From a virus, in IMG/VR virus record IMGVR_UViG_3300038825_000808, positions 1 through 42,459 of that record: a DNA stretch of 42,459 bases; one strand, written 5' to 3'. The position numbers were made by a program, and so were the translations under genes. The first letter of the stretch is position 1. Every line of letters begins with the position of its first letter. Positions 1 to 42,459 of this stretch are shown piece after piece. The notes beneath the pieces are model-generated. The model had not been told where the DNA came from. It ran no database searches and saw nothing but the letters and a program-made list of their open reading frames with translations.

Positions 1-136
1 CCATTAGTTGATACACTAGGTATTGTGCTGTCTACGCTTTGGTAACTGCTTGAGTTGCCTGTACCATTTGGTAATAGGTTCCCTGTGGTTATCTCTTCTG
101 CACTTACTGCCCACGCTATCAATAATAGTATTAACA
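1..136. repeat. Terminal direct repeat, left copy (circular closure)
   Basis: Bases 1-136 match 42324-42459 at 134 of 136 positions. The differences are C37 versus T42360 and C59 versus T42382. The reading frame of the secreted-protein gene is continuous when the two ends are overlapped, so the repeat most simply marks an assembly overlap of a circular or circularly permuted genome. A genuine short terminal repeat is possible but less likely, because the join falls inside a gene. Confidence 0.93.
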
Positions 137-161
137 ATAAGTAACCACATTTAGCTATCAT
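1..161 (-). CDS. Secreted acidic protein, 5' end (continues at 42459 across the circular join)
   Basis: This is the N-terminal part of the gene described at 41108-42459. The start codon is ATG at 161-159. It overlaps the stop of the upstream gene (ending at 151), whose last codons GGA GAT supply a weak ribosome site. Residues 1-21 form a clear signal peptide: a short basic start (MIAKCGY), a run of Leu/Ile, then an Ala-x-Ala-like cleavage site (AVSA) before EE. The left window edge truncates this copy. Joining base 136 to 42459 gives a continuous frame of 1377 nt, 458 aa. The start is well supported because the alternative TTG start inside the right copy (42445) would cut the signal peptide in half. 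Confidence 0.85.
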   Translation of the reverse strand, partial: MIAKCGYLLLILLLIAWAVSAEEITTGNLLPNGTGNSSSYQSVDSTIPSVSTN

Positions 162-798
162 CTCCATATAGTTGATACTCCGTTTGTATAGGTTTAAATT
201 CTGACTTGTTATCTATAGCTGCTCTTCTCTTGAGCTTCTGTACATACTTGTCATAGTCTGGTCTTTCTATGTCATACTTCTTCCACTGTGCCTCAGCCTC
301 TTCACCTATCTTGCCCTCAAATGGGCAAGGTGTACCAGCGTTCTCCATAGCAGAGAAGACTCTATCATCCTGACACAGTATAGCTATACTAGCTACACGC
401 ATGTTAAAGTCATATAATAATTTACTTAGTTTCATTCTTTCACAGTTCTCATCTACTACGTAGGTACCACCAGCTACTCCAAAACCAGTAACTTGTACAC
501 TTCCTGCTACTCCTACTATACATAGGTCCTGAGAGTAACTACTCATACTAGGTGCAATAGCAGAGCCTACTGGTATTTTTTGACTTTCTGTCGTGTTACT
601 CGTGCTATTGGTCGTGGTGTTAGTCTGACCTCCTGAGTATGAGTTCGTGGTCGTTGACGTGTAACCACCTGATATACTCGTGTTACTGCCAGAAGTATTG
701 GTCTGATTAGACGTACTATTATCTGTCGCATAAGCTATCCATCCGTATAACCAGGCACATGTTCCCAGTATAATTAAAATTATTGATAGTATCCTCAC
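151..798 (-). CDS. Secreted Ser/Thr/Asn-rich phage protein of unknown function
   Basis: The 215-aa protein begins with a hydrophobic signal or anchor (residues 1-25). A low-complexity Ser/Thr/Asn/Gly linker follows (about 27-75), with repeated NTS/TTTN-type words. The globular C-terminal domain (about 78-215) has four cysteines (in DLC, ENC, ILC and TPC contexts), suggesting disulfides outside the cytoplasm. From memory, proteins with this C-terminal pattern occur as hypotheticals in other marine phages; I know no assigned function. It lies at the end of the late operon beside holin-like genes. Its start overlaps the previous gene (795-1169) by 4 nt, and its stop overlaps the start of the secreted acidic protein. 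A role at the cell envelope, in lysis or virion release, is inference only. Confidence 0.8.
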   Translation of the reverse strand: MRILSIILIILGTCAWLYGWIAYATDNSTSNQTNTSGSNTSISGGYTSTTTNSYSGGQTNTTTNSTSNTTESQKIPVGSAIAPSMSSYSQDLCIVGVAGSVQVTGFGVAGGTYVVDENCERMKLSKLLYDFNMRVASIAILCQDDRVFSAMENAGTPCPFEGKIGEEAEAQWKKYDIERPDYDKYVQKLKRRAAIDNKSEFKPIQTEYQLYGDDS

Positions 799-1169
799 TT
801 CTTAAACATCCCTGCTGCTGGTTTAAGACCATAGATTGCACCAAAGATACCTATGAGTAACCATTGATACCATTGTGGTAAGCCATTAAAGTATTGAAAG
901 AATACATCTAGTTTTTCTTTCATCATGGCATCCCCAAAGAATACAGCATATGCTAAAACTAGTATAGGTAAAGATACTATCACAAGTACAAACTCATCTT
1001 TCCAACCATTCTGGTTGTCTGCTCGTACCTGTGCTTGGTACTCTATCTCACCTTGTGCCATCCTATACATGTGATTCCTCTGTGCCGTGGCTTCAAGGCG
1101 TTTAGTTTCTTGTCTCTGTTTAAAACAATCTACAGCTGTGGATACCACACCTGCTAATAATCCAAACAT
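795..1169 (-). CDS. Putative holin (membrane protein)
   Basis: The 124-aa protein has an N-terminal hydrophobic stretch (MFGLLAGVVSTAV), a charged helical middle rich in Gln/Glu/Arg (about 17-55), and two strong membrane segments (about 61-79 and 100-118). It ends in a basic tail (MFKK). The helix-loop-two-membrane-segment layout and size fit the 3-TM holin family related to gene-transfer-agent holins; this is recall of the family, not a search result. A strong AGGAGG site precedes the ATG at 1169. Position in a cluster of small membrane proteins after the virion genes supports a lysis role. It could instead be a membrane-anchored accessory protein. Confidence 0.6.
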   Translation of the reverse strand: MFGLLAGVVSTAVDCFKQRQETKRLEATAQRNHMYRMAQGEIEYQAQVRADNQNGWKDEFVLVIVSLPILVLAYAVFFGDAMMKEKLDVFFQYFNGLPQWYQWLLIGIFGAIYGLKPAAGMFKK

Positions 1170-1190
1170 AAAATCCTCCTGGTGTTCTGA

Positions 1191-1385
1191 TTATTTACCT
1201 AGTAACTTCTTTGCTTCAGTTACAAATTCTTTCCATTCTTCTTGTGTTACTTTGTCGTCTTCCCACATCTTAGTGAAAACATCAACAGTTTTCTTTAGTT
1301 GCTGGTATTTATTTTTGAATAAATATCCTGCTACTGTAAGAGCACCTGATAGTAACCAAGGAATATATTCTGATATTGCTTCCAT
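1191..1385 (-). CDS. Small membrane protein, possible holin partner
   Basis: The 64-aa protein has one N-terminal membrane segment (about residues 7-23, IPWLLSGALTVAGYLF) followed by a Lys-rich amphipathic helix (24-64). The upstream 2680-aa gene ends in an embedded AGGAGG and a TAATG overlap, so translation is probably coupled. One membrane segment with a charged cytoplasmic tail is common among small phage holin or antiholin proteins, but nothing here is diagnostic. Confidence 0.65.
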   Translation of the reverse strand: MEAISEYIPWLLSGALTVAGYLFKNKYQQLKKTVDVFTKMWEDDKVTQEEWKEFVTEAKKLLGK

Positions 1386-4300
1386 TAGTTTGACCTCCTT
1401 TCTTTAGGATTAAATAGTGGACCCATAATCTTATCAACTTCATCTTCTTTATCAAAGTATGGGTAAGTTTTATGCATATAGTCTGGTGTATTTTTCTTCT
1501 TGTATTCTCTTTTAATTATACTAAAATCAATGTCTGCTTCTCTAGCTAAAGCCATAGCTTTACCCATTTCTCCTGCGTCCATATAATCAAAGATATCTTT
1601 GTATACCCATTTTCTATCTCTACCTCTAGATTTAGAAGCATCTAGCATAGCAAACTTTAAAGTCTGGTACCTGGCTTCATCCATAGGTTGAAACCCTGCA
1701 AGTTTGTATATTAAATTAAGAGTTGGACTACCACTCATTTCATCTACATTAAAAGTTAATCCACCATTATATGTGTTTCTTAACTGTCCTGTAGTAGCCA
1801 TGTCATATCCTTGTTTTAAGTTTTGTACAAATCTAGGTAATGCGTAGTTTAATGCAGCATCTGTTCTACCTTCTCTAAAAGCTGCAGCAGCTTTTATTAA
1901 TCTAGCAGGATATATACCAAACAAGTTATTTGTATCTATTACAGTAAATAAGTTACCAGGTCCTGTCCTTCCTTCCATGCTAACACCACCTAAAGTAAAG
2001 AACCCACCTGCTAATACATCTTGTAGTGGAGAATCTTGTTCATACATCCATGCTTTAGGGGACACACCAAATGCCCATCTAGTAGCCATGTCTAGTTCTT
2101 GAGCTCCAGGTAAAGAGAATATACCTCCAAGTGCTGTAAATGCTCCTACTATCTTAGCTGCATTTCCATATCTTTCTGCCATAGGTACACCAGAGTAAGT
2201 AGGTACTTCTCTAAATGCATCTACAAAGAATGTAATCTCTTTTTGTACCCATGTTTTAAATTGTAAGAATGGTTTGGTAACAGGATTACTAAAAGCTAAT
2301 GGGTTATTAAATGAGTTATATGTGTGGTTTGTTTGTTCCATAAAATCTACAGCATAATCATCAATCAATCTTTTAACATCTTTGTTTGCTAGTTTACCTG
2401 TCATGTCTGTGTTGTTAGCTTTACCACGTAACCACATAAGCTGTTCATCTTGAGTTAGATATTTCTTGTAGTTACTACTGTCTATATCAAAGTTTTTAAG
2501 TTTACCTCTAAGTTTTTTAAGTATGTTCTTACCATTTTCTACTCCTACTACAAGAGTAAACATTCTAGACCTAGTATCAGAGTCTTGGAATAACCACATA
2601 GCCCAGTCATTTAATTTTCTAAAAGCTTGTCTGGTAGGTCCAGCTTTTCTTATACCACCTGCATTAAGAATATCTTGAACTGCACCATCTTGTTTAAATA
2701 TTTCTAGGTTAGCTTTCTTAAATGCATCATAGTACTTGCTAGTTTTCTCATTTATTCTAGCAGCATGTTTCATAGCTTTCATAAGAATAGTACCACTGTT
2801 ACTATCAAAAGCTAATCTTGGTAACACGTTAAGTCCAACAATAGTATACTGTAGTAAAGCTGTAGCTACATTAGCACCTAAAGCTACAAAAGAAGATGTT
2901 CTTTGTATCATGTTACTTAAGGTTCTAAGGTTACCACTACCCTGGTATATGCCCATACGTTCTAGACCTTGAGCAATAGCAGGAACTTTGTAAGCATAAT
3001 CTAACAAGTTGTTAATTACACTATCCATTGTCTGTTCTGTAGGACCTTTTTTACCTATTAACATATTATGGTAATCAGTCATGTAATTGTACAAATCTCT
3101 TTGTATGTCTTTTTTTAGATTTACTTGTATTTCTTTAATACTTGCAGTTAAAGGTAATACATGAGCTGCTTTACTAGTGTTATACCAATAACTAGCCAAC
3201 AGTTCTTCTAAAGTTTTGTAAGGAGTTAATTGGTTAACTCCATCTCCTCTATGTTTAGCAGCTCTTGCTAGGAAATCAACTATGTTGTCTCCTGCTGTAA
3301 GTTTTTCTTTACCAAACAAATACTTTTGTACATCTCCTAGTGCATATTTATAACTTTTATCTACAGCTTTAGCCATTTCTTCTGTAGTTATTTCACTTAA
3401 GTTTCTACCTGTAGGTACAATATGAATATACCAATCATTAGGATTCTCTAAGTATTGTTTATTATTAGAATCTTTTAAAAATCTTCGTAGTTCTTTTTGT
3501 ACTGCTTCTTTATTAGCAGTATTAGCTGTTCCAATATTAACATGTCTGCTACCTTTTTGTAATATAACTTTAAAATTACCATCAGCTATTCTAGGAAAAT
3601 ACCCTACTAAGTGCCCTATTCTTTTAGGTAAATCTTCAGGGGCTATTTTTGCTCCCTTTTCAAGCTTATGCATTAAATCATTTGTAAGCAAATCATTATA
3701 ACGTGTAGTTCTTATATTATCTATGCTCTTGTAAAAACTTCTAGCAACCTCTCTTGATTCTGCACTAGATAATCTGTTAGCTAATTCTGTAGTTAATATT
3801 TGTTCTTCTTTGTATTTAATTATTTGTAACTGAGCATCTAATGCTCTTTCTACTTCTGCATCAGTTAAACCTCTTTTTCTCATAGACTCTTCTATACTAG
3901 TTAATTTATACCTACTACCATTCTTACCTGAACGACTATTTTCTAGTACATAGTCTATGTCTCTAAGTGTGTTTAAAATATGTTCTTCTTCTGTTGCCCA
4001 CTTTTTATTAGGAAATGCCTCTTGCCATGCAGTAATTGATTTATTTATTTCTGATGTAGACATCCAATCTGAGAACTCTTTAGGTATAACAGATACTCTG
4101 TTTACATAATCTCTAGCTGTATCTATTAAGTCTATAAATCTAATATCTCCTAAAACTTGATAAGCTTTTTTAAATATTTTAGCTGGGTCTCCATAAAAAT
4201 GTTTTTTAATAAAAGGAATATTAATAGGGTCAGCAGGTTGAGGTGAAAGATTAGTTCCAGCAGGTCCATCTTTACTACCAGCAGCTCTTCCTACTTCGTC

Positions 4301-7300
4301 TATAGGACTAGTGCTTCCAGCTTCTTGAGCACCTGCCTCAACATAATCATCTCCTAATTTAATTCTAGGATTAGGATAATCAAACATAAAGTTTAAGTGA
4401 TGAACTCTCATGTTAGTAAGAATAGGCTCATTAGCAATAGTATCTAATATATAATGTTTAGCTAGATTATCTCCGTTAGCATACCTGTTTAACCAATACA
4501 GTTTGTCTATAGCTTGTCCTCTTAACATGTGTCTGTCTACAAAAGATTCCCACACGTGAGGATTATCTGACATAAGTTGCCACCAAGATTTATATACTCC
4601 TGCAGTTTCTAGACGTTTACTCCTAGCATCTTTAAATCCACCTGCTTCTATTTGTGCAAGTCTTTCTTTAAATTTAAGTCCAGCTTGTCCTGGAGTTTGC
4701 TGTCCCATTAAAGGTAGTTGAGCTACTTCCCTAGTTCCAATTCTAGCTCCTTCTGCATTCTTTACAAGCTCAGTACCAGGTCTAAACCCCATACCTACAT
4801 CCCAGTTTTCTAGTAACTCAGAATTGTCTGTTATCCAGTCAAGCATTTTTGTTCTAACAAAATCTCTTTGTACTCGGTTTGTTTGAATAGTTTTCATTAC
4901 AGATTCAAAGTCATCTCCAAATTCTGTAGTCATTGTTTTTTTATTTTGAAAATAGTCACTAACTACATCTCTCCATTCTGCTGCATCTTGAGTTCTCATT
5001 GCTTTTTCTAAGTTAGTACCACCTTGAGTAGTGTCAGATACTATGTAGTTATTTAACATTCCATATTCTTTAGTTATAAAAGCTCTGGCAGATTTAATAT
5101 ATTCATCTTTGAAAGAATCTTCTATTTGTTTTACAAACAATTCTACGTCTGAATCTTTTATTAAACCAGAATCTACTTTAAGAAAATCAGCTATAGCATT
5201 TAACTCATCTAGTTTCATCATACCACTATTAACATAGCCATTGTCTTTTAATGTTTTAACTATCTGGTAGGCTTCTTCTATTAGTGCATTTTGTTCTGCA
5301 GTATCCTTTCCTACAATATTATCTAAGTTCTCAGCATAAGCTTTCAGTAACTTTTTCATTTCTAGTATGTCAGTAGGATTGTAAGCAGACACTCCTAGTT
5401 TGTTAGCTTCACCTGCTTTCTCTACGTCTATTAATAATTCATCTAGTTTACGTCTAGCTATGTTAGGATAATCAACATCTCTAGGAAGTTTTAGAGGATT
5501 AATACCTCGTTTTTCTAAAGCTACTTCAACAATCTCTATTAAATCTCTTGATTGTAAGTTACCAACTTTGTAAGTTTCTATAGCATTTTGTATGGTATCA
5601 GCTAGTTGGTTTACAAAGTTATGAGTTAGAGGTATGTTGTTTACTTTAAAGTCATTACTAGCTTTTGTCCAGGTTTCTGCATCTACAGTATCATCTAGTA
5701 ACTTACCTATTCTAGTTTCAATATAATCTAAGTTGTCTATTTCTTTACCACCAGTAGACCTCTTAAGTCGTTTACCTCCAGATATATTTTCTATAGCAGG
5801 TCCTACATCTAGTCCTGCAGCCTGAGCTGCAGTTCCTGTAGGATTAACCTTCTTAAGTTTACTTGCATTTCTATCAATTAAGTATTTAATGTAATCTGTT
5901 ACAGAAGTTCTAGCATCTAACAATACATATTTAGTAGCTCCTGGGGTTGAAAGTACCTGTTTGTCACTTAACTCTTTTATAACAAGCAGTCCATCTTTAC
6001 CATATTGTATACCCTCTTTTGTTATACGTGCTTTAGGTACAAGTTGTTTTACTTTAGGTAGTAAATAGTCTGTTGCTTCTTGTAAACTTACAAAAGGTAC
6101 TGAGTTATACTGTACATTTAACATATACTCTAACTGGTCTGCAGCTGCGTGTGCATTAGAAGATAACTTCATAGGAGTAATTCTTCCAGCCAGAGGAGTT
6201 CCAGCTAACCTTACTGCACCTTTTACTGGTTTATTTAATACTGTTCTTTGTACAGGTTCTTTAGTTACAGAAACAGTAAAATCATCTAAGTCAAAACTCA
6301 TTTGTCCATCATTTATATCTTTGATTAAATCATCATAGAAACTTGAGATTCTAGCTAAACTATCTGGTTCACTATCAAGTATTTCCTTAGACACTGTAGG
6401 GTCAATTACTTCTCCTGTATCTATACCCTCATCTGCTTGACGTGCAAGTATTGCATCTGCTTCTTCTTTAATTACATCAGAACCTACTTCAGGAGTTGTA
6501 TCATAGTAAGCATCTGGTGAGTAGTTTTTCTCATACATTTTAATGTATCTGTCTGACTCTCTAAGTGCTTTATATTCAGATGTGTATATTTGTTCTTTTA
6601 ATTCTACTGCTGCTTTAGCTAATTGTGTATCTGTCATCTTAGGATTATTCTTTTTTAAGTATGCAATAATATTGTTGTCTGTAAACGTAGCTTTAAAGTT
6701 ATCTATTTTTTGTTGTTGTATCTTAAGATGTTCTGCAAACTCAGCATTTACATCTAGTTCCATTTTTCTAGACGGAGGAATCTTTGTAATTTTCTTTCCT
6801 CCAGTTAATAAATATTCTAACTTTAATTGTTGTGCTGTTTTTGTTGGTTGAGGTTTAGGTAACTCTAATGTATTAATTAACTTAGTAACTAAATTATTAT
6901 AATTTCTAACAGGTATAATTTCTTTTAAATCTAAAACACGTCTAGCTACTACAGGATTCATTCTAGATAATACAGTTTCATTAGCTAATGATACAGCAGT
7001 TTCTAAACTTCTTATTACAGTAACAGGTATTTCTTCCATACTTGTTTCTATTACTGGTTTTACATTTCTAAACTTAGGTAACTTTAGTAATCTAGTTAAG
7101 GTTTCAGCTTGATTAACTGTGCCTGGTTTAGCAAAACTATCTTTAAGGTTAGCTCTATTTTTGGTTACTAAAGTTTTTAAATCTTTTACTAATGTAGGAT
7201 TTTCTTGTATCCATTTGGACCACAGTTTATCATATTCTTTTTGTAAGTTTAGTTTTTTATTCTTAGGAGGTTTACCTTTACCTTCTTTTATACTCTTGTA

Positions 7301-9427
7301 TCCTTTAATATCTACTTGATATACTTCTTCAATACTTCTACCATCTTTAAATTTTGCGTTCAAAGCAGAAAATTGTTTACTAAATTTAGTTCCTCTAGTG
7401 CTTACTTCTAAAACTGTAGCTTTAGTTTGTTTACTTAAAATCTTAGCTACCTGTTCTTCAGCTTGTTCTATAACCTTAGCACTTCTATTATCTATTTTAT
7501 TTATTAGTTTTTTTACAGTAGATAATCCATTAACTAAATCTATACTAACTGTTCTTAAACTACTTTTACCTGGCAATGGTTCTATAGTTGTTTCTCCAGC
7601 CTTTGTAACTCTAGTTCCCCCACCAGCAATTGTTATATCATATGATTCTTTAACACCACGAGAATTCATGCGCTCTACTTGTCTAGTCATGCTTACATCT
7701 AGTATTGTACTAGCTTCTTGTAAATCTTTTAGAGTTTCATATGTTCTGGTGTTAACACGCACACTTGATTGACGCATCTCTTGTTCTAAGAAGTTATAGT
7801 AACTACCAGGTTTATCAGATGCTTTTGGTGCAGAATAGAATTGTTTAATATAAGGTATAGCTGGTCTGTCTATACTAGCTGCTTGATTTATATTTAATTG
7901 ATTTCTAGGTCCGTATATTCTACTACCTAAAGGAGTTCTTACTTTAAATTTTCTTGGTTTAGTTAATTTAATTTTTTTAACATCTTCAGATATATACTTA
8001 GGATTAAAATCAAAATAAGGATTACCTAATACAACTTCATCTCCACCTAAATCTAGCTTTAGTTGTTCTCCTTTCTTTGCAACAGCTTCACCTGCTACAG
8101 CTACTTGAGCTATTTCTTTGTCACTAAATGTAGATTCTTCTTTAGCTAACTCTTGTACTTTTTTGTTTCTTCTTAATTTAGATTTAAAGTTTCTAGCTAA
8201 CTTACCTATCTTTTCTTCTATGTTAATATCAGTAATTTTTTTAATACCTTCTATAGTTTCTCTAGCTTTAGTTTCTAAATCTTTAGTCTTATCTGGTTTT
8301 ATAAATTGTTCAACCTCTTGGGCAACTTTAAGGTTTTCTTCAAATCTTTCTACTGTTTCTAGTGCTCCGTCTTTTAAAACTTTATGTCCTTTTTTGTTTA
8401 CAGCATCATAAAAGATTTTACCTTCTAGTTCTTTAGGAGTTAATCTCATTATAGCTTCTATGAATCCATCTGTATTTTTATTAGCAGAATCTAAAGACTG
8501 ATTATACTTTAGTATTACACTTTTTAGTTTATCCATTTGCTTTTGAGCAAATTCTATTTCTTTAGGACCTACTCCTTCAGGTATAGTAGGTTCATCTAAT
8601 ATGGTATCTTCAGCTGTCTTAGCTGCTGTAGACACATCATAGTCATCCTTACTTACATCATCTAGTTTTGCTGTCTTTGGGTTAGCGTCACTACCTTTAG
8701 TTCTATTTTTATTCTTATATCTACCTGCTACTCTAGACACCCCTGCAGCTAATCCTTCTCCAACAGCTGTATACAGTAAAGCATCTTGATAGCCTGATAG
8801 CCCACCTAATTCAGCATCAGCTAAGTTCCACAATCCTGCTTCCATAGCTACTCTGATACCATGGTCTAGTTTATTTTTGTTAGCTAGTATTTTTCTTAGA
8901 GCAGGAGCTCCTTGCATAGTATCATTAACCATATTAAAAGGTCCTTTAGAATTTAAGTTGAATGGTTTAGACTTACCAACAGTTACTCCAGATGCTCCAG
9001 ATATTCTAGGGACTATCTTACCTCCTTTACCTACCATGTAAGCATCATCAGCAAAACCAAGTCTACCTACTAAACTTCCAGCAGTACCTGCAGATACTCT
9101 GTTCATGGTAACCAAAGGTATTAAAGCCCCTACAAGATAACTCAACCCATCTAAAGAAGCATACGTTGCAGGTTTCTCTCCTGCATGGTGCATGCTTAAT
9201 CCTGACAGAAATGATTGTCCTAGATTATTACCTACTACTGCATTAGTCTCATCAAAGTTAATAGGCTTATAGTTAGCAGATATAAAGTAATCAACAGGAT
9301 TAAATCCAGGAGCTACATTTATATAGTCTTTGGTTGTAAATGTTCTCTTGTCTTCTGGAGCCAAAAACTCATCTATATCAAATAACTTTTCTTCTTCTTC
9401 TACAACTTCTACTTTAGGGTCAGCCAT
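1385..9427 (-). CDS. Giant virion protein, putative DNA-ejection/internal core protein (2680 aa)
   Basis: At 8.0 kb this is 19% of the genome. It is the last of four genes whose order and rising size resemble T7 gp13-14-15-16, so I infer an internal core or ejection protein; T7 gp16 is about 1318 aa, half this size. The N-terminus is acidic. A hydrophobic Gly/Ala-rich region lies at about 90-240. A segment at about 664-785 has the pattern FSALNAKFKDGRSIEEVYQ, then GKGKPP and a Trp-rich part, resembling a small stand-alone phage protein I recall seeing elsewhere. The middle is long, charged and helical. The C-terminal third has amphipathic and hydrophobic helices (about 2200-2450) including TKPFLQFKTWVQKEITFF, typical of large polyvalent phage proteins. 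I saw no lytic transglycosylase or peptidase motif. Start ATG 9427 follows AGGAGT and overlaps the previous stop (TAATG). Confidence 0.85.
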   Translation of the reverse strand: MADPKVEVVEEEEKLFDIDEFLAPEDKRTFTTKDYINVAPGFNPVDYFISANYKPINFDETNAVVGNNLGQSFLSGLSMHHAGEKPATYASLDGLSYLVGALIPLVTMNRVSAGTAGSLVGRLGFADDAYMVGKGGKIVPRISGASGVTVGKSKPFNLNSKGPFNMVNDTMQGAPALRKILANKNKLDHGIRVAMEAGLWNLADAELGGLSGYQDALLYTAVGEGLAAGVSRVAGRYKNKNRTKGSDANPKTAKLDDVSKDDYDVSTAAKTAEDTILDEPTIPEGVGPKEIEFAQKQMDKLKSVILKYNQSLDSANKNTDGFIEAIMRLTPKELEGKIFYDAVNKKGHKVLKDGALETVERFEENLKVAQEVEQFIKPDKTKDLETKARETIEGIKKITDINIEEKIGKLARNFKSKLRRNKKVQELAKEESTFSDKEIAQVAVAGEAVAKKGEQLKLDLGGDEVVLGNPYFDFNPKYISEDVKKIKLTKPRKFKVRTPLGSRIYGPRNQLNINQAASIDRPAIPYIKQFYSAPKASDKPGSYYNFLEQEMRQSSVRVNTRTYETLKDLQEASTILDVSMTRQVERMNSRGVKESYDITIAGGGTRVTKAGETTIEPLPGKSSLRTVSIDLVNGLSTVKKLINKIDNRSAKVIEQAEEQVAKILSKQTKATVLEVSTRGTKFSKQFSALNAKFKDGRSIEEVYQVDIKGYKSIKEGKGKPPKNKKLNLQKEYDKLWSKWIQENPTLVKDLKTLVTKNRANLKDSFAKPGTVNQAETLTRLLKLPKFRNVKPVIETSMEEIPVTVIRSLETAVSLANETVLSRMNPVVARRVLDLKEIIPVRNYNNLVTKLINTLELPKPQPTKTAQQLKLEYLLTGGKKITKIPPSRKMELDVNAEFAEHLKIQQQKIDNFKATFTDNNIIAYLKKNNPKMTDTQLAKAAVELKEQIYTSEYKALRESDRYIKMYEKNYSPDAYYDTTPEVGSDVIKEEADAILARQADEGIDTGEVIDPTVSKEILDSEPDSLARISSFYDDLIKDINDGQMSFDLDDFTVSVTKEPVQRTVLNKPVKGAVRLAGTPLAGRITPMKLSSNAHAAADQLEYMLNVQYNSVPFVSLQEATDYLLPKVKQLVPKARITKEGIQYGKDGLLVIKELSDKQVLSTPGATKYVLLDARTSVTDYIKYLIDRNASKLKKVNPTGTAAQAAGLDVGPAIENISGGKRLKRSTGGKEIDNLDYIETRIGKLLDDTVDAETWTKASNDFKVNNIPLTHNFVNQLADTIQNAIETYKVGNLQSRDLIEIVEVALEKRGINPLKLPRDVDYPNIARRKLDELLIDVEKAGEANKLGVSAYNPTDILEMKKLLKAYAENLDNIVGKDTAEQNALIEEAYQIVKTLKDNGYVNSGMMKLDELNAIADFLKVDSGLIKDSDVELFVKQIEDSFKDEYIKSARAFITKEYGMLNNYIVSDTTQGGTNLEKAMRTQDAAEWRDVVSDYFQNKKTMTTEFGDDFESVMKTIQTNRVQRDFVRTKMLDWITDNSELLENWDVGMGFRPGTELVKNAEGARIGTREVAQLPLMGQQTPGQAGLKFKERLAQIEAGGFKDARSKRLETAGVYKSWWQLMSDNPHVWESFVDRHMLRGQAIDKLYWLNRYANGDNLAKHYILDTIANEPILTNMRVHHLNFMFDYPNPRIKLGDDYVEAGAQEAGSTSPIDEVGRAAGSKDGPAGTNLSPQPADPINIPFIKKHFYGDPAKIFKKAYQVLGDIRFIDLIDTARDYVNRVSVIPKEFSDWMSTSEINKSITAWQEAFPNKKWATEEEHILNTLRDIDYVLENSRSGKNGSRYKLTSIEESMRKRGLTDAEVERALDAQLQIIKYKEEQILTTELANRLSSAESREVARSFYKSIDNIRTTRYNDLLTNDLMHKLEKGAKIAPEDLPKRIGHLVGYFPRIADGNFKVILQKGSRHVNIGTANTANKEAVQKELRRFLKDSNNKQYLENPNDWYIHIVPTGRNLSEITTEEMAKAVDKSYKYALGDVQKYLFGKEKLTAGDNIVDFLARAAKHRGDGVNQLTPYKTLEELLASYWYNTSKAAHVLPLTASIKEIQVNLKKDIQRDLYNYMTDYHNMLIGKKGPTEQTMDSVINNLLDYAYKVPAIAQGLERMGIYQGSGNLRTLSNMIQRTSSFVALGANVATALLQYTIVGLNVLPRLAFDSNSGTILMKAMKHAARINEKTSKYYDAFKKANLEIFKQDGAVQDILNAGGIRKAGPTRQAFRKLNDWAMWLFQDSDTRSRMFTLVVGVENGKNILKKLRGKLKNFDIDSSNYKKYLTQDEQLMWLRGKANNTDMTGKLANKDVKRLIDDYAVDFMEQTNHTYNSFNNPLAFSNPVTKPFLQFKTWVQKEITFFVDAFREVPTYSGVPMAERYGNAAKIVGAFTALGGIFSLPGAQELDMATRWAFGVSPKAWMYEQDSPLQDVLAGGFFTLGGVSMEGRTGPGNLFTVIDTNNLFGIYPARLIKAAAAFREGRTDAALNYALPRFVQNLKQGYDMATTGQLRNTYNGGLTFNVDEMSGSPTLNLIYKLAGFQPMDEARYQTLKFAMLDASKSRGRDRKWVYKDIFDYMDAGEMGKAMALAREADIDFSIIKREYKKKNTPDYMHKTYPYFDKEDEVDKIMGPLFNPKERRSN

Positions 9428-11841
9428 TAGTTACTCCTACGTTTAAATAAATCTCTCATATAGTCTATATTACCACCAGGTCTTCTTCCTGGGATTATAG
9501 GTGTTTTACCTGTTTCTTCTTTAACTCTTTCTCTTTCTGCTAGTCCTTTTTTAATAACGTCTGTACCTCTACGGATACCAACAGGGTCTTGGATTTTTTC
9601 TTTTGTTTTTTCTACTACACTCTTAACAACTTTTTTAATTGCTGGTCCAACTCTTTTAGTATTGTTTACATTTTCTCTAGCTGCATCCATAACTTCTACA
9701 AGTTCAGCAGGTGTCATATCTTTAATATTTAAAGCATTATAATCTTCATCTGTTATGTTAAAAGTTTTCTTTAAATACAACACATCATCTTCATTACCAT
9801 TAGCTCTGTTTATAATTATCTCAGCTGTTTTTATTTTACCTTCTCCAGGAAACCTGTCATCTAAAACATCTTGGTGGTTTATATAAACTTTATTTACACT
9901 CATACCAAAATTAAGTTTTTGAGCAAACTTAGGATTAGCTTCACCTGTACTTGCATACGGGTCATACTTTCCAGTCTTCTTATTAAAACTTGTATTTATA
10001 TTATAAGATTGTCCTTTAAATGATAAACCTGTAGAAGCTTCTGCTTCTGCTTCTTCTACATTTACCATACCTGTTTGTAATCCTAGCTTTCTTCTAAGTC
10101 TGTTTATCTCAGGTACCATGTCTCCTAGTCTTACTTCTAAATATCTAGCTCTTGTGCCTAGCATAGCTGCAGCATCATCTGTAATAACTTCTGCATCTAG
10201 TAAACTTTGAACTTGAGCTAAATATTGTATAGGGTTACTACCATATTTTTTATCCAGAGTTCCTACTAATTCTTGAGGGCTGTTATACACTTTACCTACA
10301 AGTTGACCTGTTTCAGTTTCCCCATAATTTGGATTAAAAAATCTACCTTCTCTATCCATGTTATTTAACTTTGTAAAGTAATTACCATTCTCTGCATTAA
10401 AATTTGTAATTAAAGCATCTTTTTTACGTTCTGCATCTCTAAGTACTTTTGAATTAGCGTTATACCAACTAGTATATCCTTCTAATACTTTTTCATACTC
10501 TCCATCTGCCATCTGGTTTTGTACTTCTTCATTATACTGAGCTAGTTTAGGTGAAATCTTTTTTAGAAACTCCACAGACGAAACATCTATAGCTTGTTTT
10601 TGAGATTCATTTTCATAACCTAAAGCTTCTGGTCTTAAAAATCCCATGTCTATAAGTATTTTAGTTGCTAGTTCTCCATTACCTTCTGCTATAACTTCTT
10701 CTATATTATGTTTATTATATGTATTTAAAACTAAAACATTATTCTTAGTAGATATAAAAGCTTCAGCATCTGTAATACTAGTTTTTACTTCTGAGTCTTC
10801 TTGTGTAACAAGAGATTCTGTAAAGATGTCAAAACCTTTGTTACCTTCAAGTATTTTATCAGGATTATTTTTAGTAAATGTTTTTTTAGCATCATCTATA
10901 ACAGAAGTTATATTACTACTAGTTAAATCAGTTAGGTGTACATCATTTAAATTCTGGCTAGTAAGACCTTTTATTCCTACTTGTGTATTTAAAAAATCAA
11001 GTCCAGTTTTTGTTTGACCATCTGCATTTGTATATTTAACTTCACTTAGGGTTTTATCTGCTTTATCTGTAGCTATTCTTATACTAGTCTTAGGGTCGTC
11101 AGTATTTAGTCTAAGAGTTTCATTATTACCATCCATTTGCCACTTAAATGCTTTAGTTAAACCTTCAGCTTGTAATCTTTTTATTTGAAACTCTGATAAT
11201 CCCTGGTTAAAAGTTTTACTTTTATCATTCTTAAGTAGTCTAGCTTGGTCCGTTAACTTCTGAGCTTCTGATTCAGTAAATCCAAATCTCATGTAATTTT
11301 TCTTTAGTGTATTATATCCTGCTTCTTTTAAAGCATTCTCATCTCCGTAGAATTCATCTACGTTTCTATACATTTTCTTTTTAAGATTGTATATTCTACC
11401 AGTTTCATCCTGAGCTTGAACATCTACATAGTATGCATTTACTTCGTCTCCATAGGAATTAACAACTTTTACTTGATTGTTAGTTCTCATCTGGTCTGCA
11501 GATGCTGTTAGGTTAGGTTCAAAAGCTTGTAGCTCATTTCCATCCATATCTTTAAGACCAGCTATATTAACTGTTTCTCCTGTATTTGCATCAGTGTAAG
11601 AATAATCATCTGTAGTAGTTGCTTTACTTTCAAACGTACCAGAAGATAAGTTAGCAGCTTCAATTCTGTCTCCAGTTTTAGTGCCTTGAAATGCTTGAGC
11701 TCCACGACCTTTACTATAAGGAATACTAGCTGTTGGAGCTTCTACTTCCATGTCCATGTTTTCAACCTGATTACCTTGCCCACCTACAACAGGTCTAAGT
11801 ATGTCCCCAAATTTTCTTATATCCATTCTTTGTCTTGCCAT
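9427..11841 (-). CDS. Putative internal virion protein (804 aa)
   Basis: The 804-aa, mostly polar protein has no signal peptide or obvious membrane segments. It starts MARQRMDIRKFGDIL and has a basic, Lys/Arg-rich C-terminus (about 715-804). Its middle is predicted helical and rich in Asn/Asp/Lys, without a motif I recognise. It precedes the 2680-aa protein and follows the 428-aa protein, and its length is close to T7 gp15 (747 aa), so gp15-like internal core protein is the best contextual guess. The ATG at 11841 lies 9 nt after the preceding stop. Its C-terminus FKRRSN is created by codons that also form the AGGAGT ribosome site of the next gene. Confidence 0.7.
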   Translation of the reverse strand: MARQRMDIRKFGDILRPVVGGQGNQVENMDMEVEAPTASIPYSKGRGAQAFQGTKTGDRIEAANLSSGTFESKATTTDDYSYTDANTGETVNIAGLKDMDGNELQAFEPNLTASADQMRTNNQVKVVNSYGDEVNAYYVDVQAQDETGRIYNLKKKMYRNVDEFYGDENALKEAGYNTLKKNYMRFGFTESEAQKLTDQARLLKNDKSKTFNQGLSEFQIKRLQAEGLTKAFKWQMDGNNETLRLNTDDPKTSIRIATDKADKTLSEVKYTNADGQTKTGLDFLNTQVGIKGLTSQNLNDVHLTDLTSSNITSVIDDAKKTFTKNNPDKILEGNKGFDIFTESLVTQEDSEVKTSITDAEAFISTKNNVLVLNTYNKHNIEEVIAEGNGELATKILIDMGFLRPEALGYENESQKQAIDVSSVEFLKKISPKLAQYNEEVQNQMADGEYEKVLEGYTSWYNANSKVLRDAERKKDALITNFNAENGNYFTKLNNMDREGRFFNPNYGETETGQLVGKVYNSPQELVGTLDKKYGSNPIQYLAQVQSLLDAEVITDDAAAMLGTRARYLEVRLGDMVPEINRLRRKLGLQTGMVNVEEAEAEASTGLSFKGQSYNINTSFNKKTGKYDPYASTGEANPKFAQKLNFGMSVNKVYINHQDVLDDRFPGEGKIKTAEIIINRANGNEDDVLYLKKTFNITDEDYNALNIKDMTPAELVEVMDAARENVNNTKRVGPAIKKVVKSVVEKTKEKIQDPVGIRRGTDVIKKGLAERERVKEETGKTPIIPGRRPGGNIDYMRDLFKRRSN

Positions 11842-11850
11842 TGTTATCTC

Positions 11851-13137
11851 CTAACGATTTATTATTGCATCCAAGTTACCAGAGAGTGCACCACCAAGGT
11901 CTACTCCAAAACTTCTGGATGAAGATTTACCGTAGCTACTTCCTGGTCCTCCAGTTGCTAGACTTACTAATACTTCATATACCATTCTAAAATTTTCTAC
12001 CTCTGTAGAACTCATTCTATCAAATGAGTTAGCAATAACATCTGTATAAAACTGAGAGTTCTGTAGAAATGATTGTGTTAGTTGCACATAACTATTTAAC
12101 TGTGCTCCTAGTGTAGTTGTTAATGTTTCTAAATTAATAATGTTAGCTTGTAAATCTTGAGCTCTTGTTCTATCTGCTGTAGTAGCTATTTGGTTTAAAG
12201 CTTGTAATGCTATCTGCCTATCTTGTTGAGCTTGAGTCAAAGCATTCTGTGTAAACTCAACTAACTGAGCTCCAAAGTTAACAGCTATATCAGAAGTAAT
12301 CTGACTAGCTGCTGCTAATGCAGCTCCACTAGTAGCAGCTCCTGCTGCTGAGAATCTTCCAAGAGTTTCTGTCATTAACTTATCTCCAGTTGCCTGAGCT
12401 TGTGCTAGTAATTTTTCTGAAGCTGCTGAAATACTAGTATCTATATTTGTAGTAGTTCCTTGAGATACAACATCATCAACTAGTCCTTTTAGTGAGTCAG
12501 GTAATTTACTATATACATCAGATATGTAGTCAGTAATCTCAGGTGTAGTAGGTAGTTCTAATGATTGTCCTTCATAAACTTTTTGTACAATGTTATCCTG
12601 AACTTCTTGAGCAAACTTAATAGGGTCAGCTGCCATAGCTTCTTGTTGAGCTATTACATTTCTCTCTGCTTCTGTACCTCTACCTAGAGCCATTTGCTCT
12701 CCTATACTTTTGTACCTCATGTCATCCATTGTGGGTAGTAATGTATCAGTAACTCCTGCTGCTTGCTCAGCAGTGAGAGCTTCAGGAGACCTAACTGTAC
12801 CTTTGCCTAGTACATCAGTAAATGTTCTTCCACCTATAGTAGCAGCAGTATCTTTCATACCTTGCTCATACCCGTAACCTACTTTACCTCCAGGTACATC
12901 TACTGGGTCAATTCTTTGACTATCTGTTATATAGCCTCCACCACCACCTGCTCTAGGGTTTAGTAACCCCTGTATTGCATCTTCTTGAGATGGAGGAGTA
13001 CCTTTTTGGGTAACATACCCTCCTGTTCCAGAACTTCCAGGCACTAACGCTTCAAACAAAATGTTTGCAGCTTTTGTCTGTGTTGGACTTGGTCCAGATA
13101 CTGATTTACTTTTTGATTTACTACTACTAAATCCCAT
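11851..13137 (-). CDS. Putative internal virion protein (428 aa, Ala/Gln-rich)
   Basis: The N-terminus is a Ser/Lys low-complexity stretch (GFSSSKSKSKS), followed by a Gly/Pro-rich flexible region to about residue 110. A long Ala/Gln-rich helical region spans about 145-390, including LVEFTQNALTQAQQDR. An Ala/Gly-rich segment near 262-285 (AAGAATSGAALAAASQ) may insert into or associate with membrane. The place between the GNAT-like gene and the 804-aa gene corresponds to T7 gp14, an ejected outer-membrane-associated protein. The function is inferred from order and composition only. Start ATG 13137 overlaps the stop of the gene before it by 1 nt. Confidence 0.7.
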   Translation of the reverse strand: MGFSSSKSKSKSVSGPSPTQTKAANILFEALVPGSSGTGGYVTQKGTPPSQEDAIQGLLNPRAGGGGGYITDSQRIDPVDVPGGKVGYGYEQGMKDTAATIGGRTFTDVLGKGTVRSPEALTAEQAAGVTDTLLPTMDDMRYKSIGEQMALGRGTEAERNVIAQQEAMAADPIKFAQEVQDNIVQKVYEGQSLELPTTPEITDYISDVYSKLPDSLKGLVDDVVSQGTTTNIDTSISAASEKLLAQAQATGDKLMTETLGRFSAAGAATSGAALAAASQITSDIAVNFGAQLVEFTQNALTQAQQDRQIALQALNQIATTADRTRAQDLQANIINLETLTTTLGAQLNSYVQLTQSFLQNSQFYTDVIANSFDRMSSTEVENFRMVYEVLVSLATGGPGSSYGKSSSRSFGVDLGGALSGNLDAIINR

Positions 13138-13505
13138 TATAGAACCTCCAATATTCTATCTACTTCTTCTAAATATATTTTTTGCACAGGTTGTACTTTC
13201 AAATATCTTTCTACCAACTGACATACTCTTAAATCTGTAATCATTTCTATTCTCTTGTATCCTTCATCCTTAGCAAAACTAGCTATATACTTAGCAGCTT
13301 GTCTAAACTTATGCCTGTGATTTTGTTTTATCCATAGGATATGTACAGACATAATATCTTCTTGTGCTGTGTACACAAATATACCTATAGGTTTATTATC
13401 AACCCACACATTCTCGCTAATACCTGTTTGAGTTACAAAAGGTGTAACGTCTAAGCAGGGCTTCGCCTCTCTGGTATATTCATCTATCCAGCTTTGCACT
13501 CGCAT
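13137..13505 (-). CDS. GNAT-fold-like protein in the T7 gp13 position
   Basis: The 122-aa protein has an acetyltransferase-like layout. A strand KPIGIFVYTAQED leads to a strand SVHILWIK, then a basic helix (RHKFRQAAKYIASFAKDEGY), then a strand KRIEMITD. This follows GNAT motif A/B order, though the acetyl-CoA loop (Q/R-x-x-G-x-G/A) is not intact. T7 gp13 (DUF2833) is, as I recall, a GNAT-related phage protein of similar length placed just before the core proteins, as here. It may therefore be a non-catalytic assembly protein. Its start overlaps the end of a small Cys-rich gene by 22 nt. Confidence 0.6.
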   Translation of the reverse strand: MRVQSWIDEYTREAKPCLDVTPFVTQTGISENVWVDNKPIGIFVYTAQEDIMSVHILWIKQNHRHKFRQAAKYIASFAKDEGYKRIEMITDLRVCQLVERYLKVQPVQKIYLEEVDRILEVL

Positions 13506-13660
13506 TCTGAGTCCTCACATGCACACTCTATTAGTTCTTCTAATAGTTTTATCTGACCAGATATAAATTGTAAACTAGCTTTCATCTGCTCAAAGTTTTT
13601 CTGTGCCTCTTCTAATTTATTTTGTAATATTTCTTTATTCTTACATTCACACTTGTTCAT
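13484..13660 (-). CDS. 58-aa CxC-motif mini-protein
   Basis: ATG at 13660 overlaps the TGA of the tail fibre gene as ATGA (stop 13659-13657), a classic coupling arrangement, and the frame runs to TAG at 13486-13484. The product begins MNKCECKNKE, has a Leu/Gln/Glu helix (residues 10-44), and ends with C46-A-C48 and C53-E-C55. Three CxC pairs at the two ends of one helix would suit metal binding or disulfides in a coiled-coil hairpin. No family is recognised. The small size could hide it from gene callers, but coupling at both ends and the structured composition argue it is real. Confidence 0.7.
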   Translation of the reverse strand: MNKCECKNKEILQNKLEEAQKNFEQMKASLQFISGQIKLLEELIECACEDSECECKAG

Positions 13661-14925
13661 TTAAACGTCTCCAATGTTACTAATTTTGCTGTGTAGCTTA
13701 TAAGATTCATAGTAGGTCCATTAGCTCCACTAATAGGATATTCTTTTGTTATAGCTACACTTACAGTGTATGTTGTATCCGCTGCACTAGTTATACTACC
13801 ATTAGGGTCTCCGTCAATAAAAGCTAATTGTAGTCCATTACTTAAATCTCTAGGAGTAACAGTACTACCAGACCCTGTGTCACATGCAGAGGTAGCTGGA
13901 CCAACTGCCGTATTACCATCAATAGTTACAGTTATTTTTCCGTGAGATATACCTGCATCAGTAGCTCCTCTGATTACAGCTTCAATACTTAAAATTCCTA
14001 TAACATTTCCACCTTTGGTTGATACAGTTAAATCTATGTTACTACCATCAGAAGATGTACCTGTTGTTACAGTAGGCAGTGTTATAGCACCATCTTCTAT
14101 GTTACCTGTAGATATAATATCTCCAGTTACAGATAGAGTTGTATTGTTCCATTCTACTCTGTCACCACTAGCTGTTCCAAATCTAAACTGTCCATCATTT
14201 CCAATAAATGCTGTGTTAGTTCCATCTGCTTTATAAGCATATATACCAGTGCTATCTAGTTGTAACTTAGGATTACTAGAAGATGTACGGATAGTCCCAC
14301 CTGTAATTGTTCCTGCTGTAACAGTTCCTAAGTCAGCTGATATAGCTGACAAGTTAGCTACATCTATTTCTGTAGCTGTTACACTGTCTGCTGCTAATTC
14401 TGTGGCTGTTATAGTATTAGCTGCTATCTCCGTAGCTGTGATTGTATTAGCATTTATTTGTGTAGCTGTAATAGTGTTAGCAGTTATAATACCTCCATCC
14501 ATTACAGTAGTGCTACCAGATTGAAACTTTACAGCACCAGAAGCATCTATAATTTTTATACCATAGTCATCACTAGTAGATGACAACTTACCAAGTATAA
14601 CTCTTGTAACAGGACTACCTTGATTATCTGTAATAGTTATTTGATTAGCTACTCCATTCAAAGCTATCTTACTCTCTGCTCCTACAAACACGTTGTTGAC
14701 AAACTGAGTATCATTAATTATTTTGTCTGCTCCTACATCTAGTATCTGTGCATTACTTACAAGAAAAGCATTCTGTACTGCACTTACAAAATCTAATAAT
14801 GATAAGTATTGTGTATTTAAAAACTGGGGTAGTTTGTTATTTACATAATCTACTAACTCTGTATCTATTTGTACAGGTGGTTGAGGAATTGTAATGTCAT
14901 CAAATGAATAGTTATTTATAGGCAT
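13657..14925 (-). CDS. Tail fibre / adhesin-like protein with TATEIxA repeats
   Basis: The 422-aa protein opens with the motif INNYSFDDITIPQPP. A shaft-like section at about 145-192 is made of repeats such as NTITATEIAA, typical of trimeric phage fibre stalks. It is followed by a segment with GNDGQFRFG and a C-terminal beta-rich Gly/Ser/Thr domain (about 280-422) likely to be the receptor-facing knob. Position just after the beta-propeller tail gene (1-nt overlap) and before the core proteins suggests a fibre or tip attached to the tail hub. Exact attachment cannot be told from sequence. Confidence 0.75.
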   Translation of the reverse strand: MPINNYSFDDITIPQPPVQIDTELVDYVNNKLPQFLNTQYLSLLDFVSAVQNAFLVSNAQILDVGADKIINDTQFVNNVFVGAESKIALNGVANQITITDNQGSPVTRVILGKLSSTSDDYGIKIIDASGAVKFQSGSTTVMDGGIITANTITATQINANTITATEIAANTITATELAADSVTATEIDVANLSAISADLGTVTAGTITGGTIRTSSSNPKLQLDSTGIYAYKADGTNTAFIGNDGQFRFGTASGDRVEWNNTTLSVTGDIISTGNIEDGAITLPTVTTGTSSDGSNIDLTVSTKGGNVIGILSIEAVIRGATDAGISHGKITVTIDGNTAVGPATSACDTGSGSTVTPRDLSNGLQLAFIDGDPNGSITSAADTTYTVSVAITKEYPISGANGPTMNLISYTAKLVTLETFK

Positions 14926-16370
14926 TAACTATCTCCTCCAGATTCTATGTCTACTACAAACTCTGATAAACTTGTAAAGTTTGTAGCTTTAATTGTTATG
15001 TATCTACCATAGTTATTAAAGTCTGCTCTTGGTGCTTTACCGTCTGTGTCAGTAATAGTCTGGTCTGTGTAACTAGGACTATCTGTTCCTAAGTCTGCAG
15101 TTCCCACAGATATTGTTGTACTTGTAGGAGTAGCATCAGTTTGTACTCTTAATACTTGTACATAATCTGTAGCTGTTTCAGGACTTGCTCCAAGAACTTG
15201 TCCATCAAATACACTATGAAATGCTTTTGTTGCTAGTGTACTAGTTATAGCCGAGCTACCATCTGTACCTGATGTATCTCTTTGTTTTACTATGCCTGAA
15301 GCTGAACCGAAATAAACTTCTGGGGATGCTACAGTTCTGTATCTATAAAAACCTGCATATGCATCAAAGTTCCATTGACTCCAAACATTAGATTGATAGT
15401 TCCAAACTAAACACTTGTCTGGTTGTTCATTACTACCCGTAGGGTAATGTATTATTACTTCTCTATTTTTAAAATCTGTCCAACAATATATGTTATCTTT
15501 GTATGTATAATTTAAGTTATTAAATAATTCACTTACTACAGTTCTATCTGCAACAGGTTCTATAGCTCCACCATTAAATAGGTAGATACCATCATTACTT
15601 ACAAATAAGTGTGCATTAGGTATGTCTGTTACAGCTTTAGGTCCTATGATACCTAGAGTCTGTCTAGACTTAGGTACAAAGAATAACGGACTACCTTGGT
15701 CTTGTAATGTTACAATAGAGTCTGATTTATACACTGCTATAAAGTTTTGTCCTAATCTTTTAGCAGCTACTATTGGGCTACCAGAATAATCTAAGTCTAA
15801 AAAGTTTGTGTTTGCTACTCTGTCAAAATCTAAAACATCAGTATATAACATTCTAAATGGTACCTCTCCATCTGTAGTATCAGTTGTATTAAATAATAAT
15901 AATCTAGAATTAAATGCTATTATAATATGTGCAGTTGTTATATTTCTACCAGAGCTACTAGTGTCCCAAGATACATTACTAAAGTCTGCTGTACTAGATT
16001 TAGCTATACTGTTCTTGCCATCTGCTACATATATTTCATTGTTTATTTCTGTAAAGAATAATTTTTCTGTTGATAACCTATTGCTACTTGCAGCTAATCT
16101 AGCTGTATAACTACTACCATTCCACTCATATATATTATTTGTAGTAGCATGAAATCTTCTAGCTGTACCATCATTTCTTATTTGGTCTGTTACTTCTAAT
16201 ACTTTTGCAGTATCTGTTGTTGCAGTCAAGTTAGCATAGCCATCACGTTTCTGCCATTTACCTGACCTGTATACACAATCAGTCGCAACAGATAATTGTT
16301 TATCTTCTATCAAGTGTGGTGGTCTAGACAAATTTAATCCACCAGATAAATCTTTTATAAACCTTCTCAT
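14925..16370 (-). CDS. Tail nozzle/hub-like protein (probable beta-propeller)
   Basis: The 481-aa protein begins MRRFIKDLSGGLNLSRPPHL. The pattern 'GGLN..r.p..i.d.q' followed by a 'KRDGY' segment is typical of phage tail proteins with a propeller fold related in role to T7 gp12 and P22 gp10. Repeated beta-strand blades with short aromatic motifs (YEWNGSSY, IYVADGKN, IYLFNGG, YRYRTV) run through residues 50-350. A C-terminal domain (about 390-481) is beta-rich. It ends the tail-gene stretch and precedes the fibre gene. The family assignment is from memory and blade pattern. Confidence 0.65.
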   Translation of the reverse strand: MRRFIKDLSGGLNLSRPPHLIEDKQLSVATDCVYRSGKWQKRDGYANLTATTDTAKVLEVTDQIRNDGTARRFHATTNNIYEWNGSSYTARLAASSNRLSTEKLFFTEINNEIYVADGKNSIAKSSTADFSNVSWDTSSSGRNITTAHIIIAFNSRLLLFNTTDTTDGEVPFRMLYTDVLDFDRVANTNFLDLDYSGSPIVAAKRLGQNFIAVYKSDSIVTLQDQGSPLFFVPKSRQTLGIIGPKAVTDIPNAHLFVSNDGIYLFNGGAIEPVADRTVVSELFNNLNYTYKDNIYCWTDFKNREVIIHYPTGSNEQPDKCLVWNYQSNVWSQWNFDAYAGFYRYRTVASPEVYFGSASGIVKQRDTSGTDGSSAITSTLATKAFHSVFDGQVLGASPETATDYVQVLRVQTDATPTSTTISVGTADLGTDSPSYTDQTITDTDGKAPRADFNNYGRYITIKATNFTSLSEFVVDIESGGDS

Positions 16371-16993
16371 AAACTACCTTCGTTCTCCACTTGTGTAAAA
16401 TCTGTACTACTTGCTGCAGTTACCTGACTAAAGTCTGTACTACTTGCAGCTGTTACTTCACTAAAATCTGTACTGCTAGGTGCGGTCACTACTGACCAAT
16501 CCTTAAATACTACTAACGCATTACCTACAGCGTTTGTTTCTGCAAACCCAGTTAATGCTACATTAAACTTAGTACCCAGTGTTCCAAATGCATTTGTTGT
16601 TGTAGCACTGGTAGCATTAGCTTCTAATTTAGAAGTGCTTGTACCAAGAGCTACACCACTAGCTAATCCTGTTGCATTAACTTGTAATTTACCTATAGGT
16701 GTACCAAATGCATCAGCATCAGATATACCTGTGTTACTAGCTTGTAACTTAGCAACACTTGTACCAAAAGCGTCTGCATCTGCAAATCCAGTAGCTGTTA
16801 ACTCTAACTTAGTTACAGATGTACCAAACGCATTACTCAATGCTAATGCTGTAGCATTTACTTGTAACTTAGCAACTGGTGTACCAAAGGCGTTAGTTGT
16901 TGTGACTGAACTAGCTTCAACTTCTAATACTGGTGCTCCTGCAGAAGCTCCACTAAATTGATTTAATCTTCCTGAAAAACGTCCTAATGCCAT
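16367..16993 (-). CDS. Repeat protein: seven 20-aa repeats plus three 11-aa repeats
   Basis: The 208-aa protein is almost wholly repetitive. After a 24-residue lead, seven 20-residue units follow (25-164) with consensus VNATG-x5-NAFGT-x3-KLQ. Then come a short DWSV linker and three 11-residue units VTAASSTDFSQ (169-201). Regular 20-mers with Gly turns suggest a beta-solenoid or beta-hairpin stack, as in fibre shafts; this is inference. It sits among fibre/adhesin genes and overlaps the start of the propeller gene by 4 nt. No enzymatic motif is present. Confidence 0.75.
   Translation of the reverse strand: MALGRFSGRLNQFSGASAGAPVLEVEASSVTTTNAFGTPVAKLQVNATALALSNAFGTSVTKLELTATGFADADAFGTSVAKLQASNTGISDADAFGTPIGKLQVNATGLASGVALGTSTSKLEANATSATTTNAFGTLGTKFNVALTGFAETNAVGNALVVFKDWSVVTAPSSTDFSEVTAASSTDFSQVTAASSTDFTQVENEGSL
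16391..16489 (-). repeat. Three 33-bp tandem repeats coding 11-aa units
   Basis: The coding strand carries three adjacent 33-nt units for VTAPSSTDFSE, VTAASSTDFSQ and VTAASSTDFTQ, nearly identical at protein level. Such a tract can change copy number by slippage or recombination. Confidence 0.8.
16502..16921 (-). repeat. Seven 60-bp tandem repeats coding 20-aa units
   Basis: Seven consecutive 20-codon units (residues 25-164) share NAFGT or DAFGT at positions 10-14 and KLQ/KLE at 18-20. The units are diverged at DNA level but keep exact period, so the phase is under selection. The last unit (NAVGNALVVFK) is the most diverged. Confidence 0.85.
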
Positions 16994-17314
16994 CTATGCT
17001 GTAAATATCCTATATTTGTATGCTCTATTTGTTCCTGCTGTTTTTTGTATTGTTACTACAAAATTCTCTGTGCTTGGTAAAGGTGGAAAGTGATACAATG
17101 GTTCAGCTTGTGCACCAGTAAATGTATCTTGTATACATATAATATCACTACTATCTACCCTTACTTTTATTTTTATTACTATAGTATCTCCTGCTGCATT
17201 GTTAGATAAATCTATATATCCTGTATAAAAATTATCATCAGTCTGTGCAGAACCTACAGTTTGTTCTGTTCCATCTGTTGTTACTGTTCCATTTAATATA
17301 CTTGTTACTGGCAT
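16994..17314 (-). CDS. Small beta-rich virion protein
   Basis: The 106-aa protein has alternating beta strands (FYTGYIDLSNNAAGDTIVIK, FVVTIQKTAG, AYKYRIFTA) and no membrane segment or catalytic motif. Composition and place, between the repeat protein and the chaperone-like gene, suggest a decoration or fibre-accessory protein with a jelly-roll-like fold. Function is not recognised. The stop at 16994 abuts the start of the repeat protein (16993). Confidence 0.65.
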   Translation of the reverse strand: MPVTSILNGTVTTDGTEQTVGSAQTDDNFYTGYIDLSNNAAGDTIVIKIKVRVDSSDIICIQDTFTGAQAEPLYHFPPLPSTENFVVTIQKTAGTNRAYKYRIFTA

Positions 17315-17625
17315 TATTCTTCACCTTTAGGGTAAGTAGATTTAACACTTGCAATGTGGTCTTTCCAAGTTGTTGTTCCGTTTACATTATCCCAATATTG
17401 CATATCTAATTGTTCTTCTAATGTCTTGTATGCTTTTGCTCTATCTCTTTGATATTGCTTTGCATCATAATCTGCTTGAAGCTCTGCTTGTTTTGCAGTT
17501 ATCTGGTCATTGGTAATATTGTTTGGGTTACCATCATGCCATGTAATACCATCCAAACTTTCTCCATTTACACTTACTTGTGCATTTGGGTCTAGAGCTA
17601 AAATTGCTGATATTATATCTGTCAT
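17314..17625 (-). CDS. Tail-associated helical protein (XkdW / fibre-chaperone-like)
   Basis: The 103-aa protein has a short N-terminal beta part ending WHDGNPNNITNDQITAKQAE, then a long charged helix (ADYDAKQYQRDRAKAYKTLEEQLD) and a C-terminal YWDNVNGTTTWKDHIASVKS. I recall this 'Y.RdRa.aY.sleeQlD..Y.D...gt..W...I..IK..yPK' pattern from many phage proteins beside tail fibres, in XkdW-like or tail-fibre-assembly families. A role in fibre assembly is likely but unproven. Confidence 0.65.
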   Translation of the reverse strand: MTDIISAILALDPNAQVSVNGESLDGITWHDGNPNNITNDQITAKQAELQADYDAKQYQRDRAKAYKTLEEQLDMQYWDNVNGTTTWKDHIASVKSTYPKGEE

Positions 17626-17638
17626 AATTTTTCTCCTT

Positions 17639-18139
17639 TTATCCTGCTATCTCCATTAATGTTAAAGTTGTTGCACCTGTAAAACCTGTGTTTAAACCTC
17701 TACGATTAATATACATTGTTGCATTAGCTGTAACTACTTTTAACTTATAAGTCAATTCAGATGTGCTAGATGGGCTATCTATATATGTTGCAGTCATAGA
17801 CATCATTGCATTATTATTAGTAGCATCACCTGTATTAATAAGAGCAGATGTGATTCCAGCACTTGGCAATCTAGTAGAATCTCTATCTACAAAAAATGAA
17901 GCATCACCATCTGAAGCATTTGTAAAAGGTATAACAGCTTGAACATAAATCTTACTTGATGTTGAGCTTGGAGTTATTGCAGCAGTTAACAAGTCTGCTG
18001 CTGTTGCACTACTGTGAGTTGACTGTGTGGTATTTACTGCATTTATAACTTGTAATATTTTGCCCGGTGTTGCTAATTTTGTATTAGTAATTAAACCAGA
18101 ACTGTTTAGTAAATCGGCTAAATTTCTTGCTTGACTCAT
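17639..18139 (-). CDS. Fibre-associated structural protein
   Basis: The 166-aa protein starts MSQARNLADLLNSSGLI, an opening I associate with minor tail or fibre proteins of marine phages. A beta-sandwich-like body follows with strands SSKIYVQAVIPF, GDASFFVDRDS, ELTYKLKVV and ATMYINRRG. The N-terminal helix probably anchors it to a tail component and the C-terminal sandwich is exposed. It overlaps the preceding small gene by 1 nt. Confidence 0.65.
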   Translation of the reverse strand: MSQARNLADLLNSSGLITNTKLATPGKILQVINAVNTTQSTHSSATAADLLTAAITPSSTSSKIYVQAVIPFTNASDGDASFFVDRDSTRLPSAGITSALINTGDATNNNAMMSMTATYIDSPSSTSELTYKLKVVTANATMYINRRGLNTGFTGATTLTLMEIAG

Positions 18140-18330
18140 TATTCACTACCCTCATTATCTATAACTGTATTACCATCAGCAATCCATTCTTGAATTACTT
18201 GATAATCTGTATTTCCTGTCTTTAATGGAACTTGACAGATTGAATTGTCGGTACAAGTTACTTTGTAACTATTAGCTACACTATTAAAATCATAAATTAA
18301 AACAACTTCTTGTATATTTTCTTTTATCAT
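18139..18330 (-). CDS. Small fibre-module protein (63 aa)
   Basis: The 63-aa protein contains IYDFNSVANSYKVTCTDNS, then VPLKTGNTDYQVIQEWIADG. The 'vP.d..N.DYq.iqeW.a.Gn.i' motif is widespread in short proteins and tail-fibre modules of aquatic phages, by recall. It overlaps the fibre gene upstream by 4 nt. The function is presumably structural. Confidence 0.65.
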   Translation of the reverse strand: MIKENIQEVVLIYDFNSVANSYKVTCTDNSICQVPLKTGNTDYQVIQEWIADGNTVIDNEGSE

Positions 18331-19703
18331 AATTCTGCACTCGCTTTGTAATTACAGTAATAATCTCCTTTTGCAACTGAAGAACCAGATGAATTAAGAA
18401 TATTAAAACCTCGTTCATCTATTTGATATGCTGTTGCAGTAACTGAAGCATTACTTGGACCATTAACTTTTCCACTATTACCAGCATAATCAAAAGTTGT
18501 TACAGTTGGTTCTGTTCTCATTCTAGTAGGGAAACTTACGTGCCAAAATGGGCTATTATTATCTGTAAAATTACCATTTCTTATTGCAATAGAACCTTCG
18601 ATTGTATTTGCTGTACCTGGTGCAACTGATAAAGCATAAGATTTATTGAAGTATCTTTCACATAATTGTATTTGTTCTGTATACTGTATGTGTTCAAAAT
18701 CTGATGCTGTGCTTCCAGCTTCTACTTGCACTCCTGTTAAATACCAAGTTGCACTACCAGTTCCAACCACACTTGTTGCTCCAGTAGCACTAAAAAATTC
18801 TCCTGCTGCCCATGCACCTGCTGTTCCAGATTTAGTTGAGCCAACACCTAAACCAAATCTTACTATTAATCCATGACTAGCATCAGTAGCCCAAGTTCCT
18901 GTTGTATCTCCTGCAACTGTAACTGTTTTTCTTTCCCAAGTATCTGCTGAAGAAATGGTATATGTAAATGGATAATATCTAGTTCCAGCATTACCTATTG
19001 CACCACCAAATGTTCCAGTTAAAGAGCTTCTTGTCCAAAATGATAATGTAAATGTTCTTGCACTAGATGTTCCTAAATTTAAAACAGCAGCATTGTAACC
19101 TTCAATAGCTTGAGTAATCATAAAGTAATCAGATGCTCCAATTGATACTGCTGATGCTGTAACAAATTTTAATGAGTTTACAAATCCTTCTCCACTAGGA
19201 GTGTCTGTATCTTGTGTAATTGTAAATTTATCTGCTTGTGAACTTTGATAAACAAATCTATCTACTGTATAATCATTGTCTACATCACTTGCAAATCCTC
19301 TTTGATTAATTCTCATATCACCATTTATAATTAAATTTCTTCCTTTCGGATTAGCTAGTTTAGCATCTGTAATAGAACCATCTGCAATTCTAGCTATATT
19401 TAATGTGCCTGATGTAATGTTGTCTGCATTAATGGCTGCAGCTTGAAATGTATCAAATGCTACAACCTCTACTACATCATTTGCTGCAAGTGCACTAGCA
19501 AACACTACACTACTACCAGAAGTAGCTGTAACATCTGTACCCACTACTTGCTTTACACCATTCAAATATACATCTGCTTGTCCTTCTGTATATGCTAATG
19601 TTCTACTATTATCATCTGCACCACTTACAGTTGTAGGTGTACCACTAATGGTAAATACATATCTAATATTTACTGAGTCTTGTAGTGTTCCTGCTATACT
19701 CAT
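18327..19703 (-). CDS. Tail fibre / receptor-binding protein with jelly-roll domain
   Basis: In the 458-aa protein, an N-terminal beta domain (1-95) with ADVYLNGVKQVVGTDVTA matches common phage fibre-head modules. A short stalk (INADNITSGTLNIARIADGS, about 92-115) leads to a motif NLIINGDMRINQRG (about 120-135) that opens a carbohydrate-binding-like jelly-roll (about 125-340, with FTLSFWTRSSL and TWYLTGVQVEAGS). A variable C-terminal domain follows from about 360. This is the strongest receptor-binding candidate in the window. Start ATG 19703 abuts the stop of the 51-aa gene, whose last codons AGG AAA provide the ribosome site. Confidence 0.8.
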   Translation of the reverse strand: MSIAGTLQDSVNIRYVFTISGTPTTVSGADDNSRTLAYTEGQADVYLNGVKQVVGTDVTATSGSSVVFASALAANDVVEVVAFDTFQAAAINADNITSGTLNIARIADGSITDAKLANPKGRNLIINGDMRINQRGFASDVDNDYTVDRFVYQSSQADKFTITQDTDTPSGEGFVNSLKFVTASAVSIGASDYFMITQAIEGYNAAVLNLGTSSARTFTLSFWTRSSLTGTFGGAIGNAGTRYYPFTYTISSADTWERKTVTVAGDTTGTWATDASHGLIVRFGLGVGSTKSGTAGAWAAGEFFSATGATSVVGTGSATWYLTGVQVEAGSTASDFEHIQYTEQIQLCERYFNKSYALSVAPGTANTIEGSIAIRNGNFTDNNSPFWHVSFPTRMRTEPTVTTFDYAGNSGKVNGPSNASVTATAYQIDERGFNILNSSGSSVAKGDYYCNYKASAEL

Positions 19704-19859
19704 TTATTTCCTCTTACGTTTTTTATTTTTCTTACTATTAGGAAATCCTGCTTTCATATTTGCATATGCTTTTGCAGAGATTGTAGAATTCTTTTTACTT
19801 CTACTTGTTCCTGCTTTCTTTCTTTTATTTATATTTGCATATAAACCTGGTTTTGCCAT
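19704..19859 (-). CDS. 51-aa basic phage protein (PGLYANINKRKKAG)
   Basis: ATG at 19859 and TAA at 19706-19704 bound a 51-codon frame that fits exactly between its neighbours. The product starts MAKPGLYANINKRKKAGTSR, contains ISAKAYANMKAGFP and ends in a Lys/Arg tail (KKNKKRKRK). I recall short 'PGLYANI..kRkr..aG' proteins in many phages of several morphologies, of unknown function. The high positive charge suggests nucleic-acid or capsid contact. Confidence 0.75.
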   Translation of the reverse strand: MAKPGLYANINKRKKAGTSRSKKNSTISAKAYANMKAGFPNSKKNKKRKRK

Positions 19860-19867
19860 GTTAACTC

Positions 19868-20269
19868 CTATAATGCAAAGATTTTGTTACTACCAGAATC
19901 AAATACTATATCTACGTCTGCTCCGTTTGATGTAAAAGGTAATCCTGTACCTGTATCAATGTATGCAATCAAATCACTTGTAGATGCTGAACCTGAGTCT
20001 TTGTAGATAACTAATGCTTCAATACTTGTGCCTGCTGTTGGTGTAGTGAATGTAGCATCTGCTGCATCAAACACACCTGATGTTACAGTTTTACTTCCTA
20101 GTGCTACTGGTGTACCCAACACTCCTGATAAATCACTGTAGTGTTCATGTGATGCACTATATGTATATGTTCCTGTATCTACTAAAGCAATCTTAATTGT
20201 ATCTGATGACATATTAATAGCACCAGATAAAAATGCTTCTTTTGCTTTTGGGTATATTGCGTTTGCCAT
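19868..20269 (-). CDS. Phage structural protein (133 aa)
   Basis: The N-terminus MANAIYPKAKEAFLSGAIN, followed by IKIALVDTGTYTYSASHEHYSDL and a beta-rich C-terminus, matches a small conserved phage protein I recall from marine phages next to tail genes, without assigned function. It is compact, soluble and beta-rich. An AGGAGG site precedes the ATG at 20269. Place between adaptor and fibre genes suggests a tail or fibre component. Confidence 0.7.
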   Translation of the reverse strand: MANAIYPKAKEAFLSGAINMSSDTIKIALVDTGTYTYSASHEHYSDLSGVLGTPVALGSKTVTSGVFDAADATFTTPTAGTSIEALVIYKDSGSASTSDLIAYIDTGTGLPFTSNGADVDIVFDSGSNKIFAL

Positions 20270-20277
20270 GTTTCCTC

Positions 20278-21039
20278 CTATTGTAACTTCATGGTTATAT
20301 TCACGAGTTTGTTTATTTCGTCTTGCTTAGCAAAACTTGCTAACAGCAACTGTGCTGTTGTTAAATATTGTGCTGCTCTTTGAGCATCATTCATATGCAT
20401 TCCCCAGAACATTGCTGCTGTATAAGTAATCAATGCCTGTGGATAGCTCTTTGTTATACTATTCTTATCACTATCAGATTGTAAATCTGCAGGAAATAAA
20501 CCTAGCATAAGCCTTATTTTATTGTCTTGTTCTGAGCTACCAGGTCTAGGGTATATATGAAATGCGTTGTTTACTCTGTATCCTTGTTGAGGTATACCTG
20601 TATAATCTGCACGAGTAGCTCCTGATGTGTTGTAACTTACACCAAATTTAATAGTGTCTGATGAGTAATCAAATGTAGGTCTACCATATTTGATACTTGG
20701 AGTGTAGTTACCTGCTTCATTAAAATCTATAGGACTTCTTAAATGTATAGGATAGTAAACATCATCACTACCTGATACATCTATATAATATGCATCTAGT
20801 ATTACTTTTGTTCTGTTAGGTAAGTTATATTCATCTGTCTTTGCAGATACTTCTCCACTTGTAATTGTATGTGTATATACAAACTCATCATATACTGATT
20901 GCACAGTATTACCAAATAGCTCTACTGCTATGTTGATTAAGTCATTTATAACATCATCTATACCACTAAAGTTTCTACCTATTATACTTTTTACTTTAGT
21001 ACGTATATTACTTCTATCATAGTTTAATTCACTTCTCAT
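20278..21039 (-). CDS. Head-tail adaptor / tail tubular A-like protein
   Basis: The 253-aa protein has an N-terminal helical part with IIGRNFSGIDDVINDLINIAVE and a central beta portion (YYIDVSGSDDVYYPIHLRSP, then FHIYPRPGSS). A C-terminal helical segment (ALITYTAAMFWGMHMNDAQRAAQYLTTAQ) ends in a basic tail. The 'p..g..f.iyP.P' signature with terminal helices recurs in podovirus head-to-tail adaptors with the T7 gp11 role. Position two genes after the capsid and decoration genes agrees. Confidence 0.65.
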   Translation of the reverse strand: MRSELNYDRSNIRTKVKSIIGRNFSGIDDVINDLINIAVELFGNTVQSVYDEFVYTHTITSGEVSAKTDEYNLPNRTKVILDAYYIDVSGSDDVYYPIHLRSPIDFNEAGNYTPSIKYGRPTFDYSSDTIKFGVSYNTSGATRADYTGIPQQGYRVNNAFHIYPRPGSSEQDNKIRLMLGLFPADLQSDSDKNSITKSYPQALITYTAAMFWGMHMNDAQRAAQYLTTAQLLLASFAKQDEINKLVNITMKLQ

Positions 21040-21512
21040 TTGCCACCATTCTTCTCAACCCAGTCTTTACCTACTTTTTCTGCACCAGGTACGAGATGAT
21101 TATTTGTATTTCTAACTTCTTCTCTTACGTCTCTACTTGCTCCTATATTATAGTCACTGAGACTGCCTATGTTCATATACTTAGTTTCAAATATTATATG
21201 GTCTGCTACACGTTGACATAGGGCATACCCCATGTAGCTAAACACTTTTGCTTTACCTGTAAATCCAGCTCTTGTAGCACTGGACAGTTTAGTAAATACT
21301 AACTGATACCAAGAGTTATCTTGCTCAGTCCAGGATTTAATAAACTGCATCAATTCAGAGTTAGGTTCTGCTAATAGGTATAACAGTTCTAGTTCTAAGT
21401 CTGTTGATGTATGACAGTTAAACGTAGGACCAGAGGACAAGACTCTAATCAGCTTGCCCTCTTTGTCCAAAGGGTTAAAGTGTACTCTATTTAAGTGCAC
21501 TCTATACCACAT
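21036..21512 (-). CDS. Unknown protein between decoration and adaptor genes (158 aa)
   Basis: The 158-aa soluble protein is helical, with an acidic patch ELELLYLLAEPNSELMQF and a C-terminal basic GKDWVEKNGGK. No family is recognised. It overlaps the adaptor start by 4 nt (ATGA) and starts 1 nt after the 135-aa gene. Phages usually place head-completion or connector proteins here, so that is the contextual guess. Confidence 0.6.
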   Translation of the reverse strand: MWYRVHLNRVHFNPLDKEGKLIRVLSSGPTFNCHTSTDLELELLYLLAEPNSELMQFIKSWTEQDNSWYQLVFTKLSSATRAGFTGKAKVFSYMGYALCQRVADHIIFETKYMNIGSLSDYNIGASRDVREEVRNTNNHLVPGAEKVGKDWVEKNGGK

Positions 21513-21920
21513 TTAGGCAACTCCATTACCGTCAGGAATTAACTCGTAATATACAAGATAATATCCGTCACCAGCTGTTGAGCCACCAGCACCTTGTACT
21601 TTTCTTTCAAAGTGTAAGATGTCAGTGTCAGCTACAAAGAAGGGAGTTAAAGCCGCTTCTATTGTAACACCAGCTGCTGTAGTATTTGGAACTGTCAATG
21701 TTACTTTCTCAGCTCTAGATACACTACCTACTGTGTCAGTATAATCTAATGATACTACTGGGTCAGTAGACGTAGCTACAACTGCAGTTTGAACGATAAA
21801 TTCAAATCTATGGATAACCATAGGATGATTCACCTTGAAGGTAAAATCATCACCAGCTGTTCCATCAAGGTCAGCTGATACTGGAATTATCATAGCGTTT
21901 ACTTTACTATTAAAAGCCAT
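21513..21920 (-). CDS. Putative capsid decoration protein
   Basis: The 135-aa all-beta protein (VNAMIIPVSADLDG, FTFKVNHPMVIHRFEFIVQ, AEKVTLTVPN, YYLVYYELIPDG) immediately follows the major capsid gene. Small beta-sandwich proteins in this place commonly cement or decorate the head. The identification rests on place and composition. The ATG at 21920 is preceded by a strong AGGAGG site. Confidence 0.6.
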   Translation of the reverse strand: MAFNSKVNAMIIPVSADLDGTAGDDFTFKVNHPMVIHRFEFIVQTAVVATSTDPVVSLDYTDTVGSVSRAEKVTLTVPNTTAAGVTIEAALTPFFVADTDILHFERKVQGAGGSTAGDGYYLVYYELIPDGNGVA

Positions 21921-21933
21921 TGTTATTTACCTC

Positions 21934-22878
21934 CTAGTCGTTAGAATGAATTCTAACTAAGTGATACTCATTGTCAGTTGAATTAGTCCAAACTTTTTTG
22001 AACCCTGTCAATGCGTTCCATGCAATACCTGTGAATCTGTTGAAGTCCCAGTTCTCTACCATAGTAGATTCTGGTTCTACAAGAGCTTCAACTACTGGCT
22101 CAAAGCCACAGACAATTGCTTCACCATTATGTGATGACCCACCGATTGTGTTAGAAAGAACATTGTTCTCTTCTATCATTCTCATTCCAAAGTATTGACC
22201 AATTTCACCATTGATTAAGTTCTCTGGTTGGTCATATTTGTGTAAGTCTATGATTCCGCCTGTTGCTGTGTCTTCAAACAGCTTAGCCATTGCAAATGGT
22301 GAGAAGATTCCTAAATAAGAATTTCCATCCCATTTTGGTACATTATCAGTTTTAAGATTTCTGATTATGTCTCTGATGTGGGCTGCTGTAATAGCTGCTC
22401 CAGCACTTGTGCTCACAGTACCATCTTTGTCTAATGTTCCTGCTGAGCTTGAAGTTGGTGTGTAGAATACATCTGAGTTCTGGAACTCTGTACCAGCAAC
22501 CTGGTCCATAGATTCAGCTACGTTCATAGCTAATATCTTTTTAAGAGTTTCATCTACAGAATATTCTGCTAATGTTTGTGATTTTTTAGTGTATGATACA
22601 CCATTACCATACTCTGCTACAGTTACCTGTACAAAACCTACGTTAGGTTTATTCATAGGCAATGATTGAAGTTCTGAAATAGTACCAGTAGCTTTTGTTA
22701 ACTTCTGATATTTTTCAATTTCAATTGTTGAGCCTTTGTTTCTACCAAATGCTTGAATTGGTTTTGCCAAGTTTCTGAATTGCATCATGTTTCCTGCAAC
22801 GAATCTGATGTCACTGTCCATTTTTAATTTGGCAAGTCTGTCGGATTCATTAAGAAAACTTACTGCTCCTTGTGGCAT
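21934..22878 (-). CDS. Major capsid protein, N4-gp56-like
   Basis: The 314-aa HK97-fold major capsid candidate has an N-terminal helix (LNESDRLAKLKMDSDIRFVAG), GSTIEIEKYQKL, the stretch VTVAEYGNGVSYTKKSQTLA, and YLGIFSPFAMAKLFED, followed by the C-terminal GEAIVCGFEPVVEALVEPE domain. The 'v.v.eyg.gv.yT......' strand and the later 'g...vfG..A.' type strand match the N4-gp56 capsid family as I remember it. It follows the scaffold and has a strong AGGAGG site before the ATG at 22878. A palindrome GTTAGAAT-GA-ATTCTAAC lies in its last codons (21940-21957). Confidence 0.85.
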   Translation of the reverse strand: MPQGAVSFLNESDRLAKLKMDSDIRFVAGNMMQFRNLAKPIQAFGRNKGSTIEIEKYQKLTKATGTISELQSLPMNKPNVGFVQVTVAEYGNGVSYTKKSQTLAEYSVDETLKKILAMNVAESMDQVAGTEFQNSDVFYTPTSSSAGTLDKDGTVSTSAGAAITAAHIRDIIRNLKTDNVPKWDGNSYLGIFSPFAMAKLFEDTATGGIIDLHKYDQPENLINGEIGQYFGMRMIEENNVLSNTIGGSSHNGEAIVCGFEPVVEALVEPESTMVENWDFNRFTGIAWNALTGFKKVWTNSTDNEYHLVRIHSND

Positions 22879-22897
22879 AACTTATTCCTCCTAGTTA

Positions 22898-23422
22898 TTA
22901 ATTTAAGGTTTCTTTTCTTTTTACAGTAGCTTGTTGACGATATCTCTTGAGCATGAAGTCAAAATAGTCTTGGTCATCCCCTAGAGGAGCATCGTTTTCA
23001 GGCTCCAGTTTGTTAATTGGATTACTGGGAGTTCTACCAGTTGTTTCCATATTCCCTTGTGGGGAAACTTCTTTCTTCTCTGCTTCAGCATCCTTCTTGT
23101 CCTCAGACTCAGGCTTCTTAATAGCTTCAAATTTACTTACAGTAGACTTGAATCGTTCCTCTACAGGCTGAGCTTGGTCACTCGCAAGAAGTAAAGCATC
23201 AAAGACTTCTCTGTCTAAATCAGCTAGACCATCTGTATGTTTTGCATATAGTCTATCTGCCTTAGCCATGTTTGCAGTATACTGAGCCATCTCTTCGTTA
23301 GACATCTCATTAACAGATTTCCCACCTGGTAGCAACTGTTCAGCTGCATCCTTTGGTTTTATTTGGATTCTGTCATCAGTTTGCTCTTCAACTGCGTTAT
23401 TCTGTGTCGTTTCTTCTGACAT
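22898..23422 (-). CDS. Capsid scaffolding protein
   Basis: The 174-aa protein is very acidic and charged (Glu/Asp/Lys/Gln-rich), with a predicted helical core. A short C-terminal basic helix DYFDFMLKRYRQQATVKRK resembles the coat-binding end of podovirus scaffolds such as those of P22 and T7. The place between portal and major capsid genes is canonical. The ATG at 23422 overlaps the portal end by 26 nt and is served by GGAGGT inside the portal gene. Confidence 0.8.
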   Translation of the reverse strand: MSEETTQNNAVEEQTDDRIQIKPKDAAEQLLPGGKSVNEMSNEEMAQYTANMAKADRLYAKHTDGLADLDREVFDALLLASDQAQPVEERFKSTVSKFEAIKKPESEDKKDAEAEKKEVSPQGNMETTGRTPSNPINKLEPENDAPLGDDQDYFDFMLKRYRQQATVKRKETLN

Positions 23423-25109
23423 TGTTTAATACCTCCATAAGTTGTTCTGGTGTTTGAGGTTGAGCGGGTGAGGCTCCCTCTGCACCCGTTGGCATTGCAC
23501 CAGGTCCACCCTGACCCTTAAGCATATCCATGTTTATGATATCCTCTGGATTTTCATCAAAGGATTCAAATATTCTCTGTACGAATTTGACTGGGTCTAA
23601 TGCCTGGGCAACTTGAGGCATATTACCAATTACGTTGATAATTTGCATCAACTTCTGAAAATTAGTCATCTTCAGAACTTTGCCAGAGATACCCTTGACT
23701 GTTAGTGTTGAATCTTTTATAGCATTTATACGCTCATTAAAACTCATTACCTTCAGTACGTCTAATGCTTCTGAATCTTCAAGGGATTTGCTGTAGTCAA
23801 AATGAGATACATCATTCATGTAAATTAATTCTGTGTGTAGAATTAATTCTAGAGTAGGTTCTATAATAGCCCTCTCTATCTCATTAGCTATATCTGCAAA
23901 GAAACCAGATGTTTCTTGAGATTTCTGACTTATTTCAGAAGCTGTTGGTCTGCCTTTACTAGTTGGTTGTCCTTGAAAGAACTCGTTTTGGAACGACCTA
24001 TTTTGTATAAGTCTATCAAGTACAAATAAAAGGTTTGTAGCATTGGGATTAACCGAGTTATTATAAACTTGGTTTATAGTTCCAGTTGACGTTACAGGAT
24101 ATAACCTACCTGGTACGACCGAGCCAAACAAGTGAGCTTTACCTGATTCTATATTATTGGTTACTACTTCGTATACACCTAAAGTATTCAGAGTAAAAGC
24201 GTCAAGTAACAGGTTCATTGATTCAACATAAGAACTTAACAAAGACCTAAGCTTTGTTATGTACCCTCTACCATATCTACCTTTCAGTACCTTCATAGGA
24301 AATCCTACTATGTAAGGGAACTGACCTTTTGGTAAGATATTCTTACCGTAATAGACGACATGTTCTTTATTAGCTATAATAAAGTGCACATGCTCATCTA
24401 GCATTTTTCCTTTTTCATCTGTTAAACACTTACTATATACATAGTCTAATGATACTGTAGGTCTGTGACTATAGTCATCATCAGTGTGCTTATACAGGTT
24501 TCGCATAACTTTTTCACCGTTTTTCCAACCGTTTACTTCAGCCATGCTTATAAAATCACCTACATCAACCTCTTTCTTTTCTATAATATACATGTTACCC
24601 ACAGGGTCTAAACGCATATTCATAGGGTCAATGTTGTTTATTTCTGTTTTTCCTACTATACTGTCTGTTGTACCATACTCACCACTATCTGGGTCATAAG
24701 TAGGATAGCTTTCAGACTTATAGTTGTAATTTACTTTTGTTATATATGGGCTTGTAAGTAAAGCCATTTTCAATGCATCACCAAAAATCATAGGAAACTT
24801 GTTAGTTTTTAACACAGCTTCTACGAGTTTTGATAATCCAGCTTTTACAGCTGGGTTAGGATGTTCTATTGTAAAGTATTTATTGTCACTAGACATTAAT
24901 ATTCTAACAAAGAAGTTAGTCATTCTAACTATCAAGTTATCTACTATAGGGTCTTTTATCTTAGTTTGCCAGGATAGTTTGTTTTCAAACTGGTATTCAT
25001 CCATGTAAAACTTTAAGTTTTCTTGCCAGTCTTTTCTAACAGCAACAAACCCTTCTTCAGCTTCCTTGTCTATAAAGTTATAATACTTTATTATGTCTGA
25101 TTCTTTCAT
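23397..25109 (-). CDS. Portal protein
   Basis: I chose ATG 25109 (product begins MKESDIIKYY, 570 aa) because GGAGAG lies 4 nt upstream; a TTG at 25133 would add 8 residues without a good site. The helical wing opens the protein. The central part includes NNIDPMNMRLDP (phage portal core) and FPYIVGFPMKVLKGRYGRGY. A long Ala/Gln helix follows, with GQPTSKGRPTASEISQ typical of podovirus portals, then a C-terminal barrel and a Gly/Pro/Gln tail. It forms the dodecameric DNA channel and motor dock. The start overlaps the large-terminase end by 32 nt. Confidence 0.85.
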   Translation of the reverse strand: MKESDIIKYYNFIDKEAEEGFVAVRKDWQENLKFYMDEYQFENKLSWQTKIKDPIVDNLIVRMTNFFVRILMSSDNKYFTIEHPNPAVKAGLSKLVEAVLKTNKFPMIFGDALKMALLTSPYITKVNYNYKSESYPTYDPDSGEYGTTDSIVGKTEINNIDPMNMRLDPVGNMYIIEKKEVDVGDFISMAEVNGWKNGEKVMRNLYKHTDDDYSHRPTVSLDYVYSKCLTDEKGKMLDEHVHFIIANKEHVVYYGKNILPKGQFPYIVGFPMKVLKGRYGRGYITKLRSLLSSYVESMNLLLDAFTLNTLGVYEVVTNNIESGKAHLFGSVVPGRLYPVTSTGTINQVYNNSVNPNATNLLFVLDRLIQNRSFQNEFFQGQPTSKGRPTASEISQKSQETSGFFADIANEIERAIIEPTLELILHTELIYMNDVSHFDYSKSLEDSEALDVLKVMSFNERINAIKDSTLTVKGISGKVLKMTNFQKLMQIINVIGNMPQVAQALDPVKFVQRIFESFDENPEDIINMDMLKGQGGPGAMPTGAEGASPAQPQTPEQLMEVLNNVRRNDTE

Positions 25110-26610
25110 TATTCTCTCCAAACTGTAATCCAAAATATGTAGGCTCTTTTGGAGCTGCTACTTGTTGATTCATCAGTTTCTTAGATACATAGAAACATCC
25201 TAGTTTAAATGCATCTGATACGTGCTCGTAGTAATTATCTTTTCTAGGTTGACCTGTTTGCTCGTGTCTTGTATATCCTGCTAAACATTGCATAAGTAAA
25301 CTACAATGTTTAGAATCAAACCTAAGCATAGGCTCACCTTTTGTAAATTTTTTTAACTCATCATTAACTTGTGCGTGTGACATATCTCTTTTAACATATA
25401 TTGTATCTGCTTTTAATTTTTTATTAAGAAATATATCCAGAGCACTGTTAACAGATACATCATATTTTCTATTAGCATCATGTGGGAGTATATCCATCTT
25501 CTCAACAACTTTAGGTAATACTTCATTGCAATAACTGTCCACCTCATCTATAAAATCTGTAAGCTGTGTATTGTGTCCCATCATGCTGAATAATACATTC
25601 TTTCTACCATGTTTGTCAATTTGAAATCCTACACATGCAGGTCTAACAAACCCCATATCCCAACTTCTCCACAAAGTTCTTAATGGGTCATACTGGTCAA
25701 CTAAATCATCTACAGCATGTTGTTCACAAAAATCAGGATAAACTAATGCACCCTTTGGTTGTAACTGAAACTTACCACCTTCACTAAATCTCCAGTGCAT
25801 AGCTGATTCTGTAAATCTTTTCTTGTATCTTTCTATCTCTTCTTTTTCTAGAGATAGATTGTCATATACATCTATAAAGTGAAACGAAGTATCTTCATCT
25901 TCTTCGTTTCTACCAAAAATATCTTGTACTATGTAGTTGCTGGTAGCATCTTCTACAATAAAACTCATGACCATTTTACCAGACTTTCTTAATAATCTAG
26001 CAAGAATCTCATCATGCATAGTGTGTGATGGACACTCATCAAACCAACAATAATCAATACCAGACGCTTGTAGGTTTTGTGTTTTCATTTCAGCAGATTT
26101 AAATTCTAGGATTGTACCGTCCCAGAATTTTACAAAATCAATACATCTATTTTTACCCCAGGCTACTTTGCCTCCACGTTTTTCTATACTCTCTATAGAG
26201 GGCAGTAGTCCTATGTCATTGGGCGTATCAGTTGAGAACAAGTGGACCTGACTTGAGGTTCTTTGAATGTCAAATGAAGGACTAAATGCCCAGATAATTC
26301 TATTACCATATTTAGGTTTTTCTATAGTATAGTTAGGGTGCCAACCTATGACGTTGTAAGCCGTCTTAGCAGCACAACAATAAGACTTACCAGAACTATT
26401 ATTGCCATGTACATACACACTAAAATGGTTATCGTCCACAATAGGCTTTTGTGCAGGATACGGTTTAAAAAAGAATAGATTCCCGTACCAGTATTGTAAC
26501 TCTGCTTTAACTTTCTTATCAAGGTTAGCAAATTCCTCAGATGTCATGTTGTGAATCTTATGCCACAACGCTAACATCTTTTCATCTTTGTACCACCAGT
26601 CTCTTATCAT
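25078..26610 (-). CDS. terL: Terminase large subunit
   Basis: This packaging motor has an ATPase and a nuclease domain. Counted from a possible TTG start at 26640, Walker A is GNNSSGKS (residues 79-86). Walker B is IDYCWFDE (195-202), with the catalytic Glu after Asp. The C-terminal RNase H-fold nuclease shows an acidic SWDMGFVRP near 326 and VSDAFKLG near 475. I place the start at ATG 26610 (product begins MIRDWWYKDE, 510 aa), weakly supported by GGAA upstream; TTG 26640 would add ten residues and has no better site. Length is usual for TerL. Its end overlaps the portal start. Confidence 0.93.
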   Translation of the reverse strand: MIRDWWYKDEKMLALWHKIHNMTSEEFANLDKKVKAELQYWYGNLFFFKPYPAQKPIVDDNHFSVYVHGNNSSGKSYCCAAKTAYNVIGWHPNYTIEKPKYGNRIIWAFSPSFDIQRTSSQVHLFSTDTPNDIGLLPSIESIEKRGGKVAWGKNRCIDFVKFWDGTILEFKSAEMKTQNLQASGIDYCWFDECPSHTMHDEILARLLRKSGKMVMSFIVEDATSNYIVQDIFGRNEEDEDTSFHFIDVYDNLSLEKEEIERYKKRFTESAMHWRFSEGGKFQLQPKGALVYPDFCEQHAVDDLVDQYDPLRTLWRSWDMGFVRPACVGFQIDKHGRKNVLFSMMGHNTQLTDFIDEVDSYCNEVLPKVVEKMDILPHDANRKYDVSVNSALDIFLNKKLKADTIYVKRDMSHAQVNDELKKFTKGEPMLRFDSKHCSLLMQCLAGYTRHEQTGQPRKDNYYEHVSDAFKLGCFYVSKKLMNQQVAAPKEPTYFGLQFGENNERIRHNKVL

Positions 26611-26667
26611 AAAATTCCAAACAGGTTGTTCTGGCTGCAATTCTCATTGCCTGTGCCACAACCCGCT

Positions 26668-26787
26668 TTACTTCTTTTTTGCTTTCATTTGTTTCATTTT
26701 ATTCTTTTTTCTTTCTTGCTGTTTTTTAGCCACGTTACTCATGACTCTACCTAGACTTCCTGATATCATTCTTTTTTTACCTGGCAT
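26668..26787 (-). CDS. 39-aa highly basic mini-protein
   Basis: The ATG at 26787-26785 shares one base with the TAA of the preceding gene (TAATG), and the frame ends at TAA 26670-26668. The product starts MPGKKRMISGSLGRVMSN and ends in a Lys-rich tail (KNKMKQMKAKKK). It is the last of four basic mini-proteins between small and large terminase. No family is recognised. The charge suggests DNA or RNA contact. Confidence 0.6.
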   Translation of the reverse strand: MPGKKRMISGSLGRVMSNVAKKQQERKKNKMKQMKAKKK

Positions 26788-26972
26788 TATTTTTTCTTCC
26801 TTCTGGTATTACCATAAATAATTTTGTCATATCTGCTTTTAGCTGCAGCAGACTTTTTTACGTCAGCTTTCTTTTTAGCTTTACTAGCTACCTTTTGAAA
26901 TGCAGCTTGTCCTGGACCTTTTTTCTTTGGTCTTCCTACTTTACTTCCGTATGTTCCTTTACCCATTGGCAT
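26787..26972 (-). CDS. 61-aa basic mini-protein (MPMGKGTYGSKVGRPKKK)
   Basis: The protein has an AT-hook-like GRPKKK near residues 13-18, a Lys/Ala-rich helix (ASKAKKKADVKKSAAAK) and ends NTRRKKK. I recall very short 'MPMGKGTYGSK.GRP.KK' proteins in many phage genomes without assigned role. AGGAG lies upstream of the ATG at 26972. GRP flanked by basic residues is the core of minor-groove AT-hooks, which would suit an AT-rich genome; that function is inference. Confidence 0.75.
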   Translation of the reverse strand: MPMGKGTYGSKVGRPKKKGPGQAAFQKVASKAKKKADVKKSAAAKSRYDKIIYGNTRRKKK

Positions 26973-26984
26973 AATAATAATCTC

Positions 26985-27254
26985 CTATTTCTTTTTATGT
27001 CTAGCTGCAAACTTACGTGCAGCCTCTACGCTACCAAACCCCCATTTTTTTAGGGCTAGTGCTTTCCTGGTTGGTCTACCCTTGCTATCTTTCATAGGTC
27101 CTTTCATACCAGCAAATCTTGCAGCAAAACTAACACGTCTTGGATTTGTGCCTTTGCTAACAGGAGCTTTTAGATTAGCCCCTTCTTTTCTTTTAAAGTG
27201 GGCTCTACCTGCGGCAGTTAGTCCACCTGTTTTACTTTTGTGTTCTTTTCTCAT
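26985..27254 (-). CDS. 89-aa basic protein, DUF6321-like
   Basis: The ATG at 27254 (MRKEHKSKTGGLTAAGR) has AGAGGG 8 nt upstream; a TTG two codons earlier (27260) is less likely. The pattern GGLTAAGRAHFKRKEGANLKAP, FAARFAGMKGPMKD, then KALALKKWGFGSVEAARKFA is a small phage protein family I recall (DUF6321), of unknown role. It is very rich in Lys/Arg. It overlaps the preceding 58-aa gene by 23 nt. Confidence 0.75.
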   Translation of the reverse strand: MRKEHKSKTGGLTAAGRAHFKRKEGANLKAPVSKGTNPRRVSFAARFAGMKGPMKDSKGRPTRKALALKKWGFGSVEAARKFAARHKKK

Positions 27255-27408
27255 TGACAACCCTCTTAGCTCTTTTCTTTACAGTTCTTTTTAGTTTTAT
27301 ATCCGTGCCTTCTCTGGCTACCCATGCAGGTAGGTATCTATTAGCAGGACCATTAATTTGGTCTAGCACATTATCACTCCCAGGCAGTTCCTCACTGTAC
27401 TTTTTCAT
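27232..27408 (-). CDS. 58-aa basic mini-protein
   Basis: ATG 27408-27406 lies inside the 3' end of the putative small-terminase gene, with GGGAGG about 6 nt upstream, and the frame ends at TAA 27234-27232. The product begins MKKYSEELPGSDNVLDQING, continues PANRYLPAWVAREG, and ends with a basic tail (KLKRTVKKRAKRVVNEKRTQK region). No family is recognised. The good ribosome site and close overlaps on both sides support a real gene. Confidence 0.65.
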   Translation of the reverse strand: MKKYSEELPGSDNVLDQINGPANRYLPAWVAREGTDIKLKRTVKKRAKRVVNEKRTQK

Positions 27409-27877
27409 TCATTTCCTCCCAGGCTGTCTCTGACAAACTAGAGATTGCATCATGTACAGTAGCTATTTCTTCTTTGTCCCTGTTGGCTACCATGCTAGCT
27501 CTGAGTTGGTCTTTGAGTATAGTCTGTTTTAATTTTAATAATTGCAGGGATTGTGCTTTATCATTTTGTTTATCAGCACGTTTTATTCTTGTTTCTATAT
27601 CAGTTAGTTGTTGTTCATATCTGTCAAACACTGTGTGAGAAAATTTTGGGTCAGCAAAATTTTTAATCTGTACTTCTAGTTTCTCCATAAAGGCGTGGTA
27701 CTGTGGTGTGTTTTTAATACTGTCTAATATGTTTTTTACTGTTTTGTGATTTATGCTTAGCTCTTTACCAGCTGCTCTGTATGACCAGGCTAGTCCGTAG
27801 CATACCTCTAAAAATTTAACTATTTTGTTTTCATATACAGGAATGTCTGGGAATAAATTCTGTAATGTTTTGTTCAT
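27392..27877 (-). CDS. Putative terminase small subunit (HTH protein)
   Basis: The 161-aa protein has an N-terminal helix-turn-helix (SYRAAGKELSINHKTVKNIL, about residues 32-51), then a long charged helical or coiled region (about 65-150). This two-part layout, DNA-binding head plus oligomerising helices, and the place upstream of TerL fit a small terminase, which selects the packaging site. The four basic mini-genes between it and terL are unusual. It could instead be a regulator. ATG 27877 overlaps the preceding stop as ATGA, with a GGGGG-rich ribosome site upstream. Confidence 0.6.
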   Translation of the reverse strand: MNKTLQNLFPDIPVYENKIVKFLEVCYGLAWSYRAAGKELSINHKTVKNILDSIKNTPQYHAFMEKLEVQIKNFADPKFSHTVFDRYEQQLTDIETRIKRADKQNDKAQSLQLLKLKQTILKDQLRASMVANRDKEEIATVHDAISSLSETAWEEMNEKVQ

Positions 27878-28113
27878 ACTTCCCCCTTCTTTTCAAAGTG
27901 TGTCATGCTTATCTGTCTTTTACCTTCTCTGTGCCTACGTTCTCTGTGCTTACCAATATGTTTCCATATTAGTTTGTAAATGTCAACCCCTGATTCTAGT
28001 TGGTCTAACAGGGCATCATGGAGTATATCCTCTGAATCTTGCTGAGTAAAGTCAAACATGCTAGCACGTTTGTGGGTATATGCACGTAATTGTTGGTAAT
28101 CCTTGTGTTGCAT
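27874..28113 (-). CDS. Small sigma-70 region-2-like helical protein
   Basis: I place the start at ATG 28113 (79 aa, MQHKDYQQLRAYTHKR). A longer frame from TTG 28152 would begin exactly at a promoter-like -35 box. The core AYTHKRASMFDFTQQDSEDI, then LHDALLDQL, then IWKHIGKHRERRH follows the spacing of sigma-70 region 2.1-2.2 ('a......g.s.edaeDlvqe.f..l'), the core-polymerase-binding helix pair. There is no region 4. It is the first gene of the late operon. It could be a decoy or regulator of host polymerase, or an unrelated small helical protein. Confidence 0.5.
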   Translation of the reverse strand: MQHKDYQQLRAYTHKRASMFDFTQQDSEDILHDALLDQLESGVDIYKLIWKHIGKHRERRHREGKRQISMTHFEKKGEV

Positions 28114-28123
28114 GCTCTTATAA

Positions 28124-28152
28124 TATATATAGTTCAGAACAGTAAAAGTCAA
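28124..28152 (-). promoter_or_regulatory. Candidate sigma-70-type promoter for the late operon
   Basis: On the - strand, TTGACT (28152-28147) is followed after 17 nt by TATATA (28129-28124), within a TATATATATTATAA tract. The predicted start near 28117 would leave a nearly leaderless message for the ATG at 28113. It lies at the only sensible place for a leftward promoter. Not tested. Confidence 0.45.
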
Positions 28153-28183
28153 GCACTAGTATAAAACACGTAGATTATACTAT

Positions 28184-28207
28184 AATATATACTATAAAGT
28201 ATATATT
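28184..28207. repeat. Perfect inverted repeat, 10-bp arms
   Basis: AATATATACT (28184-28193), loop ATAA, AGTATATATT (28198-28207). It is purely weak-pairing except two G/C pairs. It lies about 30-55 bp upstream of the leftward promoter candidate and could be an operator or part of an unwinding element. Confidence 0.75.
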
Positions 28208-28221
28208 AGGTATACACTAGA

Positions 28222-28237
28222 TGTATATACATGTATA
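28222..28237. repeat. 16-bp direct repeat, copy 1
   Basis: TGTATATACATGTATA contains the 12-bp perfect palindrome TATACATGTATA. An identical copy lies at 28342-28357, exactly 120 bp away. Confidence 0.85.
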
Positions 28238-28253
28238 CTAGTAGTATACTAGT
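28237..28253. repeat. Inverted repeat ACTAGTA-GTA-TACTAGT
   Basis: Perfect 7-bp arms with a 3-nt centre. The same ACTAGTA arm is used in the larger palindrome at 28482-28508, so both may bind one dimeric protein. Confidence 0.7.
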
Positions 28254-28341
28254 GGGTATAACATGTGCCGTGACGTAACCTACTGGTATTATTATATATT
28301 TACTAGAGTGCTATAGTGGGTATAAAATGGGTAAAACTGGG

Positions 28342-28357
28342 TGTATATACATGTATA
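28342..28357. repeat. 16-bp direct repeat, copy 2
   Basis: Identical to 28222-28237, including the TATACATGTATA palindrome. It is preceded by a series of TGGGTA-type words (28318, 28328, 28338). Confidence 0.85.
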
Positions 28358-28481
28358 TTGGGCTACATGTGTGCACAAATGGAGAAGAAACGTGTAAAAA
28401 CCCTGACAATATTATATATATATAGAGGGGGTGGCGGGTTGACAAGGGGGGTTAATTAGTAAGAAACTCCGTTCCTTACTC

Positions 28482-28508
28482 GTTTTTACTAGTAGTACTA
28501 GTAAAAAC
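28482..28508. repeat. 27-bp perfect palindrome (13-bp arms)
   Basis: The left arm GTTTTTACTAGTA and right arm TACTAGTAAAAAC flank a single central G. TTTTT follows on the + strand. With no room for a loop it is a better protein-binding or cruciform site than a terminator, though a rightward terminator is possible. It is the longest perfect inverted repeat seen in the window. Confidence 0.85.
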
Positions 28509-28523
28509 TTTTTAGCAGTACAA

Positions 28524-28563
28524 GTAGATACGAGGTAACAATGTTGTTACTCCGAGTATCTAC
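28524..28563. repeat. Compound inverted repeat (two nested stems)
   Basis: Outer arms GTAGATAC (28524-28531) and GTATCTAC (28556-28563) enclose inner arms GTAACAA (28535-28541) and TTGTTAC (28544-28550) with a 2-nt centre. The layout suits two stacked operator half-sites or a cruciform close to the early promoter candidate. Confidence 0.75.
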
Positions 28564-28574
28564 GAGTCATTGGG

Positions 28575-28601
28575 CTGACATGGATTAACTCATAGTATAA
28601 T
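28575..28601 (+). promoter_or_regulatory. Candidate early promoter
   Basis: CTGACA (28575-28580) and a perfect TATAAT (28596-28601) are separated by 15 nt, shorter than the preferred 17. It lies about 107 nt upstream of the first early gene and just after the compound palindrome. The -10 is convincing; the -35 is tentative. Confidence 0.4.
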
Positions 28602-28636
28602 CTCGTCTTCGTGCTATATCTCGTGTAACTTCTCTG

Positions 28637-28676
28637 GCTGATTGCTATTCAGCTGCGTACCTTGCTGGCAATCAGC
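28637..28676 (+). promoter_or_regulatory. 5' leader stem-loop of the early operon
   Basis: GCTGATTGC (28637-28645) pairs perfectly with GCAATCAGC (28668-28676), and CAGC/GCTG can pair inside the loop. The hairpin ends about 22 nt before the AGGAGG ribosome site (28698-28703). It is too GC-rich to be chance in this region and has no T tract, so mRNA stabilisation or translational control is likelier than termination. Confidence 0.6.
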
Positions 28677-28707
28677 TTGTGTATATTCCAAATTTCAGGA
28701 GGTTACT

Positions 28708-29328
28708 ATGAGTAATCAAGTATTCAAAGGTTCTATCATTGATACCTATAAATTCAATGAGAAAAAGTTTTCTATCCTAGACAGACCAATGACTATCAAG
28801 TTGGTCACTAAATTTACAGATGGGAAACCAGAATACAGTACAGTAGATTTAGAGCAACCAGTTGCACCAAGTGCTAAGTTTGCACACGAAGTGCTTGCAA
28901 TAATATCTGCGTACTTGAAAGGTGAGCACAAATACATTCAACCTTGCAAAGCTCAGAAACAAGATGGAAGTCTCTATGATTCACATCAATTCACTGATGC
29001 AGGTTGGGCTCACATCCAAGCATCATTAGCACTTGGATATTCACAAGTCCTTGGCGTAGATGAGTCTACCATAACAAATAGATTCATGACACTATCTCTA
29101 ACTCGTGAGATATGGGATAACAATCTCTGCCGTAAAGTCATTGGTAGACTCGCTTATCTCAAAAGAAACTTTGCAAGAATTGCAGACAAAACTCCTTATA
29201 TAAATGAGTTTGCCTACAGACTTGTGAATGTTCTAAATCTTACCTTTGAAAGAGTTAAAACTGGAGACTCCGTGTCACCAGAACAACTTGCAGAAAACAA
29301 TAAACAATTTGATTTGTTTATTAGCTAA
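28708..29328 (+). CDS. First early protein, unknown (206 aa)
   Basis: ATG 28708 (MSNQVFKGSIIDTYKFNEK) follows a strong AGGAGG; an upstream TTG in frame (28642) lies inside the leader hairpin and is rejected. The protein is soluble. The N-terminal part may be beta-rich (FSILDRPMTIKLVTKF), the C-terminal part helical (EFAYRLVNVLNLTFERVK), with GYSQVLGVDESTITNRF resembling the turn of a helix-turn-helix. No family is recognised. As the first gene after the leader and followed by its own terminator-like hairpin, it could be an abundant early or host-takeover protein. Confidence 0.75.
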   Translation: MSNQVFKGSIIDTYKFNEKKFSILDRPMTIKLVTKFTDGKPEYSTVDLEQPVAPSAKFAHEVLAIISAYLKGEHKYIQPCKAQKQDGSLYDSHQFTDAGWAHIQASLALGYSQVLGVDESTITNRFMTLSLTREIWDNNLCRKVIGRLAYLKRNFARIADKTPYINEFAYRLVNVLNLTFERVKTGDSVSPEQLAENNKQFDLFIS

Positions 29329-29341
29329 CTTGCACATCCTT

Positions 29342-29367
29342 AGCACCTGGTAATCCTATCAGGTGCT
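29342..29367 (+). terminator. Terminator-like hairpin after the first early gene
   Basis: AGCACCTG (29342-29349), a 10-nt loop, CAGGTGCT (29360-29367), then a pyrimidine/T-rich tail TACTTTCTTTTCT. The stem is perfect but the T tract is broken, so partial termination or 3'-end protection that reduces downstream expression is plausible. Confidence 0.55.
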
Positions 29368-29432
29368 TACTTTCTTTTCTATCCAGAAACTTTTCCACAT
29401 TAGACTACAAATAAAACATAGGAGGTGTTACT

Positions 29433-29687
29433 ATGAGTAACCCAAAAACTACAGACATCAATGATTCTGTTACTACAGAGTCTGATAGTCCAAGTACCAA
29501 GGAAGAAAGCTCTGACTTTACTGATTGGCTAGACCAAGAGGTAGACAAGCTGCAAGTTCCAGACAATGTCACTGATGTATCTACTGCTGTTCAGTATATG
29601 ACAAGTGGCAAGAAGGAAGAAAGACGTCAACGTATGGTGCGTTTGATAGACAAACTATTACAGGAGGTAAAGCGTAATGATAAGTAA
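29433..29687 (+). CDS. Acidic 84-aa protein upstream of the AAA+ gene
   Basis: A Ser/Thr/Asp/Glu-rich, probably disordered N-terminus (1-28) is followed by helices DWLDQEVDKLQVP and a basic C-terminal helix KKEERRQRMVRLIDKLLQEVKR. No family is recognised. It overlaps the AAA+ gene by 11 nt and supplies its AGGAGG site, so it is co-expressed and may be an adaptor or regulator of that ATPase (inference). Its start context (AGGAGGT..TACTATGAGTAA) repeats that of the previous gene. Confidence 0.7.
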   Translation: MSNPKTTDINDSVTTESDSPSTKEESSDFTDWLDQEVDKLQVPDNVTDVSTAVQYMTSGKKEERRQRMVRLIDKLLQEVKRNDK

Positions 29688-30762
29688 ACAGATTGCACTA
29701 GATGCACTCAAGCTACAGCAACAAGTTGGACTTGAGGATGCTAAGGTCCCTGTGCTAGTAGGTAAGACTAGCTCAGGCAAAACCTACTGGATTCAGAATG
29801 AACTCAGTAAAGAACTTGACTTACCTGTAGTTAAGATACTACTACAAAACGAGACAGCAGACGAGGTGCTAGGCTTTCCTAAGTATCTAGCTAGTACCAA
29901 TGAGCTAACATATCTCAAGCCAGCATGGTGGTCAGATACACCTAGCATCTTTTTCTTTGACGAGCTAGACAAATCAAGAGACGAGTTGCATGCAAGTATC
30001 TTGACTCTGATGCGTGAAGGTACTGTGCGTGGTAGACCATTGCCTAAGGGCAGCGTAATCATTGCAGCTATGAACGAGGCAGACCATCTATCTGACCCAC
30101 TCAAAGCTAGGTCTCTGTTTCTACCATTTGAATATCAAGACAGAAACTGTAGTCTTAATGATGTAGCTGGTTACCTACAAGATAAGTGGACACTAGCCCC
30201 CGTACTACCACAACCTAGTGAGTGTATGGAGAATGTACATTACCTGGAGAAACTACAAACAGTCAGACCTACACTGTCACAAGAATCTGCTGTACTACAT
30301 CAAGTATGCATTGGCTTGTTTCCAGCTGATGTTATACCTAGCATCATGGATATCATGACAGGTAATCAAGAGCTTGACTATCCAAGACTACTAGATAATA
30401 AAGAAACCTTTGACAACTTTATACATACACAACGTAGTGTAGACCAAGCAGCTAAACATATTGTTGAGTTTGTTAAGGTAGGTAGAAGTGAGCGTCATGC
30501 TAACAGAGTTGTTAAGTTGTATGAGAAGTTTGCTAGTACAAATGCTGATGACCTTGTCCGAATTTACAGTAAGGTTCATGACATTTTGTTTGACAACTAC
30601 CCTAACCTAGCTAGACATGACTTCAGTGTAGACTTTGTTAAAGAACTAGGTGTACGTTTACGTAACATGTTAACACACTACACTAACAAAGTAGATGAGC
30701 TTGCTTATTCTTGGGAGGTAGAATCAGATGACGAATCCAGACTACAAAGCGCTGACGTATAG
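29677..30762 (+). CDS. MoxR-type AAA+ ATPase
   Basis: The 361-aa protein carries Walker A GKTSSGKT (29-36), a MoxR-like segment VLGFPKYL after it, Walker B IFFFDELDK (91-99), sensor-1 Asn in AAMNEAD (about 133) and an Arg-finger-like DPLKARSL (about 141-148). Gln/Asp-rich helical lid sequences follow. MoxR/CobS/RavA-type ATPases form hexamers that remodel partner proteins, usually with a VWA-domain partner encoded nearby; here that partner is two genes downstream. Phage homologues are often labelled CobS, but no cobalamin gene is present. The target is unknown. Confidence 0.85.
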   Translation: MISKQIALDALKLQQQVGLEDAKVPVLVGKTSSGKTYWIQNELSKELDLPVVKILLQNETADEVLGFPKYLASTNELTYLKPAWWSDTPSIFFFDELDKSRDELHASILTLMREGTVRGRPLPKGSVIIAAMNEADHLSDPLKARSLFLPFEYQDRNCSLNDVAGYLQDKWTLAPVLPQPSECMENVHYLEKLQTVRPTLSQESAVLHQVCIGLFPADVIPSIMDIMTGNQELDYPRLLDNKETFDNFIHTQRSVDQAAKHIVEFVKVGRSERHANRVVKLYEKFASTNADDLVRIYSKVHDILFDNYPNLARHDFSVDFVKELGVRLRNMLTHYTNKVDELAYSWEVESDDESRLQSADV

Positions 30763-31642
30763 TTATCTAGACACAAAGAGTTCAGACTACAGCTACATGA
30801 TGAACAGGTACAAAGACTTTAAAATACCATACGTTAAACCTACATCTGTAGCAACTAGGTACATGGTAGACAATGCTCACATTAGATACTATGGTAATGC
30901 AGCTAATGACTACAAAGATACTTTATATGTAGATTCTTATTGTACTCCTGATGAAGCAGAACGTACAGCTAGGCAGAATCTACAAGACCGTAAAGATAGA
31001 GCTTTTGTACGTGTTAAGTCAGGCGTTACAGTAGGTGACGAGAAGGTACCTAGATACAGCCCAACTAGAGAGGCTGTATTTGGTACACATTATGACTCAG
31101 TTAAACGTGAAGCTGAGTTCTGTATATACTTTAAACCAGAGAAAATACAACATGATGATGTACAGTGTGTGCTAGGTATGAAGATATTAGACAACACTAC
31201 AAGTTATGCTGGTAACAGACCGTATCATTCTAAACTTAGTGTGCCTCATCACAGACATCCTCAAACAAGAGATACCATTATGTCTGTTGTATACATATCA
31301 AGGCAAGATGGTAAGTTATGTTGTGACTCTTACCTTCTGTATTGTGAAGAGACTAAGCTGTTGTTTCCTGAACAACTCAAGCATACCAGTCTAAGAAATG
31401 ACGTTGCTTGGTCAGAACAGAACATAATCAACTCACTTAAAACTCACGTAGACATGAGTAATCTAAGTTTGTTTGATGCAGTCAGACGTAAGAAAGCATT
31501 CCTTTGGTTTGTACCTAGTACTAAGTGGGATACAGCAGAGACTATGCATGAGTTTACACATGCTCACAAATCAACATACAAAAAGCCAAACAGTATATCT
31601 ACGTGGCGTAAGCGTAGAGCTATGGCAAGGAGGACACGATGA
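30728..31642 (+). CDS. Unknown protein between AAA+ and VWA genes (304 aa)
   Basis: The start ATG 30728 has GGGAGG about 9 nt upstream within the AAA+ gene and overlaps it by 35 nt. The N-terminus is Tyr-rich (YSYLDTKSSDYSYMMNRY). Two cysteines sit in CCDSYLLYC-like context near 200-207. The C-terminus is strongly basic (STWRKRRAMARRTR). No known fold was recognised. Overlaps on both sides (35 nt and 4 nt) tie its expression to the ATPase and VWA proteins, so it is probably a third component or the substrate of that complex. Confidence 0.75.
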   Translation: MTNPDYKALTYSYLDTKSSDYSYMMNRYKDFKIPYVKPTSVATRYMVDNAHIRYYGNAANDYKDTLYVDSYCTPDEAERTARQNLQDRKDRAFVRVKSGVTVGDEKVPRYSPTREAVFGTHYDSVKREAEFCIYFKPEKIQHDDVQCVLGMKILDNTTSYAGNRPYHSKLSVPHHRHPQTRDTIMSVVYISRQDGKLCCDSYLLYCEETKLLFPEQLKHTSLRNDVAWSEQNIINSLKTHVDMSNLSLFDAVRRKKAFLWFVPSTKWDTAETMHEFTHAHKSTYKKPNSISTWRKRRAMARRTR

Positions 31643-32838
31643 TAAACATTAACATACATGAATACATATCATTTGACAATGATAAGTGGTTGATGTATCA
31701 AGTGCCAGACATTAACTTCTGGACTGATACTAAGACTAAAGGTTCAGCTTACTGTTATGCAGAACACGGTAAGCTAAATATATTTATCTCATCAGACTGG
31801 TTGAATCACAGGTCTAATGAGTTTAAGATAGAGCTAGTTAAACACGAGCTAGCTCATGGTATGTTTGGTCACATTGGCTTCATGAAAGGCAAGACGAAAG
31901 CCCAACGTCAGCTCTTTAATATTGTAGCAGACTGCAGTATACATGTCAACACTGCTGACCCTAAGATACTAGAAGAAGGTACAGGTGGTAAACCCTGTAC
32001 CTATGATAACTGTGGACTCAAACAACTTCCACCTGAGTATCTTTATCACAAGCTATGGGATGCAGCTCAAGACAAGATGGATAAGTTTCAAGCATGGGTA
32101 GATGAACACTTAGATGATGACTTCTGGAAAAGAAAACCTAATAAAGACGCAGACTTAGATAGTCAAATCATTAAAGATTCTATCTGTAACAATCTAGAAA
32201 AAGCAATAGCTAAAGGTGTACCTATACCTAATACAGTACCAGGTGGTGTAGGTGGTGCAGCTAGTACAACAGACTTAGACTATGACTATCTGTTTAATCA
32301 ACCTGTGCCTAAAGAACCATGGTTGTCAGACCTAGAACAGATTGTTAGAAACTACAACAGTAAACATGTTACATCTAGTTACAAACGTGAGCCACGTAAT
32401 CCTATACATCCTGACATTTTACAGAAAGGTAGGGCTACAACGTTTCCTAAATCTAGATTCTTATTTGCTGTAGACTGTTCAGGTAGTATGGATATCAAAT
32501 TGATAGAACGTGCTATCTCTACGATATCACAACACATAGACCCTGGTGAAAATAAGTTACTTATCTTTGACACCAAGGTATCTAAAGTCTTTGACATTAC
32601 AGACACAGATACTATCAAGCAAGCTTTACGTAAATACTACGGTGGTACACATCTACTCCCAGTGTTTGAGTATGCTAATGCAAATGACCAGCTAGTATTT
32701 TATACAGATGGTGGCTTCTGGGATATGGATAATATACATCTAGCTAGTAAGTTTAAATACAAACCTGTATTTATCTTGACAGAGTCTTGGTATCACGATA
32801 GTATATCCAAGCATGCACATGTTATAACAACTTATTGA
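31639..32838 (+). CDS. Metallopeptidase-like + VWA domain protein (DUF2201-like)
   Basis: In the 399-aa protein, the N-terminal half has HELAH (69-73) with a further His78, then FNIVADCSIHV (93-103), the pattern of the putative metallopeptidase domain that precedes VWA-like domains (DUF2201 family, by recall). The C-terminal VWA has a complete metal-binding MIDAS: DCSGS (279-283), T337 in GGTH and D357 in YTDGG. This is the expected partner of the MoxR ATPase upstream. Whether HELAH is catalytic or only structural is unknown. A 24-nt hairpin overlaps its stop codon. Confidence 0.85.
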   Translation: MININIHEYISFDNDKWLMYQVPDINFWTDTKTKGSAYCYAEHGKLNIFISSDWLNHRSNEFKIELVKHELAHGMFGHIGFMKGKTKAQRQLFNIVADCSIHVNTADPKILEEGTGGKPCTYDNCGLKQLPPEYLYHKLWDAAQDKMDKFQAWVDEHLDDDFWKRKPNKDADLDSQIIKDSICNNLEKAIAKGVPIPNTVPGGVGGAASTTDLDYDYLFNQPVPKEPWLSDLEQIVRNYNSKHVTSSYKREPRNPIHPDILQKGRATTFPKSRFLFAVDCSGSMDIKLIERAISTISQHIDPGENKLLIFDTKVSKVFDITDTDTIKQALRKYYGGTHLLPVFEYANANDQLVFYTDGGFWDMDNIHLASKFKYKPVFILTESWYHDSISKHAHVITTY

Positions 32839-32855
32839 CTTTTATAAGTCAATAA
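32832..32855 (+). terminator. Hairpin over the VWA stop codon
   Basis: TTATTGACTT (32832-32841), loop TTAT, AAGTCAATAA (32846-32855) form a perfect 10-bp stem; the TGA stop (32836-32838) lies in the left arm. There is no T tract, so attenuation or an RNA-processing/stability site separating the AAA-VWA module from the replication genes is more likely than full termination. Confidence 0.5.
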
Positions 32856-32887
32856 TAGTATACTAGATAACACACGGGAGGATACAG

Positions 32888-33961
32888 GTGGAGAATACTT
32901 ATCTAAATCTATTTACATTTCTGTTAGATAAAGCTAGGCGTGACCAAGTTGCACCCATGCTACAGTCTATATACCTGGAGTATCCGTATGACATACTATG
33001 GGAAGAGTTAAAGAAAGAGAAAGAGACTTTAACTAAGACGGACTTTCTAAGTATTGTTAAAGATACCCTAACTGCTGATGAGTACATGTTCTTCAAGACC
33101 ATGGAAGATACAGTCAGTAATGTAACTGGATACAGAGCTATCAATACTCTGTTAACTAACAACAAGATACACAAGATATCTAACATCATACAATCTGATG
33201 AACCATTAGATGATAAGTTGTCCAAGATATCTAACGTGTCTACTAACACAATACAATATGGTGCAAGTAAATCTAAACTATTCTCTGATATGGAGATGAC
33301 AGAGACTAATGACTTGTTCTATTTGTTTCATTATGGTTTAACTAAAGAAGAACTTGCTGTGATATGTGCATTTACTGGACGTGGTAAAACTAGTATCATG
33401 TTATCATTTGTAAGAGATGCATGTCTAAACAAACTAAAAGTATTATACATATCTATCAAAGACTTTAGTGAGACCATGCTACGTAAGAGATTACTTGCAG
33501 TAGAACAGTTTCCTGATTTCTATGCATGTTGTTACTCTGACTTTAGTACTACACAATTAGAAGTAGAAATTGATACAATCAAACCAGACATAGTATTTTT
33601 AGATTACTTAGGAGTTATGTCATCTATGAAAAAAGCTGATGCAAGAAGACATGAGCTTGAGAACATTACGTCTGAACTAAAACGTATAGCTCAAGATAAA
33701 AATATAATTATTGTAACAGCTCATCAACTAAACAAGGATGACCCGTTTCCTAGTGCAGACAATCTACTAGAAGCTAAGGCTGGTATTATATCACATGCTG
33801 ACTTAGTACTAGGTGTAGGTGGTGACATCAACACAGGATACAGGAACGTAACTACTATCAAAGCTAGGAGACATCCAGCATTGCAAGAGTTTCTAATTAA
33901 CTTTGACTTTAATCAGTTAACGTATGACTACGAAGAATATAAGGAGGAAGATAATGGGTAA
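32888..33961 (+). CDS. DnaB-like replicative helicase (RecA fold)
   Basis: The start is GTG 32888, with GGGAGG 7 nt upstream. The 357-aa product carries Walker A AFTGRGKTS (161-169), Walker B DIVFLDYLG (234-242) and a motif IIVTAHQLNKD (274-284) like DnaB motif 3, with a basic IKARRHP further on. The N-terminal 140 residues are helical and may hold the primase-interaction domain. It is smaller than DnaB (about 470 aa) and is separate from the primase, unlike the T7 gp4 fusion. It should unwind DNA ahead of the polymerase. Confidence 0.85.
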   Translation: MENTYLNLFTFLLDKARRDQVAPMLQSIYLEYPYDILWEELKKEKETLTKTDFLSIVKDTLTADEYMFFKTMEDTVSNVTGYRAINTLLTNNKIHKISNIIQSDEPLDDKLSKISNVSTNTIQYGASKSKLFSDMEMTETNDLFYLFHYGLTKEELAVICAFTGRGKTSIMLSFVRDACLNKLKVLYISIKDFSETMLRKRLLAVEQFPDFYACCYSDFSTTQLEVEIDTIKPDIVFLDYLGVMSSMKKADARRHELENITSELKRIAQDKNIIIVTAHQLNKDDPFPSADNLLEAKAGIISHADLVLGVGGDINTGYRNVTTIKARRHPALQEFLINFDFNQLTYDYEEYKEEDNG

Positions 33962-34238
33962 TACATTTAAGTTTAAAACATATACTCAAGGTGGAATGCT
34001 AATAGATGAGGTTGACATACCACAGAGCTGTGTGCGTTGGGTTAACCGCCAAGGTACCAGCGATGGGGGATGGAAACCGAATGGATTAGACGAGCTAGGA
34101 GAAACACTAAAAAGAGTATGTCAATACAGAACAAGAGACAAACTCAAAGACTATGATGATAGTGTTGCTGAGTTTGAACTTCAACAAACTAACAAATCAT
34201 ACTTTCAAAAGATGCAAGAATTAGGGAGTGGAAGATGA
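33954..34238 (+). CDS. Small unknown protein (94 aa)
   Basis: ATG 33954 (MGNTFKFKTYTQGGM) follows GGAGGAAG and overlaps the helicase stop by 8 nt; an upstream in-frame ATG (33924) lacks a site. The protein is soluble, with VRWVNRQGTSDGGWKPNG in the middle and a helical C-terminus. No family is recognised. Its place between helicase and glycosylase-like genes suggests a replication accessory. Confidence 0.65.
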   Translation: MGNTFKFKTYTQGGMLIDEVDIPQSCVRWVNRQGTSDGGWKPNGLDELGETLKRVCQYRTRDKLKDYDDSVAEFELQQTNKSYFQKMQELGSGR

Positions 34239-34705
34239 ATATCTTTGTCTTAGACACAGACCCTGGTACTGCAGCTGAGTATCACTGTGATAAACATGTT
34301 ATCAAGATGATACTTGAGTCTGCTCAGATGCTATGTACTGTGTGCAATCAACATGATATACAGACACCTTACTTGTCAGCTCACCCTAAACATCCATGTA
34401 CACTGTGGGCTGGTAAGAGTTTATCCAACTGGCTATGGCTTAAAGAGTTAGCTATGTGGTTAAACAATGAATACTTGTGGAGATACGACAAGGCACCTCA
34501 TAAATCATGGGAGGTAATAGAAAAGTTAGAGTTACCACCCATTGAAGACATAGGGCTAACACCGTTTCCACTGTGTATGCCTGACGAATACAAGTCAGAC
34601 AATGTAGTACAATCATACAGAGAGTTCTACAGAAAAGAGAAAGCTAGGTTTGCTACATGGTCATTCCCAGCTAAAGAACCTAGATGGTTCAGGAGGAAAA
34701 CATGA
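34235..34705 (+). CDS. DenV / pyrimidine-dimer-glycosylase-related phage protein
   Basis: The 156-aa protein begins NIFVLDTDPGTAAEYHCDKH, then VIKMILESAQMLCT, HPCTLWAGKSLSNWLWLKE and PDEYKSDNVVQSYREFY. This pattern is a widespread phage family I recall as related in layout to T4 endonuclease V (pyrimidine dimer glycosylase); it is often left hypothetical. The conserved His/Asp/Lys near the N-terminus (CDKHVIK) would be candidate catalytic residues. DNA repair is plausible for a sunlit-water phage, but this is inference. Confidence 0.6.
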   Translation: MNIFVLDTDPGTAAEYHCDKHVIKMILESAQMLCTVCNQHDIQTPYLSAHPKHPCTLWAGKSLSNWLWLKELAMWLNNEYLWRYDKAPHKSWEVIEKLELPPIEDIGLTPFPLCMPDEYKSDNVVQSYREFYRKEKARFATWSFPAKEPRWFRRKT

Positions 34706-34887
34706 GTCACATAACTAATGATGCACTACTAGAAGCACTAGTAGAATGCTACATGGAAGCTGGTTTGAGTTATGAAGATGCTTGTGCTAAAGCTAAAGAC
34801 AAGTTTGATAACGATGAACCCTTTCCAGATGAAGAACATAGAGACGATTCTATGTTTGGACATGCAGAATATGTAAAGGAGGACTAG
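34702..34887 (+). CDS. Acidic small protein (61 aa)
   Basis: ATG 34702 (MSHITNDALLEALVEC) overlaps the preceding stop as ATGA and follows AGGAGG; a longer in-frame ATG at 34684 lacks a site. Two helices (ALLEALVECYMEAGLSYEDACAKA) are followed by an acidic tail. No family is recognised. It may partner the primase, which starts 1 nt after its stop. Confidence 0.65.
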   Translation: MSHITNDALLEALVECYMEAGLSYEDACAKAKDKFDNDEPFPDEEHRDDSMFGHAEYVKED

Positions 34888-34888
34888 C

Positions 34889-35653
34889 ATGGGTAAAGTA
34901 ATAGCAATGACAAAGTGTCCCTTTCATGGAGACACTGACCCATCTCTAGCTATATACGAGAATGGATACTACTGCTTTGGTTGTCATAAGTCTGGCAAAC
35001 TAGAGCAATGGATGATAGACCTGGCTCACCAAAAACCTGTGAGTCAGTCATCTATTAATACAATATCTGTAGCTAAGAATGTAGAACAATACACGTACAT
35101 CTACAGTGAGTTAGCTATTAAGTTCTTTGAAGACAGACAGATTCTAACTACAACAGCAGAAGAATTTGGTTGCAAGTACAATGATAACAAATTATTAATT
35201 GAGACTTGGGACATGGCTGCTAATCTAACAGGAAGACAGATTAGGTTTCTTAACAGAAAGCCTAAGTATAGATTAGTTCCTGTGGTAAGACACAAAACTA
35301 AAGTATATCCTACATATACTAGGTGTTTACCTGAAGAAGAAATCAAAGACTATTGCTTTATTGTAGAATCCGTGTATGATGCTATGAGGATGTGGCAAGG
35401 GACAGGGTTTCCAAGTGTTGCTATACTTGGTACTAATATAAAAACATCATTGTTAATGCAGCTTAGTATACTAAGTAAGCTACGTAACACTACGTTTATT
35501 ATATACTTTGACCCAGATGCTAAAGTTATTACTAAACTTATATCTGATAAGATGAGAGCGTATGGTCTACGTACAGTAGAAATCTACCCAAAGCTCAAGC
35601 CTTATGAATATACAGATAGTGAATTGGAATCACAAATCAATGAGGTATTATAA
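34889..35653 (+). CDS. DnaG-like primase (zinc ribbon + TOPRIM)
   Basis: The 254-aa protein has an N-terminal zinc ribbon: C10-x2-H13, then C29-x2-C32 (CPFH...CFGC). The TOPRIM domain shows the conserved Glu160 in YCFIVESVYDAM and the D208-x-D210 pair in FDPDAK. This is the primer-synthesising module without a fused helicase. It is shorter than full DnaG (about 580 aa), so the RNA-polymerase core is compact or reduced. AGGAGG precedes the ATG at 34889. It works with the DnaB-like helicase and the polymerase in the same operon. Confidence 0.85.
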   Translation: MGKVIAMTKCPFHGDTDPSLAIYENGYYCFGCHKSGKLEQWMIDLAHQKPVSQSSINTISVAKNVEQYTYIYSELAIKFFEDRQILTTTAEEFGCKYNDNKLLIETWDMAANLTGRQIRFLNRKPKYRLVPVVRHKTKVYPTYTRCLPEEEIKDYCFIVESVYDAMRMWQGTGFPSVAILGTNIKTSLLMQLSILSKLRNTTFIIYFDPDAKVITKLISDKMRAYGLRTVEIYPKLKPYEYTDSELESQINEVL

Positions 35654-35931
35654 TGGGATATTACAAAAACTTAGCAATTGAACAGGAGGAAGACAAGAAA
35701 GAAGTCATGACATATTATATAGAGAAGGTGACTAAAGAAATCTTAACAGGCTTAGAGTTAGATAAGAAAACTACAGCTGCTTCCTTAACACTAGCTTCTC
35801 AGTTAATTATACAAAGAATATTACAGAGAAATTTAGATGAATTGTTCAGAGTTATCATGGAGGAGAAAGATGCTAACGAGAACTTACACAGAAAGAAAGA
35901 AGAAATACAAGAGCCTACAACTAACAGATAA
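35653..35931 (+). CDS. Small helical protein upstream of DNA polymerase (92 aa)
   Basis: ATG 35653 shares one base with the primase stop (TAATG). The protein is charged and helical throughout (EQEEDKKEVMTYYIEKVTKE, LASQLIIQRILQRNLDELF). Its 3' end overlaps the polymerase gene by 62 nt and supplies that gene's GGAGGAG ribosome site. No family is recognised. It may be a polymerase or primase accessory. Confidence 0.65.
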   Translation: MGYYKNLAIEQEEDKKEVMTYYIEKVTKEILTGLELDKKTTAASLTLASQLIIQRILQRNLDELFRVIMEEKDANENLHRKKEEIQEPTTNR

Positions 35932-38047
35932 CTGTCTTAGATGTGGACTCTTTGAACATGCTGCTTCCCCTAAGTTACTATGTAAACAACTGCAAGATGG
36001 ACAGCGTGGTAGGGTGCTAATAGTATTAGGCACACCATCTCAAGCAGAAGACTTACGTAAAGAACTAGGGGGAGATGCTACAGGTAGCACAGTTAAGAAG
36101 TATATGAAACAATACTTACAAGATTGTGCAGTATGGATAACATGTCCTGTTAAATGCTACCCTAAAGATTATGAAGTTAAGACTCATGAAGTACGTTGGT
36201 GTAGTAGTTTATTAAAAGAAGAAATAGATAAGATAAAACCTAATAAAGTTATAGCCATGGGAGACCTAGCAAGGATGGCATGTAAAGAGATTGACCAAGA
36301 GTACGAATCTAGCATTCATCCTAAACAACTTAAAGACAAGGCATTAGACAGAACTATTATAGAATCATATAGTAGAACTGGAGCTGAGTGTAGAGATGAG
36401 CTAGAAGAAATACCTGTACATCCTAGCTTTGATGAAGTATTAGAAGAAGCTACTAAAGAAGGTTACATTGGATTAGACTTTGAATGGAACATAGACACTG
36501 ATGTAACTCACACAATAGGAATAAGTAGCAAGACTAAATGTGCAGCTGTACCCTTAGAATTTGAAATGCGTGCATTATTAAGAGAACGTATATGTAAAAA
36601 TCCTTTACTTACTGTAGTAGGGCACAACATAGTATCAGACGTAACAAGAATACTTAGAATAGTAGGAGCTGATTATATACAATGTAAGTTTATGGACACA
36701 CTTATATTAAAAAGACAACTAGCACCGCATCTACCTGTAGGTGGTCTAAAGTTCTTTGCTCACAACTACCTCCACCTAGTTGATTATGCAAAAGAAATTA
36801 CCATAGATGACTTCGCACAAACCACGAAGAAACTACAAGACTACTGTGCAGGTGATGCGTATGCTGGGTTACAACTATACTATATGTTTAAACAAGATTA
36901 CCCAGAGTACTGGAGAATAATGACTCTAGCTAGAGACATAGACATGCAGATGATATTACCTGTAGCTCAAATGATACATCAAGGTATTAAAGTAGACATG
37001 GATAAGCTTAAAGAATATACAAAACATAATAACAAAGAGCTAGATAAAGTTCTTACAAAAATAAACAAAACATATGATATAAATCCTAGTAGTCCTGTTC
37101 AAGTAAAAGAAACATTGCAGTCTCTAGGGTATGACGTAGATGGTACAGGTGAAAGTATACTCAAAGGTATTAACCATGAGTTTGCTTCTGATGTATTACA
37201 ATACAGAAAGTATAATAAATTAAACACTACATACACTACAAAGATTCCAGAGCTAGTAGGTAAGTCAGGTAGATTGCACTGTAACCTACAACTAGCATCA
37301 ACAACCACAGGCAGGATGACAAGTACCAACCCTAACATGCAAAACATTCCTCCTGGTGTTCGACCATGTTTCAAATCTATATTTGATGAGGAAGGTACAC
37401 TCCTGACTGTGGATGCTAGTCAATCAGAACTTAGATGTCTAGCTTACTTAAGTGGTAGTAAGTATCTAATAGATGCATACAACAAAGGTAGTGACATGCA
37501 CACATTAACTAGTGAGCTTGCTGGTATTACTCGTAAGAATGCAAAGATACTAAACTTTGCATATGTGTACGGTGCAACAGAGCAACGTTTATCTAGTGAG
37601 CTAGTCAAAGCAGGATTGTCTAGAACTAAAGCAAGAACAACAACACGTACATATCTAGATGTTATGTCTAAAATAGGTATTGCAGATTATCAAAAAAAGT
37701 TGTTGACTTCTGCTAAGAAGATAGGCTATACTAGTAGTGTATATGGGAGGATTGGAGATAGAATGAACCCTACACAAGTAGTTAATTTTCCAATACAATC
37801 ATTTAGTGCAGACTTAAACAAGATACGTATATTAGAAATGCATAACTTGTTAAGACAGCACAAGTGTATATCTAGACTATGGTTAGAGTTTCATGATGCT
37901 ATGGAACTAGATGTATATAAACCAGAATTAGAGTTAGTGTATAATCTAATTAAACAAGTAGATACACGCATACCTGATATTAATAACTCAGGTATTGTGT
38001 TAGACTTACCATTAGATATTAAAGAACACGGACCTAACTGGAATTAA
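35870..38047 (+). CDS. polA: UDG-like domain - DEDDy exonuclease - family A DNA polymerase fusion
   Basis: ATG 35870 (MLTRTYTERKKK, 725 aa) follows GGAGGAG. Residues about 20-130 resemble Fe-S uracil-DNA glycosylase (family 4): C22-x2-C25, C38, then WITCPVKCYP (C92, C96), HEVRWC and IKPNKVIAMGDLA. The usual GEAPG active-site loop is LGTPSQ, so activity is doubtful. The 3'-5' exonuclease is intact: D203-x-E205, D257 in GHNIVSD, Y325/D329. In the polymerase, motif A is D515ASQSELR and motif B R555KNAKILNFAYVYG, with Phe563 at the site equivalent to E. coli Phe762. Motif C is H675-D676-Ala677 where HDE is usual. SPO1-type phages also carry UDG-like N-termini on polymerases. Confidence 0.92.
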   Translation: MLTRTYTERKKKYKSLQLTDNCLRCGLFEHAASPKLLCKQLQDGQRGRVLIVLGTPSQAEDLRKELGGDATGSTVKKYMKQYLQDCAVWITCPVKCYPKDYEVKTHEVRWCSSLLKEEIDKIKPNKVIAMGDLARMACKEIDQEYESSIHPKQLKDKALDRTIIESYSRTGAECRDELEEIPVHPSFDEVLEEATKEGYIGLDFEWNIDTDVTHTIGISSKTKCAAVPLEFEMRALLRERICKNPLLTVVGHNIVSDVTRILRIVGADYIQCKFMDTLILKRQLAPHLPVGGLKFFAHNYLHLVDYAKEITIDDFAQTTKKLQDYCAGDAYAGLQLYYMFKQDYPEYWRIMTLARDIDMQMILPVAQMIHQGIKVDMDKLKEYTKHNNKELDKVLTKINKTYDINPSSPVQVKETLQSLGYDVDGTGESILKGINHEFASDVLQYRKYNKLNTTYTTKIPELVGKSGRLHCNLQLASTTTGRMTSTNPNMQNIPPGVRPCFKSIFDEEGTLLTVDASQSELRCLAYLSGSKYLIDAYNKGSDMHTLTSELAGITRKNAKILNFAYVYGATEQRLSSELVKAGLSRTKARTTTRTYLDVMSKIGIADYQKKLLTSAKKIGYTSSVYGRIGDRMNPTQVVNFPIQSFSADLNKIRILEMHNLLRQHKCISRLWLEFHDAMELDVYKPELELVYNLIKQVDTRIPDINNSGIVLDLPLDIKEHGPNWN

Positions 38048-38061
38048 AAGGAGGATACGAT

Positions 38062-38385
38062 ATGGCGTATCAGCGTTATAACAACAAGCCAAGTTTATCT
38101 AGAGGTAGACAGGCTAGTTCTACTGCATCCCAAGGTAATGCTAAACAAGAATGGGTAACACTTGGTGTAGGTTGGAACAGACCTAGTGGTAGCAAACTAG
38201 CTATGAATACTATATTAAACATTGGTGGTGTCGGACTCAAGGTAAGAGCCTTTTGGAATGACAAGTCTAAATCACAGAGTAAGAACCCTGCTGACTTAGT
38301 CTTTACTATACCTAAAGAGGAGATACCAGATAACTTACTGGACCTGTTACAAGCAGAGCCAGAGGGTGCAGAACAAGCTGGGTAA
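38062..38385 (+). CDS. Possible ssDNA-binding protein (107 aa)
   Basis: The N-terminus is basic and low-complexity (YNNKPSLSRGRQASSTASQ). The core VTLGVGWNRPSGSKLAMNTIL is followed by strands GGVGLKVRAFWND and LVFTIP, then an acidic C-terminal tail (QAEPEGAEQ). A small beta core with an acidic tail directly after the polymerase fits a phage SSB-like role, but the OB fold is not provable here. A strong AGGAGG precedes the ATG at 38062. Confidence 0.5.
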   Translation: MAYQRYNNKPSLSRGRQASSTASQGNAKQEWVTLGVGWNRPSGSKLAMNTILNIGGVGLKVRAFWNDKSKSQSKNPADLVFTIPKEEIPDNLLDLLQAEPEGAEQAG

Positions 38386-38445
38386 GACAACCACCCACTT
38401 GAACGCAGCACCTGGGTAAGTGTATAAACTGCCCTTGGATTATAT

Positions 38446-39261
38446 ATGAGCATAAAAGATTTAATTTATGACCCTGAATACTTTCTAGAAACATTAGAAC
38501 AATCCTGTTCTGATGAGATAACCCAATACATGGACGCAAGAACTGAAGAATGGAAAGCTAGAGGTAAAGACAAAGCTATACGCTCTAGTTCATTAGGAAC
38601 CTGCATAAGGCAGAGCTACTATGGATACTTTAGTGATAGAGAAAGCACACCTATAGAGGACATGTTTGCTAGGAAAAGAATGTATATGGGATTTGTTAAT
38701 GAAGAAACCCAAGCAAAGATACTAGGAAGAATGGACGGACACCTTCATGGTGTTGAGTCTATAGAACAAAATCAATTTCCTGTACACATTAGAGTTGAAG
38801 AAGACGTTGTGTGTACTGCTACTACAGACTTTGTACATGAGTATGACTACAAAGATAAAAAGTATTATGTACCTATGGAACTAAAGTCTACTGAACTATG
38901 GAAATGGAATGAGTTTAAATACCATCCATACCATCTTAAACAAATCCTACTCTGGATGTACTATGCTAAAGAAAAACTAAATTTAAATGTACCTTATGGT
39001 GTACTTATGTACACTAAGCGTAGTACTATGGAGAATAAGTATGTAATAATATCTTGTGATACAAGATTTGAGAAGATGAGTAGAGAGGTACAGAAGTATG
39101 ATTACTGGAAGCCATGGCTGGATAACCATGTATCTGTGATTAAATCAAGTATAAACAACAATAGCTTACCAGAACGTCCTACGGATGTACCTCAATACCT
39201 ATGTAAAGGTTGTACTTATCTAGACTTATGTAATAGGAATGCTAACGTTGAAACTAAGTAA
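38446..39261 (+). CDS. Cas4-like Fe-S exonuclease (PD-(D/E)XK)
   Basis: The 271-aa protein has the full Cas4/RecB-nuclease set: C53 in LGTCIRQ, Asp128 in TTDF, E145-x-K147 in PMELKST, Gln166 in LKQILLWMYY, and C253-x2-C256-x5-C262 near the C-terminus. The four cysteines should hold a 4Fe-4S cluster. In phages such nucleases usually act in recombination or host DNA processing; no CRISPR array or Cas1/2 is present. The ATG at 38446 lacks a strong ribosome site, unusual in this genome, after a 60-nt gap. Confidence 0.85.
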   Translation: MSIKDLIYDPEYFLETLEQSCSDEITQYMDARTEEWKARGKDKAIRSSSLGTCIRQSYYGYFSDRESTPIEDMFARKRMYMGFVNEETQAKILGRMDGHLHGVESIEQNQFPVHIRVEEDVVCTATTDFVHEYDYKDKKYYVPMELKSTELWKWNEFKYHPYHLKQILLWMYYAKEKLNLNVPYGVLMYTKRSTMENKYVIISCDTRFEKMSREVQKYDYWKPWLDNHVSVIKSSINNNSLPERPTDVPQYLCKGCTYLDLCNRNANVETK

Positions 39262-39628
39262 GACACCTAGATTTAAAAAAATGTATAGACGTGGTTATGT
39301 CTTTGAAAAGAAAACACGTAGCATACTTCAAACTATTCTTGATAAATTTAAAACACTTAAGTATTATGTAATAGAATCTAGAGGTAGTAGAGGTAAAGCA
39401 GATATTATTGTAGGATTCTATAATACTAGTAATGGAGAAAGAAACTGGGTAGGGATACAATGTAAAAAAGGTTATGTATCTCAAGCTGAACAAAAACGTC
39501 AGATACAATCTGCTATGAAAGATAATGGTATGATTATGTTTTTTGCATTGAGTACTGAAGAAAGGTCTAGTTCTGTAAAATTTTACCCTGAGTTTGTGGA
39601 GTACATAAAGACTTGGACAAATACATAA
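39239..39628 (+). CDS. Hjc-like Holliday junction resolvase / nuclease
   Basis: The 129-aa protein has the archaeal-type resolvase pattern: RGYVFEKK with Glu23, ESRGSRGKADIIV with Asp55, then GIQCKKG (Q74-x-K76). The usual second acid (E-x-K) is Gln here, so catalysis may be altered or use a different residue. It overlaps the Cas4-like gene by 23 nt, suggesting a recombination/junction-processing pair that could resolve replication concatemers before packaging. The start is uncertain; ATG 39281 is an alternative. Confidence 0.75.
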   Translation: MLTLKLSKTPRFKKMYRRGYVFEKKTRSILQTILDKFKTLKYYVIESRGSRGKADIIVGFYNTSNGERNWVGIQCKKGYVSQAEQKRQIQSAMKDNGMIMFFALSTEERSSSVKFYPEFVEYIKTWTNT

Positions 39629-40143
39629 AGATACTAAAAAAATTAAGTATATTAGCTACTCTTAGTTCTACTACCACAGAAAGTTCTATACTATCTGGTA
39701 GTATTTTTACTGACACTAGGACTAGTTTGTATTCTAGAATGTTAGAGATTGTAAACAAAAAACAATTTACATTAGACTTAAATAGATTTATTCCAACTCA
39801 AGATAGACCTGAGTTCTGGGTGTGGGTAGCTGACCAATTAGAAGAGTATGCAACTAAGGATATGTACATGAATCCTAGTTACATTAGTAAGACAGATGAG
39901 ACTTTGGGTGTATACTGGTATCAATTAGAGCCTCAATATGATGAGCCTCAATATCTTTACTATAATATGTCACCTAGTATTATTAACTATATCTTACAAA
40001 GAATACCATTTAATGTAAGATTTATGCCTGGAAAATTTTATATTTACTGGAATGCAGAGCCTGGAATTTTAGTAGATTTAATTATAAAGGGTGTTAAAAG
40101 GGAGCAAAAAAATGAGCAACAAAAGAAGATTAGTATTAGCTGA
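39613..40143 (+). CDS. Unknown protein (176 aa)
   Basis: The frame opens at TTG 39613, overlapping the resolvase by 16 nt; GGAG lies about 12 nt upstream. The first ATG would be at 39739. The N-terminus is Ser/Thr-rich (TLSSTTTESSILSGS). The C-terminal part is Tyr/Trp-rich (EFWVWVADQLEEY, GVYWYQLEPQYDEP, FYIYWNAEPG). No family is recognised. It is in the early operon and overlaps the next gene by 32 nt. Confidence 0.6.
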   Translation: MDKYIKILKKLSILATLSSTTTESSILSGSIFTDTRTSLYSRMLEIVNKKQFTLDLNRFIPTQDRPEFWVWVADQLEEYATKDMYMNPSYISKTDETLGVYWYQLEPQYDEPQYLYYNMSPSIINYILQRIPFNVRFMPGKFYIYWNAEPGILVDLIIKGVKREQKNEQQKKISIS

Positions 40144-40606
40144 GCTAAGACACTTATATAACTTAGATGACTACTATAGTTTAGAACCTGATGAGAGGGA
40201 ACTACTATCCCTACAATTTATGTTGTCTTTCAACAACACAGATTTCGTAGAAAAAGCTGTACCCTCCTTGGCAGCTTTGATGTCCCTAGGTAAAACTAAA
40301 GTTATAGTCATAGATGGGTGGGAAGAGCCTGTGTTCTTTAAATGTAGAATGGCTCTTGCCTCCCTGATTAATATGATACTACCTCATGATGTAACTGATA
40401 AGCTTCTAAAGTCTCAACTACTCTATGCTAAGGAGCATGAACTAGTAGATAAAGAAAATAGATTTATTCAAGAGGTTGCTAAACATGAGAAGGAAGGGTA
40501 TGATATTATTAACTTAAAGGACACCACATGGTCAGAGTACGCACACTCTGAGTTTCCTGATTTATTTTCAAAAACTATTAAAGAAGAGAACACAACATTG
40601 AATTAG
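40112..40606 (+). CDS. Unknown protein, last gene of the early operon (164 aa)
   Basis: ATG 40112 (MSNKRRLVLAELRHLY) follows AAGGGAG. A GTG 21 nt upstream is less likely. The protein is mainly helical and soluble (SLAALMSLGKTKVIVIDGW, ALASLINMILP), with an acidic C-terminus. No family is recognised. It ends 18 nt before the stop of the convergent late operon, so late-phase antisense transcription could reach it. Confidence 0.65.
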   Translation: MSNKRRLVLAELRHLYNLDDYYSLEPDERELLSLQFMLSFNNTDFVEKAVPSLAALMSLGKTKVIVIDGWEEPVFFKCRMALASLINMILPHDVTDKLLKSQLLYAKEHELVDKENRFIQEVAKHEKEGYDIINLKDTTWSEYAHSEFPDLFSKTIKEENTTLN

Positions 40607-40624
40607 TGCAGCCCATCTCCCTTG

Positions 40625-40885
40625 TTAATCTTTCTCCTTGGGTTGTACCTTGGGGGCAGAGTTATTCTGCCTCCTTGTATTTCTAGATAGTCTATACACG
40701 GTACGTTCTAGCATGTCTACTTTGGTAGTTAGCTTGGCTAGAGTATTATCTTTGTCAGACATCTTGTCAGATAAGGTATCAATGGATACCTTTAGTTTAT
40801 CTAGGCTACCATTTAATCTAAGTAATACAAAGAATGCTACTACTATAGGAAATCCTAGTTCTTTTATTATAGGTATAAAATCCAT
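40625..40885 (-). CDS. Small membrane protein with coiled coil, holin-like
   Basis: The 86-aa protein has an N-terminal membrane segment (IIKELGFPIVVAFFVLLRL, about 6-24), a coiled-coil (LDKLKVSIDTLSDKMSDKDN, KLTTKVDMLERTVYRL) and a basic tail. A membrane segment plus amphipathic coil matches BhlA/UviB-type holin-like proteins; not certain. It shares one base with the preceding stop (TAATG). It is the final gene of the late unit. Confidence 0.65.
   Translation of the reverse strand: MDFIPIIKELGFPIVVAFFVLLRLNGSLDKLKVSIDTLSDKMSDKDNTLAKLTTKVDMLERTVYRLSRNTRRQNNSAPKVQPKEKD
40652..40674 (+). terminator. Hairpin inside the convergent gene, possible early-operon terminator
   Basis: GGGGGCAGA (40652-40660), loop GTTAT, TCTGCCTCC (40666-40674), with one G.T pair, then TTGTATTTC. 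It lies 46 nt past the early stop and within the coding end of the 86-aa gene. The T tract is poor, so it may slow or stop rightward transcription only partly. Confidence 0.35.
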
Positions 40886-41118
40886 TATCTTAGTGGATTG
40901 TCTAGCCCAGACCTAAATTCATCTAGCTTAGCATCCAATACCTCTACTCTTTTGTCTAATAGATTTACTTGTTGTTGTAGTTTTTCTATTGTATCAGAAC
41001 CTACTGCTTCTGACACTGCATCTAGTCTGTTGTTAAACACACCCCATGCATAGAACCCACCACCAATGGCAGATACAACACCTATTATCATGGCATACTT
41101 TTGTAATTTATCTAGCAT
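40885..41118 (-). CDS. Small membrane-anchored coiled-coil protein (77 aa)
   Basis: The N-terminal membrane segment (AMIIGVVSAIGGGFYAWGVF, about 9-28) is followed by a heptad-rich helix (DTIEKLQQQVNLLDKRVEVL). A pair of small membrane/coiled-coil proteins (this and the 86-aa protein) downstream of the virion genes suggests a lysis or membrane-association role. ATG 41118 follows AGGAGG inside the end of the secreted acidic gene. Confidence 0.7.
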   Translation of the reverse strand: MLDKLQKYAMIIGVVSAIGGGFYAWGVFNNRLDAVSEAVGSDTIEKLQQQVNLLDKRVEVLDAKLDEFRSGLDNPLR

Positions 41119-42459
41119 ATTGCCTCCTTAGAACTTCTAGTTCTCTTTCTTTTATTAGTCTATTCTGTCTAGCTCTTTGAAAGTTTATCTGGTATTTAAG
41201 CACAGGGTCATTCATTGATATAGCAAAGAACTTATTATTATTCTGATATATCTGTATGTCATATCCTTCTAGTATACGCAAGTCTTCATACGTATTACCT
41301 TCATACAACTGTCTGGTATCTGTGTACTGTTTGTAGTAACTAGATATATCTACCTGCTGTTTCTCCATAGACTCTGCTACAATTACATTGACTGCAGCTA
41401 GTTGTTTGTCTATGCCTTTTACTTTGACTGCTACCTGTGCTTGTACATCTTGTACATCTACGACTCCCACACTGTCTGTCTCAGGTTGTTCACTCTTAGG
41501 TTCTTCCTGAACTGTTGCCACAGTGGTACTTTCAGTCTGTTCAGGTTGTTCTTCCATGAGCTCTTCTGTGACTGTAGCAGTTTCAGTAGGTGTTTCTTCT
41601 GTAACTTCTGTTTCTTCTTCAACAATTTCTGGTCCTCCAAATACTTGTAGTATCTCTACTTCTTCAAACTCTTCTTCAAGAGTAGTATTTATTTCCTCAA
41701 ATACTATCTCTTCTTCTAATGGTATTATACCAAATTCTTCTAGTGCAATAGGCATAGGTATAAACTCTTCTATTAATACAGGCTCTTCAAAGGTTGTTTC
41801 CCATTCTACAAACTCTTCTATTACTTCTTGTATCTCTTCAATTACTTCTTCTTCTATAACAGTATCATCATAAGTCATAGTTAGTTTAGCACCAAGTAGA
41901 TTAGGTCCACCTAGACTTGTGCCGTATGTATCATAACCAACATCTACACCTTCCCATTCCCAATAGAACTGGTTACTACCTGTGCCTGTATAGCTAACAG
42001 AATCCTCATACTTGTAAGCATTACTACCATACCCAGCATCTGTGTTTCTAGTTTGATTTACTATTGCAAGAGTATTACCCTCATCATCCAGTATTTTAAC
42101 TGTAGTTGTGTATGTATCTTGTCCTTGTGTAGCTTGACCACATTGCCAAGTAGAACCAACAAACTCACAGTTTTGTACTATAGTAGTAGAGTTGAGCACA
42201 ATACCGTTGTCTAGTTGCTGTTGTGTAGCATGGTCAGTCAGGTTACCAGTGTAATTAATACTACCTGTACCTGTAGTCTCTAGCTCTCCACCCCAGTCTT
42301 TTATAGTACCAGCTGTATTAAATCCATTAGTTGATACACTAGGTATTGTGCTGTCTACGTTTTGGTAACTGCTTGAGTTGCTTGTACCATTTGGTAATAG
42401 GTTCCCTGTGGTTATCTCTTCTGCACTTACTGCCCACGCTATCAATAATAGTATTAACA
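41108..42459 (-). CDS. Secreted Glu-rich protein (458 aa; 5' end at 137-161 across the join)
   Basis: The gene is cut by the right window edge. On the circle it starts at ATG 161-159, giving 458 aa. It has a signal peptide (1-21), then an Asn/Ser/Thr/Gly-rich beta domain (about 22-215) with a cysteine pair in NCEFVGSTWQC. A long Glu/Val/Ile-rich stretch (about 225-320, repeated EEVIEE and VEEET words) and Glu/Thr/Gln-rich linker follow, then a C-terminal helical region ending RLIKERELEVLRRQYAR. Export followed by a very acidic tract could bind cations or the cell surface. No family with known function is recognised. Its last codons overlap the next gene by 11 nt. Confidence 0.82.
   Translation of the reverse strand, partial: LILLLIAWAVSAEEITTGNLLPNGTSNSSSYQNVDSTIPSVSTNGFNTAGTIKDWGGELETTGTGSINYTGNLTDHATQQQLDNGIVLNSTTIVQNCEFVGSTWQCGQATQGQDTYTTTVKILDDEGNTLAIVNQTRNTDAGYGSNAYKYEDSVSYTGTGSNQFYWEWEGVDVGYDTYGTSLGGPNLLGAKLTMTYDDTVIEEEVIEEIQEVIEEFVEWETTFEEPVLIEEFIPMPIALEEFGIIPLEEEIVFEEINTTLEEEFEEVEILQVFGGPEIVEEETEVTEETPTETATVTEELMEEQPEQTESTTVATVQEEPKSEQPETDSVGVVDVQDVQAQVAVKVKGIDKQLAAVNVIVAESMEKQQVDISSYYKQYTDTRQLYEGNTYEDLRILEGYDIQIYQNNNKFFAISMNDPVLKYQINFQRARQNRLIKERELEVLRRQYAR
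42324..42459. repeat. Terminal direct repeat, right copy
   Basis: This copy matches bases 1-136 except T42360 (C37) and T42382 (C59). Both differences change the encoded residue of the secreted protein (Asn versus Ser; Ser versus Gly), consistent with two strains in the sampled population. Confidence 0.93.

Follow-up and report, generated by a model that had tools for sequence, protein, structure and literature searches.

The window studied here is the stretch of 42,459 nucleotides at positions 1-42,459 of IMG/VR record IMGVR_UViG_3300038825_000808, from an uncultivated virus of bacteria. Between 29677 and 32838, all on the plus strand, it carries three overlapping genes in the order AAA+ ATPase, a middle protein that we call the orphan, and a protein combining a zincin-like with a VWA domain. 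This confirms the three overlapping reading frames of the original prediction, which encode 361, 304 and 399 aa, respectively. The AAA+ and orphan genes overlap by 35 nt, the orphan and VWA genes by 4 nt (ATGA), and each of the three starts has its own strong Shine-Dalgarno element, as read from the sequence: AGGAGG at 29662-29667 for the AAA+ gene, GGGAGGT at 30713-30719, within the AAA+ gene, for the orphan, and AAGGAGG at 31627-31633, within the orphan gene, for the VWA gene. The cassette genes are considered real because pN lies well below pS relative to homologues (two relatives were compared; for the more remote of them dS is close to saturation). The overlapping run is headed by an 84-aa acidic ORF (29433-29687, plus strand), which shares 11 nt with the start of the AAA+ gene and matches only PHROG 30245 (E 0.0068); its membership of the cassette is uncertain.

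The AAA+ protein (29677-30762) matches PF00004 (E 1.7e-4) and PHROG 1297 (E 2.8e-11), and its clade aligns with other phage AAA proteins over the AAA core with an hhalign probability of 97.9 (E 6.4e-13). Judging from these profiles, it is a homologue of the phage N4 gp24 family. The Walker and sensor residues are intact, as had been proposed: Walker A is GKTSSGKT (residues 29-36, 29761-29784), Walker B is FFFDE (residues 92-96, 29950-29964), and sensor-1 N133 is present. G34, G66 and D95 do not vary in an alignment of 15 rows, in which K35, N133 and R145 are nearly invariant. After the Walker A helix comes a segment that aligns with the stretch L-x-x-x-x-P-x-D-L-x-G-x-P of other phage AAA proteins and may correspond to the helix-2 insert of MoxR proteins. 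The earlier label 'MoxR-type' holds for the AAA_5/MoxR/midasin superclade as a whole, but not in the strict sense, as Pfam finds AAA, AAA_2 and AAA_5 in this protein and the MoxR model AAA_3 is unmatched. Among solved structures, midasin/Rea1 is the one that the phage AAA profile matches best.

The third protein (31639-32838) is of the DUF2201, or N4 gp25, type, with a putative zincin-like domain at the N-terminus and a VWA domain that runs to the C-terminus, leaving no effector domain after it. PHROG 1314 matches residues 42-383 (E 5.5e-29) and PF09967, the DUF2201 VWA family, scores 30.9 bits against a cut-off of 26.4 (E 3.4e-7). The HELAH motif and full MIDAS that were originally noted are both there. 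The putative zinc site HELAHGMFGH (residues 69-78, 31843-31872) places H69, E70, H73 and H78 in an HExxHx4H arrangement, and MIDAS loop 1, DCSGS (residues 279-283, 32473-32487), is completed by T337 (32647-32649) and D357 (32707-32709). All four residues of the putative zinc site, as well as D279, S281, S283, T337 and D357, are invariant in nine phage homologues; in the homologue of contig L036, loop 1 reads DCSWS. Pfam DUF2201_N (PF13203) has no match in the window record, and a SprT-like match is weak (0.0043). With PHROG 1314 and the conserved HExxHx4H, the protein is nonetheless classed as a divergent branch of DUF2201. Its AlphaFold model has a mean pLDDT of 57, with an N-terminal part of about 77. 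Foldseek returned VWA domains, including NorD at rank 20, and supports the VWA assignment only; the PDB search gave no zincin match.

The orphan (304 aa, pI 9.3, 30728-31642) has no family in Pfam, PHROG, NCBIfam, PADLOC or PDB, no credible match among solved structures, and no relatives among 50,697 phage records or in one scan of genome contigs with the orphan as query. Direct scans of IMG/VR with the orphan returned one or two contigs each, and a scan with the AAA pair gave the fourth member. Altogether, homologues were found on three further uncultivated-phage contigs, L001, L036 and L006 (54%, 33% and 31% identical to the window orphan), with a truncated copy in L035. By these comparisons it is a new, lineage-specific protein family of a small group of related phages. 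Its members measure 278-323 aa with a pI of 9.3-9.7, and share the core DxQC...SVxYIxRxxG...CxETxLxFPE...HT as well as a conserved basic C-terminal tail, which suggests contact with nucleic acid. The AlphaFold model reached a pLDDT of only 31 and was discarded; therefore, no fold is assigned.

In all four loci that could be read through (the window, L001, L006 and L036), the orphan sits exactly between the AAA and VWA genes, and it keeps this slot despite divergence to about 31-33% identity. The truncated copy in L035 likewise lies between the pair. Contig G001 comprises two sister genomes, the second of which is devoid of all three cassette genes while retaining the major capsid protein, terminase, helicase (47% identical) and polymerase. 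The three genes were therefore gained or lost together, as far as a single sister genome can tell, and the cassette is accessory within this phage lineage. The original view that the orphan belongs with the AAA-VWA pair is thus borne out by its constant slot, the truncated copy and the joint absence. Within the lineage the pair was always accompanied by the orphan, whereas no orphan accompanies the pair in any of the other phages sampled, so that the pair can generally do without it.

The pair itself was already known, being homologous, by profile comparison, to N4 gp24/gp25. A search with N4 gp25 matched 642 phage records; gp24 and gp25 types are counted among the core Schitoviridae proteins (PMC7650795), and the N4 pair is middle-transcribed (PMC4193335). 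Beyond core status and middle transcription, our literature search found no paper on the function of the pair, and the main text of the CRISPRi-ART study gives no result for N4 gp24/gp25. As in the window, the two N4 genes encode an AAA protein and a zincin-VWA protein in the same order and on the same strand, near replication genes. However, they are separated by a 168-bp gap instead of an overlapping third gene, and the proteins are only 14-21% identical to those of the window. Furthermore, the phages as such are not alike: the window phage has a DnaB-like helicase, and an N4-like identity for the whole phage was rejected on its terminase, major capsid protein and a 2680-aa protein. The terminase, unrelated to that of N4, resembles KBNP1711-type phages (27% over 43% of its length), the capsid protein is about 30% identical to Vibrio and Streptomyces phage proteins, and no PHROG annotated as an RNA polymerase was hit by the 2680-aa protein. 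The gene upstream in rV5-like phages, annotated as an anti-sigma factor, has no Pfam match and was not taken to be the AAA partner.

Directly downstream of the cassette lies a DnaB-like helicase gene (32888-33961, plus strand), which we treat as context and not as a proven part of the cassette. It occupies this position in all four complete loci, and a helicase of the unrelated SF1 type is found near the VWA gene in LUZ7, nACB1, FBKp27, Possum, 12VC501 and L015, several of them Schitoviridae. Could the pair, bridged by the basic orphan, act on the neighbouring DnaB-like helicase, loading it onto phage DNA or remodelling it there? We consider this rather unlikely, since the sister genome has the helicase without the cassette, the pair lacks an adjoining helicase gene in N4 and some other phages (both N4 gp25 and its Rhizobium phage Y2_6 homologue are followed by a dCTP deaminase gene), and adjacency within a replication operon is weak evidence.

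LUZ7 gp37-gp38-gp39 and LIT1 gp33-gp34-gp35 follow the window in having an AAA gene, one further gene, the VWA gene and then a helicase. Their middle proteins, however, are 153 and 172 aa long and unrelated to the orphan, and their helicase is SF1-type. Across 14 other middle proteins (from LUZ7, LIT1, nACB1, Possum, TM29, V2275, L014 and PA5oct) no homology to the orphan was detected; other phages carry unrelated genes there or none, including one 503-aa protein that by eye is homing endonuclease-like. Together with the orphan being the fastest-evolving of the genes included in the pN/pS comparison, this would fit a passenger gene of the lineage, inserted between an otherwise working AAA-VWA pair. 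Such a passenger would hardly be kept between the pair in every one of the four members read through, even where identity falls to about 31-33%, overlap both neighbours in the window, and be absent jointly with them; moreover, the corresponding bacterial slot also holds a conserved protein of about 300 aa. We therefore regard a passenger as unlikely.

In bacteria and plasmids, the commonest layout is an AAA gene, a DUF3150-like gene of about 300 aa and a DUF2201-VWA gene, found in 55 of the 71 loci with an AAA gene in view, in what is a biased sample. These cassettes share the gene order of the window, with overlaps of 1-4 nt (in locus L053, for example, 3041-4036, 4036-4980 and 4977-6161), and the layout also occurs in cyanophages MinM2 and Pag-Yong1 and in phage contig L014. 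A literature search for DUF3150 found no paper. The shared slot, size (278-323 against a median of 311 aa) and 4-nt overlap at the VWA gene raise the idea that the orphan belongs to DUF3150 but has lost all recognisable similarity to it, and that the cassette is a phage copy of the bacterial one. By sequence this was rejected: profile comparison with hhalign gave a probability of 0.1% (E 0.4) and hmmsearch an E of 0.5, whereas the middle protein of phage contig L014 matched the same profile at 4e-76. In addition, the orphan family is far more basic than DUF3150, with its median pI of 5.9, and crude residue propensities differ. On present evidence the two families are different, and common descent through extreme divergence is improbable.

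The original prediction took RavA-ViaA, CobS-CobT and NorQ-NorD as comparators, yet the nearest kin turn out to be N4 gp24/gp25 among phages and the AAA-DUF3150-DUF2201 cassettes among bacteria and plasmids. NorQ-NorD, RavA-ViaA and CbbQ-CbbO do share with the window pair an AAA ring protein and a MIDAS-bearing VWA protein; unlike them, the window phage has no respiratory, Rubisco or metal-insertion target, DUF2201 has an additional N-terminal HExxH domain, and the window AAA misses AAA_3. Rea1/midasin likewise combines AAA modules with a MIDAS and extracts assembly factors, but it is a single giant polypeptide acting in eukaryotic ribosome assembly. In NorQ-NorD, a NorD finger inserts in the NorQ pore and the MIDAS grips acidic target residues (PMC9976466), while the Rea1 MIDAS grips E80/E114 of its substrates (PMC6624252). 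The three-component logic of MoxR, vWA and a third protein recurs in MoxR-vWA-VMAP and iSTAND ternary systems, proposed to be bacterial conflict systems (PMC7159879). In contrast to those, the window cassette sits in a phage replication region, its third protein has no Pfam match (including no VMAP or iSTAND domain in four members searched at E up to 10), and no effector domain follows the VWA. Although its accessory status and the proposed conflict systems invite the earlier suggestion of a device against bacterial AAA/VWA immunity, such a role is very improbable given its place among replication genes, the core status of the pair in Schitoviridae, an orphan blank to Pfam, and PADLOC, which supports no defence-system membership and offers a single 12.8-bit match for the AAA+ protein and nothing informative for the orphan or VWA protein.

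We slightly favour reading the cassette as a three-subunit, ATP-driven protein-remodelling machine of a tailed phage of about 42 kb, perhaps acting on DNA replication. This is because the motifs are intact, the pair is homologous to N4 gp24/gp25, the orphan occurs only with the pair and is lost with it in the sister, bacteria have an equivalent three-gene layout, and helicases recur as neighbours. The earlier interpretation as a MoxR/VWA-type chaperone pair is supported. Against the machine count the orphan-free pairs of N4 and most sampled phages, and the dCTP deaminase after the pair in N4 and Y2_6. In such a machine, the AAA+ protein would form a ring on which the DUF2201 protein docks, its MIDAS metal gripping an acidic residue of the target, by analogy with NorQD and Rea1. 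The zincin-like domain would bind a metal, and may cut the target or merely hold it. The orphan would be the third subunit, serving either as an adaptor that guides the other two to their target or as that target, and the site of action would most likely be phage DNA replication.

More tentatively, the orphan might found a new family of third subunits, with mobile elements swapping the middle protein to re-aim a common AAA+/zincin-VWA motor, in this case at a phage replication complex. The swappable options would then be DUF3150, the orphan family, small proteins, or no protein at all.

What is already known here is the pair, common in phages and plasmids; what is new is the middle protein family, found only with that pair. 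The AAA-DUF2201 pair is core to a large phage family and also present on plasmids, yet we found no paper on what it does. If the middle gene is an exchangeable aiming part, comparing phages that carry DUF3150, the orphan family or no middle gene would reveal the target of the motor, and the sister genome without the three genes provides a natural comparison.

The three plus-strand ORFs of the cassette lie where the original prediction had placed them, an AAA+ gene at 29677-30762 (361 aa), an orphan at 30728-31642 (304 aa) and a zincin/VWA gene at 31639-32838 (399 aa), overlapping by 35 nt and 4 nt and each preceded by its own Shine-Dalgarno sequence. An 84-aa acidic ORF upstream shares 11 nt with the beginning of the AAA gene, and a DnaB-like helicase gene follows the cassette after 49 nt. 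The predicted motifs were recovered as well: Walker A, Walker B and sensor 1 are all present in the AAA protein, while HELAHxxxxH and the complete MIDAS of the VWA protein are invariant in nine phage homologues. The VWA homologue at L036:7866-9062, on another IMG/VR contig, reads DCSWS instead of DCSGS in its MIDAS, retaining the metal-binding D and two S. Against two relatives, pN is well below pS for all genes compared, and by this measure the orphan is the least constrained; with dS at saturation in the most distant pair, only the direction of pN versus pS is used.

The AAA-VWA pair is already known. Profile searches assign the AAA protein to PHROG 1297 and the VWA protein to PHROG 1314 and Pfam DUF2201, with N4 gp24/gp25 as the prototype, and in the core region the window-clade AAA profile aligns with the AAAs of other phages (prob 97.9, E 6.4e-13). 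A search with N4 gp25 matched 642 phage records; most are Schitoviridae, and rV5-like and jumbo phages are among the rest. Both gp24 and gp25 are among the 17 conserved Schitoviridae proteins (Wittmann et al., PMC7650795) and are middle genes in N4 (Chan et al., PMC4193335); the passages on them give no function for either. PHROG 1314 and RefSeq name the VWA family ‘HNH endonuclease’ (window 31639-32838, N4 gp25, LUZ7 gp39 and many RefSeq records). Pfam finds a metallopeptidase-like domain and a VWA domain in this family and no HNH match; the label looks wrong, and it is widely copied. Judged by terminase and major capsid protein, the window phage is not one of the N4-like phages. Its giant virion-type protein (2680 aa; 1385-9427, minus strand) matches only two PHROGs, small or weak and of unknown function, and is not recognised as the N4 RNA polymerase.

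The orphan, recognised by no profile library and no solved structure, is a lineage family. Homologues occur in three other IMG/VR contigs (L001, 54% identity; L006, 31%; L036, 33%), with a fifth, truncated copy in L035, and every read-through locus has the order AAA, orphan, VWA, DnaB-like helicase. In the proposed gene-neighbourhood check, the orphan always lies between the pair in read-through loci, but its profile has no match in 15 named phage genomes selected for having a VWA gene. The pair lacks a middle gene in N4, RHph_Y2_6, FBKp27, V21, GAP32, SD-2_S15 and loci L009, L015 and L040, and encloses one unrelated to the orphan in LUZ7, LIT1, nACB1, Possum, TM29, V2275, PA5oct and phage contig L014. 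In Vibrio phage 2.275.O (L028:1890-3401), a 503-aa protein between AAA and VWA appears, by eye, homing endonuclease-like.

Bacteria and plasmids carry a comparable arrangement of overlapping genes. A DUF2201-family genome scan hit more than 560 bacterial relatives, and of the best 80 (L048-L127; biased to Acidobacteria and Burkholderiaceae), 71 loci have an AAA gene upstream; a DUF3150-like protein of ~300 aa lies exactly between AAA and VWA in 55 of these, VWA follows directly in 14, and in two the gap between them contains no recognised middle gene. One such cassette (L053:3041-6161) has overlaps of 1 and 4 nt. A DUF3150 gene also lies between the pair in L014 and cyanophage MinM2, alongside extra small genes. 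The DUF3150-like protein matches 37 plasmids, 16 of which are predicted to be conjugative, and downstream of the Burkholderiaceae cassettes genes by eye resemble conjugation ATPases (TrbB/VirB11, VirB4). A literature search by the name DUF3150 alone found no paper. While the orphan shares its slot and size with this protein, its pI is 9.3-9.7 versus a median of 5.9, and profile comparison found no homology between them.

The 83.7-kb contig IMGVR_UViG_3300030060_002972 (L006, L133, L134) contains, one after the other, two related phage genomes of ~42 kb each, and is likely a chimeric or joined assembly; this two-genome record suggests that the 42-kb window is nearly a whole genome. Its duplicate proteins are 99% and 86% identical to those of the window for the major capsid, 92% and 79% for the terminase, 72% and 47% for the polymerase, and 77% and 47% for the helicase, while AAA, orphan and VWA occur once each. 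The region upstream of the second helicase contains small ORFs only, none matching the three cassette profiles better than E 0.1. All three genes are missing from the second genome, and therefore seem to have been gained or lost as a unit; with one sister genome on a possibly chimeric contig, this joint absence is suggestive, not proof, that they come or go together, and likewise suggestive that this phage type is viable without them. In the window's DNA polymerase A (35837-38047), a uracil-DNA glycosylase superfamily-like N-terminal stretch precedes the exonuclease domain (PF03167, E 6e-4, residues 65-164, below the curated cut-off).

The original reading of the three genes as a remodelling module stands in part; the AAA-VWA pair is of a known kind. 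In the cellular couple NorQ-NorD, a finger of the NorD VWA plugs the NorQ ring and its MIDAS grips acidic residues of the target (PMC9976466); the Rea1 MIDAS grips Ytm1 E80 and Rsa4 E114 (PMC6624252). Midasin is the best solved match of the phage AAA profile, and the window-clade profile alone has no match among PDB sequences at E 0.05. By analogy, the cassette may be an ATP-driven remodelling machine with the orphan as its adaptor or substrate, and glutamates E208 and E215 of the orphan's conserved core, invariant in four sequences, are predicted candidates for MIDAS contacts. The orphan's basic tail and the recurrent helicase neighbours of the pair, of two unrelated kinds, point to nucleic-acid processing, but only weakly, given that replication in the sister genome proceeds with no cassette and that in N4 no helicase lies beside the pair. 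What is new is the putative third subunit, and its absence jointly with the pair.
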